Virus record (IMG/VR): IMGVR_UViG_3300047508_000072
Location: 1-37,405 of that record
Direction: 5' to 3' (one strand)
Origin: a virus
Length of the DNA stretch: 37,405 nucleotides
This document shows, in pieces, positions 1 to 37,405 of this stretch; position 1 is the stretch's first letter, and each line of letters begins with the position of its first letter. Position numbers and translations under genes: made by a program. The notes beneath the pieces are model-generated. The model had not been told where the DNA came from. It saw only the letters and a list, made by a program, of their open reading frames with translations, and searched no databases.

Positions 1-154
1 CGGCGGCGGCGGCGGCGGCGTCGGCGTCGGCGGAGGCGGCGGCGTCGGCGGCGGCGGCGGCGGCGGCGTAGGCGGCGGCGGCGGCGTCGGCGTAGGCGGC
101 GGCGTCGGCGGCGTCGGCGGCGGCGTAGGCGGCGGCGGCGGCGGCGGCGGCGGC
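1..154. repeat. GGC/GTC/GTA trinucleotide repeat, left part
   Basis: Nearly uninterrupted GGC triplets with scattered GTC, GTA and one GGA. Read on the minus strand these are Ala codons with Asp, Tyr and one Ser. It is the coding repeat of the Ala-rich gene and the point where the assembly ends; the matching right part is 37255-37405. Copy number is uncertain because such tracts collapse in assembly. Confidence 0.95.
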
Positions 155-616
155 GTTCATCGCCACATCGCGCGCCGCATAAGCCGATTCCTTCGTGCCC
201 TCGCACTCGCACCGAAGCGCCGCGTCTTTCAATTCTTCGGCGAACTTCGGATTGCGCTCAGCTGCCGCGTGCAGTGCAATCGGTACTATGTGCTGGATCA
301 TGGCCTTGGCAATGCGTTTGATGAATTCGACCTGATCCAGCTGATCGCTGCCGATATGCGCAATACCGATCTTCAGCATACCTTTGGCGCGCGCGGTATT
401 GGATGACCAGCACGAGTCGTTCAGCCGAGTTTCGAACCGGCGCACGGCATAGCCTACACAGCCAGGATCGTCGCCGTGCGGCAGACCGAGCGCGCAGCAC
501 CATACCGCCTCGATACACATCTTGCCAGGTTCCTGCACGCCTAGGCCCTTGACTAGGCCATGATCGAGCAGGGATACGAATTTCTGATAGTGCTGTTCGG
601 TAATTTGGGGTTTCAT
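1..616 (-). CDS. Ala-rich repeat protein, N-terminal part (gene crosses the window ends)
   Basis: The ATG at 616 opens a frame that stays open to base 1, so the gene is cut by the window. Residues 1 to about 150 form an ordinary globular-looking domain containing GLGVQEPGKMCIEA, LPHGDDPGCV, RLNDSCWSS and IGSDQLDQ. I recall this type of domain from uncharacterised bacterial and phage proteins that end in Ala-rich tails; no function is known to me. From residue 153 the protein becomes Ala runs broken by Asp and Tyr, encoded almost only by GCC, GAC and TAC. The start overlaps the stop of the upstream gene as ATGA, and an AGGAG ribosome site lies 8-10 bases ahead. The C-terminal part is at 37147-37405 and is in frame if the ends overlap by 2, 5 or 8 bases, giving about 288 residues. 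Confidence 0.85.
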   Translation of the reverse strand, partial: MKPQITEQHYQKFVSLLDHGLVKGLGVQEPGKMCIEAVWCCALGLPHGDDPGCVGYAVRRFETRLNDSCWSSNTARAKGMLKIGIAHIGSDQLDQVEFIKRIAKAMIQHIVPIALHAAAERNPKFAEELKDAALRCECEGTKESAYAARDVAMNAAAAAAAAAYAAADAADAAAYADAAAAAYAAAAAAADAAASADADAAAAAA

Positions 617-906
617 TCTAACGGCTCCTTGATTTTGGCGATAAGTGAGCTGGCTTTATCCATAGCTACCTCGTGCGCACCACTAGCCGAACCATCCCAT
701 CCAGCCGCATACGGAAGCAACCGTTCCAGCGCCTCTACCAGATCATTGAAGTGAGCCAAGTCAGCCGCAGCTTGGCGAGCCATATCGGCCCAATCATCAG
801 CCAGAGAGTGACCTTCATCGCTCAGACGAAGCATTCGCTTCTGCAAGTCGGTGAAGTCTTCAGCGTCCCAGCGTTGCGCTTCGTAATGGAAGCGATACTT
901 TTTCAT
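613..906 (-). CDS. hypothetical protein, 97 aa
   Basis: The start is taken at the ATG at 906 (MKKYRFHYEA) because an AGGAG site, which also encodes the end of the upstream gene, sits just before it; an in-frame upstream extension lacks a site. The sequence is helical and acidic with several Trp and Ala residues (WADMARQAAADLAHF). I do not recognise a family. The stop TGA overlaps the ATG of the Ala-repeat gene by 4 bases, so translation is probably coupled. It belongs to the leftward operon driven from the 1229-1311 region. Confidence 0.8.
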   Translation of the reverse strand: MKKYRFHYEAQRWDAEDFTDLQKRMLRLSDEGHSLADDWADMARQAAADLAHFNDLVEALERLLPYAAGWDGSASGAHEVAMDKASSLIAKIKEPLE

Positions 907-907
907 T

Positions 908-1228
908 TTACGGCTCCTGTAAGGCAAGGTAACGACGTTCGCGGGCTTCGGCCAAGGTTTCGATGGCTTCGAGAAGGTACGGTTCCATCAGGCTAGTGAA
1001 GCAGCCGTTCAGCTCAAGACTGCGTGTCAGCGCATCCCGGAACGCCGCTTCAAACTCCGGATACCGATGCAGCGGCATTTTGTCGATGATCGTCAGGATC
1101 ATGGCCGGCTCGTTCAGAATCGATTCGCGCGCGGCTTCCTGTTCGGCTACGTGGTCAACCGGACAATCATCGTCCTGTGGATTGCGCGATTCGGAGCAGG
1201 TGCAGGGGAGAGCGGCGGTGTAGGTCAT
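908..1228 (-). CDS. hypothetical protein, first gene of the leftward operon, 106 aa
   Basis: The ATG at 1228 lies about 17 bases downstream of the inferred leftward transcription start and is preceded by an AGGGAAA ribosome site. The N-terminus has a Cys pair (PCTCSES) and a DDDCPVDH segment; the rest is helical (RYPEFEAAFRDALTRSLELNG, EAIETLAEARERRY). No family is recognised. As the first gene after the divergent promoter it may be an early regulatory or host-interaction protein, but that rests on position only. The stop is two bases from the next ATG. Confidence 0.8.
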   Translation of the reverse strand: MTYTAALPCTCSESRNPQDDDCPVDHVAEQEAARESILNEPAMILTIIDKMPLHRYPEFEAAFRDALTRSLELNGCFTSLMEPYLLEAIETLAEARERRYLALQEP

Positions 1229-1252
1229 TGGCGTTTCCCTAGTCGATGAGCG

Positions 1253-1282
1253 AGGATACGCCTATCAAAAATATCTTGTCAA
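1253..1282 (-). promoter_or_regulatory. leftward promoter (early left operon)
   Basis: On the minus strand a consensus TTGACA (1282-1277) is followed after 18 bases by TATCCT (1258-1253), placing the start near 1245, about 17 bases before the ATG at 1228. The -35 shares its bases with the -35 of the rightward promoter. Seen in sequence; activity is inferred. Confidence 0.6.
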
Positions 1283-1304
1283 GTGTTTTTTTATGCGGTA
1301 GGAT
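1276..1304 (+). promoter_or_regulatory. rightward promoter of the Cro-like gene; probable leaderless mRNA
   Basis: TTGTCA (1276-1281), a 17-base spacer and TAGGAT (1299-1304). Seven bases after the -10 comes the ATG at 1312, so transcription should begin at or next to the start codon, giving a leaderless transcript. The element CTTG-T-CAAG (1275-1283) is a short inverted repeat covering both divergent -35 boxes and is a candidate operator. Confidence 0.65.
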
Positions 1305-1311
1305 GGAATCC

Positions 1312-1503
1312 ATGAGCACACTCAAGCGGGAAATCAAAAGGGCCAAGCTCACGCAGGCGGAAGTTGCGCGCAGACTTGGGGTTAGCTCACAGCTTGTCGG
1401 GTACTGGGCGAAGTTTGGCCTACCACCGAAGCGCGTAGGGGCTATGGCAAAGCTACTCGGAGCGGACAAGCGCAAGCTGTGTCCGGGGATCGAATGGGAC
1501 TGA
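1312..1503 (+). CDS. Cro-like helix-turn-helix regulator, 63 aa
   Basis: A 63-residue protein with a classic HTH: LTQAEVARRLGVSSQLVGYW at about residues 13-32, followed by PKRVGAMAKLLG. Size and layout match Cro/YdaS-type phage repressors that act as dimers on operators between divergent promoters. The ATG at 1312 is chosen because the promoter predicts transcription starting there; the in-frame ATG at 1303 lies inside the -10 box and could not be transcribed from it. It is the first rightward gene, facing the leftward operon, the usual position of a switch regulator. No CI-type partner with a longer C-terminal domain is visible nearby. Confidence 0.85.
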   Translation: MSTLKREIKRAKLTQAEVARRLGVSSQLVGYWAKFGLPPKRVGAMAKLLGADKRKLCPGIEWD

Positions 1504-1676
1504 ACGCGGAAGGCAAAGTTACTGGCGACGACAGGAAACCATTTCTAATGGCGTGTGCCGCGCTGCTCGTACTACCGCCAGAAATTCGCATGTTGGTATT
1601 TAGCGAGTTTTGCGTACATTGCGGAGACGCTCAGCCAGAAGATGGCAGTCGCTGCGTATGCTGTAACGACGAATGA
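1494..1676 (+). CDS. small zinc-ribbon-like protein, 60 aa
   Basis: The start at ATG 1494 overlaps the end of the Cro-like gene by 10 bases and has a GGGGA site. The body is a hydrophobic helix (PFLMACAALLVLPPEIRMLV), then a Cys pair CVHC, a 10-residue spacer and CVCC near the C-terminus, a plausible zinc ribbon. The stop overlaps the next ATG as ATGA. The family is not recognised. It is one of many very small Cys-rich proteins in this genome. Confidence 0.65.
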   Translation: MGLNAEGKVTGDDRKPFLMACAALLVLPPEIRMLVFSEFCVHCGDAQPEDGSRCVCCNDE

Positions 1677-2044
1677 GCTTCCGTAGAGCCATTCCACCTT
1701 GCACGCCCGGCGAACAGCGTCGCCAAGACCTCGCGCGCGCTTTGGGATGCATTGCTTGCCGGATCGAGCGGGAGCGCTACGGAAGATCACTGACACATGA
1801 CTGCGGACCGACCGAAATCGAACACCAGACCATCAGTGGCCGGCAGATCAGCCAGCTGGCTACGATCGCACTCGGGAGTTTTCACCATCGTGCAATATGC
1901 ATTGACGGTTTAACAACGTCGGAAATGACGGAGCTATTCGGCCCGAGTCAGGCGAAAGGCAGCAAACCATTCCACGCACGCTATGGCGACAACCAGATTC
2001 TACTTGAACTGCAGGACCGGTTAATACGGGAGAATGAAAGATGA
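1673..2044 (+). CDS. Ref-like RecA-dependent nuclease family protein, 123 aa
   Basis: Residues 24-60 contain GCIACRIERERYG, EIEHQTISGRQISQLATIAL and FHHRAICI, followed by a conserved tail GPSQAKGSKPFHARYGDNQ. This arrangement (Cys pair, His in EIEH, HH motif, then GPS-KGSK-F-YG) is what I know from the phage P1 Ref / RecA-dependent nuclease family, an HNH-type fold that cuts within RecA-formed D-loops. The P1 protein has an extra N-terminal basic tail that is missing here; short phage members like this one are common. It sits between ATGA-coupled neighbours. Together with RecT, SSB and RusA it points to recombination during phage replication. Confidence in family is good; activity is inferred. 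Confidence 0.8.
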   Translation: MSFRRAIPPCTPGEQRRQDLARALGCIACRIERERYGRSLTHDCGPTEIEHQTISGRQISQLATIALGSFHHRAICIDGLTTSEMTELFGPSQAKGSKPFHARYGDNQILLELQDRLIRENER

Positions 2045-2301
2045 AAAGCTTGGATGAAGCGCGAAAAGCCGAAGGCGTTGGGACTGGGGCGCTGTGGAGG
2101 CCGATTGAAACGGCGCCGAGGAATGGCAGCGAAATTATTCTCGGTTCGCCGGGCTGTGCCTTTACTGGATTTTGGCAAACAGCAAAGAATTATTGGGGAG
2201 AGATAGGCTGGTATGCCGAAAGTGATCGAGGAAATGGATGGTATGCGATGCATCCAGACAGGCATATTACCCACTGGATGCCCCTACCGGAGCCGCCATG
2301 A
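2041..2301 (+). CDS. DUF551-like protein, 86 aa
   Basis: The central motif WRPIETAPRNGSEIILG and the C-terminal HITHWMPLPEPP are the signature of DUF551, a small family very common in phages and prophages with no known function. Several Trp residues (GFWQTAKNYWGEIGWY, GNGWYAMH) suggest a compact beta fold. The start ATG overlaps the stop of the Ref-like gene by 4 bases and its own stop overlaps the next ATG in the same way. Confidence 0.8.
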   Translation: MKSLDEARKAEGVGTGALWRPIETAPRNGSEIILGSPGCAFTGFWQTAKNYWGEIGWYAESDRGNGWYAMHPDRHITHWMPLPEPP

Positions 2302-2468
2302 GCCATTCGCCAGAAAAGCTAATGGATGCTCGCAACGCTCTGATAGAGGCTATCGAGGAATGGATGGCCCTATTCGCTGAGAAAGTTAAGGGCCAAGACG
2401 AGCCGAACCACTTCCCTATTTTTCAATCGGTAGCCGTGCTGCTAGTAGAACTGGAGACCATGGAATGA
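2298..2468 (+). CDS. hypothetical protein, 56 aa
   Basis: The start is set at ATG 2298, inside an ATGA overlap with the DUF551 gene; its stop overlaps the next ATG (2465) the same way. The sequence is a predicted helix-rich acidic peptide (NALIEAIEEWMALFAEK, SVAVLLVELETME). No known family. The support is the overlap pattern and unbroken operon spacing. Confidence 0.65.
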   Translation: MSHSPEKLMDARNALIEAIEEWMALFAEKVKGQDEPNHFPIFQSVAVLLVELETME

Positions 2469-2842
2469 AATACCCCGAAACCCCAGGCTACGTAGCCGGC
2501 TCCGATACGAGCCAGGCCGCTGCCGAGTCGATCGCAGAGACGGTAACCGGTAAGCGGCTGACGGTCCTGAACGCGGTCAAGGCGCATCCGCTGTCCGGCC
2601 TGACCTGTGACGAGCTGCAGAGCATAACCGGATTCCTGCACCAGACGTGCTCAGCCCGCGTTACCGAATTGAAGCTGGCTAACCTCATCTTCGACACCGG
2701 AACGCGCCGTAAGACGCGGACTGGTAGAAGCGCAGTGGTCTGGACGGCGGTTAGGCCGGATGTGCCGAAGGTCCAGGCATTTCCGTCAACCGAATTGTGG
2801 CCCAATTACAAACAAGTCCAATGGACGTGGAAAGACCTATGA
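2465..2842 (+). CDS. winged-helix DNA-binding-like protein, 125 aa
   Basis: Residues 28-85 read as a winged helix: TGKRLTVLNAVKAHPLSGLT, then CDELQSITGFLHQTCSARVTEL as the recognition helix region, then IFDTGTRRKTRTGRSAVVW as the wing. This pattern (open with a helix, SGLT-DEL, ARVTEL, R-T-TGR-A-VW) is typical of small phage wHTH proteins. The role may be transcriptional or replicative; the sequence does not decide. ATGA overlaps at both ends. Confidence 0.7.
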   Translation: MKYPETPGYVAGSDTSQAAAESIAETVTGKRLTVLNAVKAHPLSGLTCDELQSITGFLHQTCSARVTELKLANLIFDTGTRRKTRTGRSAVVWTAVRPDVPKVQAFPSTELWPNYKQVQWTWKDL

Positions 2843-3060
2843 AACTCACCGGCCAGCAATGCGAATGCACCGCCTGCAAACAGCTATTCGGGCGCACGTC
2901 CACTTTCGACGCCCATCGGCAAGGCAAGGTAGGAGAAAGACGCTGTTTGAGCGTTATGGAGATGGAGGAAAAGGGCTGGCGACGTAACCCGAAGGAGTTC
3001 TGGAAACGGGCACCTCGGCCGATCAACTATGAGGAGATGCGCAATGCAACGAGTGCATAA
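2839..3060 (+). CDS. FDXHR-type putative zinc-binding protein, 73 aa
   Basis: The start ATG 2839 lies in an ATGA overlap. The sequence shows C-x-C-x2-C (CECTAC), then FGRTSTFDAHRQGK and RRCLS. The TFDAHR element with flanking Cys residues is the hallmark of the FDXHR family of small phage zinc proteins, annotated in reference genomes without function. The C-terminal part is basic and Trp-rich (WRRNPKEFWKRAPRP). I infer a zinc-stabilised nucleic-acid or protein binder. Confidence 0.75.
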   Translation: MKLTGQQCECTACKQLFGRTSTFDAHRQGKVGERRCLSVMEMEEKGWRRNPKEFWKRAPRPINYEEMRNATSA

Positions 3061-3226
3061 GGTTTGCGAGTATCTGGAATGGCCGCACGGCAAATGCAAG
3101 CAGTGTCCGTCGTGGCGATCATCCGAATGGGGCAAGGTCAAGCCTGGCTGTCGTGCATTGGCTGAGGAATGCATGCGCGTGGCTCAGACTGGCTCACCGT
3201 TCAAGAAAAAGAGGGCCAAGCCATGA
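3044..3226 (+). CDS. small Cys-containing hypothetical protein, 60 aa
   Basis: ATG 3044 is preferred because GAGGAGA lies seven bases upstream; an in-frame ATG at 3029 has no site. Five Cys residues (VCEYL, KCKQC, PGCRAL, ECMRV) suggest a bound metal. The C-terminus is basic (FKKKRAKP). It overlaps the FDXHR gene by 17 bases and the next gene as ATGA. No family recognised. Confidence 0.6.
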   Translation: MQRVHKVCEYLEWPHGKCKQCPSWRSSEWGKVKPGCRALAEECMRVAQTGSPFKKKRAKP

Positions 3227-3447
3227 ACACTTGTCAGTCTTGTCGGTTCTGGACCGGCGATACGGCACAAGGCTCCTGCATGCAGAGAGAATCTAACTTC
3301 TACGGCTACCGGACTAGCTACAGAGACACTTGCAGCAAATATCAAGCCGCCATCGGCAACACAACTGCTACAACCGCCTCTGACTCGAACGAATCGCCAG
3401 CCAATACCTCGGGATCGAGCAAAAGTAGCTCGCCGGTATCGGGCTGA
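3223..3447 (+). CDS. small zinc-binding-like protein with Ser/Thr-rich tail, 74 aa
   Basis: Start at ATG 3223 (ATGA overlap). The N-terminal 40 residues carry CQSC, FWTGDTAQGSC and TCSKY, a layout seen in many tiny phage proteins thought to bind zinc. The last 30 residues are low-complexity Thr/Ser/Asn (NTTATTASDSNES, SGSSKSSSPVSG) and probably disordered. It ends the first tightly tiled stretch; a 112-base gap follows. Confidence 0.65.
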   Translation: MNTCQSCRFWTGDTAQGSCMQRESNFYGYRTSYRDTCSKYQAAIGNTTATTASDSNESPANTSGSSKSSSPVSG

Positions 3448-3559
3448 CGTTCGAGGAATAGGATGACCATTGGCGTACTTTGAGGCATGTTTACGAGCGT
3501 AATCGAAGTAAAAGAGGGTGTAAAGAGCGCGAAAAGCTGATTATTGGAGGACTGAGGCG

Positions 3560-3706
3560 ATGAAAACTGAAACGGGAGTGGCGATCTTTGGGTATGCGAT
3601 TGGTTTGCCGGCAGCCCTTTACCTGAGCGAAACCATGGGCGCTGGATTTACGTTTGCGCTGCTGTTTTTGCTGTGGGGTAACAACTGTGTGCAGAGAAAA
3701 GGCTGA
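3560..3706 (+). CDS. small membrane protein, 48 aa
   Basis: An ORF of 49 codons opening MKTETGVAIFGYAIGLPAAL after a GGAGG site (about 3546-3550). Two hydrophobic stretches, residues 6-20 and about 27-38 (AGFTFALLFLLWG), suggest a small inner-membrane protein. One base separates its TGA from the ATG at 3708. Function unknown. Confidence 0.6.
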   Translation: MKTETGVAIFGYAIGLPAALYLSETMGAGFTFALLFLLWGNNCVQRKG

Positions 3707-3707
3707 C

Positions 3708-4127
3708 ATGCCCCACAAAAGGAAAGGGCCGGTACCTATTGCAGGTCCGGCCCGTCCTATGTTACATAGTAGAGGCCGGCGCGAACCGGCATCTGTTGAA
3801 CCTGTAGCGGCAGGCTCGGACGCAAGTGTACACCATCCTTGTGCCGGAACAACCCCACAGAATCCTCGGATGCCCCGTACTGGCCCTGTGCTGCATGGTC
3901 GGGTAACAGTCCTGTGCGCTTGTAAGACCGGAAGACGGGTCAGCTCCTGTGACATTCGGTGCAGTGGTGAGACGGTAGCCCTGCGGAGCGAAAGAGAAGC
4001 CGCGTACATGTCGAGGGACGAGAGGAATCGTTCTTTCCAGTACAAGTCAGCCTCTTTTTTGGGGATGCTCTTGTACTGCCTCAGGACTCAAGGAATCCTA
4101 GTAAAATCAAAGGATAGGAGCTTATGA
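3708..4127 (+). CDS. uncertain ORF, 139 aa, or a structured RNA segment
   Basis: The frame opens at ATG 3708, one base after the stop of the membrane-protein gene, with AAAAGG upstream, and its TGA overlaps the HNH start at 4124 as ATGA. That spacing matches the real genes around it. Against it, the product is odd: rich in Arg, Pro, Cys and Gly with no recognisable fold (GPVPIAGPARP, CACKTGRRVSSCD). The DNA also holds strong hairpins: GGGCCGG...CCGGCCC at about 3726-3753, GCCGG...CCGGC near 3775-3789, GCGG...CCGC near 3983-4002, and a 9-base perfect arm pair CAGTACAAG/CTTGTACTG at about 4039-4078. It may be a true gene, an RNA, or both; I cannot decide. Confidence 0.35.
   Translation: MPHKRKGPVPIAGPARPMLHSRGRREPASVEPVAAGSDASVHHPCAGTTPQNPRMPRTGPVLHGRVTVLCACKTGRRVSSCDIRCSGETVALRSEREAAYMSRDERNRSFQYKSASFLGMLLYCLRTQGILVKSKDRSL
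4039..4078 (+). other. long inverted repeat upstream of the HNH gene
   Basis: CAGTACAAG (4039-4047) and CTTGTACTG (4070-4078) are a perfect 9-base inverted repeat; inside it, GCCTC and GGGGATGC can add pairs around a TTTTTT loop. It could be an attenuator, a recognition site of the HNH enzyme or part of a larger RNA fold. There is no T-run after the 3' arm, so a simple terminator is unlikely on the plus strand. Confidence 0.45.
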
Positions 4128-4642
4128 AGCTAAGTAGAGCGTTAACTATCTGTGGAAGGATTATTAACTACCCAGATAATGCAGGACTCGGCATGATTGC
4201 GGCCGAATTAGCAAAACGGAGAGGTATTCAGGTCAAAGACAAAGAGGCGATGGTTGCTCTCATCATGGACGTGGCAGAACGGCACGGGAACCTGGACACA
4301 CGGCAGACGAAGGAACAGCGTCGTACCGCTCGATCCAATCTCGAAAACCACTGGAAGAAATCGCCACCCAAGCCAAAACGGAAGGCATCACCAACGAATG
4401 ACCGTTTTTACCTCTGCAAGGAGTGGCGAGAATTGCGTTACCTGGCATTGCGAAACACAGACGGCCGCTGTCAGTGCTGCGGCGGTTCCGCGAAGGATGG
4501 CATACGGATACATGTTGACCACATCAAGCCGCGCGCTATGTTCCCGGAGCTACAGTTAGACCTGAACAACCTGCAAGTGCTGTGCGACGATTGCAATATC
4601 GGTAAGGGCCATTGGGACATTACCGATTGGCGCAACAAGTAA
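4124..4642 (+). CDS. HNH endonuclease, 172 aa
   Basis: The C-terminal half is a clear HNH nuclease: RCQCCGG (about 115-121), IHVDHIKPRAMFPE (129-142), LNNLQVLCDDCNIGKG (148-162). The DH pair, the Asn in LNNLQ and the two Cys pairs match the zinc-braced HNH fold. The N-terminal 90 residues are helical and basic (RRTARSNLENHWKKSPPKPK) and probably bind DNA. An HNH placed in an early operon may be a homing enzyme, or part of host DNA attack; HNHs that assist packaging usually lie beside the terminase, and this one does not. The A-rich start region AGGATAGGAGCTT gives a good ribosome site. Confidence 0.85.
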   Translation: MKLSRALTICGRIINYPDNAGLGMIAAELAKRRGIQVKDKEAMVALIMDVAERHGNLDTRQTKEQRRTARSNLENHWKKSPPKPKRKASPTNDRFYLCKEWRELRYLALRNTDGRCQCCGGSAKDGIRIHVDHIKPRAMFPELQLDLNNLQVLCDDCNIGKGHWDITDWRNK

Positions 4643-4713
4643 GTATCACCCAGTACAAATGCCCGGCATGTGGCCGGTGTGAGAATAAAATTCATGAGAG
4701 GGAGCCAGAATGA
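4627..4713 (+). CDS. possible 28-aa zinc-knuckle peptide with TTG start
   Basis: A frame overlapping the HNH end reads ITQYKCPACGRCENKIHERE and stops at a TGA that overlaps the next ATG (4710) as ATGA. The CPACGRC element and the coupled stop support it; the only usable start is TTG 4627 without a clear ribosome site. It may be translated by re-initiation after the HNH gene. Confidence 0.4.
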   Translation: MAQQVSITQYKCPACGRCENKIHEREPE

Positions 4714-4883
4714 AAACGACCAATAAGCGTGATGTGGTAAAGGCCGTACACGATGAGTTTGCCTTAAAGAATTTGATAAAGGCTGTCGAACAAGCTTTGT
4801 GTTCTGGGCTACCCGTTCTAGGCAAATTACCTAATGCGAAAAAAATGAAAATTTTAGGGTACCGCCGAGGCTGGGTGAAGTGA
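4710..4883 (+). CDS. hypothetical protein, 57 aa
   Basis: ATG 4710 follows AGAGGGAG with good spacing. The product (MKTTNKRDVVKAVHDEFALK, ending YRRGWVK) is basic and helical with no recognised domain. It is slightly more A+T-rich than its neighbours. The next gene begins one base after its stop. Confidence 0.65.
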   Translation: MKTTNKRDVVKAVHDEFALKNLIKAVEQALCSGLPVLGKLPNAKKMKILGYRRGWVK

Positions 4884-4884
4884 A

Positions 4885-5220
4885 ATGAAACGCCTCTCCC
4901 ACCCCCTCCCCACAGACTGGACCCCGGACAACGCTCTGTACCTCTGGGCACAGCAAAAAAGGAGCGACCTCAACCTCAAGGAAGTCATCGAACACTTCCG
5001 CGACTACTGGACCGCCAGAGAAGGCAAAGGCTCGATGAAAAAAAACTGGTCCGCCACCTTCCGCAACTGGGTCCGATCGACGGAGGCGAAGGGGATACTC
5101 AAGGCTGAGCCTAAACGGTACGTCCCGGCCGCCTCTCAACGCCTCCTGACCGACGAACAACGCACCAAGAACCTCGCCACACATCTTCCTGAAATCTGCC
5201 GATTGTTGAGGATCACATGA
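4885..5220 (+). CDS. DnaT-like replication protein domain, 111 aa
   Basis: Residues 8-52 (LPTDWTPDNALYLWAQ, EVIEHFRDYWTAREGKG, NWSATFRNWVR) match the pattern of the C-terminal DnaT/primosomal domain found in phage replication proteins: a W-P start, helix, then a DYW element and an R-NWVR end, which bind single-stranded DNA and load the host helicase. Phage versions usually have an N-terminal DNA-binding domain; here the domain stands alone with a short basic tail. As no polymerase or helicase is encoded, it may be the factor that recruits host replication proteins. The stop overlaps the next ATG. Confidence 0.7.
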   Translation: MKRLSHPLPTDWTPDNALYLWAQQKRSDLNLKEVIEHFRDYWTAREGKGSMKKNWSATFRNWVRSTEAKGILKAEPKRYVPAASQRLLTDEQRTKNLATHLPEICRLLRIT

Positions 5221-5375
5221 GCACAGAAATCATGCGACAAATGCTTGAATCGAAGCATGCGGATGAGCTAGGGCCGGAGTCATTGAAGCTGCTGTTACTG
5301 GCGGCGATGATGGAAATTGACGACTTACGCGCAAAAGTGAAATCACTTTCCGAACAGCTAGGAATCCAGCCATGA
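5217..5375 (+). CDS. small helical hypothetical protein, 52 aa
   Basis: The frame runs between two ATGA overlaps (5217 and 5372). The product is an amphipathic helix, probably a coiled coil (ESLKLLLLAAMMEIDDLRAK, then VKSLSEQLG). No family recognised. The evidence is position and coupling; lengths and ends fit the tiled operon exactly. Confidence 0.6.
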   Translation: MSTEIMRQMLESKHADELGPESLKLLLLAAMMEIDDLRAKVKSLSEQLGIQP

Positions 5376-5539
5376 ACTACATCAAACCAAAAATCGAACG
5401 CGGGACCAACCTCACCTTCATCGACGGCCGCGCTCGTCAACGCCTCAACCCAACGCACCCACGCCATGAGCGAAAGAAGCTCGGACTTAGCCGACGTTAC
5501 TTCCGTTGGTTCAAGCGGAAAGGTCCGCAGCTGCCATGA
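5372..5539 (+). CDS. small basic hypothetical protein, 55 aa
   Basis: Start and stop both lie in ATGA overlaps. The product is strongly basic, with RARQRLNPTHPRHERKKLGL and RRYFRWFKRKGPQLP, so nucleic-acid binding is plausible. No family recognised. Confidence 0.6.
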   Translation: MNYIKPKIERGTNLTFIDGRARQRLNPTHPRHERKKLGLSRRYFRWFKRKGPQLP

Positions 5540-5694
5540 GCAAAAAACCCTCCATCGCTTCCGTGACCCACCGCTTACGCTGGCTGTCCAAGCTAGGCTC
5601 ATTCAGCCTGCACGAGCTAACCCGCCTGCTGTCTACCAGTGAAAACACGCTGCGGCAGGCATTGCGCTACATCCGACTGGAGAACCAGAAATGA
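5536..5694 (+). CDS. small HTH-like protein, 52 aa
   Basis: Starts at ATG 5536 in an ATGA overlap. SFSLHELTRLLSTSENTLRQ followed by ALRYIRLENQK reads as a single helix-turn-helix with few other elements. It is too short for a full repressor and may act as a dimer or with a partner. The operon position suggests an early or middle function. Confidence 0.6.
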   Translation: MSKKPSIASVTHRLRWLSKLGSFSLHELTRLLSTSENTLRQALRYIRLENQK

Positions 5695-5957
5695 AATTCA
5701 AAGCTGGTCAGAAAGTGCGTTGCGTATCGGTCAAACCAGATTCACCGCGTGCGGATTTGCTCGGCAAGGAAGGGATTTTCAAGTTCTACGAAGGCGATTT
5801 TTGGGGGACAGATGCGACTCCTGGCGTGGTATGCGAGTTCGGAACTCTGATCGTCTTTTTTGAATATCAGTTAGAGCCGATTATCGATCCAGGGCGAGAA
5901 GTCATCAGCTGGGAATCCATGCGCGAACTGTGGACGCCGGACAAGGAGACGGTGTGA
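5691..5957 (+). CDS. hypothetical protein with SH3-like beta fold, 88 aa
   Basis: The N-terminus KAGQKVRCVSVKPDSP, then LLGKEGIFKFYEG and TPGVVCEFGTLIVFFEYQLE, has the alternating pattern of a small KOW/SH3-like barrel seen in many phage accessory proteins. No function is known. ATGA overlap upstream; its stop overlaps the GTG start of the next gene as GTGA. Confidence 0.65.
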   Translation: MKFKAGQKVRCVSVKPDSPRADLLGKEGIFKFYEGDFWGTDATPGVVCEFGTLIVFFEYQLEPIIDPGREVISWESMRELWTPDKETV

Positions 5958-6427
5958 AAGCCAAACGCCGGCCAGAACGCTTCCTAATGCATGTCATCAA
6001 GGGTGGACTAGCCCCGGCGAACAGCTATGTGCAAGGGCGCCTCAGGGACAAAGGCTATCGCATCCACGATGAGGTATTGGTCCAGGTTAGCAAGCCTCGC
6101 AACCCGAAGTTTCACCGACTGGTGCATAAGTTTGGGGAGTTGGTCGCGCAGAACATCGAAGCCTTTGCCGACATTCCGGCGCATCAGGTACTCAAACGCA
6201 TTCAGATCGAGGGTAACGTTGCTTGTGATGAGATAGCGTTGAACTTCCCTAACGTCGGCCCCTGCGTATACCGGGTGCCGCAGAGCTTGAGTTTCGAGTC
6301 AATGGATGACGGAGAGTTCCACGAAGTGTTCCACCAGTTTTCACGATACATCGCAAAAACCTACTGGCAAAGCCTGGCGCCTGAACGGATCGAGCGCTTA
6401 GCCGAAATAATGGCGGAGAGTCCATGA
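5954..6427 (+). CDS. DUF1367-like protein, 157 aa, GTG start
   Basis: The GTG at 5954 overlaps the preceding stop (GTGA). Conserved features are RNPKFHRLVHKFGELVAQN at about residues 50-68, VYRVPQSLSFESMDDGEFHE at about 107-126 and an FSRYIA helix. This matches DUF1367, a phage family of about 180 residues, usually located among replication and recombination genes, of unknown function. The His in NPKFHR and the SFESMD segment are the strongest matches I recall. The usual N-terminal segment is shorter here. Confidence 0.7.
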   Translation: MKAKRRPERFLMHVIKGGLAPANSYVQGRLRDKGYRIHDEVLVQVSKPRNPKFHRLVHKFGELVAQNIEAFADIPAHQVLKRIQIEGNVACDEIALNFPNVGPCVYRVPQSLSFESMDDGEFHEVFHQFSRYIAKTYWQSLAPERIERLAEIMAESP

Positions 6428-6708
6428 GTATTGATCTGTTCGGCGAACGTCCAGAATCGTCGCCAATCGGTCCGAAGCTTGGGCCTAAAGGCGGCAAGCA
6501 TTACACCGCCCCGAAGGGTTACGCCGCTAGTCCGGGGACCGGTCCGGCCGGCAAGACATGTCATGACTGCGCGCATTACGTCATCGTATGCGGCGGTGTT
6601 AGGAGTTTTCCGAAATGCGCACTTGCGGAAGCGCGCTGGACACACGGTAGAGGTAGCGACATTTTGGTTAGATCGCCGGCCTGTGTACGCTTCGAGCAGA
6701 AAGCATGA
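6424..6708 (+). CDS. zinc-binding-like small protein, 94 aa
   Basis: A disordered N-terminus (GERPESSPIGPKLGPKGGKH) is followed by GKTCHDCAHYV, FPKCALAEARWT and SPACVRFE. The four Cys residues (CHDC, KC, AC) and nearby His fit a single zinc site, a form common next to rusA in phages. ATGA overlap at both ends. Function unknown. Confidence 0.7.
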   Translation: MSIDLFGERPESSPIGPKLGPKGGKHYTAPKGYAASPGTGPAGKTCHDCAHYVIVCGGVRSFPKCALAEARWTHGRGSDILVRSPACVRFEQKA

Positions 6709-7076
6709 TCGCCATCACCCTCCCCTGGCCACCAACCGCTAACACCTATTGGCGCCACCCAACGACCGGGAAACTCGCTGGCCGGCACCTGATAAGCGCC
6801 AGCGGCAGAACCTACCGGACACGCGTGTACGAGGCGGTAGTGACCCAGCTACGATGCTTCCCGCGCCTCTCAGGACGGCTCAGAGTCTCCTATCGATGTG
6901 CCCCGCCCGACCTACGCAAGCGCGACCTCTCGAACCTCCTGAAAGCCACGGAGGATGCGCTAACCCATGCCGGGGTCTGGAACGACGACGGCCAGATCGA
7001 TGAAATTCACATGGTGAGGGAATTCCCGGAGAAATTCGGCAGTCTTCACGTACAAATTGAGGAGATATCGGTATAA
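6705..7076 (+). CDS. rusA: RusA-type Holliday junction resolvase, 123 aa
   Basis: Starts with ITLPWPPTANTYWRHP, the conserved RusA N-terminus, and contains PPDLRKRDLSNLLKATEDAL (about 66-85) and GVWNDDGQIDEI (about 90-101). The Asp residues in RKRDLSN, the EDAL segment and the NDDGQID motif are the metal-binding acids of the dimeric resolvase, which cuts four-way junctions. Length agrees with the family (about 120). It ends the first rightward block and resolves recombination intermediates or packages branched DNA into linear form, in keeping with RecT and SSB in the leftward operon. Confidence 0.93.
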   Translation: MIAITLPWPPTANTYWRHPTTGKLAGRHLISASGRTYRTRVYEAVVTQLRCFPRLSGRLRVSYRCAPPDLRKRDLSNLLKATEDALTHAGVWNDDGQIDEIHMVREFPEKFGSLHVQIEEISV

Positions 7077-7479
7077 TTTTGAACACGAATGAACGGGCTG
7101 ACGTTTCATGCGGGCAAAGAAATACTGGACTAAACAGTTCGGACTTCCGCAGCCAGTTGTGCCGGGATCAGCTCCGGCCGTTCGTTGTAACAGGGATAGA
7201 GTGACTTACTAACGCTCCAGTGCGGCATAGCCAAGTGCCGATTCCTGAATATTTGGATGGGTCCGCATCCCCAGCGATGATGCGGCGTTTTTAGCTTGAA
7301 AGATGCGGCGAAAAATGCTAAAAGGAGATAATTTGATTTTTGCAGCGAGGGCTAGACACCGCGCAGGTCAATATTGTCGTGAGACACAGGCGCGCTTGTG
7401 AGAGTGATCCGTTAAAAACCACGCAATTCCCCTAGTAGTCGAGCAACAGCGTCGCCCCGCTGCCCACCTTGGAGAACAT
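7077..7479 (+). other. intergenic region between early and lysis/late genes
   Basis: About 400 bases with no convincing gene. It holds a small possible ORF at 7108-7212 (34 codons, MRAKKYWTKQFG, no ribosome site), the intrinsic terminator at 7263-7292, a weak promoter-like TTGAAA-N17-TAAAAG (7296-7324), and a 22-codon frame from TTG 7333 after AAGGAG. It is the likely place for late-gene control, for example antitermination, but no Q-type gene is recognised. I see no tRNA. Confidence 0.6.
7263..7292 (+). terminator. intrinsic terminator after the early rightward operon
   Basis: CCGCATC (7263-7269), a 9-base loop, GATGCGG (7279-7285), then CG and TTTTT (7288-7292). A 7-base perfect GC-rich stem followed by a T run is a standard rho-independent terminator. 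Confidence 0.75.
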
Positions 7480-7803
7480 ATGAATCAAATACCCGGTCTT
7501 GCACTACAAGTCAATCCGAATTTCAAGTATGCCGAGACAGTTACGGCGGCGCCCATTCCTGGCTCCATCAATGCCGAGCTTGCCGAACTGACAGATACCG
7601 TTTCACGCCTGATCGAAGCGGTTCAGGTTCACGAAAAGCGGCTCGATCGAATTCTTGGCCCCGAGATGAAGGGGAACGCAGATCAAGCGGGATCGCCTCA
7701 GCCGATCCGCTGCGAAATCGCAACCGAGGTCTGCACACAGACACAGCGCATTGCCGGCGCTATCAACCTTCTAGCCAATCTGACGCAACGGGTGGGAATA
7801 TGA
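7480..7803 (+). CDS. hypothetical protein, first gene of the lysis/late block, 107 aa
   Basis: Starts at ATG 7480 after CTTGGAGAACAT. The middle is a probable coiled coil (ELAELTDTVSRLIEAVQVHE) and the end reads TQRIAGAINLLANLTQRVGI. No transmembrane segment or known domain. Such small helical proteins often open phage lysis or tail accessory modules. Its stop overlaps the next start as ATGA. Confidence 0.75.
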   Translation: MNQIPGLALQVNPNFKYAETVTAAPIPGSINAELAELTDTVSRLIEAVQVHEKRLDRILGPEMKGNADQAGSPQPIRCEIATEVCTQTQRIAGAINLLANLTQRVGI

Positions 7804-8330
7804 GCTTTCTAGACGACCTCAAAGCACTACTCTCGAAATACGGCGTCACACTTGACGGCCAGCCAGCACCAACTACCACGATTCAATACACCAACGGCAT
7901 GACCGCGCCCCGCGCGGACGGCTACGTACAGCTGGAAGCCTTCGCGAAAGCCGCTGCTTCCGATCCGCATTGGAACGACGCACGAGACGGCTGGTGGGAT
8001 ATCGCCGACATTCACACGACTTTCCCCGACCTGACCAACGTCCAGCTGGCAAGCCTCAACGCTGGCAAGAATCAGGCGTACGTCACCAGTCTCCAGGCAG
8101 TCAATCCCAACCTCGCGTACTGCCGCACGAACACCGATTCCTGGGCATTCCGCTACCCCGATCCGCCGAGAGCGACGGGCGTCACGATCGCGAACATTCA
8201 GGACTACATCAACGACCGCAACGCCGACTACCAGTCGAACATCAACAACGGCCACCTATCCGAACAGGAAGCGAGCGAAAAGGCGTATCCAACCTTCGTT
8301 TGGCATGCTAGCGGCTACGGTCCGAAGTGA
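7800..8330 (+). CDS. hypothetical protein, 176 aa
   Basis: A soluble protein rich in Trp, Tyr, Asn and Asp: FLDDLKALLSKYGVTLDGQP at the N-terminus, then GWWDIADIHTTFPDLTNVQ, and a C-terminal ENDED-like region with NDRNADYQSNINNGHLSEQE. No catalytic motif is recognised. It sits between two members of the lysis-type block with 4-base overlaps, so it could be an accessory virion or lysis protein; that is inference from position. Confidence 0.75.
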   Translation: MSFLDDLKALLSKYGVTLDGQPAPTTTIQYTNGMTAPRADGYVQLEAFAKAAASDPHWNDARDGWWDIADIHTTFPDLTNVQLASLNAGKNQAYVTSLQAVNPNLAYCRTNTDSWAFRYPDPPRATGVTIANIQDYINDRNADYQSNINNGHLSEQEASEKAYPTFVWHASGYGPK

Positions 8331-8623
8331 ATGAGCAAACGTGGGCGCTTCTAGGAGTCGCAGCAGGCATTTTCCTAACCCTGCTGACGTTTGTCTTCAA
8401 GTGGATTTCTAGAAGCCCCAAAGACGCGACGATCGAGCTGGAAAGGCGTGTTGGGTTAGTCGAAGCAACTCTGCAGCAAGTCAGGCTAGACATTGTGAAG
8501 CTGGAAGGTACGGACTTGCGAATGGGTGACGGAATGGGGAGGCTCGCCAGAAGCATTGACGAGCTAACGGTTGAGGTAAAGGCTCTGAGGGAGGAGGTGC
8601 GTGCAGGACACATTGCCGGATGA
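8327..8623 (+). CDS. membrane-anchored coiled-coil protein, 98 aa, GTG start
   Basis: The GTG at 8327 overlaps the previous stop (GTGA); the nearby ATG at 8331 is in a frame that ends after seven codons. Residues 5-24 (TWALLGVAAGIFLTLLTFVF) form a transmembrane helix with a short N-terminal tail; the rest is a charged coiled coil (ELERRVGLVEATLQQVRLDI, DELTVEVKALREEV). Small anchored coiled-coil proteins near lysis genes can be holin-like or spanin-like; this one has no signal for either. Confidence 0.75.
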   Translation: MNEQTWALLGVAAGIFLTLLTFVFKWISRSPKDATIELERRVGLVEATLQQVRLDIVKLEGTDLRMGDGMGRLARSIDELTVEVKALREEVRAGHIAG

Positions 8624-8936
8624 GGGGCAGATTCACGGCTTGACCGACGAAATAAAGGAACTGGTCAAGGAACTGCGGCAGCGAAAGAGCACGAACAACA
8701 ACGAATTTCACGTCATCCACAAGGCAGATGGCGCCTCGACTCTCAGTATCATTTGCGCAGCGATAGCGGTATGCGCATTGCTAGCCACCCTAGGAATTGC
8801 CTGGGTTGTGAACATGGAGCAAGACCGACAAGGGCGTGAGATAAGCGACCTGCGGGCATGGAAAGACCTTCACCAAAACTACATCAACGATGTGAAAATC
8901 CGTGTATCCAACCTAGAGAATCGGGGGCCGAAATGA
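8601..8936 (+). CDS. single-pass membrane protein with coiled coils, 111 aa, GTG start
   Basis: GTG 8601 follows GGGAGGAGGTGC and overlaps the preceding gene by 23 bases. Charged helix (DEIKELVKELRQRK), then a transmembrane segment STLSIICAAIAVCALLATLG at about residues 48-70, then another coiled coil (QGREISDLRAWKDLHQNYI). This architecture resembles phage holin or spanin-like proteins without proving either. It likely works with the preceding and following small membrane proteins. Confidence 0.72.
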   Translation: MQDTLPDEGQIHGLTDEIKELVKELRQRKSTNNNEFHVIHKADGASTLSIICAAIAVCALLATLGIAWVVNMEQDRQGREISDLRAWKDLHQNYINDVKIRVSNLENRGPK

Positions 8937-9100
8937 GTTCAGGGACCATCATCATAGGCGGAGGCGGCAAGGCCGCTATCGATCGCGCAGTGTCCAGCGC
9001 ACCTTACATGAACGAACAGCAGGCAGCGGCCGCACAAGCTCTCATTAACGCGGTGGAGGCAGCCTTGAACTGCATCTGCGATCACGTTCACCATGACTGA
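8933..9100 (+). CDS. hypothetical protein, 55 aa
   Basis: ATGA overlap with the previous gene. Gly-rich start (SGTIIIGGGGKAAIDRAVSS), then an Ala-rich helix (EQQAAAAQALINAVEAAL) and a C-terminal CICDHVHHD that could bind metal. Family unknown. It overlaps the next gene by 8 bases. Confidence 0.6.
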   Translation: MSSGTIIIGGGGKAAIDRAVSSAPYMNEQQAAAAQALINAVEAALNCICDHVHHD

Positions 9101-9218
9101 TCTGATCGAATTCGGCGTTTTCGCTCTGGCAGTGCTTGGCATAATCTGCCTGGCATGGTGGCTGAGCGGCAAGCCGATCGATACGAAGAAAGACGAACAC
9201 CGGGGCGGGTTTGTATGA
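9093..9218 (+). CDS. small single-pass membrane protein, 41 aa
   Basis: ATG 9093 to TGA 9218. Residues 5-24 (IEFGVFALAVLGIICLAWWL) form one transmembrane helix; the tail is hydrophilic. It lies directly ahead of the endolysin candidate and joins it by ATGA, so a role in lysis (holin or regulator) is plausible. Confidence 0.65.
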   Translation: MTDLIEFGVFALAVLGIICLAWWLSGKPIDTKKDEHRGGFV

Positions 9219-9634
9219 GCGTGCCTCGTGGAGTTTCATTAGCAAATCCAGGGAACATTAGACGCGGTGATCCGTGGAGAGGGCTCACGGTAGATCAACC
9301 CGACAAGGACTTCTGCAAATTCTCAAGCCCCGTATGGGGATTTCGTGCGTTAGCCCTGAACCTGCTGGCCTATCAGCGTCTGGGTGTGAGAACGATCAAA
9401 GACGTGATTACCCGCTGGGCGCCACCGAGTGAGAACAACACGCAAGCGTATATCGACGCGGTGAGCCAGGACATGCGACTCAGCCCCACACAACTCCTTG
9501 ACCTCACGCACTACAACGACGCTTACGCGCTTTGCAAAGCGATCACAACGCACGAGCAAGGCTCTTTCGACCAGTACTTCACGAAGGAACAGCTAGATGA
9601 AGGTCTAGCGAAGGCGAAGGTAAAAATCGCATGA
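9215..9634 (+). CDS. endolysin-type or virion lysozyme-like protein, 139 aa
   Basis: Start at ATG 9215 in an ATGA overlap. The motifs NPGNIRRGDPWRGLT, FCKFSSPVWGFRALA, IKDVITRWAPPSENNTQAYI and AITTHEQG are the signature of a widespread phage protein often annotated as structural protein or endolysin; NPGNIR, WAPP-ENNT and the HE-G motif near the end are its conserved points. It has no signal peptide. Its place beside a two-helix membrane protein and a lipoprotein favours cell-wall lysis. Enzymatic class (muramidase or transglycosylase) cannot be read. Confidence 0.75.
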   Translation: MSVPRGVSLANPGNIRRGDPWRGLTVDQPDKDFCKFSSPVWGFRALALNLLAYQRLGVRTIKDVITRWAPPSENNTQAYIDAVSQDMRLSPTQLLDLTHYNDAYALCKAITTHEQGSFDQYFTKEQLDEGLAKAKVKIA

Positions 9635-9930
9635 TCGAGATGCAGGGACAGAAGCTCATCAATCGTACCGGGGCTTTCGTCGCTGCGTCGCTGATCCTGC
9701 TATATGGCTTCGCACTGTGGTCAGTGAGCTTCCACCCGATCCCGGACGCAAGCAGAGAAATTCTCCTCGTTCTAATCGGCGCACTCTCGACAAACATCAC
9801 CGGAATCTGCCAGTTTTTCTTTGGCGGATCAGCACCAAGCCGAACGAAAGATTCAACGATTCAGACGCTTGCAACGACGCAAGCAAAAGCGCAGGATAAC
9901 CTAGACCGAAAACCAGAAGGGGCTATATGA
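9631..9930 (+). CDS. holin candidate, two transmembrane helices, 99 aa
   Basis: Two hydrophobic segments, GAFVAASLILLYGFALWSVS (residues 12-31) and EILLVLIGALSTNITGICQF (about 42-61), separated by a short loop, then a hydrophilic tail (TKDSTIQTLATTQAKAQDN). Size and topology fit small two-helix holins. It directly follows the endolysin candidate with an ATGA overlap. A holin call rests on topology and context. Confidence 0.7.
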   Translation: MIEMQGQKLINRTGAFVAASLILLYGFALWSVSFHPIPDASREILLVLIGALSTNITGICQFFFGGSAPSRTKDSTIQTLATTQAKAQDNLDRKPEGAI

Positions 9931-10244
9931 GATTGATTCTATTCACCATGTTGATGTGCATAAGCGGTTGCGCACAAGACAAGTTCATCACGAAATTGCG
10001 CGCCACTACCGACACCGACCTTGCCGGCGCTCTGGCCATGGCACAGAACCCGGTCCACCCTGACCCAGCGGCCGCGCAGTGCTATCAATCGGCCCTAGAA
10101 CTAGAACGTCTGATCCCGAATGACGGTGCGGGTGTGGCTGTAGGGATCGAGGTAGTTCGTCTGTCTCGATACGTCGGCATCGCGTGCAAGGATGTTCAGG
10201 GCGGTGTAAATCAATTCCTGCTGACACTCGGCATCGTCAAATGA
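9927..10244 (+). CDS. lipoprotein, 105 aa
   Basis: Signal peptide LILFTMLMCISGC with lipobox ISGC and lipidated Cys15, so the mature protein is anchored in a membrane after export. The mature part has two further Cys (AQCYQSAL, GIACKDV) and ends VNQFLLTLGIVK. It follows the holin candidate. An outer-membrane spanin is possible, but spanins are usually shorter and Pro-rich, so I leave the role open. Confidence 0.75.
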   Translation: MRLILFTMLMCISGCAQDKFITKLRATTDTDLAGALAMAQNPVHPDPAAAQCYQSALELERLIPNDGAGVAVGIEVVRLSRYVGIACKDVQGGVNQFLLTLGIVK

Positions 10245-10245
10245 G

Positions 10246-10410
10246 ATGGAAACCGGTACGGCAATGATAATCGGTCTGGTGGTCAAGACCCTGTTTGATA
10301 GCTCCGTACAGTGGTATCACTGCCAAATCGACAAAGCACAACGCAAGGCAGCCACCCAACGAATGGACGAAACGGACAAACGTGTAGACCAAATTGAGGA
10401 ATCGAAATGA
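10246..10410 (+). CDS. hypothetical protein, 54 aa
   Basis: ATG 10246 opens METGTAMIIGLVVKTLF, a short hydrophobic helix, followed by a charged coiled coil (KAQRKAATQRMDETDKRVDQ). Its stop overlaps the next ATG (10407). An i-spanin-like role can be imagined, paired with the lipoprotein, but the hydrophobic part is short and weak. Confidence 0.55.
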   Translation: METGTAMIIGLVVKTLFDSSVQWYHCQIDKAQRKAATQRMDETDKRVDQIEESK

Positions 10411-10556
10411 CCTTCTCCCTGTTATGCCTGATCCTCGCCTGCGTCTGTTTCTTCCTCGGCGCATTCAACGTCCCCCGCGCGAACTGGCTGTGTGCAGGGC
10501 TTGGCTTTGTGGTACTGAGCTGGATTGTAGCGGGATCGGTGATTGTCCATGGCTAG
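10407..10556 (+). CDS. small two-helix membrane protein, 49 aa
   Basis: Hydrophobic from end to end: FSLLCLILACVCFFLGAF and ANWLCAGLGFVVLSWIVAGS. Short loop NVPR. A second holin or antiholin candidate in the lysis block. ATGA overlap upstream; overlaps the next gene by 8 bases. Confidence 0.6.
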   Translation: MTFSLLCLILACVCFFLGAFNVPRANWLCAGLGFVVLSWIVAGSVIVHG

Positions 10557-10728
10557 CTACTGGGACTATGAGGCGTTCTACGATAAGCTGCGAAAAGCAG
10601 GCATCAAGGATATCCACCAGCATATCCGCACAAAGGGCTGGACAGTCCCCGGCGAAAGAGTAGAGTTTCACGATTGGACGCGCTTCAACTCAGCGCGCGA
10701 TGCTCTCGAAAAGAAGGAAACGCGATGA
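10549..10728 (+). CDS. hypothetical protein, 59 aa
   Basis: Soluble, aromatic and basic: ASYWDYEAFYDKLRKAGIKD, then VPGERVEFHDWTRFNSARDA. No recognised family. ATGA overlap with the next gene. Confidence 0.6.
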   Translation: MASYWDYEAFYDKLRKAGIKDIHQHIRTKGWTVPGERVEFHDWTRFNSARDALEKKETR

Positions 10729-10817
10729 ACATCAATCAAAACCCACCCGACAAATACGCGGACGATCCGCCCGTAGGTGGCTGGAAACCTGTCAAATCCC
10801 CCAAGAAGGGCGACTAA
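10725..10817 (+). CDS. very small hypothetical protein, 30 aa
   Basis: ATG 10725 in an ATGA overlap; the product is Pro/Lys/Asp-rich (NQNPPDKYADDPPVGGWKPV). It ends in TAATG, sharing one base with the next start. Its support is the unbroken coupling. Confidence 0.5.
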   Translation: MNINQNPPDKYADDPPVGGWKPVKSPKKGD

Positions 10818-10978
10818 TGAAAAACACCGTCCACAATCCAAACCACAAGCTTAGCCAGAAACCGGGCAATCTGGTCAAAGGCCCGGACAATGCGAAATCC
10901 GATCGTACCGGCATGGTGCGCGATAGCATGGTGAGTACCAAGAACAGTCCTACCTCCACAGTCAAAACGAAGGATTAA
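10817..10978 (+). CDS. small basic hypothetical protein, 53 aa
   Basis: Starts at ATG 10817 overlapping TAA by one base. Disordered, basic and Asn/Ser/Thr-rich (NTVHNPNHKLSQKPGNLVKG). No family. It ends the lysis-type block just before two beta-rich virion-like genes. Confidence 0.55.
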   Translation: MKNTVHNPNHKLSQKPGNLVKGPDNAKSDRTGMVRDSMVSTKNSPTSTVKTKD

Positions 10979-10981
10979 ACC

Positions 10982-11395
10982 ATGGCTATTTCAGACGGCA
11001 CCCCACAACTAGCCTTTGTCAAAGGCGTTCCTACGACAGTCGGTGATGTATTCGTACCGATTCCCAGCGGCGCCAAGGGCGTTATCTTCGACAAGGTAAC
11101 GACCACGAACGCTTCGGCCAACTTGAGTACCAGCACGAGCACAATGGGTCTCTATACTGCTGCTGCGGCAGGCGGTACAGCAATCGTCACAGCGGCTACC
11201 GGCTCACTGACGCCTCTCACAGCGGCAACCAAGTACAAAGACACCACTATCGCGGCAACGGCGGATGCCATTACGCTGAGCCAGCAGACCAGCGGCACGT
11301 ATCTCGGACAAACGGGCGTCTTTGTGAACTTGGGTGGTACGAATAACGTTGCTGCCACGTTTGACGTTTACATCTATGGCCGCGTGCTGACCTAA
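10982..11395 (+). CDS. beta-rich small virion protein candidate, 137 aa
   Basis: Rich in Thr, Ala, Gly and Val with short strands (GDVFVPIPSGAKGVIFDKVT, FVNLGGTNNVAATFDVYIYG), low charge and no Cys: typical of capsid decoration or tail-associated beta-sandwich proteins. It lies just upstream of a similar gene and the terminase genes. The function is inferred from composition and position only. Confidence 0.7.
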   Translation: MAISDGTPQLAFVKGVPTTVGDVFVPIPSGAKGVIFDKVTTTNASANLSTSTSTMGLYTAAAAGGTAIVTAATGSLTPLTAATKYKDTTIAATADAITLSQQTSGTYLGQTGVFVNLGGTNNVAATFDVYIYGRVLT

Positions 11396-11799
11396 TGGCC
11401 GTCCAAGCTAACCCGAGCATGCCAGCCGGCACCTTGGAGTGCGGCACGCTCGTTACTTCGACGGCACAAGGCGCGGGGACCCAGGTCAGTCCAGATCAGG
11501 TCAACATCAACTGTCGGGGTATCGTTGTCGGCGTGAATATCACGGTAGCCGGTGGCACGCCTACCTATACGGTGAAGATTCAAGGCAAAGACCCGGTGAG
11601 CGGACAGTATTACGATCTGCTCACGTCAGCCGCTCTCGCTTCGGTTGCGTTCACCGCGCTTACGCTCTATCCGGGTGTCACTGTAGCGGCTAACGTCGCA
11701 GTCAGTGCCCCACTGCCGAGCCAATGGCGAATCAGTGTCACGACAGGCGGTACCACTCCAGCTATTACGGCAACTATCAGTGCAACTTTGCTTCCTTAA
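11395..11799 (+). CDS. beta-sandwich small virion protein candidate, 134 aa
   Basis: ATG shares a base with the previous TAA. Contains NCRGIVVGVNITVAGGTPTY, VKIQGKDPVSGQYYDLLTSA, LTLYPGV and PLPSQWRISV. The strand-rich pattern with QGKDP-SG-YYDLL and WRISV resembles small phage virion proteins with an Ig-like fold that I have seen near capsid genes; the exact role is not known. Together with 10982-11395 it forms a pair upstream of TerS. Confidence 0.7.
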   Translation: MAVQANPSMPAGTLECGTLVTSTAQGAGTQVSPDQVNINCRGIVVGVNITVAGGTPTYTVKIQGKDPVSGQYYDLLTSAALASVAFTALTLYPGVTVAANVAVSAPLPSQWRISVTTGGTTPAITATISATLLP

Positions 11800-11801
11800 T
11801 C

Positions 11802-12128
11802 ATGGGCGCACCTAAAGGAAATCGTAATTCCGCCAAAGATTTGCGTTTGTTTACAAATGCTCTCAGGCGCCATTACGTTCAAAATCCTAATAAGCTTCAA
11901 AGCCTTGTGCTGAAGCTGGATGAATTGGCTCAAGGTGGTGACAGAATGGCCATCAATGATGTGATGGATCGCATCGACGGCAAACCGCCGCAATCCATTG
12001 AAATGAGCGGTAGCTTGGACACAAGCAAAACTGCGGACGACTTAACCGATGACCAGCTTGCAGCTATCGCCACAGGAAGCAGCAATAGCATTGCTACAGA
12101 GGCGGAAGGCACGCCAACACTTAACTGA
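11802..12128 (+). CDS. small terminase subunit candidate, 108 aa
   Basis: Start at ATG 11802. N-terminus GAPKGNRNSAKDLRLFTNAL, then LDELAQGGDRMAINDVMDRI and DGKPPQSIE: this is the pattern of short TerS-like phage proteins (GN-N-A, R--NALRR, GD--A---I-DR-DGKP). TerS recognises phage DNA at the start of packaging. It overlaps TerL by 80 bases. A longer frame begins upstream but overlaps the beta-rich gene and has a different-looking N-terminus. Confidence 0.75.
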   Translation: MGAPKGNRNSAKDLRLFTNALRRHYVQNPNKLQSLVLKLDELAQGGDRMAINDVMDRIDGKPPQSIEMSGSLDTSKTADDLTDDQLAAIATGSSNSIATEAEGTPTLN

Positions 12129-13494
12129 GTTTGTCGAGTACACGACGCCACGTTGGAAAGCCGGCCGGCTGCATAGGGAGATAGGCGAAGTACTCGATGG
12201 AGTAGTACGGAAAGAACTGGACCGGGTAATTATCGAATGCCCGCCCCAGCACGGTAAGAGCACGATGGCCTCAAAGCGGTTTCCTGCTTTTGTGATGGGA
12301 CACCGGCCAGAGACAGAGGTTGTATCGGTATCAGCCAGTAGTCCGTTAGCGGAGGAGTTTGGTGGGGCAGTAAGGAACTGTGTCGATAGCTACGAGTACA
12401 AGCGTCTATTCCCGGACGTAAAGCTTGTAGAAGACACGAGAGCGAAGGGAATGTGGGCAACCAGCCAGGGAGGTGGCTACTTTGCATGTGGTATTGGAGG
12501 ACAGATATACGGCAAGGGTGGCGAGCTAGGGATCATTGACGATCCGTTTGCGAGCTGGGAAGACGGTCAGAGTGAGCTATCTCGAAAGAGAGTATGGGAC
12601 TGGTACACAGGTTCGTTCTACAACCGCATGAGGCCTGGCGCAGCGATCGTCGTCATTCAGCACCGGATGCACGAGACTGACCTGATTGGGATGCTGAAAG
12701 AGGCAGAGGGACATGGTGGGGACCGGTGGAAGGTTATTAGCCTGCCGGCTGATTTAGATGATCCACCCTGGATCGAGCGATACGACCGAGAGGCATTGGA
12801 ACGCATCAAGTCAAATATGCCGCTCCGGAAATGGTCGAGTCTGTATGGCCAGAACCCAACACCGGATGAGGGAGACGAGTTTAAACGAGAGTGGTTTCAG
12901 TACTATACCGACTTACCCAAGTCACTGACGTACTACATCTCCAGTGACATGGCCGTCACGGATGAAAGCCTTCAAAGAGGCGATTACACAGAGATAGCGG
13001 TTTGGGGCGTAGACCATGCTAAACGCATCTTTGTAGTCGATTGGTGGTCCGGGCGTGAGCAGATGCCGGTCTGGATCAAGGAGATTGTGGGACGCATCAA
13101 ATTCTATAGACCCTTGTCATTCGTAGGAGAGGCAGGGGTGATTCGCAGGGCAGCAGAACCGTATCTAACCAGTGAGATGATGGACAATGGCGCGCTAGCA
13201 ACACCCTACTGGCTTCCTCGCATGGAAGACAAAACGGCACTTTCATCCTCGTTCAAAGCTCTCTGTGCAATGCGTAGAGTGTTCTGGCCCAAGACTTCCA
13301 CGGCTGAACGCGTGATTGAGCAGCTGATTAAGTTCCCTGGTGGTCGATATGATGATGCGGTGGATACCTGCTCCCTGTTCGGTAGACACATCGCGGATGT
13401 ATTTGGGGGTTTGAAAGACCCTGAGCCTATCAAACAAACAGACTGGGACGCTCCTATGCGCATTGGCGACTTCAGGCCCGCATTCAATGGTTGA
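12049..13494 (+). CDS. terL: large terminase subunit, 481 aa
   Basis: N-terminal ATPase: Walker A CPPQHGKST (residues 64-72), VVSVSASSPLAEEFG, Walker B LGIIDD (about 160-165) with DDPF, and a coupling segment IVVIQHRMHETDL. C-terminal RNase H-like nuclease: YYISSDMAVTD (Asp300), GEAGVI and the late acid pair GGRYDDAVD. This is the complete motor that cuts and pumps DNA into the capsid. The start ATG 12049 gives the usual N-terminal helix (RRRKARQHLTEFVEYT) and lies inside the TerS gene. It is followed by the portal with an 8-base overlap. Family certain; the packaging mode (headful or cos) cannot be read from this. Confidence 0.97.
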   Translation: MTSLQLSPQEAAIALLQRRKARQHLTEFVEYTTPRWKAGRLHREIGEVLDGVVRKELDRVIIECPPQHGKSTMASKRFPAFVMGHRPETEVVSVSASSPLAEEFGGAVRNCVDSYEYKRLFPDVKLVEDTRAKGMWATSQGGGYFACGIGGQIYGKGGELGIIDDPFASWEDGQSELSRKRVWDWYTGSFYNRMRPGAAIVVIQHRMHETDLIGMLKEAEGHGGDRWKVISLPADLDDPPWIERYDREALERIKSNMPLRKWSSLYGQNPTPDEGDEFKREWFQYYTDLPKSLTYYISSDMAVTDESLQRGDYTEIAVWGVDHAKRIFVVDWWSGREQMPVWIKEIVGRIKFYRPLSFVGEAGVIRRAAEPYLTSEMMDNGALATPYWLPRMEDKTALSSSFKALCAMRRVFWPKTSTAERVIEQLIKFPGGRYDDAVDTCSLFGRHIADVFGGLKDPEPIKQTDWDAPMRIGDFRPAFNG

Positions 13495-15643
13495 TAAGGT
13501 CCCCAAGAACGCCAAGCTTCGTGACAAGTGGCTGGATAAGCTAGCCAACGAGGACAAGGCGCATCAGGTCTGGCGCAAGCGTGCGAAGCAGGCGGAGGAA
13601 GCCTATTGTGAGTATTCCGAAGAAGCAGCGGCCCCGGCTTTCCCTGTTTACTACCAGACTATCCAGCTTATTCATGGGCGTATTTACGGGCAGCCGCCGA
13701 AGCCTGACGTTCGCAAGCGCCATCCGTCTAGCGCATCGCCTCAGGCCCAAGCAAATGACCCTGCACTGGGCGGCATGGGAGCGCCGAATGGAGCGCCTCC
13801 GGGTCAAGCGCCTGCACCAGCAATGGGTCAGCCTCCAGGACAGCCAGGAGCACAACCTGGAGGGATGGGAGGAGTACCAGTACCAGCACCTCAAGCGGGA
13901 TTGGGAGCAGCGCCTGGCGGACCTAGCGCTGCGGAGGACGACAATACGATAGCGTTGTGTCTGGAACGCTGTCTGTCCTATACGATCGATACCACGCTCT
14001 TTGATCGTGACGCTCATCTTGGCGTGAATGACTTCCTGGTGGCAGGACTCGGTTCTGCCAAGGTCGAGATAGAGACAGAGGTTGAAGAGATTCCGGTCAC
14101 CAATCCCATGACCGGTGAACCGCTCTTGGACGAAGACGGCAAACCCTTACAGCAGGCACAAATTACTGAACAGAAAGTGCATTTGCGGCACTTCTACTGG
14201 GGCCAGTTCCGTTGGGAGCCGTGCAAGGACTGGAGACGTGTAGGCTGGGTGTCTTTCGATCACTACATGACCCGGGACGACATAGAGGACGAGTTTGGGG
14301 TTGACCTCGGAGAAGCGGTTCCCGATAGCGCTAGTACAAGGAGCGGTGAGCAAGGCTCCTCGATGAAGCAGCCGCTCATGAGCAAGTATGAGGCGACGTG
14401 GACGGTCCATGAGATTTGGGACAAGGAGACGAAGCGGCGCATTTGGGTGAGTGACTGTTTTCCGTATCCGCTGGATATTGAAGATGACCCACTAGAACTT
14501 GACCAGTTTTTCCCCTGCCCGCCGCCGATGATGGCGAACGTGAGCACGAAAGAACTAATTCCGAGTCCGGACTACTGGGAATACCAGAGTCTAGTGATTC
14601 ATGCCAGTCAGTTACAAACACGCATCCGGGAGCTGACGAAGCAGCTCAAGAACATCTACTTCTACGATCCGTCGTTTGACCAGCTGAAATCAGCGGTCAA
14701 CGAGTATCCGGATGGGGCTTTCGTCGCTGTCAAGGACATGATTGGCAGGCTAAAAGCTGCTGATACTTCGCAGATAATTGTTCCGTTGCCGATGGCTGAA
14801 AAGGCTGAGGTAATCGACAAGCTCAACCAAGAGTTAGAGATTACTAAGTCCAGAATCTATGAAGTGAATGGTATTGCGGATATTCAACGAGGTGTGAGTA
14901 ACCCCAACGACACGGCGACCGCTCAGCAGATCAAGAATCAATGGGCGGATATCCGTACTGGGCAACGTGTACAGGTGGTTGCTCTCTTCTTCCGCGACAT
15001 CTTCCGCATCATGGCTGAGGTGATTTCCAAGCACTTTGTGAGGAGCCAGATTGAGGCCATGTCTGGTATTGCGCTATCAGACAACCAGATGGCGACGATG
15101 CGCAGTGAGCTGGCTTCCTGCTATGCAATCGATGTGGAATCCGACTCTACGATGGTGCAGAACGATGCGGCCAACCAGGAGCAGACCGAAGGGTTTGTGA
15201 ATGCGTTTACGTCCCTGGCTACTCAAGTCATTCCGGCCGTTCAGCAAGGCTCTCTCCCGGCTGGATTGGCGAAAGAGCTTTTGATGCTCGTGAAAGACTC
15301 GTGGAAGGCTGGCAGACAGTTAGAGCAAGAGATTTCCGCACTTCCGGATACGCTCAAACAGTTGCAAGGCATGGCGCAGCAGAACCAGCAGACCCAGCAG
15401 CAGTTGCAGCAAGCCCAGCAGCAGAACCAGGACTTGCAGAACAAGCTACAACAGGCGGATGCACAGAAAAACGCCAGGGAAGATGCCAAGACCTCGGCCG
15501 ACGTTCAAAAGACGAACGCCGACACCGCGCGGACGATTGCGCAGATTCCAAAGGACAATGCCGATGCTTTGGCAGCCTCGGTTAACGCCAGTCAAGCATC
15601 CCGTCAGGATTTGATGGAAGGAATAGCGACAGGTATCCAATGA
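13487..15643 (+). CDS. portal protein, 718 aa
   Basis: A long portal of the podovirus type. Features: N-terminal WRKRAKQAEEAYCEYSEE, a Gly/Pro/Gln-rich insert at about residues 85-150 (GGMGAPNGAPPGQAPAPAMG), FYWGQFRWEPCKDWRRVGWV, VNGIADIQRGVSNPNDTATA with AQQIKNQWADIRTG, and a Gln-rich coiled tail (QLQGMAQQNQQTQQQLQQAQ). The IADIQRG-ND-ATAQQIK-QW-RIQ type segment is typical of P22-like large portals. ATG 13487 is chosen for its overlap with TerL. The Pro/Gly insert is unusual and may be a flexible loop. The portal forms the dodecameric DNA gate at one vertex. Confidence 0.9.
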   Translation: MVDKVPKNAKLRDKWLDKLANEDKAHQVWRKRAKQAEEAYCEYSEEAAAPAFPVYYQTIQLIHGRIYGQPPKPDVRKRHPSSASPQAQANDPALGGMGAPNGAPPGQAPAPAMGQPPGQPGAQPGGMGGVPVPAPQAGLGAAPGGPSAAEDDNTIALCLERCLSYTIDTTLFDRDAHLGVNDFLVAGLGSAKVEIETEVEEIPVTNPMTGEPLLDEDGKPLQQAQITEQKVHLRHFYWGQFRWEPCKDWRRVGWVSFDHYMTRDDIEDEFGVDLGEAVPDSASTRSGEQGSSMKQPLMSKYEATWTVHEIWDKETKRRIWVSDCFPYPLDIEDDPLELDQFFPCPPPMMANVSTKELIPSPDYWEYQSLVIHASQLQTRIRELTKQLKNIYFYDPSFDQLKSAVNEYPDGAFVAVKDMIGRLKAADTSQIIVPLPMAEKAEVIDKLNQELEITKSRIYEVNGIADIQRGVSNPNDTATAQQIKNQWADIRTGQRVQVVALFFRDIFRIMAEVISKHFVRSQIEAMSGIALSDNQMATMRSELASCYAIDVESDSTMVQNDAANQEQTEGFVNAFTSLATQVIPAVQQGSLPAGLAKELLMLVKDSWKAGRQLEQEISALPDTLKQLQGMAQQNQQTQQQLQQAQQQNQDLQNKLQQADAQKNAREDAKTSADVQKTNADTARTIAQIPKDNADALAASVNASQASRQDLMEGIATGIQ

Positions 15644-16101
15644 TCGTCTACGGCGACGGTTTGCGGGGTTGGTTGGAAGAGAAGTTAGGCTGTGAGATGC
15701 CGGCAGGAACAACGTTTATCGGTTTCATGGTAGGAGAAGAGATTTACTCGGTATGCGGGTTTCATTCGTGGGATGCAGACGATGTGCAGATCAACATCAG
15801 TGCATCCAGAGCGACACTCGGATACTTGAGAGCCATTTTCAGGTATGTATTTGAGCAGTTGAAGTGTGCGCGGGCCACCTGTCATATCCGTGATGACAAT
15901 GAAGCCTCGCAGAAATTAGCCAAGCGTTTAGGCTTTCAATTAGAAGGCATTAAGCGCAAAGCACGAGAAGGCCACGACGTTTTGGTTTATGGGTTACTGA
16001 AAGAGGAATATCATCATGGCAAGTTCACCGAAGCCCCCCACCCCGGTCGATCCGACCAAAGTCATTCAAGCGCAGTCGGATGCGAACCGCGTCAACCGTA
16101 A
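15640..16101 (+). CDS. GNAT-family acetyltransferase, 153 aa
   Basis: The segment GYLRAIFRYVFEQLKCARAT, then CHIRDDNEASQKLAKRLGFQ and EGIKRKAREGHDVLVYGLLK is the GNAT C-terminal half: beta-bulge region, N-x-A-S--LA--LGF motif and a final strand. The enzyme would transfer an acetyl group from acetyl-CoA; the substrate is unknown. GNATs of this type do occur beside phage portal genes. The last 30 residues run past the usual end of the fold and share 86 bases with the next gene in another frame. ATGA overlap with the portal. Confidence 0.82.
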   Translation: MIVYGDGLRGWLEEKLGCEMPAGTTFIGFMVGEEIYSVCGFHSWDADDVQINISASRATLGYLRAIFRYVFEQLKCARATCHIRDDNEASQKLAKRLGFQLEGIKRKAREGHDVLVYGLLKEEYHHGKFTEAPHPGRSDQSHSSAVGCEPRQP

Positions 16102-16675
16102 TACCCCTTTCGGTGACCAGACCTACGGGCCTAACGGACTGACGACCAGCTTGTCACCGGGGATGCAGAACATCTTCGGCAACGTGATGCAGGCGGGTGG
16201 TCAAACGCCACAGCCTTTGCGGCAGGCGAATACCGGTGGGCTACAGAACGCCATCATGAACAAGGTGAGCCAGCGGTATCAGAATCCTAATCAAGGTGGC
16301 ATTCAAAGCATGGGCGGCCAGAAAGGCTCTCAATCGCCGATGCCTGCCGTTGGGGGCACAACCGGTTCGATGAACGGTGCGTTTAACCACATGCTGCAGA
16401 ACATCAATCAAGGCCCGTTCGCTGGAGGTATTGCGGGTGGCATGGGACAGCAGCAGGGCGGCTTGCAGGCTATGGGTCCGGGCGGCGCATTCGGAGGTAT
16501 TAGCGCTGCCTTAAATGGCATGGGTACGCAAATGCCGCCGCAACAGGGCGGCATCTCCGGGCCTAATTTCCCCGGTATGCAAGTGGGCCCTGGTGGTTTG
16601 ATGCCGGGGGCGATGCCTGGAAACGCTCCTATGCAGGGACCGATTAGAGGCTTGCCCGGTATGAGGCCCAGCTAA
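16016..16675 (+). CDS. Gly/Gln/Met-rich virion-associated protein, 219 aa
   Basis: ATG 16016 follows AGAGGA. N-terminus SSPKPPTPVDPTKVIQAQSD, NRNTPFGDQTYG is a common opening of podoviral proteins found right after the portal, then a low-complexity Gly/Met/Gln/Pro region (GGMGQQQGGLQAMGPGG, GLMPGAMPGNAPM). No catalytic motif. It probably belongs to the virion or its assembly. It shares 86 bases with the GNAT gene, a large overlap for this genome. Confidence 0.8.
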   Translation: MASSPKPPTPVDPTKVIQAQSDANRVNRNTPFGDQTYGPNGLTTSLSPGMQNIFGNVMQAGGQTPQPLRQANTGGLQNAIMNKVSQRYQNPNQGGIQSMGGQKGSQSPMPAVGGTTGSMNGAFNHMLQNINQGPFAGGIAGGMGQQQGGLQAMGPGGAFGGISAALNGMGTQMPPQQGGISGPNFPGMQVGPGGLMPGAMPGNAPMQGPIRGLPGMRPS

Positions 16676-17973
16676 TGCCTCCCATCAATCCCGCATTGGC
16701 CGCGTTCAAGCAGCAGGGTCAGCCTCAAACGCTGAGGAACCCCAATGCGGCAGCGAATGCGGCTTACAACCAGCAGCAGGGCCAGAACAACCAGCCTCCG
16801 CCGATGAGTGGATCGCAAGCGGAGACGCAGGCGTGGAATGACAGCCTGGCTCCTCCGCCCCCTCCGGGGTCGAACCCGTATCAGGCCAATATCTCGCCCG
16901 ATATCCTGAACTCGATGCAGCAGTATGCGGATGCGGCGTATAAAGCGTCCACGAGACAGCTTGACCCGCAGTGGCAGAACCAGCAGAGCACCTTCGATCA
17001 GCAAATGGTTGCGCAAGGTCTGCAGCCTGGGTCGCAGGCTTATGACAACGCCTTACAGCAATTCAGCCAGCAGAAGAATGACGCTTATTCTCAAGCGAGG
17101 AATCAGAGTCTCCAGCAGGGTTTGCAGGCGCAAGGTCAAGCTTTCGGGCAAGGTCTGAGCAATTCCCAGCTCGCAAACGAGATTCTGAAAGCGCAGATAG
17201 GTGCGAAAGCCCAATTGGGTGCGGCTCAGGCGTCTGCAGCGGGCAATGTCGGCGCAGCCAATATCAACGCCGATGCGTCGATGGCGAACAACACGGCCAA
17301 TAACTACACCAATCAGCTTTTAGGATTGGGAAACTTAGGGTTGGGCTACAACAACTCGCAGATTTCCGGTTTGAATGCGTTAACCGGAGTCGGTCAGCTG
17401 GGTGTTAATCAACAGAATGCCAATACCGGAGCCAATCAGTCAGATATTTCCAGTCTCTTGGGGCTGTTGAACCAAGGGAATACTACGAGCATGTACAACA
17501 ATTCCCTTCCTGGGCAGTACATACAATCGATGATGCCGCTGATGGGAATGGTGCCGAATGGTGGTGCCGCACCGATCGATGTTACGGGTGCTTACGGGAT
17601 GAATCAGGCCGGCCAGAATGCGCAATATCAAGGGGGTGTGGCGAGTGCCAATGCCACCAACCAAATGGCCGGCCAGTTAGGAACGGCGGCCATCATGATG
17701 ATGATGATGATGTGTTCCAGGGAGCTGAAGGACGATCAGGGCGAGGCGGATACGAAAGAGGCCCTGGAGGCGGTGAAGGCTTTGCCCTTCCATCGCTGGA
17801 AATATAAAGGATCGGAAGATACGCATATCGGAACGTTCGCGGAGGATTTCAATAAAACGCTGGGACTGGGAAACAACCCGTTCATTACCTTGATCGACAT
17901 GATGGGCGTTATTTTGGGATCGGTGCAGGAACTTGCGAAGCGAATTGAATCTCTCGAAGCTGACCGGGCATAA
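16675..17973 (+). CDS. Gln/Asn-rich virion protein with C-terminal peptidase S74 chaperone domain, 432 aa
   Basis: Residues 1-340 are Gln/Asn/Ala/Gly-rich and largely helical with DPQWQNQQSTFDQQMVAQGL and repeated NNYTNQLLGLGNLGLGYNN-type segments. A run of six Met (341-346) precedes CSRELKDD. From there HRWKYKG, HIGTFAEDF, ITLIDMMGVILGSVQELAKR is the pattern of the S74 intramolecular chaperone domain, which trimerises and cuts itself off at its first Ser. S74 domains usually end tail fibres or spikes; here the host protein resembles ejection or head-tail proteins. The predicted cleavage is near Ser348. Start TAATG overlap. Confidence 0.85.
   Translation: MPPINPALAAFKQQGQPQTLRNPNAAANAAYNQQQGQNNQPPPMSGSQAETQAWNDSLAPPPPPGSNPYQANISPDILNSMQQYADAAYKASTRQLDPQWQNQQSTFDQQMVAQGLQPGSQAYDNALQQFSQQKNDAYSQARNQSLQQGLQAQGQAFGQGLSNSQLANEILKAQIGAKAQLGAAQASAAGNVGAANINADASMANNTANNYTNQLLGLGNLGLGYNNSQISGLNALTGVGQLGVNQQNANTGANQSDISSLLGLLNQGNTTSMYNNSLPGQYIQSMMPLMGMVPNGGAAPIDVTGAYGMNQAGQNAQYQGGVASANATNQMAGQLGTAAIMMMMMMCSRELKDDQGEADTKEALEAVKALPFHRWKYKGSEDTHIGTFAEDFNKTLGLGNNPFITLIDMMGVILGSVQELAKRIESLEADRA
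17695..17712 (+). repeat. ATG hexamer microsatellite
   Basis: Six consecutive ATG codons directly before the S74 domain, giving Met341-346. Slippage here would change length without shifting frame. It marks the exact junction between virion protein and chaperone domain. Confidence 0.9.
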
Positions 17974-18676
17974 GTTCGCTCTGCAGTTTTCAGGCGGCAA
18001 GGATTCGCTAGCCTGTTTGCACCTACTTGAACCGGTATGGGATCAGCTCATTGTTTTATGGGGTAATCCAGGAGATGAATTCCCGGAGTTAGCGGAGGAA
18101 GTCAGGAAAATTCCCTGTCAATTGATCGAGGTGAGAGGGAATGCGTTTGAGGATGCTTCACAAGCGTATCCGGTCGATATTTTGCCACTCCGGTGCACGA
18201 TTGTCGGGAGAGCGATACAGCCAGAAAGTGGGACGATCGCGTTGCAGTCAAAGTTTGAGTGTTGTACGAAGAATTTCTGGTGGCCAATGGCGCAAAAGGT
18301 CAAGGAGCTGGGAATTACATTACTGATACGAGGACAACGCAGAAGTGAGTTTTTGAGAGCGCCGATTCTGCCGGGATCAAAGGACGTTTCCGGGGCGGAA
18401 ATCTGGCTACCGATCAACGACTGGACGCAAGAGGATGTCGTTAACTACCTGAAAGGAAAAGGTATAGACTTGCCGAAGTACTACGCTTACATGAGTGCGG
18501 GGCCGAAATGCATGCACTGTACCGCGTGGCTGGCAGACCAGAAAGGCAAGCTGCCTTATTTGCATCGATACCACCCCAAAGTGGCAGTCGAGTACAAGCG
18601 CAGGATGCGACTGATACAGAAAGAACTAGAACTCGGTTTAGAAGAGATTCGCGATACAAGGATTAACCCCTTATGA
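17933..18676 (+). CDS. PAPS-reductase-like PP-loop protein, 247 aa
   Basis: The PP-loop FSGGKDS (residues 19-25) followed by LACLHLLEP, then WGNPGDEFPELAEEVRKI and LIRGQRRSEFLRAPIL, PINDWTQEDVVNYLKGKGID, and GPKCMHCTAWL match the phosphoadenosine-phosphosulfate reductase / ATP-PPase group. Members activate substrates by adenylation; phage homologues have been linked to sulfur metabolism and to DNA modification. A Cys pair CMHC near the C-terminus is present. The start is a TTG (17933 or 17945) inside the S74 gene. The gene sits in the virion block, with no partner such as DndD or iron-sulfur carrier nearby. Confidence 0.85.
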   Translation: MRSELNLSKLTGHKFALQFSGGKDSLACLHLLEPVWDQLIVLWGNPGDEFPELAEEVRKIPCQLIEVRGNAFEDASQAYPVDILPLRCTIVGRAIQPESGTIALQSKFECCTKNFWWPMAQKVKELGITLLIRGQRRSEFLRAPILPGSKDVSGAEIWLPINDWTQEDVVNYLKGKGIDLPKYYAYMSAGPKCMHCTAWLADQKGKLPYLHRYHPKVAVEYKRRMRLIQKELELGLEEIRDTRINPL

Positions 18677-18975
18677 GCGACCTACAAGACGTGCAGGATC
18701 AATTGGCCGACCCGACTGACCCTGACAACAAGAAAAACCAAAAGAATCCGTACCAGCGGAACTTCTTCGATATTTTTTCGGGGTATTCACCGGGTGATCC
18801 ACAAAAGGACAAACAGCTCGGCATGCTGGGCAAGATGATGATGAGCCAGGGCTATACCCAAAACTCGGGTATGGGCGGTGTGCTCTCTCAAATGCTGGGG
18901 GCCTATGTCGGTAACAAGGCCATGATGAATCCGTATAGCTTCAACGGACCTGAAATGACGGGGCCACCGCAATGA
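18673..18975 (+). CDS. hypothetical virion-block protein, 100 aa
   Basis: Disordered charged N-terminus (DQLADPTDPDNKKNQKNPYQ), then LGMLGKMMMSQGYTQNSG, GMGGVLSQMLGAYVG. The middle-to-end segment is clearly related to residues 35-72 of the next protein (about 21 of 38 positions equal), so the two genes are partial paralogues. ATGA overlaps at both ends. Likely an internal virion or assembly factor. Confidence 0.75.
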   Translation: MSDLQDVQDQLADPTDPDNKKNQKNPYQRNFFDIFSGYSPGDPQKDKQLGMLGKMMMSQGYTQNSGMGGVLSQMLGAYVGNKAMMNPYSFNGPEMTGPPQ

Positions 18976-20159
18976 TCGATCCCAATACCGGCCAAACGGT
19001 TTTTGACCAACGCTATGCCGCGTTCCTTGACCCTGCCCAAATGGCACAAGTTCAGGCGCAGCAGGGTCAGGCTGGGCAGTTGGGTCAGCTTGGCCAGGAG
19101 ATGATGAACAAGGGTTACATTCCGAACTCCGGTTTTGGTGGAGCTTTGGCGCAAATGCTTCAAGCCTTCACCGGCATGAAGATGCTGAACAAGTCGAAAG
19201 AGGAGATGCAGCAGGCGTCCCAGGCTCAGTTGGAAGCGGCTAAACAGGCCGCTTTGGCCGAGCGTGCCGCGAAGCGTGAAGACACTAAGTTCATGACGGA
19301 TGAGGAGATTCGTAAAGCCGGTGGCACCGATGAAGCGAAAAAGAAGGTCGATTTGCAATACGCCGATCAAACATCGAGCGCGGAAGCGAAAGCCGCTGCA
19401 GCGAAAGCGCAGGCTCTATTGCCGACCGAAGCACAGAAAATCCAACTGGAGACGCAGGGCAAAATTGCTGCTGCAACAGCCGCAGCCGAAGTAGGCAATC
19501 GCCGCGGGTATGTGGTGGCTGACGCTTCGGGTAATCAGCATGTCATTACGCCTCAGGGCAAGGAGATTTACCAAGCGACTTCTCCGGGTGGTGGAAAGTT
19601 GACACCGACTCAGCAGGAGTTGAACAAGGTGGACGTGAACAAGTTGGAACAGCTGCAGGTGAGAAACCAAGCGGCCCAACAGCTGCAAGGCAACCTGAAC
19701 AACTGGGCGGCGAACTATTTGCAGGTTGATCCGAACACGCTGCAAGGCAAGTCGAAGGAAGAAATTGCCAAGATGATTCAGAGTGTGCCGGTTACCCATG
19801 CCATGGCGGTAAGTCTGAACCCCAATATGGGTGGGTTGGACGCAATTTCTAACGATATCGGCATCAACGCCGCAGGAACCAAACGCGCGACGCCGACCGA
19901 CTCGATTATCGCCGCCGAACAGGCTAATACATTGAGTCGCGGCAACATGCCGGCCAAGAATGCCTCCATCTTCCTCAATCATATGCGGGATATCGAATCC
20001 TTGCAGAAAGACATTAAGGAAACGACCGGTTCCGTATCGAGTCGGCAGGCTCCGGGTACGGGGGCTGTTCCGATGGCATCTCCCGGACCGACTAACCCCG
20101 CTCCTCAAGTTCATTACGTCTATGACCCTGCCTCCGGAAAATTGATCCCGCAGTCATGA
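18972..20159 (+). CDS. internal virion / ejection-type protein, 395 aa
   Basis: N-terminus DPNTGQTVFDQRYAAFLDPA, then Gln/Gly-rich and a segment MMNKGYIPNSGFGGALAQML shared with the preceding gene. The middle is a long Ala/Lys/Gln coiled coil (EEMQQASQAQLEAAKQAALA, SAEAKAAAAKAQALLPTEAQ), then WAANYLQVDPNTLQGKSKEE. Position before the large 686-residue protein and the coiled-coil make-up match podovirus ejection proteins that follow DNA into the cell. No enzyme motif seen. Confidence 0.75.
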   Translation: MIDPNTGQTVFDQRYAAFLDPAQMAQVQAQQGQAGQLGQLGQEMMNKGYIPNSGFGGALAQMLQAFTGMKMLNKSKEEMQQASQAQLEAAKQAALAERAAKREDTKFMTDEEIRKAGGTDEAKKKVDLQYADQTSSAEAKAAAAKAQALLPTEAQKIQLETQGKIAAATAAAEVGNRRGYVVADASGNQHVITPQGKEIYQATSPGGGKLTPTQQELNKVDVNKLEQLQVRNQAAQQLQGNLNNWAANYLQVDPNTLQGKSKEEIAKMIQSVPVTHAMAVSLNPNMGGLDAISNDIGINAAGTKRATPTDSIIAAEQANTLSRGNMPAKNASIFLNHMRDIESLQKDIKETTGSVSSRQAPGTGAVPMASPGPTNPAPQVHYVYDPASGKLIPQS

Positions 20160-22216
20160 GCATCATGGTCGCCACGCCAGACGGTCATACCGCCGAGTTC
20201 CCGGACGGTACGGACCCGACTGTCATTCAGTCGGCGATGGCAAAGCAATTTGGCGCTCCCAAACGAGCACCTCAAGCAATCAATGCCGACCCCACGGCCG
20301 ACATGTCCACGATGGACAAACTCATGGCAGGAGCCGGCCAGGGCGTTTCCTCCGGTGCCGGAGGGATGCTGCAGATGATTGCCCATCATCCGGAGATGCT
20401 GCCTCCCGGACTTGGCAACGCTTTACAGACTTTCGCTCCGGACTTGGGCAAGAACGTTGATGCGGAACTGCAGAAACGGGTAGGCGTAGATAAGCCCCTG
20501 TTGGATACCGGCGCCGGCCAAGTTGGCTCCCTCCTGGGAAACGCGGCTATTACTGCTCCATTGGCTGGTGGCGGCAAAGCCGCAGGTCTCCTAGGAACCC
20601 TCGCCAAAGGCGCACAGATCGGCGCGGGAGGCGCTTTAGCCCAACCCGTCACCTCGGGTGACTACGACACGGAAAAGGCAAAACAACTGGCCACAGGCGC
20701 CGGAATCGGGGCTGGAACCAATACGGCGCTCTATGGGGCTGGAAAGCTCGTTGAGAAGCTCATGCCGGCGAATCTCGGCGGTACGGCTCTCAATGCTTTT
20801 GGAGGTAAGGCCGCTGACACGCCATTCGCTCAGGAAGGGGAGCAGTTAGCCCAACGGACAGGGATAGACTTCACCCCTGGACAAGTCACCGGAAGCAAGG
20901 GCCAGACCGCGCTAGAGAATCGGGTCCGTCAGTTAGCCGCCAGTAGTGACATTGCCGCTCAGGGCGATCAGAAACGCGCGACCCAGTGGGTAGATTACGT
21001 CCATCGCACGATTAACGGCCTAGGAAGCTCAGGAGGCACAACCGGGGAAGTCGGAGAAAGAGTCCAGGGTGTTGTAAAAAACGCCGTAGACGACCTCACA
21101 AACAGCCGTAATAGCCTTGCCGACAAAGAGTACGGCGCTATCCGGGATTTAGTACAGGGCAAGCCAGCGGTCATCCCTCAGAACTACATGCAGACGCTCC
21201 AAGAGCTAGGCCAGCAGTTTGCGGGCGGTCCGGAAGGCTCTGACTACGCCAAACTCTCAAAAACACTGGGAAGCCTGCAGGAAAACGGCCTACAAAACGC
21301 CGATATCTCCACGATGATGAAAACTCGTCGTTTCCTCTCTCAAGTGGCAGGCGGGCAGGTTCAATTAGCCGGAGACACTGGGCGTGGAATGCAGAAGAGC
21401 ATCGCGACTCAATTGCTGGGAGCGATCGACCAGGATTTAGACGCTTCCGCTCAGAAGATCGGCGGTCCCGTTGGTGAATTGTTGCAAAAAGCCAATGCCA
21501 ACTACCGGAATAGCTCTCAAGCAATCGAAGGATTGCAGAATTCTGCCTTAGGCAAAGTCGTCGGGCAGGATTTTGCGAATGCAGTCGGAAACGGGACGTT
21601 CAATCAAATTCCGGGTGAAACCGTCATGCAACGCCTGGGAGCGATGCAGCCGAGTCAGATTGCTACGGCAAAAGGAATCCTGCAGAAGTATTCGCCGGAC
21701 GCTCTTCAGGATATCAAAGCGAATATGGTCGAGAACGCTCTGAAAGCTTCTCAGAACGCCACGGCTTCGGACGGAGCAAACGCGTTAGCCGCACGTCCAG
21801 GCGTGTTCTACAACATGCTGGGTAAGACACCCGATGCTCAACAGAAACTCGCCGCATGGTTTGAGCCGAAAGAACTGAACCAGATGCAGGACGCTTTTGC
21901 GGCGGCGAAACGATTGTCAGATAAGACGGGTACCAACTTTTCGGGAACCGCCTCGGCGATTCAGAGTTACGAATATGCAAGAGCAATAGGCTCTTTGCTC
22001 ATGGGCAACCCCGCTCCGCTCGCAGGACTGACGGGATTGTCACTCAGTGCCAAATCCGTCGCTAAGGTCATGACCAATTCGCAAGGGCGTGCTTTGGTGA
22101 AACAAATGGCCTCTCTTCCTGCCGGTTCCGATCGGGTCCGACAGCTGGCGACCCAGCTGGCCGCCATAGCGGGCACAGAGGAAGTGCAGCAATCCGGACA
22201 GAGTGGACAGCCCTAA
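20156..22216 (+). CDS. large ejection-type internal virion protein, 686 aa
   Basis: Opens with SIMVATPDGHTAEFPDGTDP, a common start in podoviral DNA-transfer proteins, followed by Gly/Ala-rich helices that look membrane-active (GAGQVGSLLGNAAITAPLAG, ATGAGIGAGTNTALYGAGKL) and then long amphipathic helices (GMQKSIATQLLGAIDQDLDA, YRNSSQAIEGLQNSALGKVV). Such layout suits a protein packed inside the head and released to form a channel through the envelope. No lytic transglycosylase motif is visible. ATGA overlap upstream. Confidence 0.78.
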   Translation: MSIMVATPDGHTAEFPDGTDPTVIQSAMAKQFGAPKRAPQAINADPTADMSTMDKLMAGAGQGVSSGAGGMLQMIAHHPEMLPPGLGNALQTFAPDLGKNVDAELQKRVGVDKPLLDTGAGQVGSLLGNAAITAPLAGGGKAAGLLGTLAKGAQIGAGGALAQPVTSGDYDTEKAKQLATGAGIGAGTNTALYGAGKLVEKLMPANLGGTALNAFGGKAADTPFAQEGEQLAQRTGIDFTPGQVTGSKGQTALENRVRQLAASSDIAAQGDQKRATQWVDYVHRTINGLGSSGGTTGEVGERVQGVVKNAVDDLTNSRNSLADKEYGAIRDLVQGKPAVIPQNYMQTLQELGQQFAGGPEGSDYAKLSKTLGSLQENGLQNADISTMMKTRRFLSQVAGGQVQLAGDTGRGMQKSIATQLLGAIDQDLDASAQKIGGPVGELLQKANANYRNSSQAIEGLQNSALGKVVGQDFANAVGNGTFNQIPGETVMQRLGAMQPSQIATAKGILQKYSPDALQDIKANMVENALKASQNATASDGANALAARPGVFYNMLGKTPDAQQKLAAWFEPKELNQMQDAFAAAKRLSDKTGTNFSGTASAIQSYEYARAIGSLLMGNPAPLAGLTGLSLSAKSVAKVMTNSQGRALVKQMASLPAGSDRVRQLATQLAAIAGTEEVQQSGQSGQP

Positions 22217-22293
22217 CACGATGAGACAGGCGTACCCAATCGAGATAAGAGGCATGTTTCGTGTGATGCCTAACGAGATAATCAGGACGAGCA

Positions 22294-22656
22294 ATGCCGA
22301 CGTATTCATTTGAATGTGCCTGTGGGGAACGAAAGGAACAGTTCCTCAAAATGTCCGAACTGGAGTCTAACACGCCGGTTCACTGCGGGCAGAAAATGCG
22401 GGTAGTGATTCAACCCGTCGCAGGGTATGTGCAGATGGAGTGTCGGTATCGGTGTCCCGCGACACGAGAAAAGATCACGACCTGGAAACAGAGAAAAGAG
22501 TCCTTTGCTCGAAACCGGCTACGCGATGCTTCTGACGTAACGGCCGAGCAGGAAATCACCCGACAGCAAAAAAGAAAGGCGGAAAACGATCGCCTCGCAC
22601 GACAAATGCCCCACTACGGGGAACATCCATCATTGAAAGAGGTGTTAAATGGCTGA
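22294..22656 (+). CDS. FmdB-type zinc-ribbon protein, 120 aa
   Basis: N-terminus MPTYSFECACGERKEQFLKM, then PVHCGQKMRVVI: this is the FmdB-like zinc ribbon (Y-F-C--CG----, ---C-G-----) with Cys pair, His-Cys pair and one Trp-rich basic tail. The C-terminal half is basic and helical (EQEITRQQKRKAENDRLARQ). It directly precedes the scaffold and overlaps it by 8 bases. Phage versions near capsid genes are known, role unclear. Confidence 0.8.
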   Translation: MPTYSFECACGERKEQFLKMSELESNTPVHCGQKMRVVIQPVAGYVQMECRYRCPATREKITTWKQRKESFARNRLRDASDVTAEQEITRQQKRKAENDRLARQMPHYGEHPSLKEVLNG

Positions 22657-23647
22657 TAGTATTCAGGCAGCGATGGAATCGGCGAGAGCCGAGCACGTCG
22701 CGAAGCCGGAGTCTGCTCCGGAGCAGCGTAGCGAAAAAACGACGGACAAACCGGAATCTCGAACTGAGAAAACGGACAGGCCAGTCGATGACGACTATGT
22801 TGACTGGGCCCCGGGTTGGCACAAGCAGTGGAAGAGAGGCAGCCGGGCTGCTTTAAAGAAAATCGCGCAGATGGAAGGAGCCAGAGAACTCCTCCCGGAA
22901 ATCTTCAAGGAAGTTGAAGACCGTTATGATTATTCGGGGAAGCGCGACGTAGAGTTTGACAAGTACAGAAAGCGGTTTGATCCCTATGACCCCATTCTGT
23001 CGAACCTGGAGCAACGTTTTACCTTTCAGGGGGTATCCCCCCAGGTAGGGTTGCAACAGATGGCAGCGGTGTCGGAGGCTCTTCAAACCAACCCGGACCA
23101 GATTATTCCGTGGTTAGCGCAGATGTTCCGTGTGCGCGACCCGAAAGCACTGGTCCAAGCGCTCATCCAAAGCTACAACGTCAACGCCAGTGAACTGGGA
23201 CAAGATGCCCCGTTTAACGAACACCTGCTGAGCATGCAACATAATTACCTGCAGCAGAACTATCAGCAGCAAGCGCATCAAGTCGTTACCGCGATACAGG
23301 CATTCAAAGAAGCCAAAGACGAAAACGGCGAGCTAAAGTACCCGCACTACAATCGGCTTGAACCTGTCATGACGCAAATCATGCAGGTGCAAGGTATTCA
23401 GCCTCTCGAACAACTCTACGAAAAAGCGTTGTGGAACGACCCGGAGTTGCGCGAGGAATTGATTGAACACCGAGCACGGAAAGCCGAAAACGCTGCGATA
23501 AAAGCCGCCGCTGAAAAGTCTGCTGAAACTGAAAAAGCCCTTAGTGCAAGTCGCAATGTGAACTCGAAACAAACCAATGGCCGTGAGCCGAAAGGGAAAG
23601 ACCTTCGCGGCATCATGGAAAACATAGCGAAAAAGCATAGGAGCTAA
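22649..23647 (+). CDS. scaffolding protein candidate, 332 aa
   Basis: Acidic and basic stretches in series: SAPEQRSEKTTDKPESRTEK, DDDYVDWAPGWHKQWKRGSR, then a helical core with PWLAQMFRVRDPKALVQALI and NYLQQNYQQQAHQVVTAIQA, and a basic C-terminal helix (GKDLRGIMENIAKKHRS). A disordered charged N-terminus, helical core and basic C-terminus placed right before the coat gene is the usual make-up of a phage scaffold, which guides capsid assembly and then leaves. Three bases separate its stop from the coat ATG. Confidence 0.82.
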   Translation: MADSIQAAMESARAEHVAKPESAPEQRSEKTTDKPESRTEKTDRPVDDDYVDWAPGWHKQWKRGSRAALKKIAQMEGARELLPEIFKEVEDRYDYSGKRDVEFDKYRKRFDPYDPILSNLEQRFTFQGVSPQVGLQQMAAVSEALQTNPDQIIPWLAQMFRVRDPKALVQALIQSYNVNASELGQDAPFNEHLLSMQHNYLQQNYQQQAHQVVTAIQAFKEAKDENGELKYPHYNRLEPVMTQIMQVQGIQPLEQLYEKALWNDPELREELIEHRARKAENAAIKAAAEKSAETEKALSASRNVNSKQTNGREPKGKDLRGIMENIAKKHRS

Positions 23648-23650
23648 GTC

Positions 23651-24625
23651 ATGGCAGGCATTAACCTTGGCGATCTGGTCGTTTCGACCGCGCGCCAATA
23701 CATTGACAACATTGCTGACAACGTGACCAACAACAATGCGTTGCTGGTGCGTTTGAAGAGCAAGGGACAGATCAAGAAAAAGTCCGGTGGTCGCACGATC
23801 GTGGAGCCCTTGATCTATGGCACCAATTCCTCGGTGCAGTTCTATCAGGATTACGACACGTTCACGCCTCCGACCACCGGTCAGGCGGTATTCGACGGTG
23901 CGGAATACCAGTGGAAACAGTGCGGCGGCTTCCTGGCCTGGACGGGTCGAGAGGAACGCATGAACATGGGCGAGCAGGAGAACTTCGATATCGTGGAAAC
24001 ACGTATCAAGCAGCTCCAAGCCCAGTTAAATAACACGATTGGCGCATCGATCTTTTCGGACGGCACCGGAGGTGCAGGTAAGGAACTGACGGGCTTGAAG
24101 GTACTGATCGCGGACAACCCGGCCTCTGCGGGTACTGTGGGTGGTATCGATCAGGTGGCGAACACGTTCTGGCGCAACCAGTTCATCCCGGCGTCCACGA
24201 TCAACCCGCAGGTCACGGCGACTACGGTGACGGGTTACATGAATACCGCCTGGCTGAGCACGATTCGTAACAAGGACAAGCCGGACCTGGTGGTTGCAGA
24301 TACGATCTTCTTCAACGCCTACTGGTCGTCGCTGCAGTCGATCCAGCGCATTACGCGTGAGAGTGATGTGCAGGATGCGGGCTATCAGTCTCTCGCGTTC
24401 ATGGATGCGGACGTGGTTTATGACGTGAACTGTGCGTCTAAGCACATGTATTTCATCGATACCGATGCAATCTACTTCCGCACGGCATCCGATCGGAGTG
24501 CAGGCTTTGACGTGGGTGACTCGCGTCAGATCGTCAATGCCGACTACAAGGTGGTCCCAGTATGGTTTATGGGCAATCTGACCTGTAACCGTCGTTCGGG
24601 CTGCTCGGTTCTCATTTCAACCTGA
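23651..24625 (+). CDS. major capsid protein, 324 aa
   Basis: Preceded by AGGAG. N-terminal AGINLGDLVVSTARQYIDNI, then RTIVEPLIYGTNSSVQFYQD, QWKQCGGFLAWTGREERMNM, IFSDGTGGAGKELTGLKVLI and a C-terminal DYKVVPVWFMGNLTCNRRSG. Length, place after a scaffold and the GTGG-LTGL segment match coat proteins of the HK97 fold in short-tailed phages. I do not recognise a close relative by sequence alone. Followed by a terminator-like hairpin that could limit read-through and set the coat transcript level. Confidence 0.9.
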   Translation: MAGINLGDLVVSTARQYIDNIADNVTNNNALLVRLKSKGQIKKKSGGRTIVEPLIYGTNSSVQFYQDYDTFTPPTTGQAVFDGAEYQWKQCGGFLAWTGREERMNMGEQENFDIVETRIKQLQAQLNNTIGASIFSDGTGGAGKELTGLKVLIADNPASAGTVGGIDQVANTFWRNQFIPASTINPQVTATTVTGYMNTAWLSTIRNKDKPDLVVADTIFFNAYWSSLQSIQRITRESDVQDAGYQSLAFMDADVVYDVNCASKHMYFIDTDAIYFRTASDRSAGFDVGDSRQIVNADYKVVPVWFMGNLTCNRRSGCSVLIST

Positions 24626-24632
24626 TCCATTC

Positions 24633-24660
24633 GGCGCCGGCTCATCCCCGGCGCCATTTT
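24633..24660 (+). terminator. terminator-like hairpin after the coat gene
   Basis: GGCGCCGG (24633-24640), loop CTCATCC, CCGGCGCC (24648-24655), then ATTTT (24656-24660). The 8-base perfect stem is strong but the T run is short, so it probably acts as a partial terminator or mRNA stabiliser between coat and downstream genes. Confidence 0.65.
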
Positions 24661-24668
24661 GAGGGCGT

Positions 24669-25154
24669 ATGGAAAACCCAACGGAATTCATGAACTCAGG
24701 CTACGAGGCTGTGAGGGAACAATTGGTCGGTAAGCGAAATCCGCAAGTAGCAATGTTCTACTGGGATGCGGAGCGGGACGAGAAAGCCTCTGAGCTTGAG
24801 AAGGCTCCGGTATACAAGCGTATCCTGATGGTTTTAGTGGGTGTTTTGGGAGAGCGCGACCGCATTTCGCGTGCAGTGGAATCCGACGATAAGCTAAAAT
24901 TCCGCGACGGCTGGGAGCATTTTCAGAAGATGGACGACAAACCTCCGGCGATCCCATTAGGAGCTTTGCCAAAAATGACGCCGGAGATTCGTAAAGCTCT
25001 AGAAGAGCTAGGCATTACCTCAACTTCTCAGTTAGCAGAAACGGAAGTCCCTGGTTACTTGAACCAATGGAAGGAGTGGGCCGTACAGGTGAAAGGCATA
25101 CACGACGTAGCAAACGGAGCGGCGAAGCCGCGTTACAAACTGGTGGCCGCATGA
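24669..25154 (+). CDS. hypothetical protein after the coat gene, 161 aa
   Basis: Starts at ATG 24669. Contains FMNSGYEAVREQLVGKRNPQ, FYWDAERDEKASELEKAPVY, KRILMVLVGVLGERDR and MTPEIRKALEELGITSTSQL. Charged and helical; the ELGITSTSQLAET part looks like a small helix-hairpin-helix-like or SAP-type unit. Its place after the coat suggests head completion or capsid-associated role. ATGA overlap with the next gene. Family not recognised. Confidence 0.75.
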   Translation: MENPTEFMNSGYEAVREQLVGKRNPQVAMFYWDAERDEKASELEKAPVYKRILMVLVGVLGERDRISRAVESDDKLKFRDGWEHFQKMDDKPPAIPLGALPKMTPEIRKALEELGITSTSQLAETEVPGYLNQWKEWAVQVKGIHDVANGAAKPRYKLVAA

Positions 25155-25351
25155 GTACCTTAATCCAAACCGGTAATGAAATCAGCCTGCAATTCGACCG
25201 TAAGGTGTATGAAGAAAACGGCCAGCACTATGAGTTGATTGAGGTCGATCAAAACACCAAAGTCTCTAAACCGATCGAGAACCCTTATGCCTCTGACACT
25301 AAAGCAGAATCTAGATCAAGTGATGGCGGCAAACGGCTTCGTCATCCCTAG
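25151..25351 (+). CDS. hypothetical protein, 66 aa
   Basis: ATG 25151 in an ATGA overlap. STLIQTGNEISLQFDRKVYE, then GQHYELIEVDQNTKVSKPIE is a small beta-strand pattern; the end is Ser/Lys/Arg-rich. Its last 65 bases overlap the next gene. Unknown family. Confidence 0.6.
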   Translation: MSTLIQTGNEISLQFDRKVYEENGQHYELIEVDQNTKVSKPIENPYASDTKAESRSSDGGKRLRHP

Positions 25352-25991
25352 TTCGTACTTCGGAAACACCGATCAGGATACGGCTCAACTCGTCGCTCTA
25401 GCTCAAGACGCGGCGCTGGATATCATTGAAAATGATTTTCAGTTCCAGCGGAAGCAAGGGAGTGTTACGACCCATGCAGGTACAACGACTTATCCCCTAC
25501 CTACGGATTTCCTCGCATTTGCTCCGAACACCCTATTTCAGTTTGGTCGCTGGGATATGGTTGATCTTTCGACCACGCCGGAAACCTGGGCCTTGCTCCA
25601 TTCGGTGACGGCCGTTGCTTCTCTGCCGATCCGGGCGAGAATTCTTCAAGGACAATTAAATGTCCTCAATCCCACCGAAGGCGCAACGATCAATTTCGAG
25701 TACGTGACCAACACCACGATTCGCTTAGCCTCTAATCCGTTCAGCACGTCGTCCACGTTTCAAGCGGACGGCGATACGTGGCAGCTAGATGACCGCCTTT
25801 TTCAAGCGGAAGTTACCTGGCGATGGCGCAGAGCCAAAGGTTTTCAGGACTGGCAGACCTACTTGCAAGAAGCGGCTGCGCGGAGAAATTCGGTCAAGGG
25901 CAGAGACGCCGGAAACTCCACGATCGTTCCGCAGCAGGTAACGATTACCGGACAACCTTATACCAACCTGTGGGCGCCGCCGAATGCCTAG
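25287..25991 (+). CDS. head-tail connector / tail tubular-like protein, 234 aa
   Basis: ATG 25287 is chosen because it opens LTLKQNLDQVMAANGFVIPS, a typical N-terminus; the upstream in-frame extension overlaps the previous gene. DQDTAQLVALAQDAALDIIE, GTTTYPLPTDFLAFAPNT, RILQGQLNVLNPTEGATINF and EYVTN match the general pattern of podoviral adaptor proteins (T7 gp11 / P22 gp4-like) that extend the portal. Family by pattern and order only. Confidence 0.78.
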   Translation: MPLTLKQNLDQVMAANGFVIPSSYFGNTDQDTAQLVALAQDAALDIIENDFQFQRKQGSVTTHAGTTTYPLPTDFLAFAPNTLFQFGRWDMVDLSTTPETWALLHSVTAVASLPIRARILQGQLNVLNPTEGATINFEYVTNTTIRLASNPFSTSSTFQADGDTWQLDDRLFQAEVTWRWRRAKGFQDWQTYLQEAAARRNSVKGRDAGNSTIVPQQVTITGQPYTNLWAPPNA

Positions 25992-28131
25992 CGTCCCTGC
26001 TCCAGCTCCTGTCGGCGGATGGAATGCGAGGGATTCGCTCGATTCCATTCCGTCTACAGATGCCATAGAACTGGTCAACCTCTTTCCCGAATCCGGATGT
26101 GTTTCGGGACGGGGAGGTTCGGTTACGGTCTGTACGCTTCCTGGCGGACAGCCAGTCGATACCCTCACGGCTTTTACTCCTGAGGGTACCTCATCGTTTA
26201 TCGCCGCCTCGAATGGCAAGTTCTACAACGTCACGACGTTTTCGGCCCCGGTACAGATAGGAACGGGGTTTGCCAACAACCAGTGGCAGCACGAGCACTT
26301 CACGAACAAAATCATCTTCGTGAACGGGGTAGATGTTCCCCAGCAATGGGATGGGACTACCTTGTCACCAATGACGATTTCGCTAGGTGGCTCTCCATCC
26401 ATGGCGCTTTCCCTAGCTCCGGGGAGTCTAGGAGCCGGAACCTACTACTACCGAGCCTGGACGACTTACGGAAGTACGGTCACTGCAGCGACTCCAGAGC
26501 AGTCGATTGTTGTGCCGGCGAAGCTTTCCACTCCTACGGCCGGAACGCATACTACTGCAACGACAGGAGGCTTTTTTGCCCCCGGAACATACTACATCCG
26601 CATCTCGGCCACGAACGCCGTAGGCGAAACGCTGGCGTCTGTGGAGACGAGTATTGTCGTTCCTGCGGGAACCAATACCAATACGATCACCTGGAAGGTT
26701 CTGGCGGTACCTCTGGCGACAGGCTATAACTACTACCGTAGTTCCACCGCAGGCACCGAGCTTTTGCTAGGTTCTAGCGTGGGGCTAACCTTCACCGATG
26801 ACGGCTCACACACGCCGGCAGGAGCGTTACCCGCTAGTAATACAACCTCGGGTGGCGTGACCGTAACCATTACACCCATTTCAGGGATCACGAACTACAA
26901 ATTCGCTGGTAGAACGACGGGTGCCGAACTGTTGATGGCAACGCAGACCTCGAACGTCTTCACCGATGACGGGTCTGTCACGCCTTCGGGAGCGATTCCA
27001 ACGGTAGATACTACAGGTACCAACCTCCTGGGTGTCGCCAACATGAAGGGAAGGGCTTTCTACTGGGAGAACAAACGAGCGGGTTTTTGGTATGCGATTG
27101 CGGGAGCTTACCAAGGAAACTTGATTTTCTTCCCCCTTGATCGAGTGTTTCGTAACGGGGGTTACGTCCTAATGATTGTCACCTGGTCCCGCGACAACGG
27201 GGACGGCGTGGACGACATGACCGCGATTATTTCCAACAATGGGGAAACGCTGGTTTACCAAGGGACAGATCCCGGAAATGCTCTCGCGTGGTCGATGGTC
27301 GGACGCTTCCAGATCGGCAGACCACTTTCTGTCAGATCACACGGCAAACTCGCCTCTTCGGAAATCCTCTGCTCGATGGATGGTTTCGTATCGATGGATG
27401 AGGCGATCGTCAATCAACGTGTAGAGGAAGTGAATTACTTCGGCGGCAAGATCATCCGAGCGGCGAATAAAGCAGCCTCGGACTACCAAGGAAATTTCGG
27501 CTGGGAGGCGATCTATTATCCGAGGGGGCAGATGTTCATTATCAACGTGCCTATCTCTAACTCTCCTCACCAAGCCGAACAATACATCCGCAACACGAAT
27601 ACGGGAGCATGGTGTCGATTCACAGGCCAAAACGCCCGCACCTGGGGCCTCTACAACGACCGTCTTTACTTCGGTACGGCTGTAGGAACCATTATGCTGG
27701 CGGATGCCAACTCCAACGACACAGTAGTCGCTTATGGCGACGATGGGGTGGCCGTAGAACGTCGCGCTACCACGGCTTACATGCGATTCAACCCAGAGGC
27801 CAAAAGCCAGCTGACGGCCGTACAGATCGTTTCTACGATATCGCAACCCAGTAGTGCGAGAGTGCAAGCCCTTTCCGACTTCAACGACAAGCCGCTGACG
27901 GCCATCAACCCAGCGATCGAGTTTGTTCCGGGCCAATGGAACGTCTCGAACTGGAATCAGGACTACTGGGCGGCTGCTCAAGCCGACGCTGTAAACATGT
28001 ACGCCAAGCGGGCCATGTATTCGGTCAATGAGTACGGCTTCAACATTGCCTTGCGAATCCGCTATTCCTTCCGATACCAGCCGTTCATCTGGTATTCGTC
28101 TACGTTCGTCTTTAACCCTGGGGGTCTCTAA
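25984..28131 (+). CDS. packaged-DNA-stabilisation-like tail protein, 715 aa
   Basis: N-terminal VGGWNARDSLDSIPSTDAIE, LVNLFPESGCVSGRGG, then repeated Fn3-like beta units (GAGTYYYRAWTTYGSTVTAA, PGTYYIRISATNAVGETLAS, LATGYNYYRSSTAGTELLLG). The GGWN-RD opening with N-FP and RGG matches large podoviral tail proteins (P22 gp10-like) that close the portal channel and carry fibres. The internal copies of TYYYR/TYYIR-T-YG and the TAGTELLLG / TTGAELLMA pair point to tandem domain duplication. Overlaps the connector gene by 8 bases. Confidence 0.8.
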   Translation: MPSVPAPAPVGGWNARDSLDSIPSTDAIELVNLFPESGCVSGRGGSVTVCTLPGGQPVDTLTAFTPEGTSSFIAASNGKFYNVTTFSAPVQIGTGFANNQWQHEHFTNKIIFVNGVDVPQQWDGTTLSPMTISLGGSPSMALSLAPGSLGAGTYYYRAWTTYGSTVTAATPEQSIVVPAKLSTPTAGTHTTATTGGFFAPGTYYIRISATNAVGETLASVETSIVVPAGTNTNTITWKVLAVPLATGYNYYRSSTAGTELLLGSSVGLTFTDDGSHTPAGALPASNTTSGGVTVTITPISGITNYKFAGRTTGAELLMATQTSNVFTDDGSVTPSGAIPTVDTTGTNLLGVANMKGRAFYWENKRAGFWYAIAGAYQGNLIFFPLDRVFRNGGYVLMIVTWSRDNGDGVDDMTAIISNNGETLVYQGTDPGNALAWSMVGRFQIGRPLSVRSHGKLASSEILCSMDGFVSMDEAIVNQRVEEVNYFGGKIIRAANKAASDYQGNFGWEAIYYPRGQMFIINVPISNSPHQAEQYIRNTNTGAWCRFTGQNARTWGLYNDRLYFGTAVGTIMLADANSNDTVVAYGDDGVAVERRATTAYMRFNPEAKSQLTAVQIVSTISQPSSARVQALSDFNDKPLTAINPAIEFVPGQWNVSNWNQDYWAAAQADAVNMYAKRAMYSVNEYGFNIALRIRYSFRYQPFIWYSSTFVFNPGGL

Positions 28132-29177
28132 TGCCTTGGTCTGGTGGTGCTTACTCACGTACCGATGGTGTCTACAACGGGACAACTGTCTGGCAGCAAA
28201 ACTTCCTGAATGGCGTCAAGATTCAAACCGACCGCCATGACACGCATGACCAGGACTTAGCGACCGGGATCAACTTCTGTATCCCGAAGGACGGTTCTGC
28301 CAGTACGACGATGATTAATCTGGTCGCAACGGTGAACGCTTCGACAGGAACAATTCAACAGGCCGGCGCACCACTTCTCTGGACGTGGACAACGCAAAGT
28401 CTTTTTCTTGGCATAGCGGCAGGCAATTTCGGTTCATCCGGAACCCTCAATACAGGGCTTGGAAGTGGTTCGCTTGCAGCGCTTACGACTGGTAATCGCA
28501 ATACTGGGGTTGGACGGTCTGCTCTACCTCTGGTGACTACAGCTAGCGATAACACGGGACTTGGAAACGGTGCTGGATTCGCCTTAACGACTGGCGCACA
28601 AAATACCTTCATCGGCGCAAGCGCAGGCAATACACCATCAAGTGGTAGCCAAAACATTGTCTTGGGCTATCTCTGCGATGTACCAAGCGCAACCAACAGC
28701 GGTCAAATGTCATTGGGTAACATCATCTATGGCTTCGCCAATACGGGCACTGGTTCAACGCCAAGCACTGGCCGCATCGTCATCGGATCGAATGTCGGCG
28801 ATGACGGAGTTACGAAGTTCCAGGTAGCTGGCGGAATCATTGGAACGACAGTAGCCAATGGTATCAAGGTACTCGGAACGGTAGGCGCAACGGCAACACC
28901 CGATTGGTCTGCCGGCAACATGAACATCATGACGCTGACCAACGGCACTGCATGTGCCATCAATACGGGGTCAGCATTTCCGAATGGACCGACTTATCTG
29001 GCTCTGAAAATCACCGCTCCGGCTGCTGGTTCTATCGGTTCTGTGACGTTCCCTGGTGTGGGTTGGGTTGGGACACCCGCCGTACCCAGCATTCTCGGGA
29101 AAAGCGCATTGACGATGCTCTATTACGACAATCTGGCTTCTAAACTGATAGTGATCGGCTCGCAGACGAACTACTAA
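28131..29177 (+). CDS. tail fibre/spike protein with repeating NTGLG units, 348 aa
   Basis: N-terminus WSGGAYSRTDGVYNGTTVWQ and VKIQTDRHDTHDQDLATGIN is the virion-attachment segment shared by many podoviral tail proteins. Residues about 106-180 hold four or five copies of a 16-residue unit NTGLG-x-GA-x-x-ALTTG (NTGLGSGSLAALTTG, NTGVGRSALPLVTTA, NTGLGNGAGFALTTG, NTFIGASAG, NIVLGYL), which resembles the beta-roll head repeats of trimeric adhesins. C-terminal part has further strands. It likely trimerises and binds the host. TAATG overlaps on both sides. Confidence 0.82.
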   Translation: MPWSGGAYSRTDGVYNGTTVWQQNFLNGVKIQTDRHDTHDQDLATGINFCIPKDGSASTTMINLVATVNASTGTIQQAGAPLLWTWTTQSLFLGIAAGNFGSSGTLNTGLGSGSLAALTTGNRNTGVGRSALPLVTTASDNTGLGNGAGFALTTGAQNTFIGASAGNTPSSGSQNIVLGYLCDVPSATNSGQMSLGNIIYGFANTGTGSTPSTGRIVIGSNVGDDGVTKFQVAGGIIGTTVANGIKVLGTVGATATPDWSAGNMNIMTLTNGTACAINTGSAFPNGPTYLALKITAPAAGSIGSVTFPGVGWVGTPAVPSILGKSALTMLYYDNLASKLIVIGSQTNY

Positions 29178-30334
29178 TGGGCCGCGACCGTACCCGCCTA
29201 GAGAGACTAGAGCAGCTACAGCAGACGGGCGGCCTTGGGCCTAATTCGGTCACCAATGACCTGTTAGCGCAGGCTCCTGCTAATACCCTGAAGGGGAACA
29301 ATCAGGGCGCGCCAGCGAATGAGCAAGACCTGACGATTGCGCAGGTTAATGCGATGCTTGGAGTCAACACGCTTTCATCGGCGATTGCTCTGTCGCTAAG
29401 AGGAAACCCCACGAACGTAGACGGAACGGCAGTCGATATTCAGGCGACCAGTGCCTTTCACGTGATGAACGTGGATTCCAGCGCGACTTCCCTGCAATTC
29501 TCCCTCATCAGTGGTAACAGCCTACTCGCCAATACGGTAACCAACGCCAAGCTGGCGAGGATGAATGCCAATACCCTGAAAGGGAACAATACGGGTGCAT
29601 TGGCAACAGCGACTGATCTGACGGTTGCTAGCGTTAATACCATGCTGGGAACGGTAACAACCAGTACCCTACCAGGACTGACACCCGGAAGACTCAATTT
29701 CCCGCCGCAGATTCTTACCTCTGGTACTACGTATACAACCCAGGCCGGCACGAATGCTATTTATCTAGAGCTTCTAGGGGCTGGTGGTGGGGGAGGAGGG
29801 TGTGCCTCTGCGGCTCTCAATGGTGCTGTAGGTGGTGGCGGTGCTTCTGGGGCTGAGGCTGCCATTTGGTTAGCCGTCACGCCGTCAACCGGATATACCT
29901 ATGCTATAGGGGCAGGAGGGGCCGGAGGAGCTAATACGGGAGGTACTGGAGGCACCGGTACCGACAGCACGTTTACGGTAGGCGGTACGACGGTCACTGC
30001 CAAAGGTGGTTTAGGAGGGCTAGGGGAGGCCGCAGGAACCGCGTTAGCCAATGTAGCAGGAGGAGCCGGCCAACTATCAACCAGTGGCGATATCAACGGC
30101 TCAGGCTCACCGGGAGACTATGGAACGCGTCTCAGTGGGCTTATTGGTGCCTCCGGTAATGGAGGATCAACGCGTTTCGGTGGTGGTGGTGCTGGTCTAG
30201 TCGTTGCCGGTGCTGGTTTGGCTGGAACTGGCTTTGGTGCAGGTGGAAGCGGCGCGCTAGTCCTGAACGGTAGCGCGGCCGCTGTGGGTGGTGCCGGATC
30301 AAACGGCATGATCCGCGTCTGGGAATTTACTTAG
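29177..30334 (+). CDS. tail fibre with duplicated LKGNN motif and Gly-rich C-terminus, 385 aa
   Basis: N-terminal coil (RTRLERLEQLQQTGGLGPNS). Two copies of a 41-residue unit, residues about 22-62 and 118-158, share SVTND/TVTNA, ANTLKGNN-GA, DLTIAQVNAMLG/DLTVASVNTMLG. The C-terminus from about 200 is Gly/Ala/Thr-rich (GAGGGGGGCASAALNGAVGG, IGAGGAGGANTGGTGGTGTD) ending in MIRVWEFT, the form of Gly-rich fibre tips that bind receptors and vary fast. It meets the leftward gene tail to tail with an 8-base overlap. Confidence 0.85.
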   Translation: MGRDRTRLERLEQLQQTGGLGPNSVTNDLLAQAPANTLKGNNQGAPANEQDLTIAQVNAMLGVNTLSSAIALSLRGNPTNVDGTAVDIQATSAFHVMNVDSSATSLQFSLISGNSLLANTVTNAKLARMNANTLKGNNTGALATATDLTVASVNTMLGTVTTSTLPGLTPGRLNFPPQILTSGTTYTTQAGTNAIYLELLGAGGGGGGCASAALNGAVGGGGASGAEAAIWLAVTPSTGYTYAIGAGGAGGANTGGTGGTGTDSTFTVGGTTVTAKGGLGGLGEAAGTALANVAGGAGQLSTSGDINGSGSPGDYGTRLSGLIGASGNGGSTRFGGGGAGLVVAGAGLAGTGFGAGGSGALVLNGSAAAVGGAGSNGMIRVWEFT

Positions 30335-30620
30335 CCAGCGCATCGACAACGGCGCGGGCGAGTCTGTCGTAATGCTCGCCGATGAGAATCGACGGAGTTT
30401 CGTTTTCGTATGCATTCTTGATCACCTCTCTCGCCACCCGATACTGCTCCTTGCGAGCGGCGATGGCGGTGTCGTAGGCGGCGAGTGCTGCTCGAATTGC
30501 GACCTCCATGCATCCGCCGTTGCAGCGCATAGAATCGTGTTCATCTGCCGCCGCATCGTAAGCGGCTTGTGCCACGTCGATTATTGAATCGATCAACTGT
30601 TCGGTCACATCACTGCTCAT
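30327..30620 (-). CDS. hypothetical protein, last gene of the leftward accessory operon, 97 aa
   Basis: Helical, Ala-rich: LIDSIIDVAQAAYDAAADEH, CMEVAIRAALAAYDTAIA, RVAREVIKNAYENETPSI, LARAVVDALAK. A Cys pair (CNGGC) lies in the middle. I do not recognise a named family, although Ala-helix phage proteins of this kind are frequent. Its stop lies inside the tail-fibre gene's end (convergent). It overlaps the upstream gene by 11 bases. Confidence 0.75.
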   Translation of the reverse strand: MSSDVTEQLIDSIIDVAQAAYDAAADEHDSMRCNGGCMEVAIRAALAAYDTAIAARKEQYRVAREVIKNAYENETPSILIGEHYDRLARAVVDALAK

Positions 30621-30792
30621 GGCGGGCCTCGCTATCTGGTCGGATCACACGCCGAAATGGATTCCGTGGATCGTATGCGAAGCCCCAACTTCTCCCGCCA
30701 CAACTCACACATCCGACATCATAGGCGAATTTCATATTGGCAAATTCCAGACGTTCGATTTCAGCGACAATCAGTGCGCCTGCCTTGACCAA
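30610..30792 (-). CDS. small Cys-containing protein, about 60 aa, non-ATG start
   Basis: The frame reads LVKAGALIVAEIERLEFANM, then GCVSCGGRSWGFAYDP and RRVIRPDSEARHEQ. The CVSC pair with GGRSWGF suggests a zinc site with a basic end. No ATG is available: TTG 30792, or CTG 30813 with eight more residues (the frame closes at 30817). The reading is supported by its overlap with the downstream gene; the start is uncertain. Confidence 0.5.
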   Translation of the reverse strand: MVKAGALIVAEIERLEFANMKFAYDVGCVSCGGRSWGFAYDPRNPFRRVIRPDSEARHEQ

Positions 30793-30819
30793 ATCACGAA
30801 TCGGCGCGATCAGCGATCA

Positions 30820-31104
30820 TTAGTCGGCATGGGTGCGTTCCTTCAATAGCTCGATTCGTTTTTCGCGCGTCTTCATCGCCAGTTCGCGCCAAGTGATTTC
30901 GACCGCTCCAGCTGCGACAGCCTCGGCGCGCTTGCTTAAGCAGATATCGAAATGCTCGCGCGGCGTTCCGGCCTTTTGCAGCCACTTCGTGGCTACGCCG
31001 ATCTTTCGCGCCATCGCGAGCAGTTCATCGCTGGTATCTGCGATCATGTGGCACATGATTAGACGACCGTAAGGCGCGCGCATGTCATCGACGTAGACGG
31101 TCAT
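30820..31104 (-). CDS. DUF4031-like protein, 94 aa
   Basis: Opens TVYVDDMRAPYGRLIMCHMI, followed by ADTSDELLAMARKIGV, then HFDICLSKRAEAVAAGAVEI. This is the clear pattern of DUF4031 (TVYVD--R-----MI--H--AD-----L---A---G, ---Y-D---K---A---GA), a small phage family of unknown activity. ATG 31104 overlaps the upstream TGA by one base (TGATG). Confidence 0.85.
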   Translation of the reverse strand: MTVYVDDMRAPYGRLIMCHMIADTSDELLAMARKIGVATKWLQKAGTPREHFDICLSKRAEAVAAGAVEITWRELAMKTREKRIELLKERTHAD

Positions 31105-31403
31105 CACACCTTCTCCTGCCGGTCCTCGGCGCGGGCGGCGTCGATGGCTTCATCCACCCCGGTGTTCCACAGCCATTCGCGACCAAGCCCGCGCGCAACC
31201 CATAACTGCGACAGGTCGCCAGCGTTTGGGGCCTGCACGCGCAGCCACCGATACCGTTCCGCATCCTTCTCCGCCGCCGCCAGCGCGGTGCGGGTGGTGG
31301 CGAGGTCGGATAGCAGATCGCGGATAACATCGGCTGCAATCTTCATCGTGGTTCGATCGCCAGTCATCAATTGCCGGATCAGACCTTCGTAATTGATATT
31401 CAT
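31104..31403 (-). CDS. hypothetical protein, 99 aa
   Basis: Starts INYEGLIRQLMTGDRTTMKI with a GGGAG site upstream. Coiled region LSDLATTRTALAAAEKDAER, YRWLRVQAPN and ending EAIDAARAEDRQEKV. The AAAEKDAERYRWLR element is widely found in phage hypothetical proteins. It overlaps the DUF4031 start by one base. Confidence 0.75.
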   Translation of the reverse strand: MNINYEGLIRQLMTGDRTTMKIAADVIRDLLSDLATTRTALAAAEKDAERYRWLRVQAPNAGDLSQLWVARGLGREWLWNTGVDEAIDAARAEDRQEKV

Positions 31404-31434
31404 GCCAGCTCCCTGAGCCGGTGCGGGGTGGGAG

Positions 31435-31656
31435 TCACAGTAGTTCTTCCACGTAAGCGCGACTGATCGACTCGTAGAATTTTGTGCCGCCGTTGGTATG
31501 CGTCAAACGACGAGCCATCATTTTGCTCTGTTCGCAGGTCAGCGGAATATGCACAGTCCGAAATGTCGGACTGTCGTTTGAATGGATCATCGGCGAGTCG
31601 TCTCGCAGGATCACCGTCAGGAATTCCGCAACCACTTCTTGCGTCTCGATTGCCAT
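31435..31656 (-). CDS. hypothetical protein, 73 aa
   Basis: ATG 31656 with GGGAGAGGTGAG ahead. Mixed alpha-beta: AIETQEVVAEFLTVILRDDS, PTFRTVHIPLTCEQSKMMAR, FYESISRAYVEELL. No recognised family. Standing free with a good ribosome site in the leftward accessory operon. Confidence 0.7.
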   Translation of the reverse strand: MAIETQEVVAEFLTVILRDDSPMIHSNDSPTFRTVHIPLTCEQSKMMARRLTHTNGGTKFYESISRAYVEELL

Positions 31657-31686
31657 CTCACCTCTCCCGTTACATCGTCTCGCCGG

Positions 31687-31797
31687 TCAGTAAAAAATCC
31701 AATTAAAAACGGCGGCTATGCCCAGGACGGCAGCAAGTGCAATGATCAGTGCCCATCCATCGCCACTACGATTCTCTTCATACCAACTCGGGTCCAT
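31687..31797 (-). CDS. small single-pass membrane protein, 36 aa
   Basis: AGGAGG upstream of ATG 31797. MDPSWYEENRSGDGWA followed by a transmembrane helix LIIALAAVLGIAAVFNWIF to the end. Too short for the usual ORF threshold but with an excellent ribosome site. It overlaps the preceding zinc-ribbon gene by 20 bases. Confidence 0.65.
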   Translation of the reverse strand: MDPSWYEENRSGDGWALIIALAAVLGIAAVFNWIFY

Positions 31798-31909
31798 TGT
31801 CCACCTCCTGAAAATCAAGCAAGCTGCCGCATTCGCGGCAGTACATGCCGCATTCGGAGTGGCCTATCTCGACACTCCCACAATCCATACATTGCTCTTG
31901 GTCTTCCAT
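31778..31909 (-). CDS. small zinc-ribbon protein, 43 aa
   Basis: ATG 31909 after AAGGAGGGG. CMDCGSVEIGHSECGMYCRE then CGSLLDFQEV: three CxxC-type pairs with a His form one or two zinc sites. Longer in-frame upstream extensions lack a ribosome site. Compact metal-binding peptide of unknown role. Confidence 0.68.
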   Translation of the reverse strand: MEDQEQCMDCGSVEIGHSECGMYCRECGSLLDFQEVDNGPELV

Positions 31910-31910
31910 C

Positions 31911-32159
31911 TCACCCCTCCTTCGTCTCGCCGGCCAGCAGCTTGGCGTGGATCGCGGCGGCCTCGTTTTGCAGATCACGTAACGATTTGATCGCCGCATT
32001 GGTCAGAATGTCGCCTTGATAGGCGCGTTCCTCTTCGTAGCCATCTATGCGATCCTGAATCGCCATCTGGTAAGCGTGCGCGGCCAGCATGTCGTTTCGC
32101 ACAAAATCCGGCCACCATGCGTTATCGACTGCTCCAATGGTCATCTTCAATGCAATCAT
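31911..32159 (-). CDS. hypothetical protein, 82 aa
   Basis: ATG 32159 chosen from the GGAGGTG site 8 bases ahead; the listed upstream GTG lies within that site. IALKMTIGAVDNAWWPDFVR, MLAAHAYQMAIQDRIDGYEE, AAIKSLRDLQNEAAAIHAKL is helical and charged. Stop TGA and next ATG are separated by one base. No family. Confidence 0.7.
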   Translation of the reverse strand: MIALKMTIGAVDNAWWPDFVRNDMLAAHAYQMAIQDRIDGYEEERAYQGDILTNAAIKSLRDLQNEAAAIHAKLLAGETKEG

Positions 32160-32257
32160 TGCTAGCACCTCCGCTCACGCGCCTAAATAGTGCCGTCTTC
32201 GCTGGACCCGGACGGCGCGGGTCATGTGCATGGGATACGGACCACGCCAGCAATTTC

Positions 32258-32425
32258 CTATTCTTCCTCGTCAGCAGCCTCTTTCTCACCATAACTGGCG
32301 CTGCTGACTTGAGTGCCTTCAAAAACCAAGCATGGATGCTTTGAGGCAAACCTCTTGAAGTCTGCATCCTGAATTATTTTTCTCAAATCAGAACAGTTTG
32401 GAATGGTCAAAACAATTCGCATCAT
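32258..32425 (-). CDS. small acidic protein, 55 aa
   Basis: ATG 32425 (a second ATG at 32422) after GGAGGTGCTGGTG. RIVLTIPNCSDLRKIIQDAD, FKRFASKHPCLVFEGTQV, then an acidic end (YGEKEAADEEE). A small alpha/beta protein without a recognised family. The same ribosome-site block GGAGGTGCT recurs ahead of the gene at 32159. Confidence 0.65.
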   Translation of the reverse strand: MMRIVLTIPNCSDLRKIIQDADFKRFASKHPCLVFEGTQVSSASYGEKEAADEEE

Positions 32426-32535
32426 CACCAGCACCTCCGTTAACGCGCTATTCGAAATGAAGCGCGAACATCACGCAATCTGTTGGACCGAGGGGCTAAG
32501 CGGTGGTTGCTTTGACCACGGCCGACATGGCCAAG

Positions 32536-32649
32536 TCACGAATACATGAAATACGCACATCGTTTCGATACTGTTCCGGGTCCGTATCCTTGATGATCGA
32601 ATTGCGTCAGCGATCCACCACAGACCCAGCAAAACGATGCGTTACTCAT
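32536..32649 (-). CDS. small Cys-pair protein, 37 aa
   Basis: SNASFCWVCGGSLTQFDHQG, then TVSKRCAYFMYS: a CxxCGG zinc-knuckle opening and a third Cys and His. ATG 32649 has only a weak site. The frame is open further upstream to a GTG at 32721 (REHLKSVGLGLLSMSN), which might be the true start or a remnant. The 16-base repeat at 32651-32666 lies just before the ATG. Confidence 0.45.
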   Translation of the reverse strand: MSNASFCWVCGGSLTQFDHQGYGPGTVSKRCAYFMYS

Positions 32650-32650
32650 A

Positions 32651-32666
32651 CTTAGTAGTCCCAGTC
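32651..32666 (-). repeat. 16-base repeat copy 1 (GGACTGGGACTACTAA)
   Basis: On the minus strand GGACTGGGACTACTAA stands directly before the ATG at 32649. The identical block minus its first base lies at 36969-36984, before the gene at 36952. In one frame each reads GLGLL, so both may be remnants of one ancestral gene end, or shared leader elements. Confidence 0.65.
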
Positions 32667-32689
32667 CTACCGATTTCAGATGTTCGCGC

Positions 32690-32908
32690 TCAATATTCGC
32701 GCTTTGCGTCGATGTAGACAAACTGCGGCTTGTGGTAGCAGTTCGGCAACTTCTGCGGCTTGTGCTTATGCGGCGGCATATCGTTGATGTGGACTTCCTT
32801 GCGCATGACTAGCTTCGCCGTTTTCAGCGACCAGCATTCGGTGCCGCCAACATTCTGGCGACCATTGTAGAAATTGCAGTAACAGCCTCGACAATGCTTA
32901 ACGTCCAT
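32690..32908 (-). CDS. Cys/His-rich hypothetical protein, 72 aa
   Basis: VKHCRGCYCNFYNGRQNVGG, TECWSLKTAKLVMRKEVHIN, DMPPHKHKPQKLPNCYHKPQ. Five Cys and several His residues in a short basic chain imply metal binding. The start at ATG 32908 overlaps the upstream gene by 11 bases and follows GGAGAGG. Family unknown; the PHKHKPQKLPNCYHKPQ end is Pro/Lys-rich. Confidence 0.65.
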   Translation of the reverse strand: MDVKHCRGCYCNFYNGRQNVGGTECWSLKTAKLVMRKEVHINDMPPHKHKPQKLPNCYHKPQFVYIDAKREY

Positions 32909-33053
32909 CGTTCCTCTCCAGCTTCCGAATCAACCTATCCACTACTTTCGCTACCGCCTCGCGCCAGGCCGGTTTGATCCAGCGCTCGAATTTGACAAGG
33001 CCGGCGTCTCGCTGGCGTTGGCGGTAGGCGGCTTGATGATCGCGATTATTCAT
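32898..33053 (-). CDS. small basic protein, 51 aa
   Basis: NNRDHQAAYRQRQRDAGLVK then FERWIKPAWREAVAKVVDRL: a basic helix with an AYRQR-RDAG--KFERWI element I know from short phage proteins related to ribbon-helix-helix or DNA-binding peptides. ATG 33053 overlaps the upstream stop as ATGA. Confidence 0.65.
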   Translation of the reverse strand: MNNRDHQAAYRQRQRDAGLVKFERWIKPAWREAVAKVVDRLIRKLERNDGR

Positions 33054-33271
33054 GCGGCAGCTTTGGCGGCAGATACGGCGCTTGGGTCGAGCCGAATATT
33101 GCGAATGGTCGGATCGCTCATGTGCGCGGTGCAGACACCATGCAATGCTTGCCCGTCGTCGCTAAAGCGGCAACCGCAAGGAGCACGCAGTTCGTGCATC
33201 TGCGCATTGCTGCCACTCCAGCCGATGAAGTTAAGTTCTGCTTCGCGAAGGATCAGGGTATCGTTGGTCAT
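33050..33271 (-). CDS. small zinc-binding-like protein, first gene after the palindromic promoter, 73 aa
   Basis: TNDTLILREAELNFIGWSGS, then APCGCRFSDDGQALHGVCTA H. The CGC, C and H spacing suggests a zinc site. ATG 33271 has GGGAG at a good distance and begins about 18 bases after the inferred transcription start of the promoter at 33296-33323. First gene of the final leftward accessory unit. Confidence 0.7.
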   Translation of the reverse strand: MTNDTLILREAELNFIGWSGSNAQMHELRAPCGCRFSDDGQALHGVCTAHMSDPTIRNIRLDPSAVSAAKAAA

Positions 33272-33295
33272 TGTAGTCTCCCGGTTGGTGCGTCA

Positions 33296-33323
33296 ATCCT
33301 ACGCCTTACGCGTAAGGAGTCAA
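33296..33323 (-). promoter_or_regulatory. leftward promoter with a perfect 14-base palindromic operator
   Basis: On the minus strand TTGACT (33323-33318), a 16-base spacer and TAGGAT (33301-33296). The spacer contains CCTTACGCGTAAGG (33304-33317), a perfect 14-base palindrome, so a dimeric repressor bound there would block RNA polymerase. Expected start about 33289; gene start 33271. The TAGGAT box equals that of the Cro-like promoter. Which protein binds is unknown; candidates are the Cro-like gene and the HTH gene at 35976-36287. Confidence 0.72.
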
Positions 33324-33343
33324 CACCGTTCGTCGGCTCGTCT

Positions 33344-34060
33344 CTAAGTCGATCCGCTGGTTGAGCTAGGGCGGTTAGGAATCGACCGATTCTCGAATTT
33401 CTCGATTTTTTCTAGTAGATTTTTCGATGCGAAATTCACGCCAATCAGACAATTCCTCAAAAATGTTGGGCTTATCTGAATGGCTCTGGCTGCTGCCCTA
33501 AGCCCACCACACGTCGAGATTGCGGAATTTATCCTTTCCACCAGTGACTTATCTGGCGTGATAACCTTTCTTCCTACTCGCCGATTATATTTCCGCTGTG
33601 CGGCTCTTCGACAGGTTATGCATAACCGACCAATTCCGCCGCTAACTTCTACTGTTCTCAGGTTGTCACCAGAGTACGGATGCCCGGATGGACAATGAGT
33701 TTTTCTAAGATGTCCGCTACGCTTCCGTGTACGAACATCACGCATATTTTGCGCGTGCGTGCCTATGTATAGATGGTCCGGGTTGACGCATGGTGGCGTA
33801 TCGCATTTGTGGAGCACATGCATGCCGTCAGCTACCTTGCCTCGAAGGAGCATCCAGGCCACTCTGTGCGCGCTGCATTTCTTGCCACGATCGTCAACAT
33901 AGCTCGTCATGCCGTGATTTGCTGGCTTGTTCCATGCGCCGGTAAACAACCAGCAGCCAGCCTCAGGAACCGGAATTACAAGCTCCATGAATCGCTCAAC
34001 CGTCCACGGCTTTGAGTCAGGACCATGCTTCCTACCGTAACGCTGTAGTGTCGTATTCAT
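33344..34060 (-). CDS. HNH homing-type endonuclease, 238 aa
   Basis: HVLHKCDTPPCVNPDHLYIG (about 81-100) followed by THAQNMRD is the HNH_3 catalytic signature. Upstream lies PEAGCWLFTGAWNKPANHGM; downstream a second zinc ribbon THCPSGHPYSGDN and RLCITCRRAAQRKYNRR, then a helix-turn-helix (AARAIQISPTFLRNCLIG). Freestanding nucleases with this order are typical phage mobile genes that spread by cutting sites lacking them. It lies between an unrelated small gene and the palindromic promoter, starts in an ATGA overlap, and is the likely insertion in this operon. Confidence 0.88.
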   Translation of the reverse strand: MNTTLQRYGRKHGPDSKPWTVERFMELVIPVPEAGCWLFTGAWNKPANHGMTSYVDDRGKKCSAHRVAWMLLRGKVADGMHVLHKCDTPPCVNPDHLYIGTHAQNMRDVRTRKRSGHLRKTHCPSGHPYSGDNLRTVEVSGGIGRLCITCRRAAQRKYNRRVGRKVITPDKSLVERINSAISTCGGLRAAARAIQISPTFLRNCLIGVNFASKNLLEKIEKFENRSIPNRPSSTSGST

Positions 34061-34257
34061 TTCTCGAATCCATTTTTCCAGATGCGATCTGAGCTACAAA
34101 CCCACGGCACCCCAACCGCCCCACACTGCCAATTCGGCGGAACTCTCACGCAATCCGTCGCTACCGCCGTACACACCAACGCGTGATCGGACATGGAGAC
34201 GTTGCGCAGGGTTAGGGTGTCGGCCAGGGTGAGAGCGGATAGGAGGAGGAGTTTCAT
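34057..34257 (-). CDS. hypothetical protein with hydrophobic N-terminus, 66 aa
   Basis: ATG 34257 overlaps the SSB stop (ATGA). [18 protein letters not shown] might be a weak signal-like helix; then [20 protein letters not shown] and [20 protein letters not shown] with four Cys. Secretion or membrane attachment is possible but the charged stretch follows early. Family unknown. Confidence 0.6.
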
Positions 34258-34622
34258 AGCGGCAAGTCGTCGTTGTCTGCAGCTGCGTGCGGTTTGTTCC
34301 CAAGCAGCTGCATCACATCCGCGATAATCTTGGTTGAGTACTTTTTCACTCCGTCTTTTTCGTATTCCTCGGTGCGAATTTTCCCCTCGACATAAACCTG
34401 ACCGCCTTTCTTCAAGTATTCGCCAGCGATTTCAGCTACCTTGCCAAAGAAGGTGATGCGATGCCATTCAGTGCGTTCCTGCTTCTCACCAGTCTGTTTG
34501 TCCTTCCATGATTCCGAAGTCGCAATGCGAATCTCCGTGATCGCCGTCCCCGAAGGCGTATAGCGTGTTTCCGGGTCAGCGCCCAAGTTACCGACCAAAA
34601 TTACCTTGTTGATGCCGCGCAT
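34254..34622 (-). CDS. ssb: single-stranded DNA-binding protein, 122 aa
   Basis: [80 protein letters not shown] form the full SSB OB fold. The C-terminus [10 protein letters not shown] ends in an acidic tip like the DDIPF tail that recruits partners, slightly altered. Shares the A of TAATG with recT. With RecT it supports recombination-driven replication. Confidence 0.95.
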
Positions 34623-35599
34623 TATTGCTGCTCCAGCTGTTCCATAGTTGAACGAGTGACATTGATCGCCGTGCGAATCTTGGACGATAGTTGCGTCCAC
34701 ATGGCAGCCCGTTCCTCTATGTCAATCGTCTGCCGATCCAGATAGGCAACGGCGCCACGGGGGTCTTCGGCATCGAAGTATTCGCGGATGATGGCGACAT
34801 GCTTTCGCAGCACTTCTTTCTGTGCGTCGGTCATCGCTTCCCACATGCCCTCTGTCGCGCCTTTCTTGTGTATATCGTTCTTGCCGGGGTCGTCCTGCTC
34901 GAACGTGTAGCCACCCTCGCTAGAGCTAGCCAGCTCTATTGCCTCGAATAGACGCCCGCTGTGGCCCGTATACGGCCATGTCTTCGACGCCCGCTTGACG
35001 ACGGCTTTCTTTGCCATCTGGTTGAACCACTCGACCCAAGGGCCTGACCCCTTCTTTTTGAACAGGTCAGACTTGCCACGGATTTTCTCGATTTCCTCTA
35101 GTGGCAGGATTTCACAGAGAATGTCGCCCTCGCGCGTCTTGGCGATGCAATAGGCCCCGATGACCTCGCCGCGTTCCTTCTTGAATGGCTCCGACTGGTG
35201 GTCAGGCTTTTCGGCCGGCCCGTTGTAAGTGAACGTGTCGGCGCTGTAGACAACATCCGCGCGCGCCCAAAGGATCGCTCCGCAGTCGGTTGCGATCTTA
35301 ATCAGGCCCTTGTAACTGATATCCAGAACGATCGCGCCATCGCGTGGAACGAGGTACGCATAGGCGTGTGCCGGGTTCAGCGTAAGCCCGGTGGCGGCCA
35401 CATTGCGCATGGCAATTTGCACGGACTTGGGGTTGCTGTTGGCGACGCTGATTGAGGAATCGTTCTTCGATAGCGCCTGCATGGCGAAAACGCTCTCGTT
35501 CTCGTACTGCAGCAGATCGCCGGCCGCTTCAATGAACTTGTCGCGGGTCTTGTCGATGGCATCCACGTATGGAGCTAGTTGCTTTGCTGTTGCGTTCAT
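34622..35599 (-). CDS. recT: RecT-family single-strand annealing recombinase, 325 aa
   Basis: Typical RecT order: [100 protein letters not shown]. The A--GL-LNP----AYLVP segment and the MA-K-V-KR-SK-WP helix are the strongest matches. RecT anneals complementary single strands during phage replication and recombination. No RecE or lambda-type exonuclease is visible nearby, so a host exonuclease or one of the small genes must supply ends. Length (325) is slightly above E. coli RecT. Confidence 0.93.
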
Positions 35600-35638
35600 T
35601 TCATCACCCTCAACGAGAACAAAACCGGTATCTTCCTT

Positions 35639-35863
35639 TCACACAACGGGCTTATCGTCTGCCGGCGTCACGTAAAGCTCTTCCTTCCATTCCTTCGTGA
35701 GCACCACATGATGGTGACAGGGATAGATCGATACCTTCTGCACCTGATCCTTGCCTTTCAGCTCCAGCAACTTCTGCTGTAATGCCCGCTCCGAATCGAC
35801 TTCGATCAGCTGAGAGGCTTTCTCTGCCAGATACTTCACCCGCAAGATGGCATGTACGCACAT
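35639..35863 (-). CDS. hypothetical protein, 74 aa
   Basis: ATG 35863 after GAGAGGAAATA. CVHAILRVKYLAEKASQLIE, LQQKLLELKGKDQVQKVSIY, PCHHHVVLTKEWKEELYVTP. A His run (CHHHVV) beside a Cys could bind metal. TAATG overlaps the stop of the upstream membrane protein by one base. No known family. Confidence 0.68.
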   Translation of the reverse strand: MCVHAILRVKYLAEKASQLIEVDSERALQQKLLELKGKDQVQKVSIYPCHHHVVLTKEWKEELYVTPADDKPVV

Positions 35864-35979
35864 TATTTCCTCTCTCCTAACGTCCAAATAACGATGCTTG
35901 CTGCGACAAAGGATGCGCTGTCAAACAGGAGTGCGCATATCACGCAGAGACTCCAGCCCCACCAGGCGCGAGTGGTCAT
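35863..35979 (-). CDS. small single-pass membrane protein, 38 aa
   Basis: TTRAWWGWSLCVICALLFDS then ASFVAASIVIWTLGERK: one or two hydrophobic helices. Start ATG 35979 overlaps the upstream TGA (ATGA); stop TAA shares a base with the next ATG (TAATG). The two couplings support it despite the small size. Confidence 0.6.
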   Translation of the reverse strand: MTTRAWWGWSLCVICALLFDSASFVAASIVIWTLGERK

Positions 35980-36287
35980 GGCCTATGCCTCAAAAATTCC
36001 CCTCGGTAAGCGTCTAGAATATCTCTCATCGAGAGGCCAAGAACTTTGTTTGCAGCATTGCAAAACCGCAATGTAGGATTTGACGACCTACCAAGCTCGA
36101 CTTCCCAGAGATGGGATTTCGTGACCCGCATGAGCATAGACAAATCGGATAAAGAAAATCCGCGATTCATCCTGCTGGATCGGATCATTGCGCCAAGCTG
36201 ATTTTCCTTGCAGAAACAACACATCCAAGCTACGCCGTCCGTGTCAGTCATAACGCCGTGATCGCAATGCTTGCAGCGCTTTCTCAT
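35976..36287 (-). CDS. zinc-ribbon plus HTH regulator, 103 aa
   Basis: N-terminal zinc ribbon KRCKHCDHGVM ... WMCCFC (residues 4-25), then an HTH_3 fold: LGAMIRSSRMNRGFSLSDLS, MLMRVTKSHLWEVELGRSSN, PTLRFCNAANKVLGLSMRDI. The pattern ribbon + Xre-type HTH is seen in phage and MqsA-like regulators. It could bind the operator at 33304-33317 or the 1229-1311 region; neither is shown. ATGA overlaps at both ends. Confidence 0.82.
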   Translation of the reverse strand: MRKRCKHCDHGVMTDTDGVAWMCCFCKENQLGAMIRSSRMNRGFSLSDLSMLMRVTKSHLWEVELGRSSNPTLRFCNAANKVLGLSMRDILDAYRGEFLRHRP

Positions 36288-36514
36288 TTCTGCCTCGCCT
36301 TCTCTATGAGCCTCGCCGCGTATCGGTCTGCAAAGTCCGTTCCGACCTTGATCGCCTCATCGCGGGTAAAGTGTCCCCACTTGTTGTTAAAACACGACAT
36401 GGCCATGTACTGGGCAGCCTCTTCCTGAATCGTGTCGCTTAGTCCCTTGGTCGCGCAATGGGTGGCGACGGCGAGGGATATGGCTACTTCGTGGGAGTCG
36501 TCTAGGCAGGTCAT
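36284..36514 (-). CDS. hypothetical protein, 76 aa
   Basis: TCLDDSHEVAISLAVATHCA, TKGLSDTIQEEAAQYMAMSC, HFTRDEAIKVGTDFADRYAA. ATG 36514 overlaps the stop of the Ser-Xaa repeat gene as ATGA. The frame is open upstream through the repeat as a Val/Gly run starting at a GTG, but the ATG fits the operon pattern better. Family unknown. Confidence 0.68.
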   Translation of the reverse strand: MTCLDDSHEVAISLAVATHCATKGLSDTIQEEAAQYMAMSCFNNKWGHFTRDEAIKVGTDFADRYAARLIEKARQK

Positions 36515-36690
36515 GACGACCACGACCGCGACCCCGACCCCGACCGCGACCACGACCCCGACCACGACCACGACCCCGACCGCGACACCGACCACGACCC
36601 CGACCACGACCACGACCACGACCCCGACCACGACCCCGACCGCGACCCCGACCCCGACCGCGACCGATATTTCTGTTTCATCGAGCGCAT
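36511..36690 (-). CDS. Ser-Xaa dipeptide repeat protein, 59 aa
   Basis: ATG 36690, one base after the upstream TGA, opens MRSMKQKYRS, then about 24 dipeptides of Ser plus Arg, Gly, Trp or one Val (RSGSGSRSGSWSGSWSWS...), ending SRSWSS at a stop that forms ATGA with the next gene. All codons are TCG or CGG/GGG/TGG/GTG, a 6-base DNA repeat. Positive and aromatic residues suggest nucleic-acid or membrane contact; function unknown. A Val-Xaa frame and an Arg-Gly frame are also open through the repeat, so the frame choice rests on coupling. Confidence 0.55.
   Translation of the reverse strand: MRSMKQKYRSRSGSGSRSGSWSGSWSWSWSGSWSVSRSGSWSWSGSWSRSGSGSRSWSS
36515..36666. repeat. hexanucleotide-type repeat (CGACC[A/C/G] units)
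   Basis: About 25 tandem copies of CGACCN or its phase variants, N mostly C, A or G, unbroken for about 150 bases except one CGACAC. All three minus-strand frames are open through it. It lies in the leftward operon, 0.7 kb from the GCC repeat of the Ala-rich gene. Confidence 0.9.
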
Positions 36691-36691
36691 G

Positions 36692-36952
36692 TCACTTCCC
36701 CTTTGCGAATGCCTCGATAGCGGCTATACGCACGTAGACATTCCCGACTTTCTGAAAATCCTTCCACTTCGCATCAGTGAATGCGCCGGTTTCGTATACG
36801 ATTCCTGCATCCTGCAGCAGCACGCAATCCGTGTTGATCCCAGCCAGCGTGCCGGCATAGAAATAGTTCATGCAGAACAGAATGACCGGTTCGCCCAACA
36901 GAGCCGGCAAACCTTCGCCTTCCACTTCGATTACGTTCACAAGTTTACGCAT
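36692..36952 (-). CDS. hypothetical protein, Sm/Lsm- or RNA-binding-like beta fold possible, 86 aa
   Basis: ATG 36952 with GGAG seven bases ahead. RKLVNVIEVEGEGLPALLGE, FCMNYFYAGTLAGINTDCVL, LQDAGIVYETGAFTDAKWKD. The strand-turn-strand pattern with YFYAGTLAGINTDCVLLQDA-type segment resembles small Sm-like phage proteins, but I cannot confirm. A 16-base repeat lies just upstream. Confidence 0.72.
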   Translation of the reverse strand: MRKLVNVIEVEGEGLPALLGEPVILFCMNYFYAGTLAGINTDCVLLQDAGIVYETGAFTDAKWKDFQKVGNVYVRIAAIEAFAKGK

Positions 36953-36968
36953 CACATTTCTCCAAGTT

Positions 36969-36984
36969 AGTTAGTAGTCCCAGT
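36969..36984 (-). repeat. 16-base repeat copy 2 (GACTGGGACTACTAA plus flanking base)
   Basis: Minus strand GGGACTGGGACTACTAAC; identical over 16 bases to the copy at 32651-32666. It stands between the stop at 36988 and the start at 36952. Confidence 0.65.
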
Positions 36985-36987
36985 CCC

Positions 36988-37146
36988 TCAGCTGTCAGCT
37001 TTTCGCGCTTCTGGCACCCAAGGCTTACAGAAACAAAATTCTCCAGCTTTACACTTCACCGTACACCTAACCGGCTCTGCTTTCTGCAGACAGTCTTTAG
37101 CCATGATGGCGGAGAAGTCTTCAAACACTTCCGCGATGGGTTTCAT
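36988..37146 (-). CDS. small Cys-rich hypothetical protein, 52 aa
   Basis: KPIAEVFEDFSAIMAKDCLQ, VRCTVKCKAGEFCFCKPWVP. Five Cys in a short chain (C, C, C, CFC) suggest metal binding. Its ATG follows the stop of the Ala-repeat gene directly (TAAATG). No family recognised. Confidence 0.65.
   Translation of the reverse strand: MKPIAEVFEDFSAIMAKDCLQKAEPVRCTVKCKAGEFCFCKPWVPEARKADS

Positions 37147-37405
<259 letters not shown>

Follow-up and report, generated by a model that had tools for sequence, protein, structure and literature searches.

A conserved pseudoknotted RNA, related to Rfam family RF02932, in place of an apparent gene 5' of a phage HNH nuclease gene

The question raised by this locus is whether a 420-nt segment directly 5' of an HNH nuclease gene is a translationally coupled gene or a structured RNA. 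The segment lies in a 37,405-base virus record from IMG/VR, analysed over its full length (the window), in which a Cro-like gene at 1246 is followed by long rightward transcription through the HNH gene (PF01844, 4124-4642, + strand; Pfam gives HNH only), a DnaT-like gene, RusA and onward. A Ref-like RecA-dependent nuclease (PF16786, 1673-2044) is encoded early in this rightward operon, and a PAPS reductase-domain protein is found among the structural genes at 17933-18676. A 139-codon frame is open across the segment (3708-4127, + strand), and the preliminary description had pointed to its operon spacing; both the frame and the junctions are present, as the TGA (3704-3706) of a 48-aa frame directly 5' (3560-3706) is followed by a single c and the ATG at 3708, and the stop of the 139-codon frame overlaps the HNH start as ATGA (4124).

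This junction geometry favors a 139-residue protein with translation coupled between the 48-aa frame and HNH, but the frame itself does not behave as a gene. The composition had been called odd, and on a codon-usage score trained on the 43 window genes the frame reaches -0.22, below every one of those genes (leave-one-out range -0.146 to 0.297) and among the lowest of shadow frames; GC at the three codon positions is 0.57/0.58/0.53 as compared with 0.58/0.46/0.61. No homologue of the 139-aa product was found in a protein search of viral contigs or near relatives of the HNH gene, and all three forward frames are interrupted by stops in each of the other members of the RNA family described below. 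On the basis of the low codon score, the lack of homologues and the stops in relatives, the frame is judged not to be a gene and the segment is non-coding; as the stems also vary by compensation, a coupled protein is exceedingly improbable. Annotators can call such RNA segments genes when a frame is open by chance.

The strong hairpins that had been noticed in the DNA are present, and include a GGGCCGG (3726-3732)/CCGGCCC (3747-3753) stem and two perfect 9-base arm pairs: CTGTGGGGT (3671-3679) with ACCCCACAG (3852-3860), and CAGTACAAG (4038-4046) with CTTGTACTG (4070-4078). Folding of the whole 420 nt is beyond chance (z -2.2), and in a scan of the genome with 200-nt windows, windows 3701 and 4001 take 5th and 12th place among 372. 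No window of the genome folds more strongly than a 200-nt one at the record end (z -6.8), where 37255-37405 is a long GGCGTC/GGCGGC low-complexity run, perhaps a repeat or the end of an assembly. Within the segment, the stems strongest by eye fall in the 5' half, where a structured domain (3671-3860, + strand) is predicted in which the helix CTGTGGGGT/ACCCCACAG closes around several hairpins, including GGGCCGG/CCGGCCC; the 5' arm of this closing helix sits within the end of the 48-aa frame. Folded alone, 3670-3870 gives z -4.15 (0/200 shuffles), with the MFE structure equal to the centroid. The 3' domain folded alone is of ordinary stability (z -0.01), so the case for it is one of covariation, not of energy, and the covariation result described below concerns this 3' half (3880-4082).

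A blastn search of the segment against phages and plasmids returned chance-level matches only. Related loci were reached by searching with the HNH protein, and in two of these, L002 and L005, the sequence 5' of HNH has the motifs TCGGRTAAC and TGAGAC in common; pattern scans gave L119, L156, L157 and L166, then L215/L219, L216 and L218. As several of these are near-duplicates (L157/L166/L218, L215/L219, L002/L125 and L005/L120), the family, termed RNA2, is represented by about eight independent phage loci, the window copy included. A covariance model built without the window copy (R2), for which L216 and L215 were not used either, recovers L216 (131.7 bits) and L215 (98.4 bits). Neither pseudoknot is represented in R2, and the 3' end of L156 is wrongly placed in its alignment. 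A match in Pectobacterium phage PEAT2 was not a family member.

The RNA2 domain occupies 3880-4082 on the + strand, as delimited by alignments A1 and A3, covariation and a descriptor scan, and is predicted to contain six helices, all on the same strand. Pa is a hairpin (GCATGG/CCTGTGC, 3893-3917) with the loop motif TCGGGTAAC at 3899-3907, in agreement with the consensus loop of RF02932, GGuCGGguaa. It is followed by Pb, ACCGGA (3927-3932)/TTCGGT (3955-3960), identified by alignment and covariation, the loop of which contains TGTGACA (3948-3954) as well as the 5' arm of Pc. Pc, GCTCC (3943-3947)/GGAGC (3985-3989), is a pseudoknot helix followed by GAAAGAG (3990-3996); in the window it is a fully compensated 5 bp with a spacing of 30 nt, other members having 30 or 31. 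Pd (GCAG/CTGC, 3961-3984) adjoins Pb and Pc, and Pe, CGGT (3973-3976)/GCCG (3999-4002), is the second pseudoknot helix; two pseudoknots result, since Pb crosses Pc and Pe crosses Pd. Pe is weak in the window, with 4 bp lying one column off the family register; across the family, 92% of its cells are paired. The terminal hairpin Pf (CAGTACAAG/CTTGTACTG, 4038-4078) carries the conserved GGATGC (4063-4068). A TGAGACG at 3968 was considered as the conserved motif and rejected, as the alignment puts the true motif at TGTGACA, 3948. Upstream of the domain, the 9-mer GCGAACYGG stands 119 nt 5' of motif A in the window and at -114 in L002 and -86 in L005, a recurrence at similar distance which suggests that the leader may extend at least to about 3780.

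In a MAFFT alignment, which is blind to structure, the six helices, including the two that close pseudoknots, fall in register. With seven members, 79.9% of cells are paired and two-sided changes occur at 26 of 40 pairs, giving 48 two-sided cells as against 17.3±3.3 in shuffled and 8-18 in slid alignments; with nine members, 86.9% of cells are paired and both sides vary at 26 of 36 pairs; the 66 two-sided cells compare with 22.9±3.5 after shuffling and 4-16 after sliding. Since the aligned sequences themselves were used to draw the structure, the fraction of cells paired has a head start, and the count of two-sided changes is thus the stronger measure. Pc is paired in all nine aligned members with compensating changes, occurring as GGAAC/GTTCC, GGAGC/GCTCC, GGGTC/GACCC, GGATC/GATCC and GGTCC/GGACC, and as GCTCC/GGAGC in the window. 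As judged from this strong compensatory change, the 3' half (3880-4082) is a conserved RNA. The check for covarying stems in homologues, which the preliminary description had proposed, has therefore come out in favor of a fold kept by compensation, and of the two options that it offered, a coupled frame or a structured RNA, the second was right.

Membership of the window copy needs separate consideration, as a model that includes it (R1) gives no answer on this point. R2 places it correctly (3879-4085) at a non-significant 2.7 bits (E 5), and its membership consequently rests on a descriptor, the alignment and its position 5' of HNH. The descriptor consists of Pc, TGAGACA (one mismatch), the reverse complement of Pc and GAACAAG (two mismatches), with the hairpin-I loop or Pf as extra elements; it finds the window copy with Pc, the hairpin-I loop and Pf all present. 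Random sequence (20 Mb) yielded 10 matches to Pc only and 0 that also had one of the extra elements; within 4.2 Mb of real sequence, counting both strands, such an element accompanied the match in family members only. The mismatch tolerances were chosen after the window copy had been seen, making this evidence strong but not blind. Descriptor, alignment and position together indicate that the window copy is a diverged member of the RNA2 family with every element.

The position of the RNA next to an HNH gene raises the possibility of a guide or cofactor RNA, as in the IscB/HEARO ribonucleoproteins, whose omega RNA is likewise a structured RNA 5' of an HNH gene. HNH lies directly 3' in the window, L002, L005 and L219; three of these four cases were found through HNH, and L219 through the RNA pattern alone. 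In five other loci, however, RNA2 precedes different genes: a Lar-like gene in L119 (Pfam E 1.6e-4, below the cut-off); a gene in L216 that appears nuclease-like by eye, for which a Pfam search gave nothing; a ParB-like gene (by eye) in L157/L166, where a Cro-like gene directly precedes the RNA; late head genes (by eye) in L156; and in Acidovorax phage AP1 a 63-aa frame followed by RusA. HNH relatives also occur without RNA2, the window protein is a 172-aa HNH protein without IscB architecture, and an Rfam search of the window copy gave no HEARO match. As HNH is not a fixed partner, a guide RNA for the nuclease is very improbable, and the HNH gene is inferred to be operon cargo; the earlier caution against a direct IscB parallel was well placed. 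The window copy had no Rfam match to group I or II introns, and the segment had no match to a tRNA.

Other HNH genes are preceded by unannotated gaps of 450-640 nt, in Vibrio phages, Sulfitobacter phage phiGT1 and Xanthomonas phage Kintu; these were considered as RNA2 candidates, but neither R1 nor R2 matches them and they are taken to be different elements. In the Vibrio phages (L106 1721-2179, L109 1213-1679, L108 1237-1760) a region of 460-525 nt before a related HNH gene has a promoter-like site and a T-run hairpin, the stem of which differs between phages with pairing kept, followed by a second block that is 77% shared with L075; the whole L106 region matches 326 phage records, in one of which it is annotated as tRNA-Und. 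Kintu (L111 1215-1520) and L003 (5489-5762) share, at 76%, a further structured RNA whose end is terminator-like, and the sequence at about 820-960 in L119, just 5' of RNA2, resembles it. The gap in phiGT1 (L107 1707-2347) is 641 nt long.

The genes 3' of RNA2 vary while the next listed gene is codirectional with it in the loci examined, which argues for a leader acting on the operon; the folded RNA probably acts as a control element heading a block of phage genes. Taken jointly, the identity of the window segment as an RNA2-family RNA and a role as cis leader are reasonably likely. RNA2 would fold during its own transcription and work in cis on the downstream operon (HNH, DnaT-like, NinB-like, RusA and onward, the NinB-like gene being named from its phage relatives), altering the elongating RNA polymerase or the expression of the following genes in the way of put and nut sites. 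That it is an antitermination element, the mechanism favored here, is a tentative proposal by analogy, with something less than an even chance of being correct. In L005 a sigma-70-like promoter-like site (10/12) stands 120 nt 5' of motif A; in the window, a scan just upstream found no promoter-like site and a scan of the genome found no excess of terminator-like sites, so that nothing in the window copy itself points to antitermination.

Two other modes of action may be weighed against the cis leader. A small phage RNA, processed from the operon transcript or terminated within it, could act in trans on other RNAs or proteins; Rfam types RF02932 as 'Gene; sRNA', which would act in trans, and the varied downstream genes make a gene-specific cis target unnecessary. 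This is nonetheless rather unlikely, given that RNA2 and the gene after it point the same way and lie close together in the loci examined, and that no terminator-like site was found 3' of it in the window. Control confined to translation of the next gene is improbable: in the MFE fold of the 420 nt, AGCTCCT can pair with the AGGAGCT of the HNH ribosome site and so hide it, but these bases are the 5' arm of Pc, conserved for another pairing, and the distance from RNA2 to the gene start differs greatly among members.

The closest known relative of RNA2 is RF02932 (Betaproteobacteria-1 RNA), a family for which we know of no described function. The RF02932 model matches L166, L157, L156, L005 and L119 at the RNA2 places, all below the gathering score of 49.4 bits (34.9, 33.5, 23.4, 22.8 and 15.8 bits), and AP1, an isolated phage found by way of the RF02932 consensus, scores 93.4 bits and has the same Pb/Pc/Pd/Pe fold (GCUG/CAGC, GGGGC/GCCCC, AAGGG/CCCUU and GCCAGA/UCUGGC, respectively). 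A pattern scan of viral contigs for RF02932-like cores gave no family members on inspection, and a search for RF02932 in 369 genomes of one class found none, the controls being equally silent and the outcome therefore uninformative. The two families share the hairpin I loop GGUCGGGUAA, present in the window as GGTCGGGTAAC (3897-3907) in agreement with GGuCGGguaa, as well as a hairpin II with a Pc arm followed by UGARA, the Pc arm being paired again after the third-stem region; in the window this appears as Pb/Pc, TGTGACA (one mismatch) and GAAAGAG. The printed RF02932 consensus contains ggugc/gcacc, corresponding to Pc, and aaggg/cccuu, corresponding to Pd, both unpaired in Rfam's structure line. 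Its third stem (6 bp) corresponds to Pe, which is strong in other members and in the window has the 4 bp off register already described. RNA2 differs in its longer inner hairpin and in the conserved 3' Pf with GGAUGC, both of which lie outside the 120-position model. The sub-threshold matches and the score and fold of AP1 show the RNA2 family to be related to RF02932. The window copy has no match to RF02932 at E<=5 and does not reach the family, and is thus filed as a relative, not a member. The expectation that a conserved fold here would be new is accordingly upheld for the compensated fold and only in part for its novelty, as the RNA is a variant of a described family. The kinship links RF02932 to phage operon leaders, including that of AP1; RNA2 supplies a fuller fold with two pseudoknots that allows the design of probing and reporter tests, and an apparent odd gene becomes a covariation-supported RNA.

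The put RNA suppresses termination through the zinc-binding domain of the RNA polymerase beta' subunit. In HK022 it is about 70 nt with two stem-loops, and as a phage RNA element in an operon leader it is the source from which the proposed function of RNA2 is borrowed (PMC9378689). RNA2 departs from it in size and plan, with about 200 nt, six helices and pseudoknots. It is doubtful, though conceivable, that RNA2 and RF02932 belong to a single superfamily of phage leaders with a double pseudoknot, modifying the host RNA polymerase with no help from a phage protein; if true, this would add a second kind of put-like element and give RF02932 a role.
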